Source: a virus
DNA length: 64,000 bases
Direction: 5' to 3' (one strand)
IMG/VR virus record: IMGVR_UViG_3300025326_000023
Span: 1-64,000 of that record
Every line of letters begins with the position of its first letter. Positions within the stretch are counted from its first letter, which is position 1. The position numbers and the translations under genes are program-made. Under the pieces are notes generated by a model. That model had not been told where the DNA came from and did no database searches. It saw nothing but the letters and a program-made list of their open reading frames with translations. This document shows, one piece after another, positions 1-64,000 of the stretch.

Positions 1-160
<160 letters not shown>

Positions 161-603
161 GGCATTCCTGCAGGCCCGCAGTGCGGAACCAGGGTTCGGG
201 CACGGCGATGGCCTGGGTCCAGCGTTGCCAGAGTCGCTGGATCTGAAACCACTGCTGGACGACGAATTCCCACTGGGCCTTGCGCGACTTGGGGGCGGGT
301 TCGGCGCGGCGGAGTTGGAGCAGGTAGACGCGATCGCTGGCCGCCCAGGGGATGGCGGCCAGTTTGTGGCGGCGCGAGCTGAGCCGGCCGCCGTAGCCCG
401 TGGTGACCTGGACGTAGTGGGTCAGGCCGCGGCCGTCCTTGCCCATCACGTCGGCGCCGAAGAAGTCGACCTTGAAGAAGCGGGCCTTGATCGCCCGGCG
501 GGTGTGGGTGCAGGCCAGGAGGGCGCGGCAGAAGTGTTCGGCGGCCACTTCGGCTTGGCGGCGCTTGGCCACGGGCAGGGGGCGGGGGTTGCGCATGATC
601 AGC

Positions 604-1071
604 TCACGGGCGGGGCGAGACGAAGAAATACTGCCGGCCTGTATCTGCGGGGGTGGCCGGGTTGTCACGGATGAAGGCCAGCAGTTCGTCGATGACATCG
701 GGCGGTGCGTGCACTTCCCGGCCGTCGGCCAGGAGAATTCCGTTGATGTTGCTCCTGACAACGACAACCTGATCGAGACGCACGGCAAACCCAACGCGAG
801 CAGGCGGGTCGTCCGCCGTAACCTTGGCCGCAACGTTGGCCGGCACGGCGGCTTCACCGGGTTCGCGCGGCAAGGAACAGCGCCGGGCATTCAGCCGGTC
901 CGAATCGCAGATGATCGCCATCCCGTGCCTTTCATGCGCAAGTAGGAAATCATGGAACGCGGCCAGCTCGGCGTGGGCCTCGGCGATCGACTCCCCGCGG
1001 TCGCGCCAGCAGGACCAGAAGGGAACGCGGGAGTTGCACCTTTTACAGACCAAGTAGAAGCCCGTGGACAC
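604..1071 (-). CDS. Hypothetical protein with CxxC motif
   Basis: I do not recognise this 155-residue protein. Near its N-terminus it has CKRCNSRVPFWSC, a cysteine cluster that may bind zinc. The middle (VGFAVRLDQVVVVRSNINGILLADGREV) looks like beta strands. I chose a GTG start at 1071 because AAGGAA lies just upstream and the gene then fits behind its neighbour (stop at 1085) without overlap. The ATG at 1116 would overlap that neighbour by 32 bp. It lies between two small genes on the same strand in what looks like an early or accessory operon. Confidence 0.5.
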   Translation of the reverse strand: MSTGFYLVCKRCNSRVPFWSCWRDRGESIAEAHAELAAFHDFLLAHERHGMAIICDSDRLNARRCSLPREPGEAAVPANVAAKVTADDPPARVGFAVRLDQVVVVRSNINGILLADGREVHAPPDVIDELLAFIRDNPATPADTGRQYFFVSPRP

Positions 1072-1084
1072 GGGGCAGGTTCCT

Positions 1085-1345
1085 TTATGGCGAGGGGCCG
1101 TCGTTCTGGGTTGCAATCAACTCCTCGGTGGCGAGGGCCCAAGCCTGGTCCATGGCGCTGGTGGTGAGGGCGATCTGCTTGTCGAGTTCGTCGCGGCTGC
1201 AGACGCCGCGCGCGATGAGGACTTCTTCGATGGCGGTGAGGTTGGCCAGCAGGCCCTGGTGCCAGCGGTTGTTGGCGTCGATCAATTGGGCCAAGATGCC
1301 GAGGGCGGGATGATCTGGATCGGCATCAGTCGGGGGCTGCATCAT
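1085..1345 (-). CDS. Small helical hypothetical protein
   Basis: This 86-residue protein is predicted mostly helical from its pattern of Leu, Ala and charged residues (GILAQLIDANNRWHQGLLANLTAIEEVLIARG). I know no family for it. It has two adjacent ATG codons at its start and no strong ribosome-binding site. It ends 13 nt before the GTG start of the next gene on the same strand, which supports a shared transcript. It could be a small phage regulatory or accessory protein; no function can be assigned. Confidence 0.45.
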   Translation of the reverse strand: MMQPPTDADPDHPALGILAQLIDANNRWHQGLLANLTAIEEVLIARGVCSRDELDKQIALTTSAMDQAWALATEELIATQNDGPSP

Positions 1346-1564
1346 AACGCACCGCCATGTGTTGATGGTACGGCGTGGCTCGCCCGCAACGTGGAGGCCC
1401 TCAGTTCCGGCACCCGTTGCCTGTGTCGGGATCCGTCACGTAAGGCGCTGGAATCAGGGGAATCGAGCCCCGTCGGGCTGGTCCTACCAATCCTCCAGCG
1501 TCTGCGTCTGCCGGCCTCTCCAGTCCCGAGGGACTGGCGAGCCACTGTTGCTTGAAATTTGGGG
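1346..1564. other. Gene-free stretch with an inverted repeat
   Basis: No convincing gene is seen here. The stretch holds a 7-bp inverted repeat (CGCTGGA at 1446-1452 and TCCAGCG at 1494-1500) enclosing smaller complementary segments, and a second hairpin around 1519-1533 (CAGTCCCGAGGGACTGG). On the minus strand the first element has a T-arm-like stretch, but it does not fold into a full tRNA. It could be an RNA structure or part of a transcription signal. Confidence 0.3.
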
Positions 1565-1834
1565 TTATGGTCGTTCGGTTGGCGAACGGTCGTAGTCCTT
1601 ATCGGCCTGGATCAGATACGCCCCGTCTTCGGGTTGGAAGCAGGTGCGAACCGTGATCCGCGTGGGGTTGGCGGCCACCAGGGTGGAGAAGCGGATGGTG
1701 TAGCTGCCGCCGTGTTGCCAGGCGATGCACCACTTGAGCATCTTCAGTTCCTGCAGGGCGCGTTCCAGGCGGGGGATCAGTTCGTCGCGGGAGAGCGCGT
1801 GCAAGTCCGGTTCGAGCTGCGGATCGGTCCTCAT
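1565..1834 (-). CDS. Hypothetical protein, 89 residues
   Basis: I do not recognise it. The N-terminal half is helical (SRDELIPRLERALQELKMLK) and the second half looks like three or four strands (SYTIRFSTLVAANPTRITVRTCFQ). The start codon lies at the edge of a TTCATTCCTCATT-type repeat array, so the repeat supplies the sequence in front of the gene and possibly the ATG itself. It ends with a polar tail (KDYDRSPTERP). The neighbour upstream, on the same strand, is a DUF1580-like DNA-binding protein. Confidence 0.45.
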   Translation of the reverse strand: MRTDPQLEPDLHALSRDELIPRLERALQELKMLKWCIAWQHGGSYTIRFSTLVAANPTRITVRTCFQPEDGAYLIQADKDYDRSPTERP

Positions 1835-1844
1835 TGTTCATTCC

Positions 1845-2132
1845 TCATTCCCGATTCTTCATTTCGTCTTTCGCGTCCTTGGTCATTCCATTGAAGGCTT
1901 GGACGTAGCGATCGTAGGCGGCCGGGCTGGTAGCCATCGCGCCGTTACCCAGGTAGCAGCATTCCAGGCGGACGATCCGGCCGGTCACAGGCGAGCGACG
2001 GCCGCGGGTGATCAGGCTGTAGGCGGTGCCGTAGGAGATCTTCATGGCGCGGGGCACGTGCAGCAGCGAGACCGGGTTTTCTTCCAAGATCTTGGGATTG
2101 AGCGAGAGGCCTCGGGCGGTGTAGCGGCGCAT
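1845..2132 (-). CDS. DUF1580-like DNA-binding protein
   Basis: The 95-residue protein starting MRRYTARGLSL contains LLHVPRAMKISYGTAYSLITRG, a helix-turn-helix-like segment, and RIVRLECCYLGNGAMATSPAAYDRYVQAF. This fits the pattern of DUF1580 proteins (helix, turn, 'RW..G', then 'iklE...ggk..TS.eAl.rF'), a family I know mainly from planctomycetes. It probably binds DNA like small MerR or excisionase-type proteins. I chose ATG 2132; the longer reading frame from 2168 adds residues with no family match. It heads the leftmost minus-strand gene group and diverges from the capsid operon. The C-terminus (MTKDAKDEMKNRE) comes from repeat sequence. Confidence 0.45.
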   Translation of the reverse strand: MRRYTARGLSLNPKILEENPVSLLHVPRAMKISYGTAYSLITRGRRSPVTGRIVRLECCYLGNGAMATSPAAYDRYVQAFNGMTKDAKDEMKNRE

Positions 2133-2275
2133 AGTCAAGCATGATTGACGACCTCCAGGCTTCGACAACTATCGCTAATGATAATCAGGTCGCGTTGTGA
2201 CGCAAGGGGGAAACGCTTTACTGAACGGGAGAGGAGGCAAACACCAACCAGATTCTCCACGCCCCCAGGTTGTTT
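2133..2275. promoter_or_regulatory. Divergent intergenic region between early and head genes
   Basis: The 140 bp between the minus-strand DUF1580-like gene and the plus-strand scaffold gene must hold the start signals for both directions. It contains a -10-like GATAAT at 2180-2185, without a well-placed -35 element, and a near-palindrome GCGTTGTGACGC at about 2192-2203. A GAGGAGG at 2231-2237 is too far (about 38 nt) from the scaffold start to serve as its ribosome-binding site. Confidence 0.3.
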
Positions 2276-3505
2276 ATGCCCAAGAAAGCCTCCTCTGTGC
2301 CGGCGGGCGCTTCGTCGAGCGGCGCCGATTCTTCCGAAGCTCTGGATTCTAGCCAACAGGATGCCGGCGCGGTCGCAACCGCCGCTGAGAACGCCGCGGT
2401 GCAGGATCAGGACGCCGGCCAGCAGGCCGGGTCTGCCGCGTCCGAGGCGGCTGTTGGTGCGGGTGCCGGCAGGCAGGCTGCCGGCGCGGCTGCCGCAGCG
2501 CGCGGAGCGGAAGCGGGCCAGGACGCTGGCCAGGACGCCGGCGGCGCGGACGGGCAGCCGAGTTGGCTGGACCTGGTGCGCAAGCAGGGGTTTGAGAACG
2601 TGGAGTCCGAAGAGGACGCCCGCCAGCGGCTGCTGGACGCCTACCAGCAGGAGCGGAGCCGGCTGGACGAATTGGAGAAGCGCTGGCAGCAATTCGAGCC
2701 GCTGATCGCCTACGGCCAGCAGTACATCGACTCGCTGCAAAAGCAGCAGGCGGGCGGGCAGCCGGCGGGTCAGGCGGCCCAAGCCGCGGCCGCGCCGGAG
2801 CAGCCGTCCGTCTGGCCGCAAATCCCCGAGGTCGATCTGGACGCGGTGGAGCGGTACCGCGACGACAAGGGCGAATGGAAGTTCAACACCCCGCCCGAGC
2901 TGCGGCACCAGGCGGAGCAGGCAGCGGCGGCGATCCAGAAGTGGCAGGTGGGCATGGCCCTGCGGCCCCAGCAGACGCTGGAGCCGATCATCAAGCAGGT
3001 GGCCCGGCAGGTGAGTGAAGAGTTGCTGCGCGAGCAGTTCGGCATGGAGCCGAAGGAGCTGGTGCAGCGGCTGGACCTGAGCGGCGAGCAGCAGTTCGTG
3101 CAGCAGCAGGCCAACGAACTGGCGCCGGTGCTGTACGAGCGCGATCCGCGGACGGGCCAGTTGGACCTGCAGCGGCTGAGCGCGGTGGGGCAGGCTTTCA
3201 CGACGGCGCTGGAGGACCTGGAGCGGGGCGGGATGTCGTCGGCGGCCAGCCGGATGTACTTCGCCCGCCAACTGATCGCTCCGCTGCTGACCCAGCAGCA
3301 GCAACAGCAGGTCACCCAGGCGGCCCAGCAGCAGGCGGCCAAAAAGAAAACAGAACACTTGCACCGCGGAGCGGCGCGCAGCGTTGCGGACAGGGACGGC
3401 TCGGTATCTCGAAACCAAGATGGCAACTCCGACCAGAACAAACACGAGAGCTTCGGCACCGCCACGGTGCGGAAGATGCTGGACGGGGGAGTCATGTTCA
3501 CATAG
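2276..3505 (+). CDS. Capsid scaffold protein
   Basis: The 409-residue protein has an Ala/Gly/Gln/Asp-rich disordered N-terminus (residues 1-95), a coiled-coil-forming middle (ARQRLLDAYQQERSRLDELEKRWQQ) and a Gln-rich C-terminal part with QQQQQQVTQAAQQQAAKKK. It lies directly upstream of the major capsid protein with a 12-bp gap. High charge, low complexity, coiled coil and this position are typical of phage scaffolding proteins, which guide capsid assembly inside the procapsid and then leave it. The role is inferred from position and composition, as scaffolds share little sequence. ATG 2276 is preferred over an in-frame TTG six bases upstream. Confidence 0.75.
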   Translation: MPKKASSVPAGASSSGADSSEALDSSQQDAGAVATAAENAAVQDQDAGQQAGSAASEAAVGAGAGRQAAGAAAAARGAEAGQDAGQDAGGADGQPSWLDLVRKQGFENVESEEDARQRLLDAYQQERSRLDELEKRWQQFEPLIAYGQQYIDSLQKQQAGGQPAGQAAQAAAAPEQPSVWPQIPEVDLDAVERYRDDKGEWKFNTPPELRHQAEQAAAAIQKWQVGMALRPQQTLEPIIKQVARQVSEELLREQFGMEPKELVQRLDLSGEQQFVQQQANELAPVLYERDPRTGQLDLQRLSAVGQAFTTALEDLERGGMSSAASRMYFARQLIAPLLTQQQQQQVTQAAQQQAAKKKTEHLHRGAARSVADRDGSVSRNQDGNSDQNKHESFGTATVRKMLDGGVMFT

Positions 3506-3516
3506 AGGGTTGAGCA

Positions 3517-4665
3517 ATGGCGTACACGGGGTATGACATTGTGGCTTTCGATCGGCTGGCCGCCACCACGATGGCGGACCACATCCGAAAGGTGACGGAA
3601 GCCCATCTGAAGAAGTACGTAGTCCCCGCCCAGATTGTTGCCAGCGGGCGGGCCACCTACAACCACGGCGGGCGCGGCTTCGACTGGCCGGTGGAGTACC
3701 GCCGTCACAACGTAAGCGCTTCCACGGGCGCCAACGTGAGAACGTACACGCCCACCAACCGTTGGAAGCAGGCCTATCTGCCCTGGCGCGGCTACCAGAC
3801 GACCGACGTCATCAGCCGGGCGGAGTTGAACGCCAACCGGGGGGAAGCGGCCATCATCAAGGTCCTGGACGGCTTCATGGACAAGCTGAAGAAGTCGCTG
3901 GATCAGGCCCTGGCCCGCCAGTTTTTCAACGACGGCAATGCCAACGTCGATTACTGGCACGGCTTCGAGTCGATGTTCGGCACCAACGGCACGGTCACCG
4001 CCACGACGGGCGCCCAGCGGGCGACCAACGCGGCCGATCTGGTGGCCTACCCCTACGACACCTACGCCGGCCTGAGCACGGAGCTGGGCAACTACGGCGG
4101 GGCGGTGATCGACGGGATCTGGCCGGCGGGCGACACGGATCCGCAGTACGAGTTCTGGTCGCCGCTGATGCCCTTCGGCGATTCGACCAACGCCGAGCAC
4201 ACGAGCGCCACCGACACCTGGGTGGGTCAGTGCGACGAGGTCCTGGGCTTTGCCATCACGCATGCCGGCAAGAACGGCGGGCCGGACGCGCAGCCGACGA
4301 CCTGCATCATGGATCGCTCCATGTTCAACGGGCTGAAAAACAAGATGCGCGGCAAGGAAAGCCTGCAGGTGGCGCGGACGGAGAAGAACGTCTCGCTGGT
4401 GGTTCTGGGCTTCGCGAACGTGATCGTCGTGGACGGGATCGAGTGCACGGCGGAGAACTCCTGCCCGGCCAACGTGGGCTACATGTACAGCTACGCGAAC
4501 ATGGAGCTGCGTTGCCAGGAGGACGAGATGTTCGGCAGCGACGGGCCGGAGTACGACATCGACACGCAGTCGCATAAGGCGGCGGTGTTTACGCACTCCA
4601 ACCTGCTGTTCGGCACGCCCCGGAACTTCGTGAAGATTTTCAAGGCCAACTCTCAGATCGCCTGA
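3517..4665 (+). CDS. Major capsid protein
   Basis: This 382-residue protein follows the scaffold gene and forms the capsid shell. It starts MAYTGYDIVAFDRLAA. It has the features of phage coat proteins: a helical N-terminal arm (HIRKVTEAHLKKYVV), long alternating strand and loop regions, a central 'DGFMDKLKKSLDQALARQFFNDG' helix, and a C-terminal part with NVGYMYSYANMEL and HKAAVFTHSNLLFGTPRNF, typical of the last strands. An HK97 fold is expected for tailed phages but cannot be proved by eye. A GAGG/GAG-type ribosome-binding site precedes the start. The next gene, 46 bp downstream, encodes a probable decoration protein. Confidence 0.8.
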   Translation: MAYTGYDIVAFDRLAATTMADHIRKVTEAHLKKYVVPAQIVASGRATYNHGGRGFDWPVEYRRHNVSASTGANVRTYTPTNRWKQAYLPWRGYQTTDVISRAELNANRGEAAIIKVLDGFMDKLKKSLDQALARQFFNDGNANVDYWHGFESMFGTNGTVTATTGAQRATNAADLVAYPYDTYAGLSTELGNYGGAVIDGIWPAGDTDPQYEFWSPLMPFGDSTNAEHTSATDTWVGQCDEVLGFAITHAGKNGGPDAQPTTCIMDRSMFNGLKNKMRGKESLQVARTEKNVSLVVLGFANVIVVDGIECTAENSCPANVGYMYSYANMELRCQEDEMFGSDGPEYDIDTQSHKAAVFTHSNLLFGTPRNFVKIFKANSQIA

Positions 4666-4711
4666 GCGGCGGGGCCTGATTTCTGAACGCTAAACTCGAA
4701 GGAGTAGCGAT

Positions 4712-5329
4712 ATGGCGGAAACTGGATTCAATGCCGTGCAACTCGGCGACACCATTCCGGGCACGGATTCGAGCGGCGGGCTGGTGAACGCGAGTTTGCT
4801 GGGCACGATCAAGCGGTTTGACAATCTGGCCCTGACGGCCGGGGATTCCGTGAAGGCCTTGCGGAGTCACGGGCCGGTCTGGGGCGTGCTGCTGCGGAAC
4901 TTGTCGGGCGGCGCGCTCTTGGGCAAGCGGCTGGCGCTGTGCAAGCAGACGGCGGGCTATTCGATCATCGAAGCGGCCAGCGGCTACGGGGCGGCGCTCT
5001 ACGACGCGCCCGTGGTGGCGATCGACCCCTGGCTGCCGACGGCGGGCGTAGCCAACAACGACATCTTCATCGGGGTCTTCTACGGACCCACGATCCTGAT
5101 GGCGCCCAGCAGCGGCAGCGACATCCTGGCCACGGCCGCGGTGGGCACGCCGCTGGTCTGCTCGGACGACAACAACGGGCGGATCACGCCGGCGGCGCCG
5201 GCCAGCGATTCAGCGGTCTACAACGCTGCCAACGCGGTCTTCGGGCGGAGCCTGTACGCCTTCAGCAGCGCGGCCACCGATCAGGAGATTGCGGTGTACA
5301 TGCACTGTCCCTGGTTCCCCACGGGGTAA
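4712..5329 (+). CDS. Capsid decoration or stabilisation-type protein
   Basis: The 205-residue protein directly follows the major capsid gene. It is rich in small residues and beta-type segments (IIEAASGYGAALYDAPVVAIDPWLPTAG; NDIFIGVFYGPTILM). It has no enzyme motif. Phages often place a head decoration or capsid-stabilising protein here, and this is the most likely role. A good ribosome-binding site (GAAGGAGTAGCGAT) precedes ATG 4712. It is followed by a strong terminator at 5406-5441, so the scaffold-capsid-decoration genes can form one highly expressed transcription unit. Confidence 0.55.
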   Translation: MAETGFNAVQLGDTIPGTDSSGGLVNASLLGTIKRFDNLALTAGDSVKALRSHGPVWGVLLRNLSGGALLGKRLALCKQTAGYSIIEAASGYGAALYDAPVVAIDPWLPTAGVANNDIFIGVFYGPTILMAPSSGSDILATAAVGTPLVCSDDNNGRITPAAPASDSAVYNAANAVFGRSLYAFSSAATDQEIAVYMHCPWFPTG

Positions 5330-5405
5330 TCGCCGCGGGCTGGCCGGGGAGGATCGCGAACACGAAGCATTGTCGTGTGGCGACAGCCACGGTGTGGTGG
5401 TGGTG

Positions 5406-5441
5406 GGCGGCGGCGTGGCTTTGCTGCGCCGCCGTTTTTTT
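5406..5441 (+). terminator. Rho-independent terminator after the capsid genes
   Basis: A 7-bp GC-only stem (GGCGGCG with CGCCGCC at 5427-5433) is followed by G and seven T residues (5435-5441). It stands between the decoration gene and the terminase small subunit. It would end or attenuate transcription of the capsid block and lower terminase expression. Confidence 0.85.
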
Positions 5442-5497
5442 GTTTGTTGTTGGTTGTTAGACATCGGGTATTTCGTCGTTCGTCATTTGGAGACAGT

Positions 5498-6172
5498 ATG
5501 GCCAGCGATCAGGAGGATCTCGATCGGGCCGATCTGGATCTGGAGCAGGAACTGCTCTCCCACCAGGACTGCAGCAAGTGCGGGCGGAGCCTGCCGCTGA
5601 CCGAGCAGCACTGGTACCGGGACAACCGCCGCCAGAACGGCTTCAAGCGGATCTGCAAGAGCTGCTTCAACGGGCAGCAGGAGGCGCTGCGGGACCGCTC
5701 GCTGGAAGATCGTATCGCTTGCCTGGACGCCAAGATGATTGCCCGCCTGGAGCGGATGGTGGCAATCGAGCAGCCGGGTATCCCGCACCTGGCCAAGTTC
5801 TTCGAGACGGCGGTGCGGGCCTGCGGCGGCGTGGACGGGCTGGTCCAGCACATGATGGCCGGGATGCTGATGTCCAAAGCCGGCGGTGAGACCCGGCGCA
5901 AGTACGTGCAGATGATTTGGGAGGCCAGCCAGAAGCTGTCCGAGATGGGGCTGGCCAAGGTGCCGGTGGACCTCTTGAGCGACGAGGACCTGGAGGCGGA
6001 GATCCAGAAACGGCTGGCGGCGCTCCGCGCGTCGGAAGGCGCGGATGCCGAGGGGGACGAGGCGGCCGAGGCGAGCGCGGAATCCGACGATGAGCTCGGC
6101 GGCGAGCCGGGAGAGGAATTGGACGACCCTCTGCTATTGGCCCTGCGGGAAGGCCAGGAGGATGCCGCGTGA
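5498..6172 (+). CDS. Terminase small subunit (probable)
   Basis: The 224-residue protein overlaps the start of the large terminase gene by 4 bp (GTGA) and is therefore the likely small subunit, which binds packaging DNA and hands it to the motor. An N-terminal cysteine cluster, CSKCGRSLP...RICKSC (residues about 24-58), looks like a zinc-binding or HNH-like knuckle. The middle is helical and the C-terminus is very acidic. The zinc motif is not part of the classic TerS fold, so a packaging-associated HNH-like cofactor is the alternative. I chose ATG 5498, preceded by GGAGA, over a longer frame that runs back through the terminator. Confidence 0.6.
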   Translation: MASDQEDLDRADLDLEQELLSHQDCSKCGRSLPLTEQHWYRDNRRQNGFKRICKSCFNGQQEALRDRSLEDRIACLDAKMIARLERMVAIEQPGIPHLAKFFETAVRACGGVDGLVQHMMAGMLMSKAGGETRRKYVQMIWEASQKLSEMGLAKVPVDLLSDEDLEAEIQKRLAALRASEGADAEGDEAAEASAESDDELGGEPGEELDDPLLLALREGQEDAA

Positions 6173-9126
6173 GCACGTCGTTTCCGGATCCGCGGCGCGG
6201 GCAATGGACCAGCCAGGTGGCTCAGGACGAGCTGCGCGAGTTGGTCCAGGAGGTTAAGTCCCGCAAAATCGAATCGCTGCGGTTGTACGAGCCGCTGTCC
6301 TACCAGGACGCCTACCATCGCTGCCGGGCCAAGGAAGCGATTCTGGTGAAACCAAACCAGGTGGGAGGCCCACAGAAAAAAGACACGCCCGTCTTGACGC
6401 CCACAGGCTGGCGGCGTTTGGGCGATCTGCAGGTGGGCGATGAAGTGTTTGGCGGCGACGGCAAGGTGGCGCGGGTACTGAGCGTGACCCAGCAGGGATG
6501 GCTGCCGATTTTCAATCTCGCGTTTGACGACGAGACTTTGACCAACTGCGCAGAGAATCACTTTTGGAAGTGCCAACTCAAGGCCGCCGAACGATTTCAC
6601 TCCAACCGCTGTTTCAAGAAGGATAAGTGGAGTGTCTATTCCCTGCGCGAGATTCGGGAGCATGGTGGGGACGATCCGATTCCCCGCGACCGGGCGGTGA
6701 TCCCGGTGGCCTCGGTCGAGTTCCCAGAGCAGCCCGTGCCTGTTGCGCCCTATACGCTGGGGGTTCTGTTGGGCGATGGCTGCATTTGCCACGACACGGC
6801 GAGTTTCACCAGTGAAGACGCTGCCATTTGCGATGAGATTCTGGGCGAACTGCCCGCCGGGATGGCGGTTCGCGTGCAGAAGTCGACGGATAACGGCAAG
6901 GCATCCTGCTATCACCTTACCAAAGGCGAGAACCTGCTGAATCCGGTGATTCAGGGATTGCGCGTGCTGGGTCTGATGGGCCTCAAGTCAGTGCAAAAGT
7001 TCATCCCCGCCTGCTACCTCTTAAACTCCCGCTCGGTTCGTCTGGCGGTGCTGCAGGGGCTGATGGACACGGACGGGTACTGCACCGAAAACGGCGTCCC
7101 CTTTTACTACTCGTGCTCGCCGAGGCTGGCGCAGGACGTGATGTTTCTTGTCCGGTCGTTGGGCGGCAAGGCCAAGCTGCGATGGAAAGAAGCGTTCATC
7201 ACGAAGAAGCACAAGCCCCGCGGCAGGCCGCCGGTAACCCTGAATGATTACGGCAAGTCGCAGCAGCGGCTGTTTGAGGAGCCGCGCCGCTGTCTGCACA
7301 TGGCGGAGGTGCAATTCTCGCTGCCTCGCGATGTCCGCATTTTCCGTTTGGAACGTAAGCAATCTCGCCGCGAAGCGTTTCAGGGAGAGTTGACGACCGG
7401 CCGGGTTCTGCAAACGATCCGGCCCGCCGGCAATGCCGAATGCGTGTGCATCGGAGTCGATTCGCCGGATCATACCTACGTCACCGAAGACTTCATTGTC
7501 ACGCACAATTCATTGGCCCACTTTGTCGAAATCGCCCGCGCCCTGACGGGGCAGGATCCGTATGGCAAGTACCCCAAGCGGGACGGTTTGGCGGTTTGCG
7601 TGGCGTATGGCGAGCGGCACATCGGCACGGTGATCCACCGTTACCTGTTTCGCTGGGGCGCGTTCAAGATGATCCGGGACTTGGGGAGCGGAGACTGGCG
7701 CACCTATCGGCCTTGGCCGGCGGAGCGGCTGGTGGACGGCAAGCCGGGCGACTTGGAGCGGGCGACCGAAGCGCAGCCGGCCCCGCCGCTGATCCCCAAG
7801 CGGTTCATCCAGGGCAAGCTGGCCTGGCAGAAGCGGGCCTTGAACATCTTTCTGCGGGCCAGCTTCACCACGGGCTGGGAGCTGTACACGGGCAACAGCG
7901 AGGGCGATCCGTCGCATCTGCAGGGTTTGACGAACGTCTACCTGTACGCGTTCGACGAGGACGTGGCCCAGGGCGGCTGGTACGAGGAAGCCGTGCAGCG
8001 GACCACCAGCGTGAACGGTTTGTTGCGCTGGAACGCCATGCCGCACGCCCGCACGGACGACATTCTGAACCTGATCCGCCGGGCGGAGGAGGAAGAGGAA
8101 AAGGACGACCCGCAGACGGTGGCGATCCGGGTCCATCACCAGGACGAGAACCCCTACATCCCGGAAGCAGCCAAGGCCCAGAACGTGCGGATCGCGATGT
8201 CGATGGGCGAGGACGTCTACCGCAAGCGGATCCTGGGCGAGTTGACCAACGATTCGGTGCTGATGTACCCCGGCTTCAACAAGCAGGTGCACGGGGCGGA
8301 GCGGCGGCTGACGGAGAAGGATTTGGCCGAGGAGCAGACGGGGCGGCGCTTCCGGTCGGCCTTGCAGCGGGCCTACACCGACAATGGCGGGCGCCCGCCG
8401 GACGACTGGACGCGCTACGTGATTGTGGATCCGGGCTTCAACGTCTGCGCGGCAACGTTTATCGCCACGCCGCCGGAAAGCCTGGGCGACTGGCGGGTGC
8501 AGTACGGCGAACTGTACTTGCGCAACGCCACGGCCCGGCTCTTTGCCAGCGAATTGAAGCAGAAGGTCGGCGAGCAGCCGATCCGCGATTTCCTGATCGA
8601 CATGCACGGCGGCCGTCTGCGCGGGGCGCAGGGCATCCAGTGGGTGCAGGAGTACCAGGAGGAGATTGAGAAGCTGCGGGTCGAGTGCGAGATCCGCGGT
8701 TCGCGATTCGGGGCGGGCTGCGACAACATCAAGCTGCGAGAGGAGCGGCTGCGCAAGTGGCTGGAGATCCGCGGCGGCTGCGAGGCGTGGGCGCAATCGC
8801 CGACGCTCTACATCGACCTGAACCGCTGCCCGAACACCGTGCGGGAGATGTTGACCTTCCGCAAGAAGACGATCCGGCAGGGCGGCATGTCCGTCACGAT
8901 CGACGAAGCCAACCGGCGGCAGCCCTGCCATGCTTTGGAATGTCTCGAGATGGCGGCTGCCCACGGCTGCCCGTATGTGAAGCCCAAACCGAGAGTAGTA
9001 GCCGATGAGCCGATCGACCGGTGGATGGCCGAGCGGAAGCATCGGGAGCGGAAGCGCCGGTATAAACACTGGGGCTTGGCCGGCCAGCCCACCATCACGT
9101 TAGGTCCTCAAGGAGCGTTTGGATGA
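6169..9126 (+). CDS. terL: Terminase large subunit, intein-containing
   Basis: This gene encodes a 985-residue precursor; without the 380-residue intein (residues 68-447) the packaging ATPase-nuclease is 605 residues, a normal size. After splicing, the ATP-binding loop reads KPNQVGG|SLAHF. This is a deviant Walker A with lysine at the first position, as in phage lambda gpA. Walker B is probably VYLYAFDED. The C-terminal RNase H-like nuclease has YVIVDPGFN and later acidic clusters (DFLIDMHGG). The GTG start at 6169 overlaps the small-subunit stop, with AGGAGG about 10 nt before it. The enzyme cuts concatemers and pumps DNA through the portal. It can act only after the intein splices itself out, since the intein splits the ATPase loop. 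Confidence 0.9.
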   Translation: MSTSFPDPRRGQWTSQVAQDELRELVQEVKSRKIESLRLYEPLSYQDAYHRCRAKEAILVKPNQVGGPQKKDTPVLTPTGWRRLGDLQVGDEVFGGDGKVARVLSVTQQGWLPIFNLAFDDETLTNCAENHFWKCQLKAAERFHSNRCFKKDKWSVYSLREIREHGGDDPIPRDRAVIPVASVEFPEQPVPVAPYTLGVLLGDGCICHDTASFTSEDAAICDEILGELPAGMAVRVQKSTDNGKASCYHLTKGENLLNPVIQGLRVLGLMGLKSVQKFIPACYLLNSRSVRLAVLQGLMDTDGYCTENGVPFYYSCSPRLAQDVMFLVRSLGGKAKLRWKEAFITKKHKPRGRPPVTLNDYGKSQQRLFEEPRRCLHMAEVQFSLPRDVRIFRLERKQSRREAFQGELTTGRVLQTIRPAGNAECVCIGVDSPDHTYVTEDFIVTHNSLAHFVEIARALTGQDPYGKYPKRDGLAVCVAYGERHIGTVIHRYLFRWGAFKMIRDLGSGDWRTYRPWPAERLVDGKPGDLERATEAQPAPPLIPKRFIQGKLAWQKRALNIFLRASFTTGWELYTGNSEGDPSHLQGLTNVYLYAFDEDVAQGGWYEEAVQRTTSVNGLLRWNAMPHARTDDILNLIRRAEEEEEKDDPQTVAIRVHHQDENPYIPEAAKAQNVRIAMSMGEDVYRKRILGELTNDSVLMYPGFNKQVHGAERRLTEKDLAEEQTGRRFRSALQRAYTDNGGRPPDDWTRYVIVDPGFNVCAATFIATPPESLGDWRVQYGELYLRNATARLFASELKQKVGEQPIRDFLIDMHGGRLRGAQGIQWVQEYQEEIEKLRVECEIRGSRFGAGCDNIKLREERLRKWLEIRGGCEAWAQSPTLYIDLNRCPNTVREMLTFRKKTIRQGGMSVTIDEANRRQPCHALECLEMAAAHGCPYVKPKPRVVADEPIDRWMAERKHRERKRRYKHWGLAGQPTITLGPQGAFG
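6370..7509 (+). other. Class 3-like intein with LAGLIDADG endonuclease in TerL
   Basis: This is a 380-residue in-frame insertion. Its splicing N-block is PQKKDTPVLTPTGWRRLGDL, and it ends DFIVTHN with Ser at +1. Residue 1 is Pro, not Cys or Ser, so the usual first acyl shift cannot occur. The residues that define class 3 inteins are present: Trp two residues after the block B His (ENHFW, His64/Trp66) and Cys360 in block F (CVCIGV). LAGLIDADG-type motifs (LGVLLGDG near residue 136 and VLQGLMDTDG) mark a homing endonuclease. The insertion lies inside the ATP-binding loop, the most conserved site of the gene. Confidence 0.9.
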
Positions 9127-9683
9127 GTATCGGATTGGAGATGTATCAGGAAGAGCACGAGCATTTACGATTGGCCCACATTCGGGACGAGGTGTCCGCC
9201 TACCGGATGCCGCTGGCGGTGCAGGGCATGGCGGTGGCTTGGTATCGGTTTGGTCGCAAGGGGCCGGACGCGCTGCTGGGTTTTGTGCAGCAGGCGCGTC
9301 CGGGCAAGCCCAACGTCGACCTGTTCGTGCCCGCCAACGCCTTCCCGTATTTGGACGGCGTGCCGCACGTTTCAGACCCGCGGCTGCGGCTGGGCCGGGA
9401 GCACGCGGAGTTCGGGGCTTGGGACTACACCGAGGACTGGAAGAACCAGCAGTCCTGGAAGGAGCGGGTCGAATCGCGGGTGCGGGCCTGCGAGCGGCGG
9501 CTGGAGGAGCAGGCGCAAGGGCTGGAGCCGCTTCCCGCGCCGGCCCCCGAGCGAGCGGCGGCCGCGCCGGGTGAACCGGATGAGCCGGCGGCGGTGCCGG
9601 AGCCGCCTCCCTGGCTGACCGGCGAGGAGGCGGAGGAGACGCCGCGCAAGCGCGGACGGCCGGCCAAGGCGGCGGCGGAATGA
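9123..9683 (+). CDS. Hypothetical packaging-module protein
   Basis: The 186-residue protein starts inside the terL stop codon (ATGA overlap), so it is translationally coupled to the terminase. Its first 115 residues form a compact domain with several aromatic positions (AVAWYRFGRKGPDALLGFV; FGAWDYTEDWKNQQSW). The rest is Pro/Ala/Glu-rich and ends in a basic tail (TPRKRGRPAKAAAE) resembling an AT-hook or nucleic-acid-binding tail. I know no family for it. The position suggests a role in DNA packaging or head completion. Confidence 0.6.
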   Translation: MSIGLEMYQEEHEHLRLAHIRDEVSAYRMPLAVQGMAVAWYRFGRKGPDALLGFVQQARPGKPNVDLFVPANAFPYLDGVPHVSDPRLRLGREHAEFGAWDYTEDWKNQQSWKERVESRVRACERRLEEQAQGLEPLPAPAPERAAAAPGEPDEPAAVPEPPPWLTGEEAEETPRKRGRPAKAAAE

Positions 9684-9800
9684 GAAGAATGAGGAATGAG
9701 GAATGAGGAATGAACAATTAAGAATGAACAATGACGAACTGCATTGCTCATTGTGCATTGCTCATTGTTCATTTCTCATTCCTCATTTTTGCCTCCTTGG
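9682..9800. repeat. Fold-back GAATGAG repeat array, copy 2
   Basis: Between the packaging gene and the portal gene, a left arm of GAATGAGGAATGAG-type units (about 9686-9728) faces a right arm of TCATTGTTCATTTCTCATTCCTCATT (about 9748-9786), with GACGAACTGC in the centre. The arms could pair into a long, mostly A-U hairpin followed by TTTTT. It is the only sizeable spacer inside the packaging-portal block, so it may act on expression of the portal gene. Confidence 0.75.
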
Positions 9801-9825
9801 GCTTTAGGCATTTGGGAGCAATCTA

Positions 9826-12048
9826 GTGGCCGAGAACCATCCGCTGGCGGGCCTCTGCGAGACCTGGCTGGAACTGATCGTCGACGCCAAGAAGCAGCGC
9901 TGGGATCGCTGGGGCCAGTACGCCGCCGAGATGTACAAGTTCTACAACGGCGCGCACAACTTCATGTGGCGGACCGAGTACGCGCGGGCCGAGGGCGGCT
10001 TTCTGGATCAGAGCGCCGCGGTGCCGCTGCCGCGGTTCCTGATGTCCATCGGCAAGGTCTCGGACGGGGTGGACCTGTTCGGGCCGGCCCTGATCCACCA
10101 GTACCCCGAGGTGCTGGTCACTCCGGTGCGGCGGCCGGTTTGCGATCCGCAGCTTTTGGGGCTGGACCCGCAGGACCCGCAGGCGGCGGTCTACGCCGAG
10201 CAGATCCTGGGCGAGCAGGAGCAGGAGCGGAGGCTGACCGAGGCGGTGGCGAGCCACAAGCAGTTCTACCTGAACTGGGTGCAGCGCGAGGCTGGCAAGA
10301 AGAAGCAGGCGCGGCGGGCCATCGTGGACGCCATCGTCAAGGGCATCGGCTGTTTCGTCACCCAACTTTACTCGCCGCGCGGCTCGGCCATCAGCTACCC
10401 GCGCAGCCGCTACCTGTCGCCCAACCAGCTTATCAAAGACCCCGACGCCCGGCATCCGGAAGAGCTGCAGTGGATGGCCATCGAATGGACCGTGCCGGCC
10501 AATCTGCTGGAGCGCAAGTTCGGGCTGGAGCCCGGCGCGTTGAAGGGCCACATGCAATCGCGCGAGGCGCAGGCCAGCGAGCAGGGGCGGCGGGACGCCA
10601 AGGGCAACCGCAAGGAATCCTACGACCTGGTGACCTACTACGAGTTGTTTTCCAAGAACGGTTGCGGGCAGCGGCTGAAGGGCCTGCAGGACGCCAAGCG
10701 GTTGGAGCCGGGCTTGCGGGAGTGGCTAGAGCAGGTGGGCGACTTCGGCTATCTGGTGCTGGTCAAAGGCATCAAGTATCCGCTCAATCTGCACCCGAAG
10801 CTGTTGGCCGAAAGCGATCCCGAGGCGGTGTTCCAGGCGGCCCAGTGGCCGATTCCGTTCTGGCGGGACGAGGGGTCCAGCAACGACTGGCCGGTCAGCG
10901 AGTTGACGTTCAAGGAGGATCCCGAGGACGTCTGGGGGATCAGCATTTTCAAGCCGGCGCTGGGGTTCATCCGGTTCTGCAACTGGTGCCTGAGCTTCCT
11001 GGCCGACAAAGTGGCGGCCAACGCCTGCGACTACATCGGCGTGATGAAAGCGGCGGCGGACGACATCCAGGAGCAATTGGCGCAGCAGCAGGGGCCGCTC
11101 CGGCTGATCAAAATTGACTCGCAGTTCGGGCAGAAGATCAGCGACCTGGTGACGCTGATCGGCAAGCCGGGCTTCGACACGGCGATCTGGACGATGGTCC
11201 AGGAGTCGTTCGAGCAGATCGACAAGACCACGGGCCTGTCGGATCTGTTGTACGGCCAGACCGCCCGCCAGATGCGGTCGGGCACGGAGGCGGGGATTCT
11301 GGGGGAGAACTCGCAGATCCGGCCCAGCGACATGGCGCAGAAGGCGGACGATTGGTACGCCGAGGCGGCGGCCAAGGAGATGCAGGCGGCGATCTGGCTG
11401 CTGGAGCGGCAGGACCTGGAGCCGGTGCTGGGCCGCTACGGTGCGGAGTTCTGGGAGCGGCACATCGCCACCGAAGATTTCGACGCGGTGGTGCGGGACT
11501 ACAAGTACACGCTGGCCGCCGGTTCGGCCCGCAAGCCCAACCGGGCGCAGAAGCTGCGGGGCTTGACGGACCTGGGCCAGTTCATCATCCCCGCCTTGCA
11601 GGCGTATGCAATGGGCGGGCAGGTCGAGCCCTGGAACAACTTCGCCAGCGCCATGGCCGACGCGCTGGAGGTTCCGGGCGAGGGCTTCCTGCTGCAAGGC
11701 CCGCCGGCGCCGGCGGGCGGCCAGGGCGGGGCCGAAGCGGCGGCGGCCGATCAGGCGGAGTCGGCGGCGGCGGCGGCCAAGGCCGAGTTGGATCAGGCGG
11801 CGGAGCTGCAGAAACTGGAAGCCCGCCAGAAGGAGACGGAGCAGAAGATCGCCAGCGCTCAGGTGCAGATGGAACTGGAGGCGGCCAAGACCAAACAGAA
11901 GCTGGCCCAGGACGAAGAGAAACATCCGGCCGGGCTGAGCCAGCAGTACGAGAAGTACCGGGCCGAGATGGTCCGGGCCATGCTGGACCTGGAAGCCACC
12001 CGGCGCAAAATGGACGCCATCAAAAAGCGAGAACAAGGTGCCCCATGA
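9826..12048 (+). CDS. Portal protein
   Basis: This 740-residue protein forms the dodecameric DNA channel at the capsid vertex. It follows the terminase, as is usual. The N-terminus (LCETWLELIVDAKKQRWDRWGQYAAEMYKFYNG) resembles the start of podovirus and siphovirus portal proteins. The middle has typical portal phrases such as TGLSDLLYGQTARQMRSGTEAGILGE, seen in the helix that lines the channel. The C-terminus is a long coiled coil (AAAAKAELDQAAELQKLEARQKETEQKI) like a portal barrel. It starts with GTG 9826 after GGGAG. Its stop overlaps the next gene's ATG (ATGA). Confidence 0.85.
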   Translation: MAENHPLAGLCETWLELIVDAKKQRWDRWGQYAAEMYKFYNGAHNFMWRTEYARAEGGFLDQSAAVPLPRFLMSIGKVSDGVDLFGPALIHQYPEVLVTPVRRPVCDPQLLGLDPQDPQAAVYAEQILGEQEQERRLTEAVASHKQFYLNWVQREAGKKKQARRAIVDAIVKGIGCFVTQLYSPRGSAISYPRSRYLSPNQLIKDPDARHPEELQWMAIEWTVPANLLERKFGLEPGALKGHMQSREAQASEQGRRDAKGNRKESYDLVTYYELFSKNGCGQRLKGLQDAKRLEPGLREWLEQVGDFGYLVLVKGIKYPLNLHPKLLAESDPEAVFQAAQWPIPFWRDEGSSNDWPVSELTFKEDPEDVWGISIFKPALGFIRFCNWCLSFLADKVAANACDYIGVMKAAADDIQEQLAQQQGPLRLIKIDSQFGQKISDLVTLIGKPGFDTAIWTMVQESFEQIDKTTGLSDLLYGQTARQMRSGTEAGILGENSQIRPSDMAQKADDWYAEAAAKEMQAAIWLLERQDLEPVLGRYGAEFWERHIATEDFDAVVRDYKYTLAAGSARKPNRAQKLRGLTDLGQFIIPALQAYAMGGQVEPWNNFASAMADALEVPGEGFLLQGPPAPAGGQGGAEAAAADQAESAAAAAKAELDQAAELQKLEARQKETEQKIASAQVQMELEAAKTKQKLAQDEEKHPAGLSQQYEKYRAEMVRAMLDLEATRRKMDAIKKREQGAP

Positions 12049-12692
12049 GCGGCAGGCTGGATCAGGACGTGCAATTGGCGGAGCAGTTCTGGCTGTCCTG
12101 CGACGTGGAGCAGGTGCGGGCTCGGTACGAGCACGAGGTGGACCTGGAGTTGCAGGAGGACTGGGTGAAGCTGGGCTGCTACTTGGCGTACCGGGAGCAG
12201 GGCGTGGCGCCGCGCTGGGCGGCCATGTCCGCCTGCCGGCGGGCGGCCCGGATGGGCGGCAGCGACCAGCGGTTCAACGCCATCGAACGGCGCAAGATGG
12301 AGAACATGAACCCGCGGCTGCGGGATCGGATCCAGGCGCTGGCGCAGGGTGCGGGGATCCAGACGCAGGGCAAGTTCTACCTGGGCGGGCTGGGGCGCTA
12401 CACCGATCCGCAGGCCTGGGTCAGCACGGTGGACGAGGCGCGGGCGACGGTGGTGCGGAAGGGTCTGCCGTGTGAGGGCCTGGTGAACTATCAGCCGCCG
12501 GAGCGTCCGCTGCCGGAGCCGCCGGCGATGGCGGAGGACATCCGGGATCGCTTGGTGGAGAAGAAGCTGCAAGAAGATCCCGCTTTGCGCGAGCGCGTGC
12601 GGAAGCGGCCGGGAAAGTTGCGCGAGCTTCAGGAAGCCGTTGTTGCTCGGCATGGTCGTCAACCCAAGCGTAGCGGATATAAGGGCCGCTGA
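12045..12692 (+). CDS. Hypothetical protein downstream of portal
   Basis: The 215-residue protein is coupled to the portal gene by an ATGA overlap. It is predicted helical, with aromatic and basic patches (DWVKLGCYLAYREQGVAPRWAAMSACRRAAR), and ends in a basic tail (RHGRQPKRSGYKGR). I know no family for it. A role in head assembly or portal completion is inferred from position only. Its last 272 bp overlap, in the antisense direction, the end of the recombinase-like gene at 12421-13512, which is unusual for such a compact operon. Confidence 0.6.
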   Translation: MSGRLDQDVQLAEQFWLSCDVEQVRARYEHEVDLELQEDWVKLGCYLAYREQGVAPRWAAMSACRRAARMGGSDQRFNAIERRKMENMNPRLRDRIQALAQGAGIQTQGKFYLGGLGRYTDPQAWVSTVDEARATVVRKGLPCEGLVNYQPPERPLPEPPAMAEDIRDRLVEKKLQEDPALRERVRKRPGKLRELQEAVVARHGRQPKRSGYKGR

Positions 12693-13512
12693 GGTCGCGG
12701 ATCAGGAAGGGGGCAATGTAGGCGGAGCGGAGCAGTCGGGAGACGTACTGATGGGACAGCAGCAGGGCGTTGGCGATCTCCGGCATGGTGTAGGGCCGCT
12801 CGCGCAGCAGCAGCCGCAGCCGCCGCCGCTGGTGCCGGCGGTCGGGCGGAGAGTGGTCCAGTTGGTGATGCGGCAGCTCGCAGGGCCGGCAGAGCGGCCA
12901 GCCGGCCAGATAGCCGCGGTGCAAGTGGCTCAGCGACTCGGAGCCGCGGCGCCTGAGCAGCCGGGCGATGGCCTGGTAGGTCAGGCGGTGGCGGCGGAAG
13001 GCATTGACCACCGCGCCCAGGGTGCGGGCGATGCCGCTGGGGATCAGTTCCCCGTCTCGCACGCGCCAGCCCGCCGGGACTTGGCCTGGCAGGTAGCTGT
13101 TGCGGGGCCGGTACTGAACCTGCCGATCGGACGCGCGGACCTGGGCGATGGCCCGGTGCAGTTCCGCCCGGCCGGCGTCGCTGGCCAAATCGAAGCGGTT
13201 TTCCACGAACTCCAGGGTCACGCCGCGGGCTTTGAGACGCGGCAGGCTATCGCGGCAATCGGCGTGGCCGCGGAAGACCAGTTCCGGGGCCGCCGCCACG
13301 ATCACATCGCCGGGCCGCAGCCGCAGCCAGAGCGATTGGCCTTCCAGGCGTTCCAGCCAAGGCGAGTTGCGCGCCTGCATCCGGTCGCAGCACCAGGGCG
13401 GCGACCAGTCGCCGGTGCGGTTGCCCACCCAGGCCCGGCAGGCGTTGCGCTGCTGACCTTCGGTCGACCAGGCGGCGTCGCAGCCGTAGGTCCAGTGCAC
13501 GATGTCCGACAT
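12421..13512 (-). CDS. Divergent serine-recombinase-like protein with HTH
   Basis: This 363-residue frame lies antisense inside the head operon. Residues 1-130 follow the resolvase pattern: AWSTEGQQRNAC in place of 'Y.RVSt..Q', then RPGDVIVAAAPELVFRGHADC, KARGVTLEFVENRFDLASDAGRAEL, matching 'pGD.lvv..ldRl.R', 'rGv.l..v.e.fD..t..G'. The catalytic-serine surroundings are degenerate, with Trp before Ser and no RVS arginine. A C-terminal helix-turn-helix follows (TMPEIANALLLSHQYVSRLLRSAY). The last 90 residues are Pro/Ala-rich and antisense to the convergent gene, so the true C-terminus may be shorter or frameshifted. It could be an inactive recombinase used as a regulator. It diverges from the connector gene at 13533, whose ribosome-binding site lies 10 bp away. 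Confidence 0.5.
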   Translation of the reverse strand: MSDIVHWTYGCDAAWSTEGQQRNACRAWVGNRTGDWSPPWCCDRMQARNSPWLERLEGQSLWLRLRPGDVIVAAAPELVFRGHADCRDSLPRLKARGVTLEFVENRFDLASDAGRAELHRAIAQVRASDRQVQYRPRNSYLPGQVPAGWRVRDGELIPSGIARTLGAVVNAFRRHRLTYQAIARLLRRRGSESLSHLHRGYLAGWPLCRPCELPHHQLDHSPPDRRHQRRRLRLLLRERPYTMPEIANALLLSHQYVSRLLRSAYIAPFLIRDLSGPYIRYAWVDDHAEQQRLPEARATFPAASARARAKRDLLAASSPPSDPGCPPPSPAAPAADAPAADSSPGPHTADPSAPPSPAPRPPC

Positions 13513-13532
13513 GGTTTTTCCAGGAGGGGCTG

Positions 13533-14744
13533 ATGGCCGACTATCAAAACAGCGTCCCGGCATACGACCGGACCCTCAGTATATTCACCTTCCAGGATGC
13601 GGTCGAGCGGCTGCTGGATTTGTACGGGCTGAAGCGCACGGACGTCGGCAGCTTGCGGCGGGTGCGCGAGGCGGTGCTGTCCGCCTACCGGGAACTGGGC
13701 AATCGCCGGCACTGGTCCTGCTACTGTCGGCGGATGATCCTGAAGAGTGTGGCCGCGCACACCACGGGCACGGTCTCCTACGACCATACGGGCGGGTCGT
13801 CGGAGCGGTTGCTGACCTTCAGTTCGGCTCTGCCGTCCTGGGCGCGCTGGGGCAAGATTCAGCTTTCGAGCGTGGACTACGAGATCGCCTCGGCGCCCAG
13901 CAGCCTCACGGCCACGCTCAAGCAGCACAGCAATCCAGGCGCCGACGTGGCCTCCACCACGTTCACCCTGTTCCGCTCGCTCTACACCCTGCCCAACGAA
14001 CTGCAGGAGGTGGTCCAGATCCTGGACGTGAGCGATCAGACCACGGTCCGGCCGGTGCCGTTCCGGCAACTCCAGTGGGATGCGGTGGTCTCCTACGGGG
14101 CGCCGGACGTGCCCTACTGGTGCGTGGTGCGGAGCGACCCCGGCCGCTACGGGCACAAGGCCCTGGAGTTCAGTCCGGGGACGGAGGAGGCGCGCAGCTA
14201 CGACATCGCCTACCTGGCCCAGGCCCGCCCGTTGCAGATCGAGAAGTACAGCGCGGGCACGGTCAGCCTGACGGCTGGGGGCACCACGGTGACGCTCTCC
14301 GGGGGCACCTTCCCGGAAGACTGCGTGGGGGCGGTGATCCGGTTCAGCGCGGACGGGCTGGAGGAGCCGACCGGCGTGGCGGGCACGGCCGACGACATCG
14401 ACAACCGCTACAGCCAGGCGCGGGTCATCCAGTCGCGGACCAGCGGCACGGCGGTCACCATCGACCAGTCGATTTCCAGCGCGGCCGTGAGCGCCGTGCG
14501 GTACACGATCAGCGATCCGCTGGACATCGACTACCAGGTGATGCTCAACGCCCTGCACGCGCTGGCCGAGGCGGAGATGGCCAAGCGGGTCCGCAACAAG
14601 AAGGAAGACGAGAGCGGGCGCTACCGCCGGGACGCGGACCGCGAAGTGCGGCGGGCCCAGGAAGCCGACACCAAGCTGCTGCAGGGCACCTCGCAGTGGT
14701 GGGTGGATCTGAACCGGCGCGACCCGGATTGGACGGAGGCGTAG
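13533..14744 (+). CDS. Head-tail connector protein
   Basis: The 403-residue protein starts at ATG 13533 after CCAGGAGG. The N-terminal 80 residues are helical (FQDAVERLLDLYGLKR; SLRRVREAVLSAYRELG), like gp6/gp4-type adaptors that dock under the portal. The rest has tandem beta-rich segments (AGTVSLTAGGTTVTLSGGTFPEDCVGAVIRF) resembling a sheet domain. Its position after the portal and before another small connector supports a head-tail adaptor. The C-terminal helix carries many charges (AKRVRNKKEDESGRYRRDADREVRRAQ). Function is inferred from order and helix pattern. Confidence 0.6.
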   Translation: MADYQNSVPAYDRTLSIFTFQDAVERLLDLYGLKRTDVGSLRRVREAVLSAYRELGNRRHWSCYCRRMILKSVAAHTTGTVSYDHTGGSSERLLTFSSALPSWARWGKIQLSSVDYEIASAPSSLTATLKQHSNPGADVASTTFTLFRSLYTLPNELQEVVQILDVSDQTTVRPVPFRQLQWDAVVSYGAPDVPYWCVVRSDPGRYGHKALEFSPGTEEARSYDIAYLAQARPLQIEKYSAGTVSLTAGGTTVTLSGGTFPEDCVGAVIRFSADGLEEPTGVAGTADDIDNRYSQARVIQSRTSGTAVTIDQSISSAAVSAVRYTISDPLDIDYQVMLNALHALAEAEMAKRVRNKKEDESGRYRRDADREVRRAQEADTKLLQGTSQWWVDLNRRDPDWTEA

Positions 14745-14795
14745 GCCGGAGGCCGGAGGTCGGAGGTCAGAGGCCGGAGGGCGGGGAGTAGCGAG
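14745..14795. repeat. GGAGGTC/GGAGGCC short tandem repeat
   Basis: The spacer between two connector genes consists of degenerate 7-8 bp units (GCCGGAG, GTCGGAG, GTCAGAG). I recall similar GGAGGTCAGAGG strings between genes in planctomycete genomes. The last unit supplies the GGGGAG that probably serves as ribosome-binding site for ATG 14796. Confidence 0.6.
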
Positions 14796-15236
14796 ATGGC
14801 GTCGGACAATTCGGTTTACAAGAAGTTCCTCAACGCGGTAGAGGACGACTTGAGCGAGTTGGACTTAGGCTACCCGGTCGTCCAGGCGCAACTGCCGGAC
14901 GACGGGGAATTCCAGCACCAGGGGCTGGTGCTATCCTGGGACGACGAGAAGGCGGAGGGCGGCACCAACGAGCGGGACGACATCGCCTACCCGGCGGTGT
15001 TGAGTTTGGTGAAGGGCAGCGTGCGGGACTGGGAGGGCGAGATGGACGAGATCGCCTACGTGCGGGAGCGGGTGCGGCGGAAGTTCCACAACAAACGGGT
15101 CACGCTCTCCGATTCGCTGGCCATCCCGATGGGCTGCAAAGTGCGGTACGGGCCGATCGGGCTGGCGGAGAAATGGGTCGACAACTGGAACGATTCCCGG
15201 CTGGTGATTTGGGGATACTTTCGGGAGAGTAGGTAG
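14796..15236 (+). CDS. Tail-completion or head-tail joining protein
   Basis: The 146-residue protein follows the connector and precedes the large internal virion protein. It is mixed alpha/beta: VYKKFLNAVEDDLSELDLGYPVVQAQLP, then AYPAVLSLVKGSVRDWEGEMDEIAYVRERVRRKFHNKRV. Size, acidity and position match tail-terminator or joining proteins of siphoviruses. There is no family-specific motif that I can name. It ends in repeat array copy 3. Confidence 0.5.
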   Translation: MASDNSVYKKFLNAVEDDLSELDLGYPVVQAQLPDDGEFQHQGLVLSWDDEKAEGGTNERDDIAYPAVLSLVKGSVRDWEGEMDEIAYVRERVRRKFHNKRVTLSDSLAIPMGCKVRYGPIGLAEKWVDNWNDSRLVIWGYFRESR

Positions 15237-15237
15237 C

Positions 15238-15360
15238 AATGAGAAATGAAGAATGAAGAATGAGCAATGAGCAATGAGAAATGCAGTTCGTCATTGTTCA
15301 TTTTTAATTGTTCGTTTCTCATTCTTCATTTCTTCGTCAGCGGGCTTTAGACATTTCCCC
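15238..15360. repeat. Fold-back GAATGAG repeat array, copy 3
   Basis: A left arm of AGAAATGAAGAATGAAGAATGAGC-type units (15240-15282) and a right arm TCATTGTTCATTTTTAATTGTTCGTTTCTCATTCTTCATT (about 15291-15331) flank the centre GCAGTTCG. The same centre appears in copies near 9735 and 38076. The right arm is followed by GGGCTTTAGACATT. It fills the whole gap before the internal virion protein gene. Confidence 0.75.
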
Positions 15361-15377
15361 TTCCGAGGGCTTTGGTT

Positions 15378-18300
15378 ATGGCGATGGACGTGCTGGACCA
15401 ATTGCTGAAGCGGCGGATGGCGCTGCAGTTGCCGCGGCTGGCGGGGGCGTCGGCGTTGGGGCTGGAGCCGCTTCCTGGTTTGGACGAGCAGGAAGACGAG
15501 CCGCCCTTGAGCGCCGAAGAGGAAGAGGGCCTGGCCCGCAAGCTGGCTCGGCGCGGGATCGGCGGGCTGTCCTGGGTCGGCGAGACCCTGGGCAAGCCGG
15601 GCGCGGCGGTCACGGGCACGTTGTCGGGGATCACCGATTTGTTGCAGGGCCGCACGCCGCGCTGGGGTGGGGGCCTGTTGAACCTGCTGCCGCTGACGGA
15701 CACCTTCAAGTTCACCGATCCCGATCAGCGCGTGTACAGTCGCGACTTGCTGGAGAAGTGGGGGGCGCTCAAGCCCAACAAGCCCGGCCTGGACGTGGGC
15801 GACGTGCTGGGGTTCGGCCTGGACTTGGCCCTGGACCCGTTGACGTATGCCACGTTCGGCGCTTCGGCGCTGGGCAAGGCGGGGCAGGTGGCCAAGGCGG
15901 CGGGCGTGCTGGACGACGCCATGCGGGCGGCGGCGCGAGGGGTATCCGTCAACCGGCCTGTCGTGCAGCGGATGCTCAAGGGCGCGCAGGCGCCGGCGGG
16001 ATGGCTGGGCAAGGCCAAGCTGGGCAAGCGCCAGTTCCGCATGAACGCCACCCTGGACGACGTGCTGGAGCACTACCGCACGTTGGGTCCGGCGGCTGAG
16101 GCGGAGGCCGTGAAGAAACTGCAGACGGCGGCGCAGGCGGCAGGGACCACGCTGGACGAATTGCGCGAGGCCCGGCTGGGCGGCCTGATGGGCTTCGGCC
16201 TGCCGCCGCTGCCGGGGCTGGGTGGCCGCGGGCCGCTATTCACGACGAACCTGGGGGCGGCGGGCGAGAAGTACGCCAAGGGGGCGGATTTCGTAGGCCA
16301 GGCGATGAAGGCTTCGGGCTTGGGCCGCTGGACGCGGCGCGCCTTCCAGGCCAGCGTGCGGGGCCGGGCCACGGAGTTGGGGCAGGACTCCGCCCAGCAC
16401 GCCGCACCGCTCTACGAAGCCACGCTGGCCCGCCACCAGCCGCGCTTGCTGCAAGCGGCCGACGTGCTGGACGCCGACGACGTGTTGCGCAAGCGCGGGC
16501 GCGAGCAGCGGATGATCGCCGAAGGCGTGCCCAACGCGCCGCCGCCGGTCAGCCCCAACGAACAGCAGGCGGTCGAGTTGGTGCGGGACCTGAGCCCGCG
16601 GGTGCTGCAGGAGCAGCGGGACGCCGGCTGGGCGATCGACGCCCTGGAAGACCCCTTCGCCAAGTACCACTCGCACCGCGGGCTGGGCAGCGACGCCACC
16701 AAGTCCGTGGACTTGTCGCCCTCGGGCGGGATCGAGACCGGCCCGGCGATCCGACGCGAGATGATGCTGCGCGGCCATAAGGGCGGCACCACGGGGATTG
16801 ACGACACGTTCCGGGACCCGAAGTTCGAGCAGATCGCCCAGGACCCGAATTTCCCCACGGAGATTGAGAAGATCAAAGAGGCGGAGGACTACCTGCGCAA
16901 CAGCGCGCACACGCCGAACATCCAGGACTGGATGCCCAAGGTGGACGATGACGGCTGGATGCTGTACGACCGGGCGGTGCTCCAGAACGGCCAGGTGGTC
17001 ATGACTCCTCGCGGGAACGTCAAGGTGCGCAAGGGCGATCCGGTGCGGCTGCGGATGGGCCGGGCCAAGTCGCTGCTGCAGCAGCAGGTGGCCGGCACCA
17101 ACAACCCGGTGCCCAGCATTTTCGAGCCGCACCAGATCAGCCGCACGGTCAGCCGCCGGGGCCAACAGGTGGCGGAAGTGCTGGTGCCGCGGCACGGCTC
17201 CCGGCTTCGGCAATACGCCGAGGCGATCATCCGCAGCCAGGAGTATCGCCAGACCGGGATGTTCACGAACAACTTCGTCACGGACGCCAGCAACATGGTC
17301 AACTGGCACGCGGGGCGGCTGGAGCGGGCGGAGTTCACCGCGGACCTGCTCGGCCGCTCGCTGCCCAACGCCCCGGACGGCGTGACGGTGATGAGCGGCG
17401 GCATCCGCAAGGGCAAGGCGCTGGGGGAGGCCGAGAACCTGCAGGTGGAGAAGGTGCTGGAAAGCCAGGGGTTTGATTTCCCGACCATTGGCAAGCGGAT
17501 CATCGAGCGGCGGGCGGCCAATGGGTTGATCGCCAAGCCCGTCACGCCGGACGAGTGGGCCAAGGCCCTCCGCGATCTGCGCCAGGAGTACATCTCGCCG
17601 GACTACTACCGCGAGTTGGTGCCACAGAAAGCGGTGACGCCGGAGGGCGGGGTGCTGGAAAAAGCTGGCAACGTGGCGCGCAGCAACCTGGCCTTGTTCA
17701 AGGCTGGCGTCTTGACCTGGCCGGCCCGCTACGCCCGCGACATCATGAGCGGCATCGAGCGGCTGACCGAGCGGGGCATGGCCGGGCCGGGGGATCTGTG
17801 GAATGCCCGGAAACTGTTCCAGGGCCAGAGCGTGCGGGGGGGGCTGGAGCAGATCCCGGCCGTCCAGGACATTTTGCGGGACGTGCTGAAGGTGCCCAAC
17901 CCGGCTCGCGCCACGCCGGAGGAAACCAGCCGGGCGATGCGGCTCCTGTACAGCACCTACCATTCACCCGTGCACCGCATCGAAAGCGAATTGACCGGCG
18001 TGCCGCGCCTGGAAGGCGGGCTGGAGCAGGTCACCCAGGGCCTGGTGGGGCGGCAGGAGCGGGGCCTATTGGGCGGGATCGGCAACCTGCTGGCCACCGG
18101 CGTGGGGGCGCGGCGCGAACCGGGCCTGTCCTGGCTGCAGTCCCTGAAGCCCTGGCGGGTGCGCGGCTGGCACGAAGGCTGGACCGGCAAGCCGCTGCAG
18201 AACCCGGAGTTCGCGCTGGCCGCGGCCGGCGACATCGCGGGCCAGGCTACCGACAACATCCCACGCATGGCCGGCTTCATCAATCTGCTGAAGAAGGGCG

Positions 18301-20210
18301 TCGATCCGCAGGAGGCGATGCGGCAAGTCAATTTGTCGCTGGTCAGCTACAACCCGCGAGATTACACCGCGCTGGAACGGAAGCTGAAACAGCTACTACC
18401 TTTTTACAGCTTTTGCATGCCGGTGGACCATCAGATTCTCTCGCAGGATGGTTGGAAGACCTACGATCAACTGGCCGTTGGCGAACCTGTGTTGACGCTG
18501 AATCACGAGACTGGCACGCTGGAATGGCAGCCCGTTCAGGCGATCAACGTTTTTCCCCATGATGGGCCCCTGTTGGCATGGCAGATCAGCCGCAAACACA
18601 AAAAAGTCCGATTTGAATTCACATCGAATCATCGTTGGCCGATTCTTACAGAAACGGGGACATTTGCCTACTGCCTAGCGTCCGGTGAATCCCGGCGCGG
18701 CCGTCGCCACGTCAAAAGGCGATGGCGACTGGGGGGCGACCTGAGACAACATGATCGCATTCCCTGCACAGGCGACTTTCAGACGAAAGAGGCCAGTATC
18801 CTCAATGTGCGTCTGGCGAAATTGCTCGGTTGGATCGTCACCGATGGATTTTTCCGTCGGCGCCCCAGGGGGGAACGCACGTATGCGGAGGCCAGGATCT
18901 ATCAGAGTCCTCACAAGCACCTTCAGGAATTGATCGAACTGACTGGCTCCGTGCCGTGCAAGCCGCATCCGATCAGTGGCGTGGTGGCACTCAATGTCAA
19001 GATCGACGATTTGCGAGAGATCATGAAGGTCTTCCAGACGAAGGCCGATTTATGCCGCATTGTGTGTCGGCTCTCTCGCGAGGCTGCTGAAGCCATGTGG
19101 GACGCGATGTTCAAAGCCGAAGGCTCGACATCCGCGGCTGGCAATATGCACTTTGCGCAGAGCCCGGAAATCAATCCTGAAGTCCTGGATGCGTTTCAAA
19201 TCCTTTGCCTGATGACGGGCAGGACGGCCCATTTGTCCTCGGTGGGATGTTTCGTCAAGCGATCTAAATGCTGGTATGTACACGATCGCATCACGTCTTT
19301 TGACTATGAGGGCTTAGTTTGGTGTCCCACGACGGCCAACGGTACATGGATTGCTCGCCATGATGGGGCAGTCACGATCACGGGAAATTCATCGCGTCAG
19401 ATCCCCTACGTGATGCAGGAGCTTACCAACCGGCCGGGCGGGCGGCTGGGGATGCTGATCAAGGGCAGTTCGCGGGCCAGGGAGCCGGACGCGATGGCGC
19501 CCGATTACGTGTCCAGCACGATGTCGGTGCCGATCGGCGCGTCGCCGGAGGGCGGGCGGCGGTACTTGACCAGCTTCGGGCTGATGCACGAGGACCCGAT
19601 GGCCTGGGCCAAGTTGATGCAGGGCGACATGCGGGGGTTCCTGACGGAGCTGGCCTCGCGAGCCCGGCCCGAGTTGAAAGGCGCGACCGAGTACGCCACC
19701 AACCGGATCTTCTTCCAGTCGGGTCCCACCGGGCCGCGGGACGCCAGCGACGCCGATCCGCTGCTGGGCCGGCTGTGGGCCAACCTCCGGGACATCAAGA
19801 CGGGCCAGAAGACGAAGAAGGTGTTGCCGCTGTTCGGCTCGCTGGGCCTGGAGATGGCAGCGGCCAACTCGCCGCCGTCGCGGCTCTTGACCACGGCCCG
19901 CATGGTCACCGACCCCGACAAGTACAAGAGCGTTTGGCCGCTGGCGCTCCAGCTTCTCACGGGCGCCCGCGTCACGCGGGTCTCGCCGGGCGCCGAGGAA
20001 GCCATCCTGCGCGAGACGGCCGGGCAGTTGATGAAGCGGATGGGCGGGGCGGAGTTCGTGCGGTCCTACATCAAGCCGGAGGTGCTGGCGCAGATGGACC
20101 CCGAATCGCGGGCGCTGGGCGAGCAACTCAACGCCGCCCAGCGGATCTGGAGCCGGCGGCAGCGGGAGCGGAAGAAGGCGGAGGAAAAGGGGCAGAGGGC
20201 GAAGGTGTAG
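15378..20210 (+). CDS. Large internal virion/ejection-type protein, intein-containing
   Basis: This gene encodes a 1610-residue precursor; removing the 325-residue intein leaves about 1285 residues. It begins with two ATG codons (15378 and 15384). The N-terminal third has glycine-rich hydrophobic segments (RRGIGGLSWVGETLGKPGAAVTG; VLGFGLDLALDPLTYATFG), then long helical and charged regions. The joined extein LLPFYSF|SSRQIPYVMQEL is a smooth, conserved-looking motif. Such long proteins at the end of head modules are usually carried in the virion and ejected with DNA. The protein at 51260-53065 begins with a similar Gly-rich hydrophobic module, so the two may be related. No lysozyme or transglycosylase motif is visible. 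Its C-terminus is basic (RRQRERKKAEEKGQRAKV). Confidence 0.7.
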   Translation: MAMDVLDQLLKRRMALQLPRLAGASALGLEPLPGLDEQEDEPPLSAEEEEGLARKLARRGIGGLSWVGETLGKPGAAVTGTLSGITDLLQGRTPRWGGGLLNLLPLTDTFKFTDPDQRVYSRDLLEKWGALKPNKPGLDVGDVLGFGLDLALDPLTYATFGASALGKAGQVAKAAGVLDDAMRAAARGVSVNRPVVQRMLKGAQAPAGWLGKAKLGKRQFRMNATLDDVLEHYRTLGPAAEAEAVKKLQTAAQAAGTTLDELREARLGGLMGFGLPPLPGLGGRGPLFTTNLGAAGEKYAKGADFVGQAMKASGLGRWTRRAFQASVRGRATELGQDSAQHAAPLYEATLARHQPRLLQAADVLDADDVLRKRGREQRMIAEGVPNAPPPVSPNEQQAVELVRDLSPRVLQEQRDAGWAIDALEDPFAKYHSHRGLGSDATKSVDLSPSGGIETGPAIRREMMLRGHKGGTTGIDDTFRDPKFEQIAQDPNFPTEIEKIKEAEDYLRNSAHTPNIQDWMPKVDDDGWMLYDRAVLQNGQVVMTPRGNVKVRKGDPVRLRMGRAKSLLQQQVAGTNNPVPSIFEPHQISRTVSRRGQQVAEVLVPRHGSRLRQYAEAIIRSQEYRQTGMFTNNFVTDASNMVNWHAGRLERAEFTADLLGRSLPNAPDGVTVMSGGIRKGKALGEAENLQVEKVLESQGFDFPTIGKRIIERRAANGLIAKPVTPDEWAKALRDLRQEYISPDYYRELVPQKAVTPEGGVLEKAGNVARSNLALFKAGVLTWPARYARDIMSGIERLTERGMAGPGDLWNARKLFQGQSVRGGLEQIPAVQDILRDVLKVPNPARATPEETSRAMRLLYSTYHSPVHRIESELTGVPRLEGGLEQVTQGLVGRQERGLLGGIGNLLATGVGARREPGLSWLQSLKPWRVRGWHEGWTGKPLQNPEFALAAAGDIAGQATDNIPRMAGFINLLKKGVDPQEAMRQVNLSLVSYNPRDYTALERKLKQLLPFYSFCMPVDHQILSQDGWKTYDQLAVGEPVLTLNHETGTLEWQPVQAINVFPHDGPLLAWQISRKHKKVRFEFTSNHRWPILTETGTFAYCLASGESRRGRRHVKRRWRLGGDLRQHDRIPCTGDFQTKEASILNVRLAKLLGWIVTDGFFRRRPRGERTYAEARIYQSPHKHLQELIELTGSVPCKPHPISGVVALNVKIDDLREIMKVFQTKADLCRIVCRLSREAAEAMWDAMFKAEGSTSAAGNMHFAQSPEINPEVLDAFQILCLMTGRTAHLSSVGCFVKRSKCWYVHDRITSFDYEGLVWCPTTANGTWIARHDGAVTITGNSSRQIPYVMQELTNRPGGRLGMLIKGSSRAREPDAMAPDYVSSTMSVPIGASPEGGRRYLTSFGLMHEDPMAWAKLMQGDMRGFLTELASRARPELKGATEYATNRIFFQSGPTGPRDASDADPLLGRLWANLRDIKTGQKTKKVLPLFGSLGLEMAAANSPPSRLLTTARMVTDPDKYKSVWPLALQLLTGARVTRVSPGAEEAILRETAGQLMKRMGGAEFVRSYIKPEVLAQMDPESRALGEQLNAAQRIWSRRQRERKKAEEKGQRAKV
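18414..19388 (+). other. Intein with LAGLIDADG endonuclease in the virion protein
   Basis: This is a 325-residue insertion starting CMPVDHQILSQDGWKTYDQL and ending DGAVTITGN, with Ser at +1. Block B has FEFTSNHRW (Thr and His). Block F has VWCPTTANGTWIARHDG. The penultimate residue is Gly instead of His, a variant common in inteins whose block F reads 'NGTfi.r..g.v.itGN'. LAGLIDADG-type motifs are LAKLLGWIVTDGFF and EAMWDAMFKAEG. It is a class 1 intein by its Cys1 and is unlike the TerL intein, so the two were acquired separately. Confidence 0.9.
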
Positions 20211-20299
20211 GCTGGGGGGAATGACGAAAACCCAATGACGAATGTCTAAGGAATAACGAAGGACGAATGACTAAATGGCGTTCGTCTCGCTCGCATCGC
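20211..20299. repeat. AATGACGAA repeat array between convergent genes
   Basis: Units such as AATGACGAA, AATGTCTAAGG, AATAACGAA and GAATGACTAA fill 20220-20276 between the virion protein stop and the CRISPR-like sequences. Two truncated CRISPR-type motifs (CTCGCATCGCC at 20289-20299) follow directly. No gene is seen here. Confidence 0.65.
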
Positions 20300-20458
20300 C
20301 TCGCATTGCCAAAGTTTTCACTGATCCACTGCGCCGCGCTCAGTGAAGTACTCCAGGCGGCGGCTGGTTCCCTCGCATTGCCAAACCTTTCAGTCATCCA
20401 CCGCGCCGCCACAGCGCTCATTCCTCGCCTTGCCAAACCTCTTACTTGCGACTGCGCC
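20300..20458 (-). CRISPR. Three degenerate CRISPR-type repeats at the effector 3' end
   Basis: Three sequences match the main array repeat with changes: 20300-20335, 20372-20407 and 20424-20458. The first two are exactly 36 bp and 36 bp apart, the period of the main array; the third is 35 bp, 16 bp further on. Two lie inside the effector reading frame and encode its last residues; the stop TGA (20390-20392) falls at the same repeat position as the TAA in the intact repeats. On the minus strand each can still form the small hairpin (about 5 bp, loop AGG in two of them) seen in the intact repeats. They may be the decayed end of an array, or a structured RNA overlapping the gene end, as the omega RNA overlaps tnpB. 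Confidence 0.7.
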
Positions 20459-21751
20459 CGCGGCGCTCGCGCTTTGTGTGCCGGGGTCCGCCTGATCCTC
20501 AGGGATCGCCTCGCCGCGTTTCCACATTTTGACGGTCACCGCGATGGACTGCCGGGCGGCGGCGTTTTTCAGGTCCTGGCAGAAGCGGGTCCAGTCCCAG
20601 GTCAGCCCGGCGGCGGCGAACCAGGAGTGTTCGCGTAGCGGCCCGCTCGGCTCGTGGTAGATCAGCGTGCCCACGTTAGCTTTCAGGCACTGCCGGACGA
20701 TATCTGCAATCATGTGCCGCAGGACTTCTTGGCGCATGTTCCGTTCCTGTTGCCGGCGGCGTCGCACGGCGGCGTCGATTTTCCGGCGGCCGTGTCCTGC
20801 GCCCATGCGATTCCGGTAGCGCCAGCCGATCTGTTTGCGCAGGCCGATCAGTCGTGCGGTCTGCGCTTTGAGATAATCGCCGTCGCCCACGAACCACTCG
20901 TCCCCGCCCGGCAGGTCCAGGCGGAAGGGCCTCTGGGCGTGCTTGGCGGCGCGGGCCTGAGCCGGGGCTGGGGGCAGCTTGCCGTTATGCTGCCCGTTGC
21001 CGTTGGGGTCCGCGCGGCGCGGCGAGTCGGCTTCTGCCTTGGCTTTTTCTGCGGCCGGGATGCGTGGCCAGAGTTCGGCCACGATCTCCGAGCGCGGGTC
21101 GGTCTCGAACGTAAACGGCACGTGCCAGAACCAGATCCCGTCGCGTTCGACCAATTTGGAGTCGGCCAGTTTGAGTTCCCCGCGGGCCAGCCGGTGCAGC
21201 AGCAGTTTGTAGCCGCTGGGCATACCGCCCAGGCAGACCTGCACCGTGAGGGCTGGGATGGCGCTGGTGGGCCGGTTGACGGTAACGGTCAGCGTGTCGG
21301 TGAAGCGGACCGTGGTATGGGCGTTGTGGAGGGGTATTTCCAGGGTGGTAAAAAAGGGCGGGCGGTCCTGGTAGTCCAGGATAGCGTGCAGTCGCCGCAG
21401 CCGGCGGCCTTCTTCGGTGGCCCCGCGGCGCCAATCCTGCTTGGCGGTCAGATTGCTCCAGAGCGCCGCGGCCAGCATGGTGCACTGGGTGGTGCCCAGT
21501 TCAGGGACGGCGGCGCGCAGGGCGTGGTAGATCTTGGTGGACTCGGACTTTTCAGAATCGGGGTCCACGTCTTTGCGTTTGACCAGCCGTTGCGACTGGC
21601 GCGGCGATTCCGGCTTGCCGCGCTGGCGCAGCAGCCAATCCTCCAGGCCAGCGTTGCGGGCTCGGCGGCAGAGTTGGCCGATGCTCGCCAGCGTGGCGCT
21701 GGTGGCCTCGTCGTCTTCGAGTTTCAGTCTCAAAACTGTGAAGGATTTCAT
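20390..21751 (-). CDS. Compact Cas12/TnpB-like putative CRISPR effector
   Basis: The protein has 453 residues, small for Cas12. ATG 21751 is chosen because AGGAGG lies 9 nt upstream. Residues 1-215 look like the REC/WED part, ending KLLLHRLARGELKLADSKL...GIWFWHVPF, the usual lead-in to RuvC-I. Residues 221-275 are Ala/Pro/Arg-rich and no GxDxG RuvC-I motif is seen; D279 (FRLDLPGG) is only a weak candidate. Residues 292-360 match the TnpB/Cas12 bridge helix pattern (YLKAQTARLIGLRKQ...RRKIDAAVRRRRQQERNMRQ), and IYHE places the RuvC-II glutamate at 367, followed by WDWTRFCQDLKNAAARQSIAV. The zinc ribbon normally found next is missing; D422 may be a RuvC-III remnant. The last 25 residues are repeat-encoded. 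It lies 50 bp from the array on the same strand. It probably binds guide RNA and DNA; nuclease activity is doubtful. Confidence 0.75.
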   Translation of the reverse strand: MKSFTVLRLKLEDDEATSATLASIGQLCRRARNAGLEDWLLRQRGKPESPRQSQRLVKRKDVDPDSEKSESTKIYHALRAAVPELGTTQCTMLAAALWSNLTAKQDWRRGATEEGRRLRRLHAILDYQDRPPFFTTLEIPLHNAHTTVRFTDTLTVTVNRPTSAIPALTVQVCLGGMPSGYKLLLHRLARGELKLADSKLVERDGIWFWHVPFTFETDPRSEIVAELWPRIPAAEKAKAEADSPRRADPNGNGQHNGKLPPAPAQARAAKHAQRPFRLDLPGGDEWFVGDGDYLKAQTARLIGLRKQIGWRYRNRMGAGHGRRKIDAAVRRRRQQERNMRQEVLRHMIADIVRQCLKANVGTLIYHEPSGPLREHSWFAAAGLTWDWTRFCQDLKNAAARQSIAVTVKMWKRGEAIPEDQADPGTQSASAAGAVASKRFGKARNERCGGAVDD

Positions 21752-21801
21752 GGGCCTGCGCCTCCTTTTTCTTCGCGCCCTTCTGGGCACGCATTACCTC
21801 G

Positions 21802-22347
21802 CTCGCATCACCAAGCCTCTTAGTCATCTATTGCGCCACATCGGCAGGGGGTGGGCCGTGACGCATAGCGACCCCTCGCATCACCAAGCCTCTTAGTCAT
21901 CTACTGCGCCACCAGTGGGGGCCCCAAGGCCCCTATCCCATTGCTGACTCGCATCACCAAGCCTCTTAGTCATCTACTGCGCCACCGAGTAGCCTCGCGG
22001 CAATCCGGCAGGACACAAACTCGCATCACCAAGCCTCTTAGTCATCTACTGCGCCGAAGTGGCACCGGTTCAGCGATTGCTGAGCCAAGCGGGCCACTCG
22101 CATCACCAAGCCTCTTAGTCATCTACTGCGCCTCTCGAATCGGCGAAACCGTATTGATGGGAAGGCCCTCGCATCACCAAGCATCTTAGTCATCTACTGC
22201 GCCGAATTGCTCCACCGACTGACTGGGTTCATGGGAGACCTCGCATCACCAAGCATCTTAGTCATCTACTGCGCCGAATTGCTCCACCGACTGACTGGGT
22301 TCATGGGAGACCTCGCATCACCAAGCATCTTAGTCATCTACTGCGCC
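21802..22347 (-). CRISPR. CRISPR array: eight 36-bp repeats, seven spacers
   Basis: Repeats are at 21802, 21875, 21948, 22020, 22097, 22168, 22240 and 22312 (each 36 bp). Spacers are 37, 37, 36, 41, 35, 36 and 36 bp. Read with the effector, the repeat starts GGCGCAGTAGATGACTAAG and ends GGTGATGCGAG. Four repeats are identical. The repeat nearest the effector differs at one base, and the last three share one C-to-A change that falls in the hairpin loop. Spacers at 22204-22239 and 22276-22311 are identical; the others differ fully. The repeat can fold as CUAAG-AGG-CUUGG inside CGCA/UGCG. There is no AT-rich leader: the far end runs straight into the coding end of the zinc-ribbon gene. I found no spacer match within the window by eye. 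Confidence 0.92.
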
Positions 22348-22626
22348 TGCGGCTCCCGAACTGCTTGCGCCGCAACGGCCCAGGGGGCAGCTTTCGAGCA
22401 CCCCGCGCCGTTTCGCATTACGGCGCAGTTTGGCCCGTAATCCCATCGCCGGAAGTACGTGCTCGCTGGGTAGTTGTGACACGCGAGCGGTCCCTGGGGA
22501 AACGTAGCGACGGCACTGCTCGCAGCGTACCGGCTGATCGTCCCGGACTAACTGCAGGAACCTGCGCCGGCTGCGGATCGCCACGTCGCGCCCGCAGACT
22601 TCACAGGGGCGGTTGCGCCGTTGCAT
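22330..22626 (-). CDS. Zinc-ribbon protein ending inside the CRISPR array
   Basis: The 98-residue protein has two knuckles, CEVCG (residues 8-12) and CEQC (residues 35-38), separated by a basic stretch (RSRRRFLQLVRDD), then a basic second half. ATG 22626 follows AAGGAGCGGCAAG. Its stop codon and last residues (GAVDD) lie in the first repeat of the array, in the same frame in which the effector's own GGAVDD-stop lies in a degenerate repeat. The effector lacks the zinc ribbon usual in TnpB/Cas12. This gene could therefore encode a separate accessory zinc ribbon, or be an unrelated small phage zinc protein interrupted by the array. It is the direct upstream neighbour in the same direction. Confidence 0.6.
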   Translation of the reverse strand: MQRRNRPCEVCGRDVAIRSRRRFLQLVRDDQPVRCEQCRRYVSPGTARVSQLPSEHVLPAMGLRAKLRRNAKRRGVLESCPLGRCGASSSGAAGAVDD

Positions 22627-22684
22627 CTTGCCGCTCCTTCACTCGCCGCGCCGGCCGGCGTTCGGTGCCCGCCGGCCACTGGGC

Positions 22685-23215
22685 TCAGGCCGCCCGGTTC
22701 TTGGTGAGCGATTCCAGCACCGCCAGCCGGCCGCGCAGTTCGCCGATCTCGCCGAGATGCGCTTCGTGGTTATTGCGCAGTTCGGCGTTGGTGCGGCGGT
22801 ACTCTTCCAGGGCGGCTTTGGCCTGTTCGAGTTCGGCCTGGAGCGCCTTGGCCAGGGCCTTCCAGTTGGTGCGGGTCGCGTCGGCCCCCTCGCTGTCCGG
22901 GGCGGCCAATTCGATCAGGGCCCGGATATTGAAGCGGTATTCCCGCCAGGTCTCCAGTTGGGGGCTATAGCGGTAGGCGCGGAGCATCGCCGGCAGCGAG
23001 GGATCGCCGCCGAAGTGGCTGAATTCCTCCTTTTCCAGCATGTCCAGCAGTTTGCCTTCGCCGCCCAGGCCGTCCACGTACTGGTGGTCCTGGAGGATCT
23101 CGTTGGCCAGCCGCAGCATCTCGTAGATGTTCTGCTGGGTGTTGCGCGACAGTCCTTTGAGCTGCGCGTGTTTCTGGCTGGTGGTGGCGGTTCTGGTCTT
23201 GGTCTTGGTAGACAT
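22685..23215 (-). CDS. Coiled-coil hypothetical protein
   Basis: This 176-residue protein starts MSTKTKTRTATTS after AGGAGGTGTCC. A basic N-terminus with a helix (RNTQQNIYEMLRLANEILQD) is followed by a middle region with aromatic residues and a long C-terminal coiled coil (LQAELEQAKAALEEYRRTNAELRNN). I know no family for it. It stands 58 bp upstream of the zinc-ribbon gene on the same strand, so it could be part of the same transcript as the CRISPR array. A DNA-binding or oligomerising accessory role is possible but unproved. Confidence 0.6.
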   Translation of the reverse strand: MSTKTKTRTATTSQKHAQLKGLSRNTQQNIYEMLRLANEILQDHQYVDGLGGEGKLLDMLEKEEFSHFGGDPSLPAMLRAYRYSPQLETWREYRFNIRALIELAAPDSEGADATRTNWKALAKALQAELEQAKAALEEYRRTNAELRNNHEAHLGEIGELRGRLAVLESLTKNRAA

Positions 23216-23271
23216 GGACACCTCCTGTTGCAAATGGTTTCTACGACAACGATTGTGGTATGTGCTATGTC

Positions 23272-23808
23272 CTATCCGGCCTGCGATCGAACGCCCGAGC
23301 GAAGTCCCTGGGCGTCTAATACGAGCGTTGGCGCCCAGCCGGAACCCATCACAAACGCCTCCGCGTCTTGGCGGCTCCAAGGGTCGCAAGGCAGGCTGCA
23401 ATCCCCTCTGTCCCGCCGTGCCTGGTCCCAGAAATCGCCATACTTGACGAGATAGTCGATCAGTTCCTGCTGTGTGGCAAAGGGGGGCGATACCGGCGTA
23501 CCCTCGGACACCGTTTCATATACCTGCCACCAGGTCGCTTCTCCTTCTTTCCATTGCGGTCGGTGTTCATCAGGGTGGGGCGGGGTGCCGTTCCATCGGC
23601 AAAAGGCCGTGTAGGGCTGATCTTTTGGATACTCGTCCGATCCGTGCTGTGCGATGACCCAATCATGTTCTCCGCCGATCCATTGGGCGTACTCTGCTTG
23701 CCAGTCCGTCCAGGCGTCTTCGCATGAACAATCGAAAAGCGGCAGGTATCGTCCGTCGTGCTTGGGATGTTCCCAATTCGGCGGCACTCGCCGAAGTTTG
23801 CGTCCCAT
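23272..23808 (-). CDS. MGRKLRRVPP-type phage protein
   Basis: This 178-residue protein starts MGRKLRRVPPNWEHPKHDG, preceded by AGGAGGACC. The start phrase 'R+LRRVP..w.hP' is one I recall from many phage proteins of unknown function that also share a C-terminal 'EAFvmgSGWAPtlvld' segment, here residues about 150-170. The middle is rich in Trp, Tyr, Asp and Glu (WKEGEATWWQVYETVSEG). It lies in a run of small minus-strand genes near the holin-like gene. The molecular role is unknown. Confidence 0.65.
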   Translation of the reverse strand: MGRKLRRVPPNWEHPKHDGRYLPLFDCSCEDAWTDWQAEYAQWIGGEHDWVIAQHGSDEYPKDQPYTAFCRWNGTPPHPDEHRPQWKEGEATWWQVYETVSEGTPVSPPFATQQELIDYLVKYGDFWDQARRDRGDCSLPCDPWSRQDAEAFVMGSGWAPTLVLDAQGLRSGVRSQAG

Positions 23809-23816
23809 GGTCCTCC

Positions 23817-23880
23817 TGCTTAGTCCTTCGTCATTCCTTAGACATTGGGATTTCGTCATTCGTCCTTTCTGTCCCCCGAT
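23817..23880. repeat. TTCGTCATT repeat array
   Basis: TTAGTCCTTCGTCATTCCTTAGACATT-type units occupy this junction. On the minus strand they encode the last residues (TNDEIPMSKE) of the small gene at 23831-24040 and continue to just before the ribosome-binding site of the MGRKLRRVPP-type gene. Confidence 0.65.
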
Positions 23881-24040
23881 CCGCGCCCGCCGGGCTTGGC
23901 GATCCTGCGACCCGTATCATCCGCAGGTTTGTGGGTTTCGGCGAGAGGCTCGCGGGGCGCTTTGGGCCTCGCGACTGCTCGCCATCCGGGTTGCGAGCGC
24001 CCGGTTGTCGCAGCGGGCGCGGATCGGGAAACAGGGTCAT
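23831..24040 (-). CDS. Small Pro/Arg-rich protein coupled to holin-like gene
   Basis: This 69-residue frame starts with an ATG that overlaps the stop of the upstream membrane-protein gene (ATGA), a strong sign of translational coupling. It is rich in Pro, Arg and Ser (LFPDPRPLRQPGARNPDGEQSRGPKRPASLSPKP) and has no known domain. The last ten residues are encoded by a repeat array. Its position after a holin-like gene suggests a lysis-module accessory, but this is only positional. Confidence 0.45.
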   Translation of the reverse strand: MTLFPDPRPLRQPGARNPDGEQSRGPKRPASLSPKPTNLRMIRVAGSPSPAGADRGTERTNDEIPMSKE

Positions 24041-24435
24041 TTCGTTCGGTTGATCTGTTTGGCAAATTCTGCCGTTTTCTCCAGTATCACGATCCGGGGC
24101 GCGACGCAGACTTTGACGATATCGCTGATCTTGATCGGCACGACGATGAGCAGTATAAGTGCAGCCGCGAATTGGGCCATGAAGCAACATATTGCGTAGT
24201 CGTTGCCATTGTCCAGAAAGTTCAGCCGCCGCCTGAGATATCTGGCGGCCGCGATGCTTGCCACTGCTACAATCACGGCGAAGGCCACCGCCGCAACGCT
24301 CGACCAGAAGTACCAGGCCAGATACTCCTGGACCACCAGCGGGGCCTGTTCGGACACAAAGCCGGCGGCCGTGCCGGTGGCCGACTCCAGAGAATCCAGG
24401 TACTTGGTCAATCGTGAAAGCAGTTCGTCGTTCAT
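24037..24435 (-). CDS. Holin-like membrane protein
   Basis: The 132-residue protein begins MNDELLSRLTKYLDSLESATG, an amphipathic helix. It then has two membrane segments: LAWYFWSSVAAVAFAVIVAVASIAAA (residues about 46-71) and FMAQFAAALILLIVVPI (about 90-107), with a basic RYLRRRLNF between them. This layout matches phage membrane proteins with an N-terminal 'll.kl......GttA' helix that are often labelled holin-like. No endolysin is recognised next to it, so the lysis role is tentative. ATG 24435 is preferred over an upstream repeat-encoded ATG. Confidence 0.5.
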   Translation of the reverse strand: MNDELLSRLTKYLDSLESATGTAAGFVSEQAPLVVQEYLAWYFWSSVAAVAFAVIVAVASIAAARYLRRRLNFLDNGNDYAICCFMAQFAAALILLIVVPIKISDIVKVCVAPRIVILEKTAEFAKQINRTK

Positions 24436-24439
24436 GGTT

Positions 24440-24495
24440 TTATCCTTCGTCATTCCTTATTAGGCATTCGGCATTGGGATTTCGCGATTTCTTCG
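24440..24495. repeat. TTCGTCATT repeat array
   Basis: Units TCCTTCGTCATTCCTTATTAGGCATTCGGCATT and GGATTTCGCGATTTCTTCGTC lie between the integrase stop and the holin-like gene. An attP core would be expected close to an integrase gene, but this repetitive stretch gives no clear candidate. Confidence 0.6.
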
Positions 24496-25407
24496 TCAGC
24501 CGATCTTCCGGGCCACCTGCCGGGCCCGTTCGCGGTCCTGTTCGGCGTACAGTTCCGTGGTCCTTAGATGCTGGTGCCCCAGCACGCAGCGGGCGGCTTC
24601 GATGCCGAACCGGTGTTCGATTTCGGTGCCAGCGGTATGGCGGAACTGGTGCGGGTGGACGCGGGCGATGCCCAGGCGGGCGCAGGCCCGATAGATCGCG
24701 TTGCGGTAGCTGGTGGGGCTGTAGGGCCAAATCTTCTGGCGGGTGTCCAGCGGCAGGTGGCGCTGGATGATTTCCACGGCCTGCGGCCCCAGCATCACGA
24801 CGCGGCCCCGAGTCCCGTCCTGATCCCGGTAATCGGTCTTATGCTGTCGGAGGTGATATTCCCAGGGCTCGGTGCCGGTGCGCAGGTCGCAGGGCCGCAT
24901 TTGGCACATTTCGCCGCTGCGCATGGCGGAGCAGCATTGCAGCCACACCATGTCGGCCAGCACGGGCTTGAGGCTGGCCAGCAGGGCGGAGACGCTGGCC
25001 GGTTCGGCGGGCATCACATGGCCCTTGCCTTCGCGGCAGCAGCCCGCCCGGCCGCGGGCCAGGGGCGACACGGCGGTCAGGGCCTGCCAGACGGCGACGG
25101 GGGCCAGTTCTTCGGAGACGGCCCAGGCGAAGATGCGCACGAGGCGGCGAACCTGCGCATTGACGTATTGGCGGCACCACGGGCGCGCAGCAGTCCCGCT
25201 AGCCAGCGGCCAGCCGCCTGCCACCATGCTTTCTCGAACCCTCTTAAGGGCACGCGGTCCAAAATCAGCAACGAGGGTCTCGGCGTCCAGGGCAGCGGCC
25301 AGGCACGACGCGAGGCTCTGGCTGTGGACGACTTCCGACGGATTCCGAAGGTAGGTCCGGCGGGCGTAGGCGAGGTACTGGGCGAAGAGTTCATGGATGG
25401 TCAACAT
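24496..25407 (-). CDS. int: Tyrosine recombinase (phage integrase)
   Basis: The 303-residue protein has the catalytic set of tyrosine recombinases: Arg in SAMRSGEM, His-x-x-Arg in HPHQFRHTAGTE, His in LGHQHLRTTELY, and the nucleophilic Tyr in ELYAEQDRERA. The N-terminal part (IHELFAQYLAYARRTYLRN) is the SAM-like core-binding domain. ATG 25407 follows GGAGGCACCC. It would catalyse site-specific integration into, and excision from, the host chromosome, which supports a temperate phage. Its neighbours are small phage genes and a repressor about 2 kb away. Confidence 0.92.
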   Translation of the reverse strand: MLTIHELFAQYLAYARRTYLRNPSEVVHSQSLASCLAAALDAETLVADFGPRALKRVRESMVAGGWPLASGTAARPWCRQYVNAQVRRLVRIFAWAVSEELAPVAVWQALTAVSPLARGRAGCCREGKGHVMPAEPASVSALLASLKPVLADMVWLQCCSAMRSGEMCQMRPCDLRTGTEPWEYHLRQHKTDYRDQDGTRGRVVMLGPQAVEIIQRHLPLDTRQKIWPYSPTSYRNAIYRACARLGIARVHPHQFRHTAGTEIEHRFGIEAARCVLGHQHLRTTELYAEQDRERARQVARKIG

Positions 25408-25451
25408 GGGTGCCTCCGATGTTGCTAGGTGTCAGTCTAAGGCTGGTCCTC

Positions 25452-25718
25452 CTACCGTTCCCTCCCCGGCAGGTTTCCGAACATGTCCTGCAGCACGTCG
25501 GGGAACGTTTCGCTCGCCGTCTGGTGCAGGCTCAGCAGTTCGTCGCTGCGGCCTCGCTCGTAGGCTTTGCGCAGTTCCTTGCGGAAGGCCGGCACGCTCA
25601 TGCGCATGATCGTATGCTCGATAGTCAGGGCGCCGTTGGCCGCCGCCAAGCGACTCCAGTAGTCGTCGAAATCCGGGGCAGCCGGCACGTTGGGGATATC
25701 GGGACTGTCACCAGCCAT
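25452..25718 (-). CDS. Small acidic hypothetical protein
   Basis: The 88-residue protein starts MAGDSPDIPNVPAAPDFDDYW and overlaps the stop of the phosphoribosyltransferase-HAD gene by 11 bp, so it is probably co-translated with it. The body is helical (IMRMSVPAFRKELRKAYERGRSDELLSLHQTA). I know no family for it. An in-frame ATG at 25730 is an alternative start but lies deeper in the upstream gene. Confidence 0.55.
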   Translation of the reverse strand: MAGDSPDIPNVPAAPDFDDYWSRLAAANGALTIEHTIMRMSVPAFRKELRKAYERGRSDELLSLHQTASETFPDVLQDMFGNLPGRER

Positions 25719-26787
25719 AGAACACCTCACCGCTGACGGGGCAGATCACGGTTTTGCCGGAGGCTTGGGCGATGCGTTGCGCCTGGCGCGGGCAGGACTC
25801 GAACATCACGCTGCAGTCGGCCCGGCGGAAGGCTGCGCCCTTGTGCACTGCCGGGTCGTAGAACCGGTCGCGTTCTTGCTTAGTCAGCCACGGTCCGAAG
25901 CGGATGTCCTGCACGTCCACGCCGTAGCGGGCCAGCCAGTCGCGGGTCGGCTGTTCGTAGCGGGTCAGCCGGGCGGTGATGATCAGCGGCACGCGATGGG
26001 GGCGGGGCAGCCAGCGGGGGAGGACGTCCTGGAGCCATTGCCGATACGCCGGCCCGTCGTCGTCGTCTTCGGGCGGGCACTCCTGGCAGATCATGCCGTC
26101 CATATCGAAGGCGCACTTCTCGACCATCTCCGAGCCGAAGCAATGCCACTCGAACCAGTGCGGCATGACCCAGCAGCGGCCTGCCAAGTCGATCTTATGC
26201 CGGGCGGGCGGGTGGACGTAGACGGCGGCGGTCAGCAGGGGATCGAAGCCGTTGCTGCGGCACACGTCCACAGCCCGCTCCATTTCGGCGCCCGTGCAGA
26301 CGGAATCGTCCACGAGCAAGGAGGCGGCGCGCGGGGCCTGGCATCGCTCCAGGCGTTCCAACTCCCGCGCCCGCCGGCCTCCGCCCAAATTGACGACGCA
26401 GTGCTCCATCACGGCGTAGAGCGGCAGGTTGCGCAAGGTGGCGATGGTGGCGGCCACCTGGAGTCCGCTGCGCGGGATGCCGATCACGGCCCCGACGTTG
26501 GCTGGCACCCGGGCGGCCAACTCCAGCGAGTCGGCCAGCAGGTGTTCTCGCGTGACCCAGCGGAGGCGGGGATCGTGCATCTGGGCCGGGTCGGGCGGGT
26601 GCTCGCGCATCCGCCGGGCCTTGGCGCCGGCCTGGAACCCTTGCTGGAAGGCCAGACTCTGACGCTCCCCGCTCGGACTGTCCGGGCAGGTGCCGCGTTG
26701 CGCCCCGTCGGCGGCCGCGCGGAAGCCCCGCTCGAATTCGGCGGCTGCCTGGGCGGGACCGAGGATGGCGGCTGGTGCATTAGACAT
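25708..26787 (-). CDS. Phosphoribosyltransferase-HAD fusion protein, paralogue 1
   Basis: The 359-residue protein joins two enzyme-type domains. Residues about 80-190 form a type I phosphoribosyltransferase domain: AVIGIPRSGLQVAATIA, then the PRPP-binding loop SLLVDDSVCTGAEM. Residues about 215-355 form a HAD-like domain with CAFDMDGMICQE (motif I, DxDG) and a later LIITARLTRYEQPT (motif II-like). The paired chemistry could move a phosphoribosyl group and then remove a phosphate; the substrate is unknown. A paralogue lies at 46072-47385. The start codon lies in a repeat (GACGAATGTCTAATGC). It probably belongs to nucleotide or glycan metabolism of the phage. Confidence 0.75.
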   Translation of the reverse strand: MSNAPAAILGPAQAAAEFERGFRAAADGAQRGTCPDSPSGERQSLAFQQGFQAGAKARRMREHPPDPAQMHDPRLRWVTREHLLADSLELAARVPANVGAVIGIPRSGLQVAATIATLRNLPLYAVMEHCVVNLGGGRRARELERLERCQAPRAASLLVDDSVCTGAEMERAVDVCRSNGFDPLLTAAVYVHPPARHKIDLAGRCWVMPHWFEWHCFGSEMVEKCAFDMDGMICQECPPEDDDDGPAYRQWLQDVLPRWLPRPHRVPLIITARLTRYEQPTRDWLARYGVDVQDIRFGPWLTKQERDRFYDPAVHKGAAFRRADCSVMFESCPRQAQRIAQASGKTVICPVSGEVFYGW

Positions 26788-26814
26788 TCGTCATTCGACC
26801 TTTGTCATTTTAGG

Positions 26815-27195
26815 TCATGGATCCAAGCGGCGGCGTGGTTGGGACCAGCCGGGCTGGACGAAAGCCGGGTCGGGCGGCGACTCGGCGGGCGAGGGCGGCT
26901 CGGGCAAGTTCAGGCTTTCCAGTTCTCGCAGAAACTCCTGATGCCCTTCCTCGGTCAAGTGCGACTCGTACTCGTTGAAGAAATCCTCCTCCCAGCGGAC
27001 CAGGCATTTCTGCATGGGTTTGCCGACCAGGGCCGCGCCCAGGCTGCCGGGCGTGACACGGATTCGCAGCAGGCGGCGGTGGCGGGTATCGCGGACCTCC
27101 ACGTCCACATAGGGCGACTCATGCGCGGGATGCACCGGCTTGATCGTCAGCCGGCCCGTGTACTTCATCTTGCTGCCGAAGTTTTCATTGCTCAT
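26815..27195 (-). CDS. Hypothetical protein, 126 residues
   Basis: The protein has a beta-rich first half (MKYTGRLTIKPVHPAHESPYVDVEVRDTRHRRLLRIRVTPG), an acidic middle (RWEEDFFNEYESHLTEEGHQEF) and a proline-rich tail. I know no family for it. The first residues (MSNENFG) come from an ATGAGCAATGAA repeat array, so the natural start may be the Met at residue 10 instead. It is transcribed with the phosphoribosyltransferase-HAD gene downstream and lies behind the repressor. Confidence 0.55.
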   Translation of the reverse strand: MSNENFGSKMKYTGRLTIKPVHPAHESPYVDVEVRDTRHRRLLRIRVTPGSLGAALVGKPMQKCLVRWEEDFFNEYESHLTEEGHQEFLRELESLNLPEPPSPAESPPDPAFVQPGWSQPRRRLDP

Positions 27196-27235
27196 TTTTC
27201 ATTGCTCATTTCTAATTTCTCATTTGTGCCTTCAT
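27180..27235. repeat. CATTGCTCATTT repeat array
   Basis: TTTTCATTGCTCATTTTTCATTGCTCATTTCTAATTTCTCATTTG-type sequence separates the repressor stop from the next minus-strand gene and supplies the latter's first codons. No other signal is seen. Confidence 0.6.
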
Positions 27236-27477
27236 ACCCGCAGCAGCCAATCGGTGGGCACTTGGAGCACTTTGGCCAGCCGCGCCAGGACGGCCACCGA
27301 CGGCAGCCGTTCGGCGTGCAGGATATAGTGGATCTCGCTGCGGTGCTCGCCTGCCTGGGTGGCTAGTTGGGACGGGCGCAACTTGCGTCGTAGCATGATT
27401 TTCTGTAAATTACTGGCTAGGGCGCCGCGGACCGTCTCGTCACTGGGCAGGCCGGGGATGCCGGGAGGTCGTGTCAT
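27232..27477 (-). CDS. Cro/CI-type helix-turn-helix repressor
   Basis: The 81-residue protein consists almost wholly of an XRE-family helix-turn-helix: ALASNLQKIMLRRKLRPSQLATQAGEHRSEIHYILHAERLPSVAVLARLAKVLQVPTDWLL. It diverges from two small plus-strand genes. This is the usual layout of a phage immunity or early-control region, where the repressor binds operators in the gap at 27478-27585. It has no C-terminal dimerisation or cleavage domain, so it is a Cro-like or short repressor. Confidence 0.8.
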   Translation of the reverse strand: MTRPPGIPGLPSDETVRGALASNLQKIMLRRKLRPSQLATQAGEHRSEIHYILHAERLPSVAVLARLAKVLQVPTDWLLRV

Positions 27478-27498
27478 TGGTCGTTGCTCCGCGATTTG

Positions 27499-27516
27499 CG
27501 TTCATTGTACGGAACG
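27499..27516. promoter_or_regulatory. Operator-like inverted repeat near the repressor
   Basis: CGTTC (27499-27503) and GAACG (27512-27516) form an inverted repeat with an 8-bp centre (ATTGTACG), 22 bp upstream of the repressor start in the divergent gap. It is a plausible binding site for the XRE repressor. A second, perfect 7-bp inverted repeat TTCCGCG/CGCGGAA lies at 27621-27639 inside the divergent small gene. Confidence 0.4.
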
Positions 27517-27585
27517 TCGGGAGCGTGTCAAGAGGGCCTGTCAAGCGGGCCGGGAAAAGAACGGAGGCGAGGAGATGGCGGGACG

Positions 27586-27765
27586 ATGCCGATGGTACCT
27601 GGCAGCGGACACAAGGCAATTTCCGCGAACATCGCGGAATTGATGCGTAGTTGGAAGGAAAAGGGTATGATGGGCAATAGCAAGCCGCGCAGCGCCAAGG
27701 ACGCGCAGAAGATGGCGGCGGCGATCGCTTACGAGCACGCGCGGCGGACCAGCAAGAAGAAGTAG
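27586..27765 (+). CDS. GNSKP-type small phage protein
   Basis: The 59-residue protein reads GHKAISANIAELMRSWKEKG near the start, then MMGNSKPRSAKDAQKMAAAIAYEHARR. The phrase 'G.skPks.kkA.kqAaAIAys.ar' recurs in small proteins of many phages, so the gene is real, but I know no function. ATG 27586 follows GGCGAGGAG; longer frames begin upstream without support. It is divergent from the repressor gene and could be under its control. Confidence 0.7.
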   Translation: MPMVPGSGHKAISANIAELMRSWKEKGMMGNSKPRSAKDAQKMAAAIAYEHARRTSKKK

Positions 27766-27793
27766 AGGGGCCTGCGGGCTCCGGGAGGCAATC

Positions 27794-28018
27794 ATGAGAT
27801 CCACGGCAGAACGGCTGCGCGAGGAGCCGCCGGAGAACCCCTATCGGGCTCCGGCGGAGCTACCCGCGTTGTGGGCGGAGTTGGTGGAGGAGGAGACGGA
27901 GCGGCCGCGTCGCGGTGGCGCGGGGCGAGTGCTGGGCACGCTGGCCCTGTGCATCGCCGCCCTGGTGGTCTACTGGGCGGCCATGTGTGCGCTGGGCGAG
28001 TGGCTGGAGAGTTGGTAG
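27794..28018 (+). CDS. Small membrane protein
   Basis: The 74-residue protein has a polar N-terminal half (RLREEPPENPYRAPAELPALWAELVEEETE) and one membrane-spanning segment (VLGTLALCIAALVVYWAAMCALG), so the N-terminus probably faces the cytoplasm. It follows the GNSKP-type gene by 28 bp, with GGAGG upstream of its start. It ends 3 bp before the convergent polyvalent protein gene, with no terminator between. Candidates are a superinfection-exclusion or lysis-regulating protein; nothing specific supports either. Confidence 0.6.
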   Translation: MRSTAERLREEPPENPYRAPAELPALWAELVEEETERPRRGGAGRVLGTLALCIAALVVYWAAMCALGEWLESW

Positions 28019-28021
28019 GCG

Positions 28022-30385
28022 CTAGAAGCTGCGGCGCAGATTGCGTTGCTTCTGAACCTTCTCGCGATCGGTCCCCCAGAGCCAATCCCAGGGAGTCCGC
28101 GTCACATCAGACACCCGCTGGCGAAATGCTGGGCTCACAATGGACGCTGCGGTTGCGATCGGAGTAGCCAGGGCGCCGCTCAAGATCGCATCGCCGACCG
28201 CCTGTCCCCGTCCGCTCCAGAGCATCATTTCGCGGACTTTATCCTCGGGGATTCCCGCCGCGATCGCTCGCTGGCGCATGTCGTCTGGGGTACCGCCGCT
28301 CTGGGCGACTTCCGCCATGATGCGGTCGTAGCGTTCCTGGTCCGCTTTGCCGCTGGAGGCAGTTCGTTGGCGCGCCGGCGTCGGCGCGCCGCCCGCTGCG
28401 GCGGCGCCCGCCAAGGCCGGAGGCAGGCCGATGCTTTGGCGCCACAGATCGCGATCTTGCAGCTCTAACTCCTCGCGCTCTACGGCCGGCAGCGTGGTGT
28501 CTTTGAGCCTCTCGGCGATCTGGGCCCGCTTCGTTTCCAGGCCCTTTTCCGTCTTGCTTTGCGTGGCATGTTCGCGCAGGATATCGGCCTGGTCTTGCTG
28601 CGGTTTCGCGGTGACTTTAGCCTGTTCGAGGCCGGCGGCGTTAAGGAGTCTGGCCTGCTCGATCGCGTTCGCCCAGCCGCCCTGGGCGATGTCCATCTTC
28701 GTTTTCCGTTCGAGCTGGTCGGAGGCGAACTGTTGTTGTTGGTCCAGGAGTTTCAGGGCGGCCGGGTTGCCCGTCATGATCTGCTGTTGCAGCCAGGCCT
28801 GCTGGTTCTGGGCGGCGCGGGCCTGCTCGGCTTCGAGTTGCTGGCGTTTCATCTGCTGGATGGCTGGGCCGCGCTGCAGGAATTCCTGATTGCGGCGAAG
28901 CTGGACGGCGTTGTAGCGGGCCGCCGCATCGGCTTTGGCGGCGGCCAGCGCGGGTGGATCGGCGTTACCGGGTAGCGCTGGGGGGACGATCTGGCCGGGT
29001 TCCACTCTCATCATGCCGCCGGGGGCCGCTTGGCCGACCATTTGCTGCGGTTGCGGTTGCTGGAAGCCGGGCGCGAGGGCCGGCGGGGGCTTTTGCGACC
29101 AGTAGCCGCGGGAGTCGATCACCACGCGGTCAGGTCTCTCCATCAATTCGATCCCATCCGGGCCTTGTTCAATGGGAAAGCCGACGTTCGTGAGATCCGG
29201 CCGGCGCAAGCTGGCCTGGGTGCCTTGCGCGATGTTGAGGGCTTCTTCCGGGCTCAGGCCGGCGGGTGCGGGGCGGGGGCCGCGGGCGGGTCCGCCGACG
29301 CCCATGATGGGCATTACGCTGGGGCCGGCGGCGCCGCGGTAGACGCCGCCCACGAAGCGGCTGCGCCAGGGGGAGACGGGGCCGATCTCGCCGCCCAGGT
29401 TGCGCCAATTCTGGACCAGGCGGTTCTCGCCCAGCAGCGGTTGGCCGCCGGGGGCGGACAATACCGGCTGTGCGGGCAGGCCGCGGGCCAGGGCCTGGTT
29501 GGTATCGACGGCCACCTGGGTGGCTGCTCGTTCCCGCCAGGACGGCAGCCCGGCGGCACCCGCACCGGCCGCGCGGGGCGGGAACGCGGGCAGGGCGGCA
29601 GGCGCGCCGCCTCCGACCAACGGGCCAGCTTGAGCCGGATTGCGGAAGTTCCAGCGGCCGGGCCGTTGCCGCTCAAGCGGGGCAGCTTGATCTGGATTCA
29701 CAAATTCCCAGTGTGGCATGAGAAAACTCCTTATAGCCCGCCAGGCCGAACGGCTCTGGGGCGGGCGCACCGCAAGCGGATATCCACCCGGTTCGATCCA
29801 CGGCATACGCGAACGCGACCAAAAACCTCGAGGTTGTGGCGGGGGATGGGGGCGTGGACCCTCTCCCGTGGAGACAGCGTCGGTGCCGGTCGGCCAAAAA
29901 GCGACTGGTTGCCGAGGCGTCCGGGACGGAGTCGCGCCCAATGCCTGCAGCGATTCAGTCAGACTCGGCAGTTGATTGTTGGCGGGAGGACGCCGAAGCC
30001 GGCCGATCTGATTGGTCCATTGTGGATTGTCGGCGAGGAGTTTGTCGATATCTGCTCCCTCGAAGACGCCATGCTGTGCGGCTTGTTGGCGGAGCCAATC
30101 CGCGCTGGGACGATAGTCGGGGTTTAGCGGGACGGGTGTATCTGCATCCAATACTCCGTGCCGCTTGGCCGCCTCGATCTCGGCCAAGTGGCCCGCCAGA
30201 GTCGCGCCCAGTTCGCGCGTTGCGACCAGACCAGTAAACGGTCCACCTTGCAGCGCGTGCGTGCCTTCATGAGCCAAGGTCGCGATATTGTAGGCTTTGC
30301 TCTGCGGCAGGATGACCTGCCGTTGCTCGGGAGCATACGAGGCCACCGGCCCCGATACAATCTCTGGGTACTGGCCAGCAAACAT
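28022..30385 (-). CDS. Large polyvalent-type virion protein with HExxH motif
   Basis: This is a continuous 787-codon frame. The N-terminal part carries IATLAHEGTHALQGG (residues about 35-50), an HExxH zinc-peptidase signature of the kind found in domains of large polyvalent phage proteins. A Pro-rich segment (STGEGPRPHPPPQPRGF) resembles YTGEGPRPVPPSQFFGF in the neighbouring gene. An excellent ribosome-binding site (AAGGAG, 9 nt before ATG 29719, MPHWEFVNPD) suggests a second product of 566 residues, rich in Gln, Ala and coiled coil (QMKRQQLEAEQARAAQNQQAWLQQQ). So two genes may be fused here, or one gene may have an internal start. The upstream end is also odd: see 30386-30578. Confidence 0.6.
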   Translation of the reverse strand: MFAGQYPEIVSGPVASYAPEQRQVILPQSKAYNIATLAHEGTHALQGGPFTGLVATRELGATLAGHLAEIEAAKRHGVLDADTPVPLNPDYRPSADWLRQQAAQHGVFEGADIDKLLADNPQWTNQIGRLRRPPANNQLPSLTESLQALGATPSRTPRQPVAFWPTGTDAVSTGEGPRPHPPPQPRGFWSRSRMPWIEPGGYPLAVRPPQSRSAWRAIRSFLMPHWEFVNPDQAAPLERQRPGRWNFRNPAQAGPLVGGGAPAALPAFPPRAAGAGAAGLPSWRERAATQVAVDTNQALARGLPAQPVLSAPGGQPLLGENRLVQNWRNLGGEIGPVSPWRSRFVGGVYRGAAGPSVMPIMGVGGPARGPRPAPAGLSPEEALNIAQGTQASLRRPDLTNVGFPIEQGPDGIELMERPDRVVIDSRGYWSQKPPPALAPGFQQPQPQQMVGQAAPGGMMRVEPGQIVPPALPGNADPPALAAAKADAAARYNAVQLRRNQEFLQRGPAIQQMKRQQLEAEQARAAQNQQAWLQQQIMTGNPAALKLLDQQQQFASDQLERKTKMDIAQGGWANAIEQARLLNAAGLEQAKVTAKPQQDQADILREHATQSKTEKGLETKRAQIAERLKDTTLPAVEREELELQDRDLWRQSIGLPPALAGAAAAGGAPTPARQRTASSGKADQERYDRIMAEVAQSGGTPDDMRQRAIAAGIPEDKVREMMLWSGRGQAVGDAILSGALATPIATAASIVSPAFRQRVSDVTRTPWDWLWGTDREKVQKQRNLRRSF

Positions 30386-30578
30386 GGATCGCAGAATGTC
30401 GGCTTTGTGGCGGGCCAGGTGGCAATCGGGAGCTGGCCTTGCGCATCATCTCACGCGGTCGAGCGTCAGGATCTAACTGTAGGTACAGCCAATCATTGGC
30501 GCGGTCGGGGTCGACCAGCCGATTGTGTAGCTGGACGAGAGAGGTATGCCGAGCGCCGTATGGGAATTGGCTTGGCAC
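30386..30578 (-). pseudogene. Probable N-terminal piece of the HExxH protein in another frame
   Basis: The frame starting MPSQFPYGARHTSLVQLHNRLVDPDRANDWLYLQLDPDARPREMM begins 4 bp after the upstream gene and looks coding. After about residue 45 it turns into atypical sequence, while the frame of the HExxH protein opens at 30445 and reads HLARHKADILRSMFAGQYPEIV. One frameshift within 30386-30450 would join the two into a normal domain. It may be a sequencing error, a true mutation or a programmed shift; ATGATG lies at the junction. Confidence 0.5.
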
Positions 30579-30581
30579 TCG

Positions 30582-31706
30582 CTACTCCTTCCAGACGATT
30601 GGGCCGATCACGCCGCGCTCGTCGATGCCGAGTTGGACGTCGGAGCCGAACAGTCGGCCGTCGGGCGCCTGCCAAACATCGCGGCCAGGGAATCCCGGCA
30701 GATCGCGGCCGATTTTTTTGAATGGAATGATACCACCGCCCGCCTTCGGTGCGATGGCTGGAGGCCGTTCAGGGCGGGGCGGTGAGGGTAAGGGCGCGGG
30801 TGCGAACCCCGTTGGGGCGACCGGATTTTGAAGGAATCCGAAGAACTGGGACGGCGGAACCGGCCGTGGGCCTTCGCCCGTGTAGGCTGCGGCAGGCTCC
30901 CATGTTGGCCGGGGCATGGGGGCGCTCAAAACGCCAACGCCAGGCATCGGCATCGTGGCGGGCTTCGCTTCGCCACCGGTCAGTTCGCTGAGCAGCACGG
31001 CCAGCCCGCCACCACCCAGGCCAGCGACGCTGGCGGCCCCGGCAGCCAAGGCCCGTCGTCCCCAGGGCGAGGCTGGGCGCAGGGCCGGCGGCGGCGCGGT
31101 TGGCGAGGCTGGGCGCATGCCCGGCGGCGCAAGCGGAGCGGTGTTCAGGGCCGGCTGGACGGCTGGTTGCGTCGCCGCGGCTGCGGCACGGCGGGCATTG
31201 GCCTGGGCCACTGCTTCGGCGCTGATTGCGGGAGGCGGAGGTGGCGTCGCCGCCGGGCCCGTCTCGAAATGGTACCGTTCGCTCGGCGTCAGTTCGTATC
31301 TGTATCGCGGGTATCCGGTTTCGGGGTTTATGGGCCATCCAGGTCTCGTCCATTCAAATTCCTTAGACAAAGGGGTTTGCGATCGCACCGTGGGCAGCGG
31401 CAGTCGCGCCGTGTTCCTGGGCGCAGCGCGGCCGGAGACTGTGGGTGATGGGGCCGGCTGCGCCCACCAGGGCATGGTCAATTTGACGGTGCGGTCGTTC
31501 GGATTGGGCCGAACCATGCCGGGCAGCATCTTCAGTGGATTCTGGACAGCGAGTCTTTTGCCAAGAGGAATATCGGGAAGGTCCTCATCGGGGACGCCGC
31601 CGGAGGCCAAGTCTCGCAGCGATTGCACTTCCGGGGTCTGAGCCAGCATGCGCAGCCAGAGGGCGGGGTTCTTGGAAAAGGACTGGAGGATGTCGCGAGT
31701 AGGCAT
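30582..31706 (-). CDS. Virion-associated protein, polyvalent type
   Basis: The 374-residue protein starts MPTRDILQSFSKNPALWLRMLA. It has Pro/Ala-rich linkers, one hydrophobic segment (RRALAAGAASVAGLGGGGLAVLLSEL, about residues 225-250), and a C-terminal beta-type domain (DVWQAPDGRLFGSDVQLGIDERGVIGPIVW). It shares the phrase YTGEGPRPVPPSQFFGF with the next gene. Long linkers plus one hydrophobic segment fit proteins packed with the DNA in the head or ejected at infection. No enzyme motif is seen. Confidence 0.55.
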   Translation of the reverse strand: MPTRDILQSFSKNPALWLRMLAQTPEVQSLRDLASGGVPDEDLPDIPLGKRLAVQNPLKMLPGMVRPNPNDRTVKLTMPWWAQPAPSPTVSGRAAPRNTARLPLPTVRSQTPLSKEFEWTRPGWPINPETGYPRYRYELTPSERYHFETGPAATPPPPPAISAEAVAQANARRAAAAATQPAVQPALNTAPLAPPGMRPASPTAPPPALRPASPWGRRALAAGAASVAGLGGGGLAVLLSELTGGEAKPATMPMPGVGVLSAPMPRPTWEPAAAYTGEGPRPVPPSQFFGFLQNPVAPTGFAPAPLPSPPRPERPPAIAPKAGGGIIPFKKIGRDLPGFPGRDVWQAPDGRLFGSDVQLGIDERGVIGPIVWKE

Positions 31707-31980
31707 GCTACGGCTCCAGGCGTGCGGAAGGAGTCAGGGGCGAGTGGCGTGGAGCCGCGGTGCAGTGGTCCCGATAGTATACCGCTTCGGGGCGCCGATC
31801 GCAAGGCGACGGGGGCGTTGGTGAGGGCCTCGGCGCGAAAAAAACCGCGGGTTGATAAGGCCCGCGGCAGGTCACACCAAGCGGTGCGCCGAGAGGTCGA
31901 AGATCACCCCAGCAGCTCATTCATTATCCAGCGCGGGCAGCCGCCGTCAAGGCGTCCAGGCTGCCGGGAGGTGGGCCGGT
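31707..31980. other. Gene-free stretch upstream of polyvalent genes
   Basis: No gene is supported in these 274 bases. The stretch contains the terminator at 31838-31867 and should hold the promoter for the 28-31.7 kb genes. I see no clear -35/-10 pair. Confidence 0.4.
31838..31867 (-). terminator. Rho-independent terminator (minus strand)
   Basis: A perfect 7-bp stem CCGCGGG/CCCGCGG with a 9-nt loop is followed, in minus direction, by seven T residues. It ends the transcript of the gene at 31981-32301 and separates the glycan and tail cargo operons from the polyvalent genes. Confidence 0.9.
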
Positions 31981-32301
31981 CTAGTGGCCGGCGGCGAAGG
32001 CCCGCATCTCTTCGCGCCGATCCCGGAAAGCGATGAGCAACTGCAGCAACTCGTCGGGCTCGTCGCAGAGAAACGGTACGATGCGTGCGATAGTTTCGTC
32101 ATCGGCATACAGGCCGCCGGCGTCCAGTTGATCCCAGGCGGAGGTGCCCTTGGCCAGCATCTTGCTGCCTGAATTAACGATCATGAAGCCCATCTCGGCC
32201 AGCTCGAATGTGGCGCCCAGGATCCACATCACCGAGGCGTCATAGCGCGTCAGGCTGACGCCGTTGATTACGATCGTTTCGTCCGATTCGGGTTTTGACA
32301 T
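31981..32301 (-). CDS. Small hypothetical protein before a terminator
   Basis: The 106-residue protein starts MSKPESDETIVINGVSLTRYDASVMWILG, after AAGGAG. It is helical in the middle (MWILGATFELAEMGFMIV) and ends with an acidic and basic helix (LCDEPDELLQLLIAFRDRREEMRAF). I know no family for it. It is the last gene of the minus-strand cargo block, followed by a strong terminator. Confidence 0.6.
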   Translation of the reverse strand: MSKPESDETIVINGVSLTRYDASVMWILGATFELAEMGFMIVNSGSKMLAKGTSAWDQLDAGGLYADDETIARIVPFLCDEPDELLQLLIAFRDRREEMRAFAAGH

Positions 32302-32330
32302 GGTGGCTCCTTTCCTTGTTGACTTGTAGC

Positions 32331-32440
32331 CGACGTCGGGAGACGTCGGGAGACGTCGGGAGACGTCGGGCGTTTTGGATAGCCTGCCGAATTCTCACGA
32401 ATTCGGCTACGGATTCGGCTACGGATTCGGCTACGGATTG
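32331..32440. repeat. Two short tandem repeats (GACGTCGGGA and ATTCGGCTACGG)
   Basis: Four 10-bp copies of GACGTCGGGA occupy 32331-32370. After a 30-bp linker with GAATTCTCACGAATTCGG, three copies of the 12-bp unit ATTCGGCTACGG and a partial fourth (32401-32440) follow. I recall both units as intergenic repeats of Pirellula-type planctomycetes. The stop codon of the glycosyltransferase gene on the minus strand (CCGTAG) lies inside the last unit. Confidence 0.8.
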
Positions 32441-33507
32441 GTCAGGCGGATGTCGTCCGTCCCGTACCATCGCAAAAACTGATAGTCGGCGTGCGGCAGC
32501 AGGTCAATCCAGGGCCGCACGGGCACGCCGACTTTCTGCTCGCTGCCTTGGGCGTGGGGCAATTCGATCCGGTCCCAGCGTCCGGCGTAGATGTCGTCCA
32601 GGCAGCGGAAGCGTTTGATGGCGCCTTCGCCGGCCAGGCGCTGGTCGTCGGGGGCGGAGCGGCGTTGGCCGCCGAGGCGGTCCTGGGCGCCGCAGAGGGC
32701 TTGCAGGCGGGCGCGGGTGAAGTCTTCGTTGCGGAAGGGGATGTGGTGCAGCCAGAGATGTTCGGTGGGTTCTACCAAGCAGCGGCCCCGTTTCAAGAGC
32801 GGCGTGTGGCAGCCGCGCATGAAGCAGCCGTCGACGACGCCGTTGCGGTAGCGGTAGCAAGGGTGCTTCCAGTGTCCGTGCTGGCAGAAGGTGGGCGTGC
32901 GGCGGAGCCAGACCAGGGGCTGGAACTCGGCCGGGTGCAGACCGCGCTCGTTGTGCCGCGTGGAGCCGGGCGACGGGTAGTGGTCGATCGACTGCATGGG
33001 GACGGTGTTGCAGGTCGGGTCCAGGTGTGCCAGGTAGTCGCGGAACCGCAGGCCGCGGGGGGCGTGCAGGAACTCGTCGGCGTCCAGGCAGACCACCCAG
33101 AGCACGGGATACCGCTCCGTGCTGACGATCCGCTGCAGGTGCTGGTTGAGCAGCTTGACGCGCAGCTCCTCCTGGTAGTAGTCCGTGTGGTAGGATTCCA
33201 GCAGTTCGGCGCCGGCGGCCCGCGCGGTGGCCACGGTGGTGTCGGGGCTGTCGTTATCGAGCAGGTAGACCCGGTTGCAGCCGTGGCGGAAGCAATTCTG
33301 GACGGCCGCCTGAATCACGTCCGACTCGAACCAACTGGAGATCACGGCGTAGAGATGGAAATCGTCGCAGCCCAGATTCAGCCAGAAGTCAGCGCAGGAG
33401 TAGACGGTGGGCTGGGTCCAGCCGCTGTCGCGAGTCAGCCAGGACTTCAGGTCGTCCAGGTCGTTGGGAACCGGGGGGGGATCATGAAATGGGGCGCGGT
33501 CGGTCAT
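32431..33507 (-). CDS. Glycosyltransferase (GT2/GT92-like)
   Basis: The 358-residue protein has an N-terminal 'CADFWLNLGCDDFHLYAVISSWFESDVIQAAVQNCFRHGCNRVYLLDNDSPD' Rossmann-type fold of GT-A glycosyltransferases, and VVCLDADEFL as the metal-binding DxD motif. A second acidic-aromatic motif (TEHLWLHHIPFRNEDFTRARLQA) near the C-terminus fits the acceptor-binding part of glycan synthesis proteins of the GT92/DUF23 kind. It would add a sugar to a surface glycan or virion protein. ATG 33507 is used; the stop lies in a tandem repeat. It is the first of several glycan genes in this block. Confidence 0.75.
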   Translation of the reverse strand: MTDRAPFHDPPPVPNDLDDLKSWLTRDSGWTQPTVYSCADFWLNLGCDDFHLYAVISSWFESDVIQAAVQNCFRHGCNRVYLLDNDSPDTTVATARAAGAELLESYHTDYYQEELRVKLLNQHLQRIVSTERYPVLWVVCLDADEFLHAPRGLRFRDYLAHLDPTCNTVPMQSIDHYPSPGSTRHNERGLHPAEFQPLVWLRRTPTFCQHGHWKHPCYRYRNGVVDGCFMRGCHTPLLKRGRCLVEPTEHLWLHHIPFRNEDFTRARLQALCGAQDRLGGQRRSAPDDQRLAGEGAIKRFRCLDDIYAGRWDRIELPHAQGSEQKVGVPVRPWIDLLPHADYQFLRWYGTDDIRLTNP

Positions 33508-33625
33508 GGGCAAATGCCTAAATCCCAATGACGAATGTCTAAGAAAACCAGAAGCACGAATGCCGAACCGTTCTTCTCATTGTTCGTTCCTCATTGTTCG
33601 TTTCTCATTGTTCATTGCCGGGCTT
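33505..33625. repeat. Mixed AATGACGAA and TTCATTGTTC repeat array
   Basis: AATCCCAATGACGAATGTCTAAG units are followed by TTCTCATTGTTCGTTCCTCATTGTTCG units between the glycosyltransferase and the next minus-strand gene. They encode the last residues of the latter gene. Confidence 0.65.
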
Positions 33626-33957
33626 TCGTCACCTGGCAACGACTCGTCCTCGATCGTCAGTTCGACATGCTGGCCCTCCAGGTCCGCCAGGCGTTCCAGC
33701 AGATCGCAGCGGCCGATGGAGACGTGGTCCGAATCCACCGACGTGTATCCGCTGTAGCCCCAGCCCATCTCAGCCACGGCGGGGCCGCGGGCGATCTCCT
33801 CGCCGTTCAGCACGGCGCGGACGGAATCGGTCCATTTGTGTTCCATGATCTCGTCCACAAGATCATGATTGCCGATCTGGATCGCACCTTCGTTCGGGCC
33901 ATCACATCGGTACGGATCGCCGCCATGGACGACACCAGAGAATGAAATACGTGTCAA
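33577..33957 (-). CDS. Hypothetical protein with repeat-encoded tail
   Basis: I do not recognise it. No ATG is suitably placed; a TTG at 33957 after AAAGGTG gives MTRISFSGVVHGGDPYRCDGPNEGAIQIGNH. The body is mixed alpha/beta with an acidic C-terminus (CDLLERLADLEGQHVELTIEDESLPGDE). The last 14 residues (AMNNEKRTMRNEQ) come from the repeat array at 33535-33625 and closely match the tail of the leftmost gene (EMNNEERTMNNEQ), although the two proteins are otherwise unrelated. Confidence 0.45.
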   Translation of the reverse strand: MTRISFSGVVHGGDPYRCDGPNEGAIQIGNHDLVDEIMEHKWTDSVRAVLNGEEIARGPAVAEMGWGYSGYTSVDSDHVSIGRCDLLERLADLEGQHVELTIEDESLPGDESPAMNNEKRTMRNEQ

Positions 33958-34062
33958 GATAGCACCTTTGTCGTCAACAGGGTAGTGTGGGCAAGCACCG
34001 TGGTAAACTGGGGAGACCAAAGTAGCGCCGCGCTACTTTGCTTTCGCATTAGGGGGGTATCA

Positions 34063-34578
34063 TCAGTATTCGAATCGGATCTGAGCCGGTGGGTGGATGA
34101 ATGGTGGCTGCGTCCACCAAATGTGCCGGGGTGGCAGGGTCATCAACTGCTCCACGATCGCCCAAGGATAGATGTTGTTGAAGGTAAAGTAGGTTGCGTC
34201 TGGTAGGTGGACCGTATAGCACCAGCCAATGGGATGGGCCTCCATGAGTTGTTGGCGCGTGACCGGGCCGAAGAAGCCATGTCTCCAGGTGCGCTGGTCC
34301 AGGGTGCCGGGAGGACGCAGGGTGCCGGGTGTCAGACGCAAGGCGCCTTCCAGTTGTTTCAGGGGCAAGAAAGTTGGCTCGTCGGCATCCCAGAAATACA
34401 AGTCGCAGCAGGAGAAGTCCCGTGCCAGATGGAGGGTGAAGCGGACGCGCTCGGGCGCGCTGGGGGGCGGCGGGCCAGGCGTGGCAAGAGCCAAGGAGGT
34501 GACGCCGCCAGCGGTTATCGCGGCGCAGGCGCCGAAAAACTCTCGGCGGTCACAACGGAGCAGAGCGGTCATGTGCAT
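34063..34578 (-). CDS. Tat-signal exported protein
   Basis: The 171-residue protein begins MTALLRCDRREFFGACAAITAGGVTSLALATPG. This has a twin-arginine signal (R-R-E-F-F) followed by a hydrophobic stretch and a signal-peptidase-like site near ALA-TPG. The mature part has a beta-rich segment with aromatics (RVRFTLHLARDFSCCDLYFWDADEPTFL; GWCYTVHLPDATYFTFNNIYPWAIVEQL). Phage-encoded Tat substrates are rare; they are common among planctomycete secreted proteins. So it is probably a host-derived protein exported folded to the periplasm. The function is unknown. Confidence 0.6.
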   Translation of the reverse strand: MHMTALLRCDRREFFGACAAITAGGVTSLALATPGPPPPSAPERVRFTLHLARDFSCCDLYFWDADEPTFLPLKQLEGALRLTPGTLRPPGTLDQRTWRHGFFGPVTRQQLMEAHPIGWCYTVHLPDATYFTFNNIYPWAIVEQLMTLPPRHIWWTQPPFIHPPAQIRFEY

Positions 34579-34587
34579 GCCCCTTTC

Positions 34588-34660
34588 GATGAAATGACGA
34601 AATCCGAATGACGAATGCCGAAGATGGTTTCGTCATTCGGGTTTCTTTAGACATTCGGCC
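34588..34660. repeat. AATGACGAA fold-back repeat
   Basis: ATGACGAAATCCGAATGACGAATGCCGAAGATGG is followed by the complementary TTTCGTCATTCGGGTTTCTTTAGACATTCGG. The two halves pair around the centre at about 34620. It also encodes the last residues (AECLKKPE) of the minus-strand gene at 34633-34965. Confidence 0.65.
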
Positions 34661-34965
34661 CTTGGCCCTTGGCCGTCGTAACTCCGGGCAAACAGACTGA
34701 CGCACAAGTCGCCGTCGGGAAGCAAGGTGAGTTGGAATCGCGGCGAACGGGTGAGGGATTGTTCCTGGGCGTCCAGCAATTGGTTGACGATCCAGACGAG
34801 CATCGCGCAGGAGAGTTCCGGCACGCTGTTTTGGGTGGTGGCTTTTATCAAACATGTTCGTCCTTGCGCCGGCTGGCACCAGGGGCTGATGCGCAGGGAT
34901 GCTGCGGCCTGCTGTCGGCCTTGCGGGTCATCCCTTATCAACATTTCTCGGGTGGTCTTCTCCAT
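34633..34965 (-). CDS. Hypothetical protein, 110 residues
   Basis: The protein starts MEKTTREMLIRDDPQGRQQAAASLRI, with GGAGG upstream. The middle is helical (SCAMLVWIVNQLLDAQEQSL) and it continues RFQLTLLPDGDLCVSLFARSYDG, a likely strand pair. I know no family for it. The last residues (AECLKKPE) are repeat-encoded. It lies between small unknown genes within the glycan block. Confidence 0.5.
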   Translation of the reverse strand: MEKTTREMLIRDDPQGRQQAAASLRISPWCQPAQGRTCLIKATTQNSVPELSCAMLVWIVNQLLDAQEQSLTRSPRFQLTLLPDGDLCVSLFARSYDGQGPRAECLKKPE

Positions 34966-35016
34966 GTTCCCATGCCTCCAGGTTAGAACGGACGGGGTTA
35001 AATCTCGGGCGCGCGG

Positions 35017-35316
35017 TCATCCGCGGGGTCCTTTCTGAAATTGGTCCAGCAGCCGTTCCAGCGTAAGGCGCGCCGCCTGCAGCGAGTCGTCGCCCGGCTG
35101 GGCGCGGAAAAAATCCTGATTGTGATTGACCAAGTCGCGGATGCGCTGCATCTCCGCCTGGCTGCTTTCCAGATAATACAGCCATTCGATGGTTGTGTGG
35201 AGATCTGCGCCGTGCTGATATGGCGCGGCGTAAACTGCGCTGGCGAGAGCCGCCATGTATTCGATGGTGGCGTGGAGTTTTATGTCGGGTGTCGCGGATA
35301 TTGGAAAACGGATCAT
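35017..35316 (-). CDS. Small helical hypothetical protein
   Basis: The 99-residue protein starts MIRFPISATPDIKLHATIEYMAALASAVYAAPY and is helical throughout (TTIEWLYYLESSQAEMQRIRDLVNHNQDFF; LQAARLTLERLLDQFQKGPRG). The longer frame from 35391 lacks support. I know no family for it. It is directly downstream of a GT2-type gene on the same strand and may be co-transcribed. Confidence 0.5.
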   Translation of the reverse strand: MIRFPISATPDIKLHATIEYMAALASAVYAAPYQHGADLHTTIEWLYYLESSQAEMQRIRDLVNHNQDFFRAQPGDDSLQAARLTLERLLDQFQKGPRG

Positions 35317-35332
35317 GGTGGATCGCCTACAA

Positions 35333-36079
35333 TCAAAACGGACGGGGTTGGATCTTGGGCATGATAGCCCAGGAGTACAGATCGGGTCCATTCCATCCGA
35401 TGGGGGGCGTTGGCATGGGTTCCATCGGATCGTCGGCGCGGAGCCGCCAGAAGTCGGGGCCCTGGGTGCTGATGTGCTGCGTGCCCGCTTCGCGGCAGTA
35501 CCAGTACCAGGGGCGGTCGTCCGGGGTGGAGCTGGCCGCCTGTCCGAAGCGCAGCCAGAACTTGATCGCCAGCCCCACGTCGTCGCCCAGGTCGCCGGCG
35601 TCGTAGCCGCCCAAGGCCCGCAGTTCGGGCAGCCGGTAGGCCCAGCAGCCGCCGTAGCCCCATTGCCAGGGGTGCAGGCCCACGCCCGCGTGCGCGAGGC
35701 AGGCTTTCAAGAGGCCCGGCCGCTGGGTCTCCAGGACGACCATGCACTGGGCCCAGGGATTGTGCTCCAGGGCCTCGGCCGCGCAGGCCATGGCCTGCGG
35801 CCACATCACGTCGTCGTCGTCCCAGCAGAGGATGGCCTCGGTGCCGGGGGACACCAGGTCGATCGCCGCGTTGCGTTTGGTGCCGAAGTCGGGGTAGCGG
35901 GTCGGGGTGGAGACCAGCCGCCAGCGGTCGCCGGACTGCGTGGGGTACTGGCCGGCGTCGTCCAAGATCACCAATTCCCGGTCGGGGTGGGTCTGCTGGA
36001 GGAAGCAGTGGATGGCGCGGCCCAGCAGGTGCGGGCGTTTGTAGGTGGGGCAGACGGCGGCGATTCGCACGGCTTGCAA
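35333..36079 (-). CDS. GT2-family glycosyltransferase
   Basis: The 248-residue protein has the GT-A signature MQAVRIAAVCPTYKRPHLLGRAIHCFLQQTHPDRELVILDDAGQ at its N-terminus and LCWDDDDVMWPQAM as the DxD motif. It resembles the protein at 38137-38880 strongly (same HPDRELVILDD phrase), so the two are paralogues. It uses a nucleotide-sugar to extend a glycan. The C-terminus has Trp/Tyr-rich motifs (YWYCREAGTQH) not seen in the paralogue, so the acceptors may differ. Confidence 0.85.
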   Translation of the reverse strand: MQAVRIAAVCPTYKRPHLLGRAIHCFLQQTHPDRELVILDDAGQYPTQSGDRWRLVSTPTRYPDFGTKRNAAIDLVSPGTEAILCWDDDDVMWPQAMACAAEALEHNPWAQCMVVLETQRPGLLKACLAHAGVGLHPWQWGYGGCWAYRLPELRALGGYDAGDLGDDVGLAIKFWLRFGQAASSTPDDRPWYWYCREAGTQHISTQGPDFWRLRADDPMEPMPTPPIGWNGPDLYSWAIMPKIQPRPF

Positions 36080-36180
36080 TTCCTAATGTCTAAACACCCA
36101 ATGTCTAAGAAATGACGAAAACCGAATGACGAAGCGCGCTTAGACATTCGTCATTCGTCATTCGGATTTTTGTATTCTCG
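36080..36180. repeat. AATGACGAA/TTCGTCATT fold-back repeat
   Basis: AATGTCTAAACACCCAATGTCTAAGAAATGACGAAAACCGAATGACGAAG is followed by CTTAGACATTCGTCATTCGTCATTCGG. The two halves are complementary. The right end encodes the last codons (NPNDE) of the ClpC-N gene on the minus strand. Confidence 0.65.
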
Positions 36181-36816
36181 GATCCATGGCACGTCGATCC
36201 ACTGGCCGTTTTCGAGCTGCTCCTGGAGGATCGGGAACATCGTGAAATCCTTAGTCCGAAGTGCGAACCGCAGCCGGCCGGCGGGGGGCCGCGCGGGTTC
36301 AGCGGGTTGCTCAGCTTCAGCGTTTGACGGCGGCGGGGGCGGGGGCGGGTCAGTAGGCGATTGAGCGCCGAGCCAAGCCAGGACCCGTTGGCGGACTTCG
36401 GCCAGGTCCAGCCCCAGGTTGACGAGGATCTTGGCGGCAACGGTTTCCCGCTCGCGCAGGATCCCCAACAGGAGATGTTCGGTGCCCACATAACTATGGT
36501 TCAGCAGGCGGGCTTCCTCGATCGCATACTCGATGACTTTCTTAGCCCGTGGCGTCTGGGGCAACTTGCCCATGGTCACCATTTCCGGCCCGTGCTGGAC
36601 CAGCCTCTCAACCTCCAGGCCGATCTTCCGCAAATCGACGTCGAGGTTCTTGAACACGCTGGCCGCCACGCCGCTGCCCTCTTTCACCAGCCCCAAGAGG
36701 ATGTGCTCGGTGCCGACGTATTCGTGATTGAATTTCAGAGCCTCCTGGTTGGCCAGTTGCATGACTTTGCGGGCGCGGTCGGTGAATCGCGGCATGCGAG
36801 ACTCGCTATTCGACAT
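36151..36816 (-). CDS. Stand-alone ClpC N-terminal-domain protein 1
   Basis: The 221-residue protein carries two Clp-N repeats: MPRFTDRARKVMQLANQEALKFNHEYVGTEHILLGLVKEGSGVAASVFKNL, then TPRAKKVIEYAIEEARLLNHSYVGTEHLLLGILRERETVAAKIL. This is nearly identical to the N-domain of bacterial, and especially planctomycete, ClpC. It has no ATPase module. In cells the N-domain binds adaptors and phosphoarginine-marked substrates. A free copy could compete for adaptors or divert the ClpCP protease. A Pro-rich linker and a short charged tail follow. It pairs with the next gene upstream, a second Clp-N protein. The N-terminus and C-terminus are partly repeat-encoded. Confidence 0.9.
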   Translation of the reverse strand: MSNSESRMPRFTDRARKVMQLANQEALKFNHEYVGTEHILLGLVKEGSGVAASVFKNLDVDLRKIGLEVERLVQHGPEMVTMGKLPQTPRAKKVIEYAIEEARLLNHSYVGTEHLLLGILRERETVAAKILVNLGLDLAEVRQRVLAWLGAQSPTDPPPPPPPSNAEAEQPAEPARPPAGRLRFALRTKDFTMFPILQEQLENGQWIDVPWIREYKNPNDE

Positions 36817-36865
36817 TTGTCCTTCGTCCTTCCTTAGTCATTGGGCATTTAGGCATTCTTCATTT
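36817..36865. repeat. Short TTCGTCATT repeat between Clp-N genes
   Basis: ATTTGTCCTTCGTCCTTCCTTAGTCATTGGGCATTTAGGCATTCTTCATT separates the two Clp-N genes. It includes the start codon of the downstream one, MSNSES. Confidence 0.55.
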
Positions 36866-37420
36866 GGGACGCCCCACGGGGAACGGCCATAGTCGGCGCA
36901 TATTCCAGGCGACCTCCGCGGGCAGCGATTCGAGCGTGCCGGCGCCGGGCGCCGCGGTGCCGGCGGGGTGGATCGCGAGGATCTCGGCGCGGACCGCTTC
37001 GAGTTCCACGCCGCAGGAGCGGAGGATCCCGGCGGCGACGCTCTCGCGCTCGCGCAGCAACCCCAGTAGGAGATGGCCGGTGCCGACGCAGGGGTGGTGC
37101 AGGGCCTGGGCCTCCTCCATGGCAAACGCGACGGCGTGCCGGGCACGCCGCGTGGGCTGGGCGTTTTCCGGCATCGGCGCGTACTCAGGGGGCGGAAACA
37201 GTTTGCCCACGGCATGTCGGATGGCCTGCAGATCGGCGCCGAGGTTCCGCAACGCCGCCAGGGCGATACAGCGATCCTCTTGCAGTAGGGCCAGCAGCAG
37301 ATGGTCGGTGTGGATGTGCTCGTGGCGGTGCCGGCGGGCCGCGCACTGGGCCGACTCGATCACTCTGAGGCAGCGATCGGTGAAGCGGTCCAAGCCGGTT
37401 AGGCATTCGTCATTCGTCAT
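36860..37420 (-). CDS. Stand-alone ClpC N-terminal-domain protein 2
   Basis: The 186-residue protein is a divergent Clp-N pair: RFTDRCLRVIESAQCAARRHRHEHIHTDHLLLALLQEDRCIALAALRNLG and TRRARHAVAFAMEEAQALHHPCVGTGHLLLGLLRERESVAAGILRSCG. It differs from its neighbour more than from a typical ClpC fold, so the two did not arise by recent duplication. No ATPase follows. Its N-terminal residues MTNDECLTGLD come from a repeat array. Two tandem free N-domains suggest the phage targets the ClpC chaperone or its adaptors. Confidence 0.85.
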   Translation of the reverse strand: MTNDECLTGLDRFTDRCLRVIESAQCAARRHRHEHIHTDHLLLALLQEDRCIALAALRNLGADLQAIRHAVGKLFPPPEYAPMPENAQPTRRARHAVAFAMEEAQALHHPCVGTGHLLLGLLRERESVAAGILRSCGVELEAVRAEILAIHPAGTAAPGAGTLESLPAEVAWNMRRLWPFPVGRPK

Positions 37421-37465
37421 TCGTCATTCTTTCGTCATTGGATATTTCGTCATTCGTCATTCTGG
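37400..37465. repeat. TTCGTCATT repeat array
   Basis: TTAGGCATTCGTCATTCGTCATTCGTCATTCTTTCGTCATTGGATATTTCGTCATTCG-type units separate the methyltransferase gene from Clp-N gene 2. They supply the methyltransferase C-terminus (QNDE) and the N-terminus MTNDECL of the Clp-N protein. Confidence 0.65.
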
Positions 37466-37998
37466 GGCAGGATCCGAATCACGTCGTCCTGGACAGCCAG
37501 GCGGCTGCCGTCCTGCCAGGCCGTCACAAGCCGCTGGATCTCGTCCAGTGTTGGCCACTGGCCGGGGTCGTGCGGTGCGGGCGGGGCATCGGTGAACAGG
37601 CGGGCGTCGTCAATCAAAATCACGTGCCGGCCGCGGGTGCCGTTGATGGCGCGCAGCTCCTCCAGCAGCGGGCATTCGGGGGCCAATCGCGGGCCGCAGG
37701 CCCAATGGGCGTCGAGCCAGAACAAGGCGGGCTCGCGCAAATCAGGCAGCATCTGGGCCAGCACGTTTGGCGAATTGCCCAGGTGCAGCACCACGTTGGC
37801 GAACGGCCGCAGCCGGCGGTAGGCGCGCTGGTAGGTGTCGGGGTAGAGTTCGATGGTATCCACGCGTCGGAAGTAGCCGGCGGCCAGGGCGGCGGTGTGG
37901 CCGGCGCCCGAGCCGGTTTCGATAAAGCGGGTGGGCCGGTACGTCTCCAGGATCGTCTGGAGCAGTTCGGGGTCGAGGCTGGGGGAGATGCTGCCCAT
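37450..37998 (-). CDS. SAM-dependent methyltransferase-like protein
   Basis: The 182-residue protein starts MGSISPSLDPELLQTILETYRPTRFIETGSGAGHTAALAAGYFRRVDTIELYPDTYQRAYRR. The ETGSGAG loop and the acidic TIELYP strand are motif I and II of class I methyltransferases. PALFWLDAHWACGP resembles the 'fwlDaH' motif of FkbM and glycan-associated methyltransferases. It probably methylates a sugar or lipid carrier in the glycan block. It lacks extra domains. Its last residues are repeat-encoded. Confidence 0.7.
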   Translation of the reverse strand: MGSISPSLDPELLQTILETYRPTRFIETGSGAGHTAALAAGYFRRVDTIELYPDTYQRAYRRLRPFANVVLHLGNSPNVLAQMLPDLREPALFWLDAHWACGPRLAPECPLLEELRAINGTRGRHVILIDDARLFTDAPPAPHDPGQWPTLDEIQRLVTAWQDGSRLAVQDDVIRILPQNDE

Positions 37999-38024
37999 GG
38001 CGAGCCCTCAAGTTCGAGGACGAA

Positions 38025-38140
38025 GGACGAAGGACCCGATAACGGAGGAATGAGGAATGAGGAATGAGGAAAGCAGTTCGGCATTCGGGCTTCGGGCTTC
38101 TTTAGACATTCGACATTCGGTTTTCGTCATTTTGGTTCAC
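38025..38140. repeat. Mixed GAATGAG / TTCGTCATT fold-back repeat
   Basis: GAGGAATGAGGAATGAGGAATGAGGAAAGCAGTTCGGCATTCGGGC and TTTAGACATTCGACATTCGGTTTTCGTCATT lie between the GT2 gene and the methyltransferase gene. The centre GCAGTTCGGC matches the centres of other copies. Confidence 0.65.
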
Positions 38141-38880
38141 CAACTCCGCGGGGTCACCTGGGTGGGCCAGGGTTGATGCCAGTCGCTATAGTCGTCGCCC
38201 CACAAAGGCACCAGTCCGAAGTATGGAGCGCGGTTGCCCATCGCGTAGTAGGCTTCGGGGCCGTCCAGGCCGGGTTCGCTGATGCGCACCGGCACCTCCA
38301 TGTGCCGCTTGATGCGGTTGTACACGTAGTAGGGTGGGCCCTGGATATCGACGGACGTTTCGCCGGCGAGCCGCAGCCGTTGTTCCATTTCGTAATCGTC
38401 GCCGGCATAGCAGGCGCGGTAGCCGCCGTGGCGGGCGAAGAACTCGCGGCGGTAGGCCCAGGAGGCGTGGTAGGCGAAGCGCCATGGATCGTCGCGGCTG
38501 AAGGTCTCGGTGAGGATCAGCCGGCCCTGTTCGTCGTAGTCGTAGGCTTGGCGGGGCTGGAGCCAGGGGCCGCGCTGGAGGGCCTCGTCGACGGCCTCCA
38601 GGGCGTCGTCCAGGTACAGATCGTCGTCGTCCCAGAGGGCGATGGCTTCCGAGTCGGGAGAAGCCAGGGCGGCGACGGCGTTGCGCTTCTCGCCCAGGGA
38701 GCGGAAGCGGCGCGGGATGGAGAGCAAGTGCCAGCGGTCGCCGGACTGATGTTCGTATTGGCCCAGGTCGTCCAGGATCACCAGTTCCCGGTCGGGGTGC
38801 GTCTGGCGCTCGAAGCAGCGGATCAGGCGGCTGAGCAACTTAGGCCGGTTGCAGGTCATGGTGATGGCGGTGATTTTCAT
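38137..38880 (-). CDS. GT2-family glycosyltransferase, paralogue
   Basis: The 247-residue protein begins MKITAITMTCNRPKLLSRLIRCFERQTHPDRELVILDDLGQYEHQSGDRW. It has ALWDDDDLYLDDALEAVDEAL as the GT-A metal-binding motif. It shares the phrases HPDRELVILDD and QSGDRW with the enzyme at 35333-36079. Further motifs (YRREFFARHGGYRACYAGDDYEMEQRL) match the acceptor side of GT2 enzymes. It belongs to the glycan block, next to the methyltransferase. Confidence 0.85.
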   Translation of the reverse strand: MKITAITMTCNRPKLLSRLIRCFERQTHPDRELVILDDLGQYEHQSGDRWHLLSIPRRFRSLGEKRNAVAALASPDSEAIALWDDDDLYLDDALEAVDEALQRGPWLQPRQAYDYDEQGRLILTETFSRDDPWRFAYHASWAYRREFFARHGGYRACYAGDDYEMEQRLRLAGETSVDIQGPPYYVYNRIKRHMEVPVRISEPGLDGPEAYYAMGNRAPYFGLVPLWGDDYSDWHQPWPTQVTPRSW

Positions 38881-38912
38881 GGGTCGGGATTGAGTTGGTG
38901 AGGATGAACGTT

Positions 38913-39005
38913 TCAGAAATGAGGAATGAGCAATGAAGAATGAGCAATGAGAAATTGCGCCCGCCGCGGGTTATCCCGATCGTTATTCCTTAGACATTCG
39001 TCATT
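38913..39005. repeat. GAATGAG / TTCGTCATT repeat array
   Basis: AAATGAGGAATGAGCAATGAAGAATGAGCAATGAG-type units and GTTATTCCTTAGACATTCGTCATTTG fill the space after the GT2 gene start and the small gene's stop. No gene is supported between 38881 and 39000. Confidence 0.6.
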
Positions 39006-39231
39006 TGTTATTCCCGGTAGCCTGCGGCGGTTGCTGGGCGCCGTGCGCCAGGCGCTTGCGCCGCATCGCGATGATGTCTCGCGCGTGCGAGATAGCCGAG
39101 TACGGCGGCTCGCCTTCGCGCACCAATCGTGCCGCTTCGTCCTGAACCTCTCGATCCCAATCGCGCACGGCCCGGTCGAACGAGTTATGGGAGAAAATTT
39201 TGACAAAGGGACAGAACATGCGGGACCACAT
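39001..39231 (-). CDS. Small basic hypothetical protein
   Basis: The 76-residue protein (MWSRMFCPFVKIFSHNSFDRAVRDWDREVQDEAARLVREGEPPYSAISHARDIIAMRRKRLAHG) is helical and basic at its end. I know no family for it. It stands between the GT2 gene and the sulfotransferase, both on the same strand. An overlapping 115-codon frame in the same interval does not look coding. Confidence 0.5.
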   Translation of the reverse strand: MWSRMFCPFVKIFSHNSFDRAVRDWDREVQDEAARLVREGEPPYSAISHARDIIAMRRKRLAHGAQQPPQATGNNK

Positions 39232-39271
39232 ACAGGCGTTTTCCTTTCCTTATTGTTCATTGCTCAGTTCG

Positions 39272-39937
39272 CTATTTGTCCGCGTAGTTCAGCCGCTCCA
39301 GCCAGGGCTGGAGCAGGCGGTTAAGCAGATCGCTGCTGGCCGGGTCGACAAAGCGGCGCCAGGTGCCGGGCTGGCCTTCGTGGACGTGGCCGGGTTCCAG
39401 CACGTCGCGCGACTCGCCGGGCTGGAGCGCCGCACAGATCTCCCGGTTGCGGTCGATGTGGCGGGCCGCCAGGATCTCAGCTTGCCGCTGGGGCGTCACT
39501 TCCCAGCCGGTCAGCGCGCTGAGCAAGCTGAAGATCTGCTGCGGCTTCTCGATCGCCGTTTCGTAGCGCAGGTGCAGCGGCAGGTGGGTCTCTTGGTACT
39601 GCTGCATGCGCCAGAGCGTGTTCAGGTAGCGGCCGGCGATCCAGTAGAGCCGTTCGCGGGGAATGACGCCCAGCCGCTCCACTTCGTCCGGGTGGCGGAA
39701 CCGCCAGTGGGAGATCACGCAATCGCGGGGATCGCGGTAGACGGATAGCACGGGCACTTGCAGGTCCAGCCACTCGTGCGTTTTGATCACGCCGTCGCCC
39801 AGGGCGTCGCCGCAGACCTGCCAGATCCATGTGGTGCCGGAGCGCTGCAAGCCGAAGCAGATCAGGCGCACGTTCTGGGCGGACAGGCCGGCGGAATCGT
39901 TGCGGACTTGGTTGGGGATGTAGGCGCTGGGGTTCAT
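39272..39937 (-). CDS. Sulfotransferase
   Basis: The 221-residue protein has the two PAPS-binding motifs of sulfotransferases: 5'-PSB loop LICFGLQRSGTTWIWQ (residues about 25-40) and 3'-PB motif VLSVYRDPRDCVISHW. It would transfer sulfate from PAPS to a glycan hydroxyl. It overlaps the FkbM-like methyltransferase gene by 4 bp and lies in the glycan block, so the likely target is the glycan made by its neighbours. ATG 39937 is used; the longer frame to 40354 is antisense-type noise. Confidence 0.85.
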   Translation of the reverse strand: MNPSAYIPNQVRNDSAGLSAQNVRLICFGLQRSGTTWIWQVCGDALGDGVIKTHEWLDLQVPVLSVYRDPRDCVISHWRFRHPDEVERLGVIPRERLYWIAGRYLNTLWRMQQYQETHLPLHLRYETAIEKPQQIFSLLSALTGWEVTPQRQAEILAARHIDRNREICAALQPGESRDVLEPGHVHEGQPGTWRRFVDPASSDLLNRLLQPWLERLNYADK

Positions 39938-40617
39938 GGGTTGGTCCAAATCTGATTGTAGGTGGTGGTGGCGCGGAGGCGGTAGCCCTGTTCGCCCAGC
40001 AGGTGCTTCCAGGCCCCGGACAGATCGAGGTTGGTGCCGTACTGCCGGTGTTCGATGACCAGGCATTCCGGGTGGAACGTCGTCCAGTCGTTGCCCTTCA
40101 GCACTTGGGGCTCGCTTCCCTCCACGTCGATGCTGCACAAGCGGCAGCCGGCCCGGATGGTCGGGTAGCGGGCCAGCAAACCGGCCAGCGTCTCGGTCTC
40201 CACGTAGGCCACCGCCTGTTCGTCGATGGGCCAATCCGGGCGCAGGCTGCTGAGACATCGGCAGATCCGCAGGCGGGCGTAGCCGCTGGCGTCGCTGACC
40301 GCCACGGGGGCCAGGAAGTCTCCGGGGCGCTGGCGCAGGATCGAGTACCAGCATTCGGCCAGCGGTTCGACCACGAGGCCGCGCCAGCCGCGCTGGTAGA
40401 ACGACCAGGTGTTGCTGCAGTCGATGGCGTGGCCGGCGCCGATGTCGACGTACAGCCCGTCGCCGGGCAGGAGTTGGGCCAGGATCTCGTCCTCCGCCCC
40501 TTGGCTGCCGCGGCAGGTCACGGGCGGCAGCGAGCGGTTCAGCCAGCGGCCCAGGCCGAGCAGTTCGGAGCCGGATTGCTGCAGGGCGTCGGCGGTGATC
40601 AGTCCAGGGTCAGCCAT
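39934..40617 (-). CDS. FkbM-family methyltransferase
   Basis: The 227-residue protein reads DGLYVDIGAGHAIDCSNTWSFYQRGWRGLVVEPLAECWYSILRQRP, then CSIDVEGSEPQVLKGNDW and LVIEHRQ. The pattern GxGxxx...NTxxF...G..G..vEP and the motif 'DvEGsE..vL.G' are diagnostic of FkbM methyltransferases, which O-methylate sugars. I chose ATG 40617 (8 nt after GGAG) over 40623. It overlaps the start of the sulfotransferase gene and the stop of the fucosyltransferase gene. Confidence 0.85.
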   Translation of the reverse strand: MADPGLITADALQQSGSELLGLGRWLNRSLPPVTCRGSQGAEDEILAQLLPGDGLYVDIGAGHAIDCSNTWSFYQRGWRGLVVEPLAECWYSILRQRPGDFLAPVAVSDASGYARLRICRCLSSLRPDWPIDEQAVAYVETETLAGLLARYPTIRAGCRLCSIDVEGSEPQVLKGNDWTTFHPECLVIEHRQYGTNLDLSGAWKHLLGEQGYRLRATTTYNQIWTNP

Positions 40618-41486
40618 TTCCATCGCTCCGCTTCGTCGAAGGGGTAGAGGTCGGGGTAGGGGTTGGGGTAGTTGGCCGGCGGCTCGCTAGGGTGCCAGGG
40701 CAGGCAGGCGAAGCGGCTGCGGCGGGCCACCAGGCCGCGGTGCCAGAAGCTGCCCTTGGGCAGCGGGCAGACGATCTTCCAGGCCCGGCCCAGCCAGCCG
40801 GCCCACCAACTAAAGGTCGATTGGCAAATCACCAGGTTCTCGGCGGCCAGCAGCAATCGCCAGTCCTGGTCCCAGGGCAGGCCGCTGATCGCCCAGGGCA
40901 GGCCCAGCTTGGGGAACTCCTGCATGAAGGGATCACCCGGATCGTCGGTCACCACCACCAGCCGTTTGGCATCGGGAAACTCCTTGAGGCAGGCGGCGTA
41001 GTCGTCCAACGTGGCGGCCAGGCAGCAGCGGGACGGGTCGTTGGGGTTGTCCACGCCCGGCACGTAATCGGTGCGGCGGCAATGCAGGTAGACGGCGCCG
41101 GGATCGCTGCGCGGCAGGCGGCCCCAGATCGCCAGCCAGTCCCGGCGGATCTTCTGTTTCCAGCCCACCAGCAACGAGTAGTTCTGGAAGTAGCCCTGTT
41201 CGATGTGGATAGGCCGGTCGCTGCGCAAGCTGGAGAAATCGAACCAGTGGTCGCAGCAGATCCGCTGGACGTGTTCGCCCTCCAGTTTGCGCTCGGACAG
41301 CACGCGGCCCGCCGTGGGGGCCATGACGATGGCGGGCAATTCGCTCCAGACCACGGGCTGGCCCCGCTTGTTGACAAACTCGATAGGTGGCGAGTAGGCC
41401 AGGCCGGTGCGTTCGGCCAGGATCTTGCAGACCACGTAGGTGAAGAGTTGGTTGCCGAACTGACCGATCATGCGGGCGGTGATCAT
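40599..41486 (-). CDS. GT11-like alpha-1,2-fucosyltransferase
   Basis: The 295-residue protein begins MITARMIGQFGNQLFTYVVCKILAERTG, the GT11 'G.lGNQlF.y..a..lA' opening. YLHCRRTDYVPG is the HxRRxD fucosyltransferase motif I. KRLVVVTDDPGDPFMQEFP and NLVICQSTFSWWAGWLGRAWK match the later donor-binding motifs. It would move fucose from GDP-fucose to a glycan. The GDP-mannose-3,5-epimerase-like gene close by uses the related GDP-hexose family. It overlaps the FkbM gene by 19 bp. Confidence 0.8.
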   Translation of the reverse strand: MITARMIGQFGNQLFTYVVCKILAERTGLAYSPPIEFVNKRGQPVVWSELPAIVMAPTAGRVLSERKLEGEHVQRICCDHWFDFSSLRSDRPIHIEQGYFQNYSLLVGWKQKIRRDWLAIWGRLPRSDPGAVYLHCRRTDYVPGVDNPNDPSRCCLAATLDDYAACLKEFPDAKRLVVVTDDPGDPFMQEFPKLGLPWAISGLPWDQDWRLLLAAENLVICQSTFSWWAGWLGRAWKIVCPLPKGSFWHRGLVARRSRFACLPWHPSEPPANYPNPYPDLYPFDEAERWKWLTLD

Positions 41487-41489
41487 GAG

Positions 41490-41813
41490 CTACGCTCCGA
41501 GTCTTGAGGCACGCCGCGCTGGCCGGGGATGTGCGCGGGGTAACGAATCGCGCACGAGCCAATTGCTCCACAGACCGCGCAGATGGCGTTCCGCCTTCAA
41601 TTGGATTTGACGAATGCGCTCGCGGTGTACGCGAAAGATACGAGCCGTTTCTTCTAGGGTATAGGGGCCAGCGTCAGTGAGCCCATAGCGCAGTTCCAGC
41701 ACGGCACGTTCGCGGTACGACAGAAACCGTAACAATTGAGGCAGTGCCACGATGAAGTCAGGCGTGGTGTCCATTACCTTGCGTGGCACGCCGCGAATAA
41801 TCAGGCTTGACAT
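41490..41813 (-). CDS. Stand-alone sigma-70 region 4 protein
   Basis: The 107-residue protein contains one clear domain: LLRFLSYRERAVLELRYGLTDAGPYTLEETARIFRVHRERIRQIQLKAERHLRGLW, sigma-70 region 4 with its recognition helix (VHRERIRQIQ). Regions 1-3 are absent, so it cannot be a full sigma factor. It could bind -35 elements or the beta flap with host RNA polymerase, or block it, as small phage transcription factors do. Its start lies 13 bp inside the epimerase gene's end with GAGG in front. Basic residues follow at the C-terminus. Confidence 0.8.
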   Translation of the reverse strand: MSSLIIRGVPRKVMDTTPDFIVALPQLLRFLSYRERAVLELRYGLTDAGPYTLEETARIFRVHRERIRQIQLKAERHLRGLWSNWLVRDSLPRAHPRPARRASRLGA

Positions 41814-44050
41814 TTCAAGTCCTCCTGCACCTGCGACTCGATCCAGGCGTAGGTTTCGGCCAGGCCTCTGCGGAGCGGGGTGGAGGGTTGCCAGCCCAGT
41901 TCCTGCAGGATGCGGGTGTTGTCGGAATTGCGGCCCCAGACGCCCTGGGGCTTATCCAGGTCGTGGCACTTGATGACGGAGACTCCGGCGATCTCGGCCA
42001 CCAGGTCCACCAGTTTGTTGATCGTGACCAGTTCGCTGGAGCCGAGGTTGATCGGCTCGCGGATGTCGCTGGCCATGATCTTCAGGATGCCCTCGATATT
42101 GTCGCCGATCCACATGAAGGAGCGAGTGCGGGTGCCGTCGCCCCAGATGTCGATGGGGTAGGGGCCGGGGTTGCCGGATTCTTGGCCGCGGAGTTTGGCT
42201 TCGGCCACTTTACGGCAGATGGCGGCGGGGGCTTTCTCTCGCCCCCCAGTGTAGCTGCCATGGGGCCCGTAGGAATTATGGAATCTGGCCACTCTGGTTT
42301 CCAGGCCATAGTCCTCCATCCAGTGGCGGGCCAGCCGTTCGCTGAACAGTTTCTCCCAGCCGTAGCCGTCCTCGGGCATGGCGGGGTAGGCATCCTCTTC
42401 CTTGAGCGCCGGCACGTCGGGGTGGTTCTGTTTGCCGGCGGCGTAGGCGCAATTATGTACGGCAAATCCGTGCGCCGTATAGGAAGGGGCGTCCTTCACT
42501 TCTAAGTTGTACACAGTGCAATCCACCAGGAATGAGTCGACAGACAAACACCGATTGTGGATCGTTTCATCCGTAGGCGGCGGAGGCGGACAATCGTTCG
42601 TCACGCAGAGGTCGCATGCCCTCTGTCGCGACGCCTGAGAACCGACCGTGTAGAGATTATGACAGTCTACTGTTGCGCGGATGGTACGATCCGAAAGAAC
42701 TGAGGCGCGGGAGCGCATGATTTGGACGGACGTTTGAATCCCGAGCGAGAGCAGAATGGCGCGCATATCAGCAGCGAGCCGGTGCGACGCCGTGCCAATG
42801 CCAATGCTGTCAGCCGACTCGCCCGAGCGGCTCCTGCGAATCCAGCCGTCTCCTAACCACCAACCGCGGACGAGTTGCTGCCGAAAGGCGAAGGGACCCG
42901 TGAACAACTTTTCTCCCACGCATTTGGAGTAACAATCCGCTTGCGCGCTCGCGCTCTGGTAGCAGTTGTCGAGAAAGAATTGGGCCAGGAGATTGCTGCA
43001 AATGCCGACCTTACACGACTTTTGTCCCCGCGTGTTATCCCAGCGGCGGATGCGCTTGTCAGGAATTCCGAACGTTGCTCCCAGCAGTGTCCGCACGCGA
43101 TCAACCAGATTTGCTTTGCGGCCTTCAGTTCCAAAGGAAAAGAGCACCCGCTTGGATCCATGGGGGGGCGATTCGACCCATCCATCGGCCAGGAACAAGC
43201 CAACCAATTCTCCGAGGGCCGCGTCTTGGGCGACGATTTCCTTGGTGACGGGATCACAGTGCGATGGAAAATGGCCGCGGGAAAATGAATAGGGCGTTCC
43301 CAGCGAGGCGCCATGCGATGCAGCGAGCTTGTACAAAGGCTCGTTGGTTCCCGCCAGGACGGCACGGCGCAGACGAATCAGACGATGCAGGTCCATCTGA
43401 AACCTGCGAGCTGGCGCATCCAAGTTTGGGATCGGCAGTCGCAAGCGATGACCCGCGAGAGATGAGGCAGGTATCCATTGGCCGTCCGTAGTGAGAAAAC
43501 GATGATCGGGCGTGACGCACAAAGGCGGTAGCCCTGGACAATGTACAATGGACAGGGGCCCCTGGTAGCGGCGGGACATTGTGCGGGTCACCTCCGCGAG
43601 TGTTCCATCAGCGGTGACTACGCGATCGCCGACAGCAATCTCTTCGATGGGGATACTGCCCCTCGCCGTGGTCACTCTCGTTCCCGCGGGAAAACATGCC
43701 GAGCTGCTATAGAAGAACCGCTGGACGCGATTCGCGTACGCGGCCTTGAGCATCTGGGCGGAGATCAGCACGTTCATGGCGCAGTCGCACTTGTGCGTTT
43801 CGATGGTCCCGATGCCGCCCATGAAGGCGGCCAGGTTGTAGACGTGTTCGATGCCGAGGCAGCAGGCGACACATTGGGCGTAGTGGCGCAGATCCCAGGA
43901 GGACCAGTTGTCGGCGCGGATGTCGTACTGCCACCAGTCGCTGCGTCTTTTGACGTCCACCGCGCGGACTTGATGGCCGCGTTCCAGCAGGGCCTTGACG
44001 AGATGTCCGCCGATGAAGCCACCGGCGCCGGTCACGAGAGTTTGGGTCAT
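41801..44050 (-). CDS. GDP-mannose-3,5-epimerase-like enzyme, intein-containing
   Basis: The precursor has 749 residues; without the 415-residue intein (residues 119-533) the enzyme is 334 residues. It has the NAD-binding start LVTGAGGFIGGHLVKALLERGHQV of short-chain dehydrogenase/epimerase sugar enzymes, then FFYSSSA|CAYAAGKQ and GYGWEKLFSERL. SSSACxY is the active-site motif of GDP-mannose-3,5-epimerase, and YGWEK the Tyr-Lys couple. The residue after the intein is the active-site Cys. It makes GDP-L-galactose or GDP-gulose from GDP-mannose in family members. It overlaps the methyltransferase gene upstream by an ATGA. Confidence 0.9.
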   Translation of the reverse strand: MTQTLVTGAGGFIGGHLVKALLERGHQVRAVDVKRRSDWWQYDIRADNWSSWDLRHYAQCVACCLGIEHVYNLAAFMGGIGTIETHKCDCAMNVLISAQMLKAAYANRVQRFFYSSSACFPAGTRVTTARGSIPIEEIAVGDRVVTADGTLAEVTRTMSRRYQGPLSIVHCPGLPPLCVTPDHRFLTTDGQWIPASSLAGHRLRLPIPNLDAPARRFQMDLHRLIRLRRAVLAGTNEPLYKLAASHGASLGTPYSFSRGHFPSHCDPVTKEIVAQDAALGELVGLFLADGWVESPPHGSKRVLFSFGTEGRKANLVDRVRTLLGATFGIPDKRIRRWDNTRGQKSCKVGICSNLLAQFFLDNCYQSASAQADCYSKCVGEKLFTGPFAFRQQLVRGWWLGDGWIRRSRSGESADSIGIGTASHRLAADMRAILLSLGIQTSVQIMRSRASVLSDRTIRATVDCHNLYTVGSQASRQRACDLCVTNDCPPPPPTDETIHNRCLSVDSFLVDCTVYNLEVKDAPSYTAHGFAVHNCAYAAGKQNHPDVPALKEEDAYPAMPEDGYGWEKLFSERLARHWMEDYGLETRVARFHNSYGPHGSYTGGREKAPAAICRKVAEAKLRGQESGNPGPYPIDIWGDGTRTRSFMWIGDNIEGILKIMASDIREPINLGSSELVTINKLVDLVAEIAGVSVIKCHDLDKPQGVWGRNSDNTRILQELGWQPSTPLRRGLAETYAWIESQVQEDLKCQA
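42452..43696 (-). other. Class 1 intein with LAGLIDADG endonuclease in the epimerase gene
   Basis: This is a 415-residue insertion starting CFPAGTRVTTARGSIPIEEI and ending APSYTAHGFAVHN with Cys at +1. Block B has CVTPDHRFL. LAGLIDADG motifs are ELVGLFLADGWV and QLVRGWWLGDGWI. It is placed directly before the active-site Cys of the epimerase, a site under strong purifying selection. It has a Cys1 and a normal HN end, unlike the TerL intein. Confidence 0.92.
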
Positions 44051-44691
44051 AATGTGGTGTTCCTCCAGAGAAAGTTATCGCCGGGGTAGCCTCGCACAAA
44101 CTCGAAGCCCGGCAGCAGATCGCAGAGTTCAGGCAGGCTGGCCTGGCCGTGGTAGTAGGGGCGCTGGTGGCATTCGCAATACCACCAGCGGATGCGGCGG
44201 ATGGTCTGCTGGCCGCCGCGGAGCACGATGGCTTCGGCGCCCTGGACGTCGACCCAGGCCAGGTCGAAGACGCGCAAGTCGGCGGGCCAGAGATCGTCCA
44301 GCCGGTGGGTTTCCACAGTCACAGCCGGCTGGAAGCGGAGCCAGGGATCGTAGCTGGTGTGTTTGTCCGGCGCCAGCAGGGAGCCGCTTTTGTCCCACGG
44401 CCCGTAGTCGTCCCAGCCGGGCGCATCGCCGTCGGATGGATGGAAGGGGAGCCAGTCCTTGCGATCCGCCAGGGCGAAGGGCCAGAGGGTGGCTCGTTCG
44501 TCGTGGATCCGATCGCACCAGCGCTGGCAGGCGCGCGGATCGCACTCGAACGAGTGGATGCGGGTGTCGGGGTGGGGGAAGGCGGTCAGGAAGGCGGCGG
44601 TGTCCTCGCCGTCGTTGGCCCCGATCTCCAGGATCTGGGCGCAGTCGCTGCCGATCAGTTCGCGGGCGGATTGGGGGGTGAAGGCTTCCAT
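44047..44691 (-). CDS. FkbM-like methyltransferase
   Basis: The 214-residue protein starts MEAFTPQSARELIGSDCAQILEIGANDGEDTAAFLTAFPHPDTRIHSFECDPRACQRW. IGANDGEDT is the SAM-binding loop and SFECDP the acidic strand of FkbM methyltransferases. DLAWVDVQGAEAIVLRGGQQTI is the family's 'DvqGaE..vl.G' motif. ATG 44691 is chosen since upstream codons come from a repeat array. It overlaps the epimerase gene by ATGA, so both products probably act on the same glycan precursor. Confidence 0.85.
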   Translation of the reverse strand: MEAFTPQSARELIGSDCAQILEIGANDGEDTAAFLTAFPHPDTRIHSFECDPRACQRWCDRIHDERATLWPFALADRKDWLPFHPSDGDAPGWDDYGPWDKSGSLLAPDKHTSYDPWLRFQPAVTVETHRLDDLWPADLRVFDLAWVDVQGAEAIVLRGGQQTIRRIRWWYCECHQRPYYHGQASLPELCDLLPGFEFVRGYPGDNFLWRNTTL

Positions 44692-44714
44692 GCGGCGTGG
44701 TTTCCGGGTGGCGA

Positions 44715-44765
44715 ATGATGGCCTAAAGAATGAGGAATGAAAAACGAGCAATGAACAATGAGGGA
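44715..44765. repeat. GAATGAG repeat array, short
   Basis: AAAGAATGAGGAATGAAAAACGAGCAATGAACAATGAGGG lies between the FkbM-like gene and the next minus-strand gene. Nothing else is seen up to 44813. Confidence 0.6.
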
Positions 44766-44813
44766 AACGGGTCCGTCATGCTGTGCGTCTGGCAAACGGG
44801 ACTTTGAGTGAGA

Positions 44814-45308
44814 TCATGGCTGCCCTCCGGGAGTCAGAAGACACGTTTCCAAAGCTCGCCCCTGGTGATCGCATCCGCGCGACGCTAAGACTTCGCGGAC
44901 TTTTGCAGATTCTTCCGCAGGAAGACGCACAAATAGGGTGAATCGCTTGCAACCTGGGGCGCGTTCAAACCGAATGATCGGGTCTGATGGATGCAACACG
45001 GTGGTGCCGTTGTCGAACAATGGGCATCCATGGGCGAAATCGGAAAGCAGGGCGTTGATCGCATCTGCCATCTGCGTGAACTCACGGTCGTGGTCTGCGT
45101 TCATCTCGGCAAACGAAACGGCTAGACGATTGCCCACTGGGTGCATGTCGTCCTTGACAACTTCATAGTGGACCGACGGCACGTCCGAAAAGGTGTTTTC
45201 GCCAGACGATCCAGATCCCGACTGCATGTGTCGCGCCGCGACATGGGGACACGGGTCGTTGCGGAAGTGATAAGTTGCGCAGTGCGGACAGTGGATCATG
45301 TCGCCCAT
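44814..45308 (-). CDS. Small zinc-knuckle protein
   Basis: The 164-residue protein starts MGDMIHCPHCATYHFRNDPCPH, a C-x2-C-x10-C-x-H cluster likely to bind zinc. The rest is mixed alpha/beta (VHYEVVKDDMHPVGNRLAVSFAEMNADHDREFTQMADAINALLSDF; CKRFTLFVRLPAEESAKVREVLASRG). I know no family for it. It follows GGAGG at 9 nt and lies between the sulfotransferase-like and FkbM-like genes. Confidence 0.55.
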   Translation of the reverse strand: MGDMIHCPHCATYHFRNDPCPHVAARHMQSGSGSSGENTFSDVPSVHYEVVKDDMHPVGNRLAVSFAEMNADHDREFTQMADAINALLSDFAHGCPLFDNGTTVLHPSDPIIRFERAPGCKRFTLFVRLPAEESAKVREVLASRGCDHQGRALETCLLTPGGQP

Positions 45309-45319
45309 CTCTCGGCCTC

Positions 45320-45925
45320 CTATGGTTGCGGTGGATCCAATTTCAAATCGTAGCCGAACCGGTGGGCGTCGGGCCAGGCCCAGGCGCAGGCGGCGGCGTA
45401 GGGGACCGGGTAGTCGCCGCACAGTTGCTGCCAGGGCGGATGCGGTTTGGGGTAGGGCGGCGGCAGCGTCACGGTGTCCTGCAGCAGCGATTCCAGGTCG
45501 GCCTGGAGAACCTCGAACCGCACCAGCACGTCGATGCGCTGCGACCAGCCCAGCAAGCGGGTGATGGTGTAGCGATAGAGCCAACTGAGCATGTCGTCGC
45601 GGTCCTGGGCCACCGCCAGCGCGAAACCGACGAACGAGAGGAGATCGGAGACGGCATCTGGCTCATGTTGGCTATGCCACCAGAGCCAATGGCGCCAGAG
45701 TCCGGTGAGGCGGTCCAGCGGATGGCGGACCACCAGGGCCAACTTGAAGTCCTGGAACTCGCTGGCCAGCCGGCAGCCGTGGTGGTCGTAGTTCTGGCCG
45801 TCGGGGCTGGGGGTCCAAACGGTCTGGCCGCCGTAGCGGTCCCCGCACAGCGCCTGGTGGATGTGGCGGCTGGCGGTGTGAGGCGGCGTGGCCAGCACCA
45901 GTTTGCGGGACGGGAAAACAATCAT
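45320..45925 (-). CDS. Sulfotransferase-like protein
   Basis: The 201-residue protein has LVLATPPHTASRHIHQAL, a weak 5'-PSB-like loop, and FKLALVVRHPLDRLTGLWRHW, a clear 3'-PB motif ('vRhP.dRl.S.w') of sulfotransferases. LVRFEVLQADLESLLQDT matches the later acceptor helix. The first loop lacks the usual Lys/Arg-Ser/Gly-Thr signature, so activity is less sure than for the enzyme at 39272-39937. ATG 45925 follows GGAGG. It probably acts on the same glycan. Confidence 0.65.
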   Translation of the reverse strand: MIVFPSRKLVLATPPHTASRHIHQALCGDRYGGQTVWTPSPDGQNYDHHGCRLASEFQDFKLALVVRHPLDRLTGLWRHWLWWHSQHEPDAVSDLLSFVGFALAVAQDRDDMLSWLYRYTITRLLGWSQRIDVLVRFEVLQADLESLLQDTVTLPPPYPKPHPPWQQLCGDYPVPYAAACAWAWPDAHRFGYDLKLDPPQP

Positions 45926-45944
45926 GGCCTCCTGCCTCCTCAAT

Positions 45945-46075
45945 GACGAAATCCCAATGACGAATGTCTAAAGAATTCCTAAACCTCAATGACGAAAGCG
46001 GTTTCGTCATTCGCCATTCGTCATTCGTCATTCGTCATTCCTTAGACATTAGGATTTCGTCATTCGTCTTCTCAC
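45945..46075. repeat. AATGACGAA / TTCGTCATT fold-back array, long copy
   Basis: AATGACGAAATCCCAATGACGAATGTCTAAAG and CTCAATGACGAAAGC are mirrored by GGTTTCGTCATTCGCCATTCGTCATTCGTCATTCGTCATTCCTTAGACATT. The centre is ACGAAAGCGGTTTCGT (about 45991-46006). It is among the clearest hairpin-forming copies, between the sulfotransferase-like gene and the phosphoribosyltransferase-HAD gene. Confidence 0.75.
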
Positions 46076-47385
46076 CGGTACCAGACTTTGGCGGCGCCGG
46101 GGCAGATGACTATCTTGCCGGTCTGCCGGTGGATCTGCTCGGCCAGCGCCGGGGACGACTCGAACATCACGCCGCAGCCCGAGCGGGCGAACTCCTGGGC
46201 CTTCCAGCCGGCCACATCGGTGCGCTGCTGGGCGGTGTCGGCCGGGTACATGGTGAGCCGGGCATAATTGATTCGCCAGCGGGCGAGCCACAGTTCCGTT
46301 TCGTGACGATGGGATTGTACACGAGAAGTGAGGATCAAGGCAAGAGGGTATGCGCGCACGGGGTAGCGGATGCGGGCGGCGGGGAGCCATTGGCGGTAGA
46401 GGTCCGGCTGATCGGTTTCCGAGACCAGGGGTTCTTCGCAGATTACGCCGTCCAGGTCCGAGCAGGCTCCGCCGGCGAACTGCATCATGTGGCAGGCGCC
46501 TTTGAGGCAGGAGTTGTTGAAGATATTCCACTCCAGGATATGGGGGCCTGGGACGTGGACTCCGTAGAGGTCCACGTGGCCGGGGTTGCGGCAGTAGACG
46601 GCGCAGCGCACCACCTGGTACTGTTTGAGCAGCGGGGCGGCGTGCCGCATGGCGATGCCGGAGAAGGTCGTGTCGTCCACCAGGGCCACTTTGTTTAGCG
46701 CGGTGGGCAGGGTCGCTTTGCGGCTGCCGGATCCCACGTCCACCAGGCCGCGGGCGAAGTCCAAACTGTAGAGGGGCAGGTGCAGCGTGGCGGCGATCTG
46801 GGCGGCGGGGATCAGGCCGCTGCGGGGGATGCCGATCACGGCCGAGAGGTCGGCGGGCAACTGGGCGATCAGGCGGGCGGTGTCGCGGGCCAGGTCGGCG
46901 GTGGTGATGAAATGCAGTTCGCGTTCGGGCCAGCGCGGCGGGGCGGGCCAGAGCGGCGGGGGCGTGGCCGGAGCGGGCGGGCGACGGTGCGGGCAGAACC
47001 AGCAGACGGGCAGGTCCAGGGCGGTCAGGCCGGTTTCGGGCGCGTCGCGGCGCGGCCGGTAGGATTCGGAACTGCGCGAGCCATTCGGGAAGAGCAGGTG
47101 GTTGGGGCCGGCCTTGGACGGCATTTTCACCACGCACTTGCCACTGGGCACCTGGGGGCTGGCGCAGGCGAAGACGGACGCGGCGCCCTGGCAGCCGCAA
47201 TCCAGCTTGGCCAGCGCTTCGCCAGCGCGGTCCAGGCATTCCAGGTCCAAGGGATTGGGCAGGTCTCGCCGCGCGGAGCGGCCTGGCGTACTGGCGCGGG
47301 CTGGCCGTGGGGCATGGCCCAGGGCATCGTGGGGGATCGGGATGCCGCGTTGGCGGCGGCGTTCGGCCCATTCGGCGCGGCCCAT
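46072..47385 (-). CDS. Phosphoribosyltransferase-HAD fusion protein, paralogue 2
   Basis: The 437-residue protein starts with a cysteine-rich part (DCGCQGAASVFACASPQVPSGKCVVKM, residues about 60-90) that may bind zinc. The phosphoribosyltransferase domain has AVIGIPRSGLIPAAQIAATL and the PRPP loop KVALVDDTTFSGIAM. The HAD-like domain has CSDLDGVICEEPL (DxDG) and PLALILTSRV. It shares the same domain order with the protein at 25708-26787. That paralogue lacks the cysteine part. The substrate is unknown; nucleotide-sugar or modified-base metabolism would fit the surrounding glycan genes. Confidence 0.75.
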   Translation of the reverse strand: MGRAEWAERRRQRGIPIPHDALGHAPRPARASTPGRSARRDLPNPLDLECLDRAGEALAKLDCGCQGAASVFACASPQVPSGKCVVKMPSKAGPNHLLFPNGSRSSESYRPRRDAPETGLTALDLPVCWFCPHRRPPAPATPPPLWPAPPRWPERELHFITTADLARDTARLIAQLPADLSAVIGIPRSGLIPAAQIAATLHLPLYSLDFARGLVDVGSGSRKATLPTALNKVALVDDTTFSGIAMRHAAPLLKQYQVVRCAVYCRNPGHVDLYGVHVPGPHILEWNIFNNSCLKGACHMMQFAGGACSDLDGVICEEPLVSETDQPDLYRQWLPAARIRYPVRAYPLALILTSRVQSHRHETELWLARWRINYARLTMYPADTAQQRTDVAGWKAQEFARSGCGVMFESSPALAEQIHRQTGKIVICPGAAKVWYR

Positions 47386-47433
47386 TTCGTCATTCCTTAG
47401 ACATTGCGCACTTCGGCCTTCGTCATGCGGAGT
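47386..47433. repeat. TTCGTCATT repeat remnant
   Basis: TTTCGTCATTCCTTAGACATTGCGCACTTCGGCCTTCGTCATGCGG separates the structural gene from the phosphoribosyltransferase gene. Confidence 0.55.
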
Positions 47434-48969
47434 TTACGTCCCGGCCGGGCAATCGGTGCCGGTCACCAGCGTCTGATCCCATTCGGTGCCCAGGCAGAGC
47501 ACGCAGACGGCCTTGAAGGTGCCGGCCAGGTTGGTGCTCTGCTGGTAGACGTCGATCAGGACATCCTCGCATTCGGCGTTGAGGATGGTGGTCCAGTCGG
47601 CGGTGACGCACTGGCCGAGCACGCAGGCGGTGCCGCGTTTATACTGCACGGAGCAGCCGGTGATGCCGCCGCTGCCGTCCGTGCTTTCCGTGACCCGCAC
47701 GTCGGACACGAAGGTGCAATCCGTGAGCGTGATGATGGTCTCCTGTTCGGCGGAGTCGCAGATCCCGCCCCCGCAGCCCTGCAGGGCCACTTGTTTGACC
47801 ACCAGGGCCCAGATCGTGCAGTCGCTCTGGCCCACATTCATCAGCAGGCGGCTGACCAGATGGTGCTGGACCTGGACGATCTCCCACTGCCGTTCGGTTT
47901 CGTTCCAGGCCAATTCCACCCGGTCGTTGACGCAGCCGGCCAGCCGGTTGGGGTTATCGACGACGGTGGGTTGGGGGCTGATCTCCCAGGTACACACGTC
48001 CAGGGCCACGGTGTCGCGGATCTCGGCGGTTTCCTCGCTGCACAGTTTCGTGCGCAGGTAGGCTTCGGCGCGCATGGCGCGGGGGGCCACGGGCACCTTG
48101 AAGACGCATTCGCCCGGCATGGCCACGGCCATCACATCTTCCTGTTCGACATCAACCGCCAGGGCCCGGTTGGCCAGGTTGCAGAACGTCAGGTAGCAGA
48201 TGGTGGCGACCGGATCGCAATCGGGTTGGAGCGGGTCGACGTTTCGCAGCAGCACCAGGCCGCTGCCGGTCTCGCCGCAGTCGACGGTTTCATAGACGCG
48301 GACCCGGCGGGTCAGGCCGTAGGGCACGGCGGGGATCCAGGCGTTGTAGTCGCAGTTGTCGCGTTCCACGAGGAAGATTTCATCCACGACGGCGAACAGC
48401 CAGCAGAGCGGGTCGCTGACCCAGATCAGGCCCCGGTCGGGGTCGTCCTGGTGGGTCTCGCCGGGACTGCGGTGCTGGGGCTGGACGTAGCCGCCCTGGC
48501 CCAGCGGGATGCACATGGTAGCCCGCACCCAGAAGCGCTGGGAGCAGTTGTCGTAGCGGGTCACCCGTTCGGTCTGGGAGAGGGCGTCGTAGTCGCCGTC
48601 GGCGATGAAGCCGCAGAGCCGCGGCCAGAGGTAGAACGAGCCGGCCATGATCCCCAGGGGCAGCCCGGCGGCCACGGGGTAAGCCACCAGGGCCAGCATG
48701 GGCGAATCCTTGGTGCCCGGCTTGCCGTAATCGCCCGACGGGATCGGGCAGGGGCCGTTGATGACCCAGGCGCAGGGCTCGTTCTGGAGCGGCACGCTGA
48801 CGTGCAGCACGGTGCGGCCGTCCTGGGGTGTCTGAACGCCGTCCTTTTCGGGGCGTTCGGAGTCCAGCACCTGGCAGGCGCCGAAGGCCGGGATGGTCTC
48901 GCTACCGACGTTTTTCAGTTCGATCCAGCGCTGTTGGCGGGCCGGGGCGCGAGGATCTTGGGGGATCAT
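47434..48969 (-). CDS. Cys-rich tail-associated structural protein
   Basis: The 511-residue protein begins MIPQDPRAPARQQRWIELKNVGSETIPAFGACQVLDSERPEKDG and is beta-rich with many cysteines (CECEDVLIDVYQQS-type segments and C-rich turns such as CGGGICDSAEQETIITLTDCTF). No enzyme motif is seen. It lies at the distal end of the tail module, after the putative hub protein, so a minor tail or fibre-associated role is likely. The cysteines may form disulphides that stabilise an extracellular virion protein. Confidence 0.55.
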   Translation of the reverse strand: MIPQDPRAPARQQRWIELKNVGSETIPAFGACQVLDSERPEKDGVQTPQDGRTVLHVSVPLQNEPCAWVINGPCPIPSGDYGKPGTKDSPMLALVAYPVAAGLPLGIMAGSFYLWPRLCGFIADGDYDALSQTERVTRYDNCSQRFWVRATMCIPLGQGGYVQPQHRSPGETHQDDPDRGLIWVSDPLCWLFAVVDEIFLVERDNCDYNAWIPAVPYGLTRRVRVYETVDCGETGSGLVLLRNVDPLQPDCDPVATICYLTFCNLANRALAVDVEQEDVMAVAMPGECVFKVPVAPRAMRAEAYLRTKLCSEETAEIRDTVALDVCTWEISPQPTVVDNPNRLAGCVNDRVELAWNETERQWEIVQVQHHLVSRLLMNVGQSDCTIWALVVKQVALQGCGGGICDSAEQETIITLTDCTFVSDVRVTESTDGSGGITGCSVQYKRGTACVLGQCVTADWTTILNAECEDVLIDVYQQSTNLAGTFKAVCVLCLGTEWDQTLVTGTDCPAGT

Positions 48970-48977
48970 GGTTGGTC

Positions 48978-50468
48978 CTAGCGGGTGGGGGTGTAGTGGT
49001 GCGTGCCGCGGGTGATGGGGGGCAGTCCGCGGCCCAGCCGGTAGCGCAGCCAGGCGATGTTGCCGGTGAGGGCCATCGGCAGGGTGCCGCTGTAGATGAT
49101 ATCGGCCGTTTCGGCGATCTTATCCCAATGGTCTTTCCAGGCGTCCAGGTAGATATCGGCTTCTTCTTTAATGGTTTCTGTATTTGTGCGTACTTCGCCG
49201 GCTTTGCAGCCGACATAGGGCGTGATCTTGTACTCCCAGAGTTCGGGGTGGACCATTTCCTGCTCGCCGCCGCCCACCATCCGCTCGCGGCTGAAGGTTT
49301 TGCGGACCCAGGCCCCGTTCGGTTCGCGCAGCCGGAAGCCGGTGAACAGGTGCAGCGTGGGGGAACCGGCGCAGGGGGCCAGCCGGAAGACCGGGTAATC
49401 GAAGACAATCATCCGGTTCTCTTTGTCGATCGTGAAGTTGCCGGGCAAGTCGATGCACTCGCTGGTGTTATAGGGATGATCGCCGTAGGGCCAGTATTCG
49501 GCCCGCACGAAGGCGGGCTGCAGACCGGGGGGCGTATCGGCGGTGCCCGGCTCTTTCAGCTCTACCAGGTAGTCGTCCAGTTCGTACTGCCAGAGGCTGG
49601 AGACGCCGCCGTAGCCGGAGACGTTGCCGGGCACGACCTGGAAACAGCGGAAGACGGTGCGGGCGGCCAGGTGCCGCTTGTCGGGATCGACGTGGGCGAA
49701 GAAAAACGGATGCTCGTTTTCCCAGCCGCCGCTGGGCGTGTAGCTCAGGTAGGGGATCGACTTCCACTGGCCGTCGCTGTCCAGGCCGACCGGGTTCAGC
49801 AGCAGCTTGTCCTGGAACCAGGTCGGGCCGCAGGCCAGCACCAGGCGGCTGGGCCCGCGTTCGGCGGTGAGGCGGTAATCGGGCACCGTGCCGTGCAGGA
49901 TGGTGGGGTCGGGCAGTTCGTCGCCCTGCCCGGTCTGGTAGATCTTGTAGCTGTCGTCGGCGGCCCGGCAGACGTGGGCGGGGTAGAGGGCGCACAGTTG
50001 CTCGAAGGCTTCCACCACCGGCGTCTCGTCCCAGTCGGCGGACGGATAGACGTCGGCCTGGAGGTAGTTGCTGTCGGGCTCGCCGACTTCTTGGAGCAGG
50101 ATATTGAACAGTTCCTGCAGGGTCTGCTGGCTGGACGGCTCGATGGTATTGTCGCGCAGGCGGTGGTTGTAGCGGCCCGAGACGGTCATCCGTTCCCAGG
50201 TTTTGCGGCGGTCCCAGAGCAGCACCGAGTATTCGCGGTGGTCGCTGACGGTGTACTCGGTGCGGATGGTGGAGAGGTCCGGGACGCAGCCGCCGAAGCG
50301 GACGGGCTGGGAGTTGGACTGCAGTTCCAGCAGGCCGGGCAGGAGCTGGAAGCTGGCCGCACGGGGCAGGCGCAGCCGGCAAGTGCCGGGGCGGGGGCCG
50401 CGGGGCACGATCATGTCGACCCCCACCACGGGCAGGCCGGCGTAGTTGACGATTTGGGGGAACGTCAT
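48978..50468 (-). CDS. Tail hub-like structural protein
   Basis: The 496-residue protein starts MTFPQIVNYAGLPVVGVDMIVPRGPRPGTCRLRL and has LRTEYTVSDHREYSVLLWDRRKTWERMTVSGRYNHR, a pattern like the first domains of phage tail hub or baseplate proteins ('f.v.....r.....G.vt...'). Later: FEQLCALYPAHVCRAADDSYKIYQTGQGDELPD, a repeated beta/alpha layout. No lysozyme domain is seen. It lies between a small virion protein and a Cys-rich structural protein, in the tail module. Confidence 0.5.
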   Translation of the reverse strand: MTFPQIVNYAGLPVVGVDMIVPRGPRPGTCRLRLPRAASFQLLPGLLELQSNSQPVRFGGCVPDLSTIRTEYTVSDHREYSVLLWDRRKTWERMTVSGRYNHRLRDNTIEPSSQQTLQELFNILLQEVGEPDSNYLQADVYPSADWDETPVVEAFEQLCALYPAHVCRAADDSYKIYQTGQGDELPDPTILHGTVPDYRLTAERGPSRLVLACGPTWFQDKLLLNPVGLDSDGQWKSIPYLSYTPSGGWENEHPFFFAHVDPDKRHLAARTVFRCFQVVPGNVSGYGGVSSLWQYELDDYLVELKEPGTADTPPGLQPAFVRAEYWPYGDHPYNTSECIDLPGNFTIDKENRMIVFDYPVFRLAPCAGSPTLHLFTGFRLREPNGAWVRKTFSRERMVGGGEQEMVHPELWEYKITPYVGCKAGEVRTNTETIKEEADIYLDAWKDHWDKIAETADIIYSGTLPMALTGNIAWLRYRLGRGLPPITRGTHHYTPTR

Positions 50469-50479
50469 TTGTCAGCAAG

Positions 50480-50605
50480 CGAGCGAAAACGAGGAATGAA
50501 GAATGAGGAATTAAGAATGAACAATGACGAACTTCTTTCGTCCTTCGTCATTCTTCATTCTTTCGTCATTGGGATTTCGTCATTCGTCATTTCTCATCCC
50601 TTGAT
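50480..50605. repeat. GAATGAG / TTCGTCATT fold-back array
   Basis: GAGGAATGAAGAATGAGGAATTAAGAATGAACAATGACGAAC faces CTTTCGTCCTTCGTCATTCTTCATTCTTTCGTCATT. It separates two tail genes on the minus strand and is nearly all repeat units. Confidence 0.7.
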
Positions 50606-51232
50606 GTCGGCCAGCACGTAGCAGTCGTTGACCTGGCCGATCACGGCCGTTGCGCCGGCGGCGTCATTGATGGTGAGGTTGATGCGGATCTGCAGCTTGG
50701 ACCCCGCCACCAGGGAGCCGGCGTTCAGGGTAAACGTTTTGGCAGCCGCGGTCAGCGAGTTGATGGTCGTCGCGCCGGTCGAGCAGATGTCGGCACTGAC
50801 CGTGCCGTCGCCGTCGTCCGGGTAGGCCTCGACGTCGATGGTGGCCGTGGTATCCGCCACGGTGGTGACCATCTTGCAGTTCAGCACGATCTGCACGGTT
50901 TCGGCGGCCACGTACTCTTCGGGCAGCCGGAACGTGGTCAGGGCATAGTGGGCCGTGGCCCCGCCGTTGGATTTGGAGTCGATGGTCTGCAGTCGCAGGG
51001 AGTCGGTGCCGACGCTGCCTCGCACCAAGCCCAGCTTGCTGGAGGCGGCCGTGCCGACCATGGCCGGGGTGGCCTCGTCGGTGCGGAAGAGTTGCAGGGG
51101 CAGGTCGTATTTGGCCAGGTCGTCCTGGGTCAGCGCGGCCCGCGGCCAGGAGCCGCTGTAGGAGGTGGGGATGGCCAGGGTGCCACAGGTCAGGGTTCCG
51201 GCGGTAGTCAGGGATTCGGTTAAACTTGCCAT
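50594..51232 (-). CDS. Beta-rich structural protein
   Basis: The 212-residue protein starts MASLTESLTTAGTLTCGTLAIPTSYSGSWPRAALTQDDLAKYDLPL. It has a Ser/Thr/Ala-rich beta composition (VQIVLNCKMVTTVADTTATIDVEAYPDDGDGTVSADIC; AGSLVAGSKLQIRINLTINDAAGATAVIGQV). It resembles tail-fibre or decoration-type sandwich proteins. No motif identifies it. It lies between the tail hub-like protein and the hydrophobic virion protein. Confidence 0.55.
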   Translation of the reverse strand: MASLTESLTTAGTLTCGTLAIPTSYSGSWPRAALTQDDLAKYDLPLQLFRTDEATPAMVGTAASSKLGLVRGSVGTDSLRLQTIDSKSNGGATAHYALTTFRLPEEYVAAETVQIVLNCKMVTTVADTTATIDVEAYPDDGDGTVSADICSTGATTINSLTAAAKTFTLNAGSLVAGSKLQIRINLTINDAAGATAVIGQVNDCYVLADIKG

Positions 51233-51259
51233 AAGGGTAACTCCTGTGCGGAGGGATTG

Positions 51260-53065
51260 TCAGGAAAGGGGATCGGTTGTTCTGTTGATAGCGTAACCAA
51301 AGTCGCGTTTGAGTTGTTCCAAGGCGCCGGGAACGCCTGCCAGCGCTCGCTTCCGCGTAAACGCCTCGGTGCCCCAGGTAGCAAACAATCGCGCTGCGAT
51401 GAGTGATTTTTCGTCCGCCGAAATAGCAGGATTTGTCAGCGTATTGACATCCGACATGGCGGCGCTGAGGGCTTTGCTTGGCCTGCCCTGGTAGGCATAT
51501 CTGACTCGCGCCATGGCGTCCATCAGCAAGGATTGCCCTTGGGGCGTTTCCATCAACTGCCGGCCGGTCATCGGGCGGGGAGGATTCGCGGCCAGCAACT
51601 GGGCCGCCTCTTGCTTGGTTTGCGCGATCAGCGAGACAACCTCCGGGGACTGCATCAGCTTCCTTTTGGGAAGAGGTATCCCGCCGCTCTGATCGCGCCA
51701 GAGGGCCTGAGCGGTGGCAGGCAATTTCGCGAGTCCCCGGCGGCGCAGGGCCATGCCGACGGGCAGGCCGACGCCGCCGGCCAACAGCAGGGCGCCCAAG
51801 GCGCGTTGCCGGTTGCCCTCTTCGCCCTCCGGGGCGGTGCCCGCGAGGGTGGCGCCGAGCGGGGCGGGCAGTAACGATAGCAAGGGTTGGCCTTTGGTTT
51901 GGACGTCGCGTTTCAGAGCGTCGGGAATCTTGAATCCCCAGACGCGGGAGCTGTAACCTTGCTCTTTGGATCCTTCGCGGATGAGTATCTTGCGGCTTTC
52001 GGCGATCTCAGCGGGCGCGCGACCGGCTGGATTTCGCGCCAGTGTCCGCAGATCTCGCCGCGTCTGTTCGCCCATGGCGCTGGGCAGCGGTTCGATTGGA
52101 AATTCGCTGAACACACGGCCTTCTACATCTCGGGTTCCGGCGTGATATCCGAGCAGCTTTCTGAAGCCGCCACGCCGCAACGTTTCCAGGTCGATTTTGC
52201 CTTTCTGGTAGGCGTCCAGCAGTTGCTGCTTGGTGATTTCCGGGGCGTTCGCGAATTGCTTGCCGAGCACCCATTCGATTTCCTGGGGATGGGCCTTGCC
52301 TTGCAGATAGTCCAGCAATTCATCGTGGGGGGTCTGGCCGGGCCGAGTGACTTTACGGAACTCCTGCTGGGGGATGTCCTTGATCACTTCGCCGGTTTCC
52401 CGGTTGGTGATAGTTTTGGCTGGAATGATTTTGGTAGTCGCCACTTCGGGCCGTCCGGCAAAACGTTCTGGGGCGTTTTGCAAAGCCCGTTCGAGGCGGC
52501 TATAGAAAGCCGGTGGCGGCTGCGTTCCGGTGGCGGCCGAGGCGGGCGGGCGTGGGCCTCCTGGTAGCGGCACTTGCAGCGTGCCGGCCTCTTCGCGCAC
52601 GACTCGTTTCAGGCTGGGCGCCAGGGCGCGGGCGCCGGCGGCGGCGCCGCGGGCCAGGCCGGGCAGGGCCGGCAGCAGGGGGGCGGCCATCAGGCCGTAG
52701 CCCAGCCCGCGCAAGGCGGGCGACAGGTCGTCCTCGCCGGCCAGCGCCGCGCCGGCGGTGCCCAAGCCGGCCGCCGTGCCCACGGCAGCGGCGGTTTTGG
52801 CGACGGGGGCCAGGCGGGCGGCCAGCGACAGGCCCTTGGCCCCGCCCGAAATCGCACGGGAGGCGGGGCCTACGAAGGGGAGCCAAGTCAGGGGATCGGT
52901 GGCCATGGCCACAGCCGTGTTGCCCAGGAAGCCCAGGTCGCGGCCGGCGAGTTCTTGGGGCGAGACGCGCTGGCCGGGGCGCCCTTTGAGCAGGCCCCGG
53001 AACAGCGCGCCGGGAGTGTCTACCGCGTAGCCCAGGCCGCTGAGGAGATCTTCGAGCAATGGCAT
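51260..53065 (-). CDS. Hydrophobic virion protein with polyvalent-type middle
   Basis: The 601-residue protein starts MPLLEDLLSGLGYAVDTPGALFRGLLKGRPGQRVSPQELAGRDLGFLGNTAVAMATDPLTWLPFVG. Gly/Ala-rich hydrophobic stretches (LGYGLMAAPLLPALPGLARGAAAGARAL) alternate with charged regions. The start resembles that of the large intein-containing protein at 15378-20210. The middle (VTRPGQTPHDELLDYLQGKAHPQEIEWVLGKQFANAPEITKQQLLDAYQKGKIDLE) looks like a polyvalent-protein-associated domain. It is probably packed in the virion and ejected with DNA, or acts as the tape measure. Confidence 0.6.
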   Translation of the reverse strand: MPLLEDLLSGLGYAVDTPGALFRGLLKGRPGQRVSPQELAGRDLGFLGNTAVAMATDPLTWLPFVGPASRAISGGAKGLSLAARLAPVAKTAAAVGTAAGLGTAGAALAGEDDLSPALRGLGYGLMAAPLLPALPGLARGAAAGARALAPSLKRVVREEAGTLQVPLPGGPRPPASAATGTQPPPAFYSRLERALQNAPERFAGRPEVATTKIIPAKTITNRETGEVIKDIPQQEFRKVTRPGQTPHDELLDYLQGKAHPQEIEWVLGKQFANAPEITKQQLLDAYQKGKIDLETLRRGGFRKLLGYHAGTRDVEGRVFSEFPIEPLPSAMGEQTRRDLRTLARNPAGRAPAEIAESRKILIREGSKEQGYSSRVWGFKIPDALKRDVQTKGQPLLSLLPAPLGATLAGTAPEGEEGNRQRALGALLLAGGVGLPVGMALRRRGLAKLPATAQALWRDQSGGIPLPKRKLMQSPEVVSLIAQTKQEAAQLLAANPPRPMTGRQLMETPQGQSLLMDAMARVRYAYQGRPSKALSAAMSDVNTLTNPAISADEKSLIAARLFATWGTEAFTRKRALAGVPGALEQLKRDFGYAINRTTDPLS

Positions 53066-53151
53066 GGCAGGAAGCTCCGAGGTCAGGAATGACGGAATTC
53101 CAATGGCGAATGACTAAAGAAGGCCGAAGCATACATCCGTGACCACCGTGC

Positions 53152-53523
53152 TCAACTTTCTGCCGCGTTGCCCCACCCCAGGGCCGGTTGCGGCGGCAGA
53201 GGACCCAGGAACATGGAGCCAGGCGCCAATTCGTAAACCGGGGCATCTGGGTCTGGAGGAACATTGAAAATGTTCTCGAAGGTTACCTTCCGCGTCTTCG
53301 CGTCATACACCAGAAAAAACCCCCATTCCCATTCTGCGAGCCCGTCGTCCGCCTTCCACGCAAGACCCGGGACCCCTGGCACCGGCGGGTCGAGCTGCAC
53401 GCCAGAACCAGCGGGTGCGCGCGACTCTGGCTCCGAACCAGGCGTTGTGCCGGAGTCGCAGTCCGGTTGACCGTTTTCGTCCTTCGTCATTCGACATTCC
53501 TTAGACATTGGGTGTTTAGACAT
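53152..53523 (-). CDS. Small protein with repeat-encoded N-terminus
   Basis: The first 17 residues (MSKHPMSKECRMTKDEN) come from an AATGTCTAAACACCCAATG-type array. A more natural start may be further inside. The rest has a compact segment, LAWKADDGLAEWEWGFFLVYDAKTRKVTFENIFNVPPD, and a Pro/Gly-rich end. I know no family for it. It is the clearest case of a repeat array becoming coding. Confidence 0.5.
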   Translation of the reverse strand: MSKHPMSKECRMTKDENGQPDCDSGTTPGSEPESRAPAGSGVQLDPPVPGVPGLAWKADDGLAEWEWGFFLVYDAKTRKVTFENIFNVPPDPDAPVYELAPGSMFLGPLPPQPALGWGNAAES

Positions 53524-53535
53524 TCGTCATTCTTA
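53475..53535. repeat. TTCGTCATT / TTAGACATT repeat array
   Basis: TTCGTCCTTCGTCATTCGACATTCCTTAGACATTGGGTGTTTAGACATTCGTCATT is partly inside the coding start of the minus-strand gene at 53152-53523. A further copy lies at 53089-53125. Confidence 0.65.
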
Positions 53536-54291
53536 CGGTGGCGTCAGTAGCCAGGGGATAGGCGACTCGAACACGTATTCCCATTCCCAGGGGTAGTAAG
53601 CGCCCTGGACCGCGACGGGGCTGCCCCAGACCCAGTTGGTCCAGCGTTTCGGTTTGCCGGGGATATCCACGCGCCGTTCCATGTGTTCGTACTGGGAGGG
53701 CAGGATGGGCACGGCGCCGGCCAGGTAGTAGCCGGCGAAGCCGATCGAGGCGCCCGACTGGATGATCCACTGGGTGCTGGCCGGGTAGACGGAGTAGAAG
53801 AGCGTGTTGACCAGCGTCTTGTGCGAGACCCACTGGGGCCCGCAGTTGCCCACGTGGCGGATGGTTTCGGTATAGGCCACGATCTGGGATTCGGGATCCG
53901 CCACAATCGACTCCAGCACGACCTGGATATCCCGTTTGGTGACGTACTCTTCCCGCTCGCCGGTGGGCATGATCGGGCCCTTGGCGATGTAGGGGGGGAC
54001 GATCACGTTCGGGCCGCTGGCGGGCATGTAGTTTTTGGTGGTGGTGCCGTCGGGGCAGAACAGGCCGAATTCGCGGCCGTTGAAAGCGTAGGCGTCGCAG
54101 ATGGCTTTCTCGCGGGCCTTGATCTCTTCCCAGTCTTCGCCCAGGGCCCGGATCAGCAATTCGGCGCGCAGCACGGAGTAGTCGCGGGCGCCCCGGTCGG
54201 TCATGTGCGGCAGCTTCTCGAACGAGAAGCCGATCACCTCACCGTCCAGGTGCTGGAACGAGCCGTATTTGTAGACCATCAAGTCGGGCAT
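53533..54291 (-). CDS. Tail-module structural protein
   Basis: The 252-residue protein starts MPDLMVYKYGSFQHLDGEVIGFSFEKLPHMTDRGARDYSVLRAELLIRALGED. Its ATG overlaps the stop of the Pro-rich protein gene (TGATG), so translation is coupled. It has alternating strand segments (SQIVAYTETIRHVGNCGPQWVSHKTLVNTLFYSVYPASTQWIIQSGASIGFAGYYLA). I know no family for it. A minor tail or baseplate role is likely from position. Confidence 0.55.
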   Translation of the reverse strand: MPDLMVYKYGSFQHLDGEVIGFSFEKLPHMTDRGARDYSVLRAELLIRALGEDWEEIKAREKAICDAYAFNGREFGLFCPDGTTTKNYMPASGPNVIVPPYIAKGPIMPTGEREEYVTKRDIQVVLESIVADPESQIVAYTETIRHVGNCGPQWVSHKTLVNTLFYSVYPASTQWIIQSGASIGFAGYYLAGAVPILPSQYEHMERRVDIPGKPKRWTNWVWGSPVAVQGAYYPWEWEYVFESPIPWLLTPP

Positions 54292-57200
54292 CAGTATTGC
54301 TTCGATTCCAAGTCGGATTCGATGCTTTCCACACGGAGCCGGACGCGCTGCAGTTCGTCGGCCATGCGGGAGAGCAGGTGCGCGATGGCTTTGTTGGTAT
54401 CGCGGACTTCCACAGCGAACTTTCGATCGGCGTCCTCTTCGGCGCCGGGGGTAGGGGGCAGGATCATCACGCCGCCGCGGACGGGCGGGGTGCCGGTCCG
54501 GGAGTCGTCCGCCCCGGAGAACTCGAACCACGATTTGGGAATGTACCGGCCTCGGGCGGCGAGTTGTTCTTCACGGGCCTGCTGGTCGCGGCGGGCGTTC
54601 TCCTGAACCCGAAGCATGGCCGCCTGGTATTTCTCGTCGGGGGTCGGTTCGCGGGCGGGCGGGCTGCCGGGGGGCTGGACATAGACGTCGGACACTTGCG
54701 TTTCGGCCATCCCTGCCGGCGCGCCGGGAGGCGGTGCAGGGCGGGGTGGGCCGGGAGACTCGCGTCTGACGGGTGGAGACTCGCGTCTGACGGGGGCCCG
54801 ATCTGGAGCGCCGGCTGGAGTGCCGGCTGGAGTGCGGCTCGGTTCGGCGGGGACGGTCGGCAGGGCTTCGAGCTGGCTTTGGCGCAGGCGATTCAAGAGG
54901 TGGCCCAGCAGACCGTCGGAAGATTGGCCGTAGACGTCCGAGGGCTGGACTTCCGTCGCATCGGGGGGCGGTGGGGGCGGGGAAGCAGGCGGGAGAGCCT
55001 CGCCCAACGGGGCGGGACCAGCGTCCAACGCCGGGGCGGCAGCCGGCGGCCGTTCCGGGCGGTCGGGAGGGCCAGGACGGGACGATGGGATGGGCGGTTT
55101 GGCTGGTAGTGGTCGGGCCGCGGCTGCGGGCTGGACGGGCTGGACGGGGCGTGCCGATTCCAGCGCGGGGGTGGGCAATCGGGTTGGCTGGGCTGGCGGA
55201 GCGGGCGGAGCGGGGGGCGGTAGGGTTGGGGCCGCGGCCGGTGCAGCGGGCTGGTCCCAATCGGCGCGGGCGGGCAGGGTCACCGTCACCGGGTCAGCGG
55301 GGCGGGGAGGCGAGGCCGGGAGACCCGCGCCCACCGCCGCGTCCAACGCACGTTCGGAATCCGTGCGCGGCGCGGGGGCGGGGGCGGGGGGAACAGGGAT
55401 GTCCGGGCGGGGCGCGGGCGGGGTCGGGAGACCCGCGCCTAACGGCGCGAAACCAGCATCTAACGCTGGCGCAGGTTTCGGACTGGCGGCCATCGCCGGG
55501 GGTGGCGGGAACAGATCCGCGCTGAACGTGAGCGTCTCGCCGCGAGCGTCTGAGGCTGGTTTGGGATTGGGCGCGGGTTCTGTCGTGGCAGGTGGCGGGG
55601 GAGTCGGCGGTGGAGCAGGTGGTGGAGCAGGTGGGGCAGGTGGCGGGGGCAAAGGCGACGCGAACTGTTCGTTTAGGAAAGTGGACCAGTATTCCCGGTT
55701 GGGGTCCGGCGGCGGGGCAGGGGGAGTTTGGGAAGCAATTGGAGCCGGCGGGGCAGGTGGAGCCGGTGAAGCAGGAGCGGGCGCAGCGAGCGTGCGGCCG
55801 GTGGCCAGCGTGGTCAACAGGTCGTCGCTGGCAATGTCTGGACCCGGCTGCAACGCGGGCATGGGCACGTCGGGCGCGCGGGGGATCGGCGGAGGTGTGG
55901 ACGATATGACGGTCGTGAAGTCCGGCTGGCGGAAGGGGAGCGGAGCTGCGGCGGGGGCTGGGGGATTGACGGCCGGTGGCAATTCCGGCCGGATGGCCGC
56001 CTGCAATGGCGTGGCAGGGCGCTGAGATTGGGCCGGCGGGGCGGCGGGTTGCGGGGGGCTAGGGGTCTTCGTGAAGCGGACGGCCGGGCGCGGTTCGGGC
56101 GTCAGGAAGTGGTCCGATGACAGCACGTAGCGGACGGAGTCCTGTGACGGCGCAGAGGTTTGCGGCGTCGCTTCTGCGGCACTGGCGGGGGAGGTGGTTG
56201 GCACCGAGCGCAGATCGGGCGCTGGGTGTCTGGCGGGTCCCGAATCGCTGGGTGGGATAGCGGTCGCCTGGGCCTGGGTGGCGAAAGTGATGGGCGGTTC
56301 AGGCGCCAAACGATCGGCGCCGTCCCCGGTCACGGGCACGGTGCCGGAACTCTTGCCACGCATGGTGGCTGAGATTGGTTCTGGGCGGGTCGGGGTAGTC
56401 CCAACAAGCGCGTCGGGGATTGCCTTTGGGAGGGGAGGCAGTATGGCGTGGCTGGTGGGCGGGGTCGGGAGACCCGCGCCCAACTCGCTTTGGAGACCCG
56501 CGCCCAACGGCGGTGGCGGGGCCGGCGCGGAATCGGAAGCCGACGACGGGGCGTCGGGGGGTCGCTCCCAGGGGCCGGCGAATGCGGACAGGGAGAGCGG
56601 CGCGAGCGGCGGCGCGGGGGTGTCCAACACGGCCCAGATGACACGCGAGGTGACTGGTTCACTCGGCAGTGAAACGGGCGGAATGGGTGAACCTGGCTGG
56701 GGTGCTGTGGCGGGCGGGGTCGGGAGACCCGCGCCCAACGGGCGCTCAAAACCAGCGCCCAACGCGGGGGCGGGCTGGGCCGGGAGACCGTCGAGTTCCG
56801 GGGCTAGCGCGGGCTCGGGTCCCTCGCCGATCTGCACGGGTGGCAACAGCGTGGCCGTCCAGGTCGGCAGCGTTGCCGGTTCGGGCCGGGGCTGGTCGGC
56901 GCCCGGCACCATCCAACTCGGCAGGGGCGGGTAGCCCTCGCGAAACAGGGCGGGGTGGACCCAATCGTCGCTGGACGGGGTGGGGGGCGTGGGTGCGGTG
57001 GCCGGGGTGGGTGAGGCTGTTTGAGGTTGGACGATGCGCGGCTGGGGCGGTGGCTGTGAAGGCGTTGGTGATGGGGGTGCTGGCGGACTGCTGGCCAGCG
57101 GGGCAGGCGGCTGAATAGCAGATCGGCGCGGCAGGGGTGGCGGGGTGGACGGGGCCGCGGGCGGGGTCGGGAGACCCGCGCCCAACTGGCGCTCGGGGCC

Positions 57201-57914
57201 GTCGCTCAACGGAGAACCGGAACTTGCGTCCAACGTGGGTTCGGGACCCGCGCCGCGTTCGGCTCGCAGCGGGGCGGGTGGGGGCGGGCCGAGCGAGAAG
57301 GTCTCCTCGGCTTGCAGGACGGGGCTGTCGGTCTGGAGTGCAGGAGTCCCTGGCGCGACGGGCTGGGGCGGTGAGTCGCGGGGCGCGGCGGGCGGGATGG
57401 AGAACGGCGACGGCACGGGAGTGGAGGGACGGCGCACTGGTGGAGTGGGCGCAGCGGCCAAAGGCCGCTCAGCGGTGGGGCGCAAGGGCGCTGCGCCATC
57501 GTCGCCGGGGGCCGGGGGCATGTCGGTGGCGGCCACGGCCGGCGGGTCCCCGGCTGGGCCGGACGGTACCTCGCCGTCCGAGATTGCGTTGTCCGAGATT
57601 GCGCTGTCCGGGACGGGATCGCTGAGAGCAGGAGGCGCCGCGGGCGGGGTCGGGAGACCCGCGCCCAACATTCGCTCGGGCTCCGCGCCCGGCGCGGGCT
57701 CCGACTGCTCGGGGGTGGTGGCGGATGGGATGTCCGTGCGGAGCGCCAGCAGCGGGTTGGCGGCCGACTGGGCGATTAGGCGGTCTTGTCGCGTGGCTGG
57801 TGGCGGGCCTGGGACGGGTTGCGCGGCGGCGTCCGCGGGCAGCAATCCCGCGGTGCGCAGCAACGTTTCCAGCCGTTCCAGGCGTGCGTGGAGATCATCG
57901 AGAGTGCGGGCCAT
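54291..57914 (-). CDS. Very long proline-rich tail-module protein with internal repeats
   Basis: This 1207-residue protein starts with a coiled coil (MARTLDDLHARLERLETLLRTAGLL) and ends with a coiled coil (RMADELQRVRLRVESIESDLESKQY). About 1000 residues between are Pro/Ala/Ser-rich and largely disordered. The motif LGAGLPTPP occurs five times exactly and twice in altered form. Two coiled-coil ends joined by a long flexible strand would suit a tether or spacer in the tail. It lies directly between the tail tube-like gene and another tail gene, where a tape-measure protein would be expected, but the sequence has no tape-measure features. Confidence 0.55.
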   Translation of the reverse strand: MARTLDDLHARLERLETLLRTAGLLPADAAAQPVPGPPPATRQDRLIAQSAANPLLALRTDIPSATTPEQSEPAPGAEPERMLGAGLPTPPAAPPALSDPVPDSAISDNAISDGEVPSGPAGDPPAVAATDMPPAPGDDGAAPLRPTAERPLAAAPTPPVRRPSTPVPSPFSIPPAAPRDSPPQPVAPGTPALQTDSPVLQAEETFSLGPPPPAPLRAERGAGPEPTLDASSGSPLSDGPERQLGAGLPTPPAAPSTPPPLPRRSAIQPPAPLASSPPAPPSPTPSQPPPQPRIVQPQTASPTPATAPTPPTPSSDDWVHPALFREGYPPLPSWMVPGADQPRPEPATLPTWTATLLPPVQIGEGPEPALAPELDGLPAQPAPALGAGFERPLGAGLPTPPATAPQPGSPIPPVSLPSEPVTSRVIWAVLDTPAPPLAPLSLSAFAGPWERPPDAPSSASDSAPAPPPPLGAGLQSELGAGLPTPPTSHAILPPLPKAIPDALVGTTPTRPEPISATMRGKSSGTVPVTGDGADRLAPEPPITFATQAQATAIPPSDSGPARHPAPDLRSVPTTSPASAAEATPQTSAPSQDSVRYVLSSDHFLTPEPRPAVRFTKTPSPPQPAAPPAQSQRPATPLQAAIRPELPPAVNPPAPAAAPLPFRQPDFTTVISSTPPPIPRAPDVPMPALQPGPDIASDDLLTTLATGRTLAAPAPASPAPPAPPAPIASQTPPAPPPDPNREYWSTFLNEQFASPLPPPPAPPAPPPAPPPTPPPPATTEPAPNPKPASDARGETLTFSADLFPPPPAMAASPKPAPALDAGFAPLGAGLPTPPAPRPDIPVPPAPAPAPRTDSERALDAAVGAGLPASPPRPADPVTVTLPARADWDQPAAPAAAPTLPPPAPPAPPAQPTRLPTPALESARPVQPVQPAAAARPLPAKPPIPSSRPGPPDRPERPPAAAPALDAGPAPLGEALPPASPPPPPPDATEVQPSDVYGQSSDGLLGHLLNRLRQSQLEALPTVPAEPSRTPAGTPAGAPDRAPVRRESPPVRRESPGPPRPAPPPGAPAGMAETQVSDVYVQPPGSPPAREPTPDEKYQAAMLRVQENARRDQQAREEQLAARGRYIPKSWFEFSGADDSRTGTPPVRGGVMILPPTPGAEEDADRKFAVEVRDTNKAIAHLLSRMADELQRVRLRVESIESDLESKQY
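55318..57670. repeat. GGTCGGGAGACCCGCGCC repeats inside the coding sequence
   Basis: Near-identical copies of GGCGGGGTCGGGAGACCC followed by GCGCCCAAC occur at about 55422, 56460, 56716, 57160 and 57642, with partial copies near 55312 and 56491. The core GGTCGGGAGACC is almost palindromic. I recall it as an intergenic repeat of planctomycetes. Each copy is in the same frame and encodes LGAGLPTPPA on the minus strand. Confidence 0.8.
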
Positions 57915-57917
57915 CGT

Positions 57918-58895
57918 TTAGCCGATGACGTTCGTCACCGTGATTTCCGGGGCATCGGTCGATTCGTCGCCATAGGCCTCGCCGCGGATCGAGAAGGCCA
58001 CTTCGTTTTCGTCGTACACATGCGGCGATTCGTCGGGGACTTTGAGGTTTTCGACGTTGATCGTCGTGGAGTGCGTATCGCCGCCGTTGGTGTACGTGAA
58101 GATCATCTCGGCTGCCGCTCCGGCGTAGCCCTGGTCGTAGAGGTCCTGATTGGCCACTGTCCAGGGCAGCGCGCATTCCAGCGCGACCTTGCGGCCTGTC
58201 GGGCAGATGGAGCTGGCCGTCAGGCTGTTGGCGTAGCGGATCGAGAGGTTATTCTCGTAGGTCAGTTTGAAGGCGTAGATCTCGCGGACTTCGCCGTTGA
58301 GGGTTACGCCGCCGTCGCAATCCTGGAAGATATAGGGCGCGTACGAGGTGCCGGTCGGCAGGTCCGGTTCGCTGACGGGCCAGGTGGGGGCGGGGCTACT
58401 GTAGAAGCCCGCCTCGTCCTCGAACAGCACGTCCACCTCCAGGAGCAGCAGGTCCGGCGTGGCCTGCTCGCGGAACTGGGGCGCGCGGCCGGTCAATTCC
58501 CAGCGTGCCACGCGGCCGTCCAGGTACTTCCAGACGTCCACGTCGCGGTGCAGCAGGGCGCCGAACACGTTGGGGCAGGTGTTGGGCGAGAACACGTCCG
58601 TCACTTCGTCGCCGACCAGTTTCGGGAGCAGCGTGTTGAGATAGCCCGGGCTGGGGTTCAGGCGGAACTTGCCGTAGACGTAGTAGCCGCCGTCGCGGAC
58701 GCGGCTTTTCAAGCGGTACATCTTGCCGGTGATGCCTTGGCCGCCGATCAGTCGCCCGTGGCGTTGAAAGTCTTCGGCGTCGGGAGGGAGGATTTCGTAC
58801 CGTTCGGAGTTGGCGTCGAAGGTGTGGGGGCTGGCGCCGGGTTCCAGCAACAGTTTGACGAAAACGCCCATCGCGGGACAGTTCGTGCACGACAT
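57918..58895 (-). CDS. Tail tube-like protein
   Basis: The 325-residue protein starts MSCTNCPAMGVFVKLLLEPGASPHTFDANSERYEILPPDAEDFQRHGRLIGGQGITGKMYR. This resembles tail tube or minor tail proteins of siphoviruses ('...f......E.yE....a.......i.G..G'). A beta-rich second part has YAPYIFQDCDGGVTLNGEVREIYAFKLTYENNLSIRYANSL and EITVTNVIG, perhaps an Ig-like end. It is 4 bp from the Pro-rich protein gene. If correct, the phage has a long tail. Confidence 0.5.
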   Translation of the reverse strand: MSCTNCPAMGVFVKLLLEPGASPHTFDANSERYEILPPDAEDFQRHGRLIGGQGITGKMYRLKSRVRDGGYYVYGKFRLNPSPGYLNTLLPKLVGDEVTDVFSPNTCPNVFGALLHRDVDVWKYLDGRVARWELTGRAPQFREQATPDLLLLEVDVLFEDEAGFYSSPAPTWPVSEPDLPTGTSYAPYIFQDCDGGVTLNGEVREIYAFKLTYENNLSIRYANSLTASSICPTGRKVALECALPWTVANQDLYDQGYAGAAAEMIFTYTNGGDTHSTTINVENLKVPDESPHVYDENEVAFSIRGEAYGDESTDAPEITVTNVIG

Positions 58896-59085
58896 ATCAG
58901 ATCTCCTGCACAGGCAGATTGGCTTGAATCGCGCGCAGCCTTACTACGGGCTGCGATTGTCGTGCGACCGGCGCCATGCCGGGAGACAGAGCGCGGAGGC
59001 AAACGCCCTGTCGTCCCGGAACATGGCGCCAAGACAAAATGGGGTGGGGAGGTGATGGGCGGCGGCGTAGTGGCAAGATGGCATT
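58896..59085. other. Gene-free stretch upstream of the tail tube-like gene
   Basis: About 190 bp without a supported gene. It contains the ribosome-binding site of the tail tube-like gene (GGAGATCTG, minus strand). A spaced inverted repeat, CGGCGCCATGCCGGGA near 58970 and GTCCCGGAACATGGCGCC near 59012, could form a hairpin. It may be a regulatory region. Confidence 0.4.
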
Positions 59086-59469
59086 TTAGTGCGATGGGGC
59101 AGGCTCCGCAAGGTAAATCTGGCCCGCCACTAACGTCCGGCGCGGCGCGTGCAAGGAGATTTCGTCCAGGGCGTGCGTCCAGGGCTCGCCGGCGGCCAAC
59201 TGGGCGGTGGCGGAGCCGGCCAGCGCGATCCGAATCTGATCGGGGTGGCCCCAGATGTATTCCAGAACGCCCTCGGATGGATCGCAGGTATGGGCGTTCA
59301 GGAGCAGCAGGCCGCGGCTCAGGCTGAGCAGGATCTGGGCGGCGCCGGGGGCGTCGCCGGGGGCTTGCAGCACGGTCCAGATCAGTTCGGACCAGGAGCC
59401 GATCGGTTCCGGGCAGGGCCAGGACCAGATGAAGGGTTGGCCGGGCAGCAGGGTCAGGTCGTGAGTCAA
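59086..59469 (-). CDS. Tail-module hypothetical protein
   Basis: The 127-residue protein starts MTHDLTLLPGQPFIWSWPCPEPIGSWSELIWTVLQAPGDAPGAAQILLSLSRGLLLLNAHTC and ends EISLHAPRRTLVAGQIYLAEPAPSH. It looks like a single beta domain, of the kind used for baseplate or fibre-attachment proteins ('f..G.d......w...p...p.DLtgw'). I know no exact family. It lies between the tail tube-like gene and an Ig-like gene. Confidence 0.55.
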   Translation of the reverse strand: MTHDLTLLPGQPFIWSWPCPEPIGSWSELIWTVLQAPGDAPGAAQILLSLSRGLLLLNAHTCDPSEGVLEYIWGHPDQIRIALAGSATAQLAAGEPWTHALDEISLHAPRRTLVAGQIYLAEPAPSH

Positions 59470-59515
59470 TGCCTAAATCCTAATGACGAATGACTAAGGA
59501 ATGGCGAAGTTCCAA
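59470..59515. repeat. AATGACGAA repeat copy
   Basis: CCTAAATCCTAATGACGAATGACTAAGGAATGGCGAAG lies between two tail genes. It is a short member of the dispersed family. Confidence 0.55.
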
Positions 59516-59848
59516 TTACACGCAGCGGAGCAGGATATCGCGGACGCAGGTGCGGGCGGGCGAGCTGTTGGTGCCCACGCTGACCCGGACGCGGTATTCC
59601 GTGCCCGCCTTCTGGCCGCTGACCTTGAACTGGACGGCCTTGCCGGCCGCCACGTCCTTGTCGCGGATCGTGAGGGTTGCGCCGGAGACGGTTTTATTGG
59701 CGAAAGTCAGGTCGCTGGTGCGCTGTTCGGTGACCGTGGGGGAGCCGGTCAGGGATTCTCCGCTATCGAGGTATTCGGTGTAGTCGATGGCCACCACATC
59801 GACATCACCTTGGCTGATGGTCGGTTTCTGGGAAAGCGTAATCGGCAT
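59516..59848 (-). CDS. Ig-like small tail protein
   Basis: The 110-residue protein starts MPITLSQKPTISQGDVDVVAIDYTEYLDSGESLTGSPTVTEQRTSDLTFANKTVSGATLTI. The 'iDyt.yL.sGEsltG.ptVte..tsdLt..n..v' pattern is common in small phage tail proteins with an Ig-type fold. ATG 59848 follows GAGGA. The C-terminus (VRVSVGTNSSPARTCVRDILLRCV) ends the fold. It lies directly after the LamG fibre gene and may decorate the same structure. Confidence 0.65.
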   Translation of the reverse strand: MPITLSQKPTISQGDVDVVAIDYTEYLDSGESLTGSPTVTEQRTSDLTFANKTVSGATLTIRDKDVAAGKAVQFKVSGQKAGTEYRVRVSVGTNSSPARTCVRDILLRCV

Positions 59849-59870
59849 CGGGAGTCCTCGTGATGCCTCC

Positions 59871-62594
59871 TCATGATGCCTCCTCTTCAACTTCGTAATG
59901 CAGCCGGTCGTGGGGCAGACTGAAGTGACTGCGCTGGTCGGGCAGTTCAAATTGCATCCGGTCGTCGTCCAGGGCAAACTGGCTGCGGTCGTCCGCCAAA
60001 GCGTAGTGGCTGCGGTCGTGGGGCAGCGACAGTTCGGTGCCGGGCAGGCTGGGCGGGACCACTAATTCCGGCGCCCAGATGGTGGCCAGCGCTGAGGTGA
60101 CGGGCAGCAGCAGCGCGGTGGCGTGCAGTGCGCCGGGGGCGGGCAGGCTGGCCAGCAGCGGCAGGCACGCCAGGACGCAGGTGGTGGCGTCCTGGATGGT
60201 GGGGGCGCTCGGCGAGGCGGCCAGCGCGGTGGCGGGCAGGGCTGGCCGGCTGCCGTCGCGGATCGCCGGCGCGGGCAGCACGCTCGATACCGCAAGCGCG
60301 GGCAGGGACAGAGCGCTGGCGTCGCGGATCGCCGGGGCGGGCAGGGTCGCCGCGGCGGCCAGGGTTGGCAAGGGCAAGGCGCTATCATCGCGGATCGCGA
60401 GCGCGGGGATCGACGCCAGCGACGTCACCACCGCCAGGCCGATCACGGTGTGTGTGACATCGAAAATCGTGGGCGGCCAGACGGCGGCTTGCAGCCCGAC
60501 GGCGGGCAGCACGATGATGCTGGAGGACAGCAAGGCCGGCGCAGGCGCGAGCGCAGAGGCGGACACGACAGGCAGGATCACGAGGCTCGCATCTCGGGCG
60601 GTTGGCGCGGGCAGCGCGGCCGAGGCTGCGATGGCGGGCAGCGCGGCCAAGGTGCCATCCACGATGGCCACGGGCCGCCCTTGTGGTGGCTCCCAGCCGG
60701 CTCCGGCGTTATAGAGCAAAGCCACTTCGCCGTCGCTCAGTGCGCGGTCCCACCAGCCGAAAGATTCGATGATGTCGCAAACGCTGACAGGGGCAGCATA
60801 GGTTTTCGCGCCCAACAGGAACCGGCTGGGCGCAATCGCCTGGGGTGTTGATGTCGGCTCCGAGGCTCTGAGGATCCCATCCACCCACAATTCGTCATAG
60901 CCGTTCTGGTTCACCAGGAAGCAGACGTGATGCCAATTGGTGTCGAAAAAGCTGCTGGGCACTGACTCCCACGTGAGACTGCCCTGATAGTAGATGCCCT
61001 CGATATAGTAGTCGCCGAACGAATAGAGCAGATCCACTTCGGCATGGCGCCCGGTCGACTGGTTGCGCAGTTCGAACGCATAGGCGGCTCCGTCGTCGGA
61101 AGCGGTGATCGTGCGGGTGAACCGGTACCAGAAGGAGACAGAGAAGGCGCTGCCCGTGTCGATTCCGGGGCTGGTCGTTTTGGGCACGCGAGCGGCGGTA
61201 TTGTTGTTGTCCCAGGCGTCGCCGTTGACTCCGGGCACGTAATGCGAGAGTCCGTCAGCCGAGCTCAGCGCGAGAGCCTGCACCAGATCCGTCAGGGTTC
61301 CGTTCAAGGGCCAGAAGGCCTGCAGTCCATCGTAGAGAGTCGGTTCCAGCATGACCCCCACGCCCGTGGTGGGCAGCGACACTGCAGTGGCGTCCTGAAT
61401 CAGGGGTGAGGCGAGGGAAGCCAGGCACGCAACCGCCTGCGGAAGGATCGCAGTTCCATCAACGGCAGTCGGCTGCAAGGGGGCGCTCGCGCAGGCGATG
61501 GCGGGCAGCGTGGCCAGGGTGCCGTCCCGGATGGTTGGCGCGCCCAAGGATGCGGCGCCGGGGATGGCGGGCAGCGGCAGCAGGGTCCCGTCCAAAAGTG
61601 CCGGCTCGGGCGGGCCGGCCGAGACGGCGATGGTCGGCAGCGGCAGGGCCGTGGCGTCGCGCAGCGCGGGAGCCGGCAGGGTGGCCAGGCAGGAGACCGT
61701 GGGGCAGGCGACTGAACTGCCATCGCGGATCGCCGGCGCGGGCAGCACGCTCGATACCGCAAGCGCGGGCAGGGCCACGGTGCCGGCGTCGCGGATCGCC
61801 GGCGCGGGCAGGCTGACCGCCGCCGCCAGGGCGGGAAGTTGAATCAGGCTGGCCTGGGCTGCCGCGGCGGGCAGGTAGACCCTGCGCGGTAGCGGCAGAT
61901 AGATCCCGCAGCGCCCGGCCTGGTACAACCGCAGCACTTCCTCGGCGGTTAGGGCGCGGTTGTAGAGTTTGGCGTCGTCCCATTTGCCTTTGAGCAAATA
62001 GCCGCCCTGGGAGGCACCGATCGTCGGAGCGGAGGAGAGCGTGATCGTGCTGTCGCCAGTTTGGGTGCTGCAGGCTGCGCCGTTCTGGTAGAAGATCCAG
62101 CCATTAGCGCCCGGCTTGGAGGAGATGGTGACCAGGTGCCAGGCGCGGCGGTCCGAGAGGTTGCCCGCTCCCACGGTGACGCGACCCGCGCGAAACGTGC
62201 CGTCGTAGATATTGCCGTCGCCCCAGGTGTAGTGAGACGCGTAATCCGCTGTATTCCAAAACCAGGCGCCATTGCCGCTGCTCGGCGTATGTTCGATGAG
62301 CGAGAGCCAGAAGGAGAACGTGGCTTCGGTAGAGACCAGGGCCGAGATATTAGGCAGCGTCAGGATGCTGGTCCCATAGAATCCGCTGAAGGATTGCAGG
62401 GACCAGCGCCCCTCGGAGGTCTGCCAATGGGGCAGTCCTGCTCCGGCGGTGAGAGTGCCGCCGCGTCCTTGGCCGGTGCTGTCGGCGATCTTGGCGTTGT
62501 CGGTGTTGCCAAGGCCGGGGGCCCAGGCCCCGATCAGCCCTCGCCAGAGGCTGGGATAGCGGGATTCAGAGGCTGCGCGAGCGTACTGCGGCAT
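59871..62594 (-). CDS. LamG-domain tail fibre or adhesin with tandem repeats
   Basis: The 907-residue protein has two laminin-G/concanavalin-like domains: residues about 15-230 (TFSFWLSLIEHTPSSG, RRAWHLVTISSKPGANGWIFYQNG, AKLYNRALTAEEVLRLYQAG) and about 405-625 (SFWYRFTRTITASDD, WHHVCFLVNQNGYDELWVDG, WWDRALSDGEVALLYNAG). Such domains bind sugars. Between and after them stand about 17 copies of a 22-residue repeat (LPAPAIRDGTALPLPALAVS). The last 50 residues are repeats of the type DRSHYALADDRSQFAL. It is probably the host-binding fibre or a surface spike. Near-identical DNA blocks within the repeat region suggest recent amplification. Confidence 0.75.
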   Translation of the reverse strand: MPQYARAASESRYPSLWRGLIGAWAPGLGNTDNAKIADSTGQGRGGTLTAGAGLPHWQTSEGRWSLQSFSGFYGTSILTLPNISALVSTEATFSFWLSLIEHTPSSGNGAWFWNTADYASHYTWGDGNIYDGTFRAGRVTVGAGNLSDRRAWHLVTISSKPGANGWIFYQNGAACSTQTGDSTITLSSAPTIGASQGGYLLKGKWDDAKLYNRALTAEEVLRLYQAGRCGIYLPLPRRVYLPAAAAQASLIQLPALAAAVSLPAPAIRDAGTVALPALAVSSVLPAPAIRDGSSVACPTVSCLATLPAPALRDATALPLPTIAVSAGPPEPALLDGTLLPLPAIPGAASLGAPTIRDGTLATLPAIACASAPLQPTAVDGTAILPQAVACLASLASPLIQDATAVSLPTTGVGVMLEPTLYDGLQAFWPLNGTLTDLVQALALSSADGLSHYVPGVNGDAWDNNNTAARVPKTTSPGIDTGSAFSVSFWYRFTRTITASDDGAAYAFELRNQSTGRHAEVDLLYSFGDYYIEGIYYQGSLTWESVPSSFFDTNWHHVCFLVNQNGYDELWVDGILRASEPTSTPQAIAPSRFLLGAKTYAAPVSVCDIIESFGWWDRALSDGEVALLYNAGAGWEPPQGRPVAIVDGTLAALPAIAASAALPAPTARDASLVILPVVSASALAPAPALLSSSIIVLPAVGLQAAVWPPTIFDVTHTVIGLAVVTSLASIPALAIRDDSALPLPTLAAAATLPAPAIRDASALSLPALAVSSVLPAPAIRDGSRPALPATALAASPSAPTIQDATTCVLACLPLLASLPAPGALHATALLLPVTSALATIWAPELVVPPSLPGTELSLPHDRSHYALADDRSQFALDDDRMQFELPDQRSHFSLPHDRLHYEVEEEAS

Positions 62595-62657
62595 TTAGGC
62601 GGCTGCCCGATTCCGGTCGCCAATGGAAACGAAAGTCAGTGCCGGGGCGGGCGCCGA

Positions 62658-63107
62658 CTAGGCCTGCGCGATGGTGATCAGCCCGCTGGCATTGATCTGG
62701 ACGGTGAAGTTGCCGCCGCCCAAAGCCCGCGGCAGCAGCCCGCCGCTGTCCGTGTCGATGTACAGCAGGGGCACGTCGCCGGTGCCGCCATCCACATAGC
62801 GGACCACCAGCACCGCCTTGACGGTCTGGCCGGCTTCCAGGTTGCCGAAATCCGCGTCCGCGCAGTCGATTTTCACCAGGTCCGAGCCATCCACCGCGCT
62901 GATCGTGGGCGTGGTGATAGTCTCGTGCGCGTAGCTGGCCACGCTGACTTCAACCCAGCCGGTGAAATCCAGCACGGTGTCGTGGTCCTTGTCGGGCGTG
63001 TAGGTGCTGGTGCTGCGTTCCAGCCGCACTTTCCAGGTGGCCGTATCGAAGGTCTTGGTATTGGTGAGGAGATCGACGACGCCGGCTTGATAGAGGATAT
63101 TGGCCAT
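62658..63107 (-). CDS. Small tail-module structural protein
   Basis: The 149-residue protein starts MANILYQAGVVDLLTNTKTFDTATWKVRLERSTSTYTPDKDHDTV and has VEVSVASYAHETITTPTISAVDGSDLVKIDCADADF, typical of phage minor tail or fibre-tip proteins ('MA..lY..a...ll......d...tikv.Lv......p....h..l.d'). The end GNFTVQINASGLITIAQA is a usual close of this fold. It lies upstream of the LamG fibre gene on the same strand. Confidence 0.65.
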   Translation of the reverse strand: MANILYQAGVVDLLTNTKTFDTATWKVRLERSTSTYTPDKDHDTVLDFTGWVEVSVASYAHETITTPTISAVDGSDLVKIDCADADFGNLEAGQTVKAVLVVRYVDGGTGDVPLLYIDTDSGGLLPRALGGGNFTVQINASGLITIAQA

Positions 63108-63145
63108 ATGGTTGGGTCCTTGGGTCAGGTCTGGGATTGAGGGGA

Positions 63146-63673
63146 TCAGGCGGCTGCCTGAATATCGTCGCTGCTGGGAATCAGGCGAATCTTGTGATCG
63201 GCGTCCACGTTGGTGGTGGTCTGGCCGCTGCCGTTGAGCCAGACCAGGCAGCCGTAGCGGGCCGCCGGGCGGAACCAGCCGGGCTGCACCAGGCCGCGCT
63301 GCGGGCCGGCGTTGTTCACGAGCACCAGCGAACCGAGGAAATCGAGCTGTTTGACGCTGTTGGCCGCATCGCTGCTGTAGCCGGTGTAGGCGGCGTCTGC
63401 GCCCGTCAGGTTAGCCTGGTTGTTGGTGCCGGCGGTGGCGTTGTCGCTGTAGCCCATCCAGAGGTCCATCGTCAGGCCGGCGGTGGGCGCCGAGCCAAAC
63501 TTGTTGATGCACTCGACTCGCCAATCCTGGTCCCAGGCCGCGCCGAAGTCGATCTTGTCGGACTGCCGGTAGGTGGCGGTGGCCAAGTTTTTCATGGTCA
63601 GCACGTGGGTATCGCTGTTGGTGCCCAGGGTGATGATCGTGCCGGCTTTGCGTTTGACGGTTTGGGTGGTCAT
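63146..63673 (-). CDS. Beta-rich structural protein
   Basis: The 175-residue protein starts MTTQTVKRKAGTIITLGTNSDTHVLTMKNLATATYRQSDKIDFGAAWDQDWRVECI and ends GQTTTNVDADHKIRLIPSSDDIQAAA. It is Ser/Thr/Gly-rich with alternating strands, as in tail or decoration proteins. No motif identifies it. Its neighbours are an 81-residue small protein and the next tail gene, with a 38-bp gap. Confidence 0.6.
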   Translation of the reverse strand: MTTQTVKRKAGTIITLGTNSDTHVLTMKNLATATYRQSDKIDFGAAWDQDWRVECINKFGSAPTAGLTMDLWMGYSDNATAGTNNQANLTGADAAYTGYSSDAANSVKQLDFLGSLVLVNNAGPQRGLVQPGWFRPAARYGCLVWLNGSGQTTTNVDADHKIRLIPSSDDIQAAA

Positions 63674-63674
63674 G

Positions 63675-63920
63675 CTACAGTTCCCGCGCTACTTTAAGTT
63701 GGTCGTACTGTTCGATGGCGTCTTCCACCGCGTCCCAGGGCCGGGCGCCGCGCCCGGTGAACAGGTTATCGCCCGGCGGCGGGCGCCAATCGCAGCACCA
63801 GATTTTTGCCTCGGACTCGAACCGCCGCAGGCACACGTCGCCGTCCATGGTCTCCAACATTCGGCACCAGACGGTCGAACAGGACGGGTCCGCCTTGAAC
63901 GCCTTCTGAGGCCCGGACAT
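63675..63920 (-). CDS. Small Cys/Trp-containing hypothetical protein
   Basis: The 81-residue protein starts MSGPQKAFKADPSCSTVWCRMLETMDGDVCLRRFESEAKIWCCDWRPPPGDNLFTGRGARPWD. It has several cysteines and tryptophans and a helical end (AVEDAIEQYDQLKVAREL). I know no family for it. It follows a GGAG site. It lies just upstream of the beta-rich structural gene. Confidence 0.55.
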   Translation of the reverse strand: MSGPQKAFKADPSCSTVWCRMLETMDGDVCLRRFESEAKIWCCDWRPPPGDNLFTGRGARPWDAVEDAIEQYDQLKVAREL

Positions 63921-63931
63921 CTCCGCATCTC

Positions 63932-64000
63932 CTACGGCCCCCAGATTCTGGCTAAGTAGCTAGCGCCGAGCGCCACCAGCAGCGCGATGACGACAACCGC
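63932..64000 (-). CDS. C-terminal end of a membrane protein (partial)
   Basis: Twenty-two codons and a TAG stop are visible: AVVVIALLVALGASYLARIW then GP. This is a membrane-spanning segment at the very end of a gene that continues beyond the window. The reading frame ends 12 bp before the start of the 81-residue protein, as in a shared operon. Confidence 0.5.
   Translation of the reverse strand, partial: AVVVIALLVALGASYLARIWGP

Follow-up and report, generated by a model that had tools for sequence, protein, structure and literature searches.

The window analysed here, a stretch of 64,000 nucleotides from a 73.7-kb virus record, carries a single long open reading frame for a large terminase subunit (TerL) that is interrupted by an intein. 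Its parts are listed below with window coordinates; a slash in a sequence marks a splice junction.

6169-9126, plus strand: intein-containing TerL precursor, 985 aa, a single stop-free ORF.
6169-6369, plus strand: N-extein, 67 aa, whose last seven residues, KPNQVGG, are the first seven of the Walker A motif (alignment with intein-less homologues).
6349-6369, plus strand: N-terminal part of the deviant Walker A, K1-P-N-Q-V-G-G7 (homologues KGNQVGGS in L008 and KGNQAGGS in L009; GNQVGKS in the sister group).
6370-7509, plus strand: predicted class 3 intein, 380 aa, Pro1 to Asn380 (ORF residues 68-447), based on the WCT triplet, the junctions, class 3 DnaB inteins in the PDB, the same-site orthologues L176/L187 and L207, and a tree.
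6559-6567, plus strand: block B, His64-Phe65-Trp66, with the Trp of WCT (sequence; His64 and Trp66 invariant in alignments A1 and A3).
6766-6780, plus strand: first LAGLIDADG motif, LLGDG (sequence; G135-D136-G137 invariant).
7060-7077, plus strand: second LAGLIDADG motif, LMDTDG (Pfam LAGLIDADG_3 across intein residues 223-287).
7447-7449, plus strand: Cys360, predicted block F branch-point nucleophile and the Cys of WCT (sequence; invariant together with Ile361 in alignments A1 and A3).
7501-7509, plus strand: block G, Thr378-His379-Asn380, comprising the Thr of WCT, the penultimate His and the terminal Asn (sequence; alignments A1 and A3).
7510-9126, plus strand: C-extein, from Ser+1 (Walker A residue 8) on, with the remaining ATPase and the nuclease domains (alignment with intein-less homologues; PHROG_2).

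The host protein was identified from its exteins. When the full ORF was compared with PHROG, the matches were mostly due to inteins within terminase and helicase families; the 605-aa extein alone matched PHROG_2, terminase large subunit, at E 1.9e-6. An AlphaFold model of an intein-less homologue with 50% identity (L008; pLDDT 84) had the large terminases of D6E, T4, Sf6 and HK97 as its top PDB matches, and the P74-26 terminase matched as well. Genes resembling those for a major capsid protein (MCP) and a portal lie nearby (PHROG). The PHROG_2 match, the homologue's model and these neighbours identify the extein as a TerL with the terminase ATPase and nuclease fold. A search of the phage collection with the spliced terminase was empty at E 0.01; Pfam gave no family at E up to 1, PDB sequences and the genome contigs gave no match, and a search for relatives with the MCP found no match. 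Relatives of the terminase were reached solely through the linked portal gene, which matches many viral contigs. As collection scans covered the best 80 loci each, family frequencies given below are rough; the contigs are partly redundant. The gene just before TerL (5498-6172, plus strand), in the position of a small terminase gene, has an N-terminal zinc-finger-like part that resembles the endonuclease VII and Lar-like families.

Intein-free terminases, encoded upstream of portals in viral contigs and 34-50% identical to the extein, align unbroken across the insertion site, where they read KGNQVGGSLAGFAE (L008), KGNQAGGSLAGYAE (L009) and AGNQVGKSLAAFVE (sister group). Because these empty-site alleles read through, the intein can be placed after residue 7 and before residue 8 of the Walker A motif, as KPNQVGG/P...HN/SLAHF; its first residues are PQKKDTPVLTPTGW and its last ECVCIGVDSPDHTYVTEDFIVTHN, followed by Ser. 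The preliminary description had put an intein at 6370-7509 in the ATP-binding loop of TerL, with its N-junction after KPNQVGG. The open frame, the PDB, tblastn and Pfam matches and the junctions seen in intein-less homologues bear this out, and these homologues supported no Cys or Ser site elsewhere. An N-junction at another Cys, Ser or Thr, upstream or downstream, is ruled out by the intein-free alleles.

That last point bears on the suggestion that this is a class 1 intein with a misplaced N-junction, the real one being a Cys, Ser or Thr elsewhere. Most inteins are class 1, and relatives of the window TerL do have class 1 inteins with Cys1 in the same P-loop, at GGNR/SGKS. In the intein-less homologues, however, the N-extein ends at Gly7 and the protein continues at Ser8; the first Ser, Thr or Cys within the intein is Thr6, and with a junction there PQKKD would stay behind in the ATP loop; and residue 1 of the three orthologues is Pro, Pro and Ala. 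We therefore regard a class 1 intein as extremely improbable.

The assignment to class 3 rests on a set of residues. In the literature, class 3 inteins are recognised by a first residue that is not a nucleophile, together with a Trp in B:12, a Cys in F:4, a Thr in G:5 and a nucleophile in the +1 position (PMC3196547, PMC5050341, PMC7891396). In the window intein, residue 1 is Pro and thus none of Cys, Ser or Thr; Trp66, two residues after the block B His64, occupies B:12 and is invariant in the alignments; Cys360 precedes Ile and aligns with the Cys of class 3 DnaB inteins at F:4 (CVCI, 358-361); Thr378, within VTHN (377-380), is the G:5 Thr; and the intein ends in His379-Asn380 followed by Ser+1, in keeping with a terminal His-Asn and a +1 Ser or Thr (rarely Cys). 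Since Cys360 is preceded at a distance of two residues by another cysteine, Cys358, in a CxC common to all three orthologues and some helicase inteins, the branch point is assigned to Cys360 by alignment only.

Similarity searches point to the same class. With phmmer, the intein matched the DnaB inteins 6rix, 6riy and 6bs8 in the PDB at E 9.5e-11, 2.5e-10 and 4.6e-9, while the class 1 gp41-1 intein reached only 1e-3 in the same search. We take 6rix to be MchDnaB1 and 6bs8 to be the M. smegmatis DnaB intein. By tblastn, the intein matched a phage helicase intein at 3e-49. MchDnaB1 is a class 3 intein (PMC7664689). In a 31-row tree, the window intein fell on the class 3 side of 27 rows, among phage terminase and helicase inteins, and the class 1 inteins of the same TerL family, a small sample of four, were set apart with support of 100. 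The AlphaFold model of the intein itself, built on an alignment of four sequences, had a pLDDT of 50, too low for the model to be of use.

A nucleophile-free residue 1 could also be counted toward an intein of some type other than class 3. Against this, the WCT triplet is complete, the +1 residue is Ser and the nearest relatives are class 3, and we give such a type almost no weight. Taken together, the WCT triplet, a first residue that is no nucleophile, the Ser at +1, the PDB matches and the placement in the tree support the prediction of a class 3 intein. Pro1, the Trp two residues after the block B His (HFW), Cys360 at block F and Ser+1 had all been named in the preliminary description as marks of a class 3 type, and each is present in the sequence; the full triplet, the PDB matches and the tree uphold the class it proposed, and Thr378, the third WCT residue, and a homing endonuclease can now be added. 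The latter is recognisable from its two LAGLIDADG motifs with their acidic residues, by which the intein is predicted to carry a LAGLIDADG homing endonuclease; Pfam LAGLIDADG_3 scored 25.7 bits in the intein (cutoff 22.5), and Hint_2 was weak. We are highly confident that the Walker A loop of this phage TerL is interrupted, directly after its residue 7, by a class 3 intein of full length that includes a LAGLIDADG endonuclease.

Other inteins were noticed in the window and in this TerL family. Within ORF 41801-44050, a class 1-type intein of 415 aa (42452-43696, minus strand; Cys1...HN/Cys+1), in which LAGLIDADG_3 and Hint_2 exceed the cutoff, splits an NAD-dependent epimerase/dehydratase at YSSSA/CAYAAGK. 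Genes for a sulfotransferase-domain protein (39272-40354, minus strand) and a Laminin_G_3 (lectin-like) protein (59871-62594, minus strand) are located near the epimerase. A likely class 1 intein of 325 aa (18414-19388, plus strand), with Cys1, the end ITGN/S and an endonuclease-like motif LLGWIVTDG, lies in ORF 15372-20210, which encodes a phage protein of 1612 aa that matches no family. In the TerL family, L025, L051, L060 and L072 have class 1 inteins (Cys1) at the different P-loop site GGNR/SGKS; two of the four are mini-inteins, and the other two contain an insert of unrecognised type. In L072, a further class 1 intein, which bears LAGLIDADG, interrupts the C-terminal part of the same terminase near AAQ/C...GN/CLEY.

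Two other viral lineages have an intein at the same TerL site as the window. That of L176, at KGNRVGG/PQPIDE...VTHN/S, is about 57-58% identical to the window intein, and the L187 intein is identical to it; that of L207 lies at KGNRAGG/AQPLYG...VTHN/S. These same-site inteins keep the His, Trp, Cys, Thr, His, Asn and +1 Ser, with Pro, Pro or Ala as residue 1, and the window, L176 and L207 inteins form one clade (support 98). Between the window and L176 the intein is 58% and the extein 45% identical; for the window and L207 the figures are 43% and 47%. In the terminase tree, among the matches listed, some 20 intein-free contigs lie mixed with the three intein carriers. An intein more alike than its host protein, as for the window and L176, together with intein-free alleles between carriers, would suit homing. 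The identity of the L207 intein is not above that of its extein, so vertical descent with losses would also be possible. The overall pattern fits an old insertion that was lost repeatedly, with one or more transfers of later date, as might be expected of a homing intein.

Differences at the three codon positions were 0.35, 0.27 and 0.64; third positions differ most, which implies that the frame is under protein-level constraint. This constraint and the open intein frame argue against a decayed intein that no longer splices. Such decay has a published precedent in the Arthrobacter Arth_1007 pseudogene (PMC3196547); but every catalytic residue and both acidic residues of the endonuclease are present, and terminase is an essential phage gene. 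We thus consider decay very improbable.

The Walker A motif at the insertion site is itself unusual. Among the matches listed, 35 of 150 aligned members of the TerL family read K[GAP][NQ][QR]xGG[ST] and 115 read GN[QR]xGK[ST]; a lysine occupied exactly one of positions 1 and 7 in all 150, and both or neither in none (0/150). The form with lysine 1 and Gly7 is found, for example, in L008, L109 and L206. In the TerL tree, nearly all shifted-lysine members form one clade (96) within the classical ones, the exception being L212, which stands apart on a long branch; that the lysine shifted only once was not rejected (AU p 0.2). Terminases whose P-loop begins with a lysine were reportedly described by Mitchell and Rao in 2004 (title cited in PMC5727402). 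As in the window TerL, lambda gpA has a lysine at the first P-loop position and none at the GK[ST] position. These data support reading the window motif, as first proposed for this locus, as a lambda-like deviant Walker A; in it the lysine would have moved from position 7 to position 1, with intein-less relatives reading KGNQVGGS or the classical GNQVGKS. The resemblance is one of motif only, as Pfam gave no match of the extein to the lambda gpA profile (Terminase_GpA) at E up to 1. Among the matches listed, a class 3 intein at the 7/8 junction was met only in the shifted-lysine subgroup. We doubt, nonetheless, that residence of the intein at this junction and relocation of the lysine away from it are evolutionarily linked, and consider such a link improbable.

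We propose that splicing would proceed by the class 3 route. His64, with Trp66 and Thr378, would activate Cys360, which would attack the Gly(-1)-Pro1 peptide bond to give a branched thioester; the N-extein would then pass to Ser+1, Asn380 would cyclise with the help of His379, and an O-N shift would leave the exteins joined as KPNQVGGSLAH. With 380 residues inserted in its P-loop, the precursor should not bind ATP; unspliced, it should be inactive, and packaging should therefore depend on splicing. That terminase activity would need splicing is thus a sound inference. The gene probably spreads through cleavage, by the endonuclease, of terminase alleles in related phages that lack the intein.

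Several of these features have been met before. Class 3 inteins occur in mycobacteriophage TerL (TerL1-c, -d and -e), and TerL inteins that separate Lys from Thr in the P-loop have been described (PMC5050341); 1701 class 3 inteins had been counted in 2020 (PMC7891396). In deposited phage records, K64-1, Delrey21, RcTiptonus and MetMV have class 3 inteins at GK/T of TerL, and the class 3 intein of Violet TerL starts with Pro. Precedents therefore exist for a class 3 intein in TerL, for a TerL intein in the P-loop and for Pro1 in a class 3 intein; what is new here is the terminase family and the Gly before the junction. The hosts of class 3 inteins thereby gain one environmental phage family. 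The three orthologous inteins (Pro1, Pro1 and Ala1) and about 20 intein-free alleles, among the matches listed, offer material for studying homing and splicing at Gly(-1), and closely related terminases of this family, some with their Walker A lysine at position 7 and others at position 1, offer a natural comparison of how packaging motors tolerate a moved catalytic lysine.

The TerL inteins of mycobacteriophages (TerL1-c, -d and -e) and of NelitzaMV, Violet, Delrey21, K64-1 and RcTiptonus share with the window intein the TerL host, the WCT triplet and the LAGLIDADG endonuclease; several sit at the GK/T or GK/S P-loop site, and that of Violet begins with Pro as the window's does. They differ in belonging to another TerL family, with intein identities of about 25-30%. 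With its Walker A lysine at position 1, the window TerL has Gly at -1, directly before the intein. The mycobacterial DnaB class 3 mini-inteins (6rix, 6riy and 6bs8), the top matches among solved structures, have the same WCT triplet and THN end, but their host is DnaB and the endonuclease domain is absent. Closest outside the family, at about 33-36% identity, are the GK/T inteins of SNF2-type helicases (Brevundimonas phage Papperlapapp, PhiPA3 and a Bixzunavirus helicase related to Catera Gp206), which occupy the same Walker A position and have the same block residues as the window intein, but in a helicase host and with Lys at -1.
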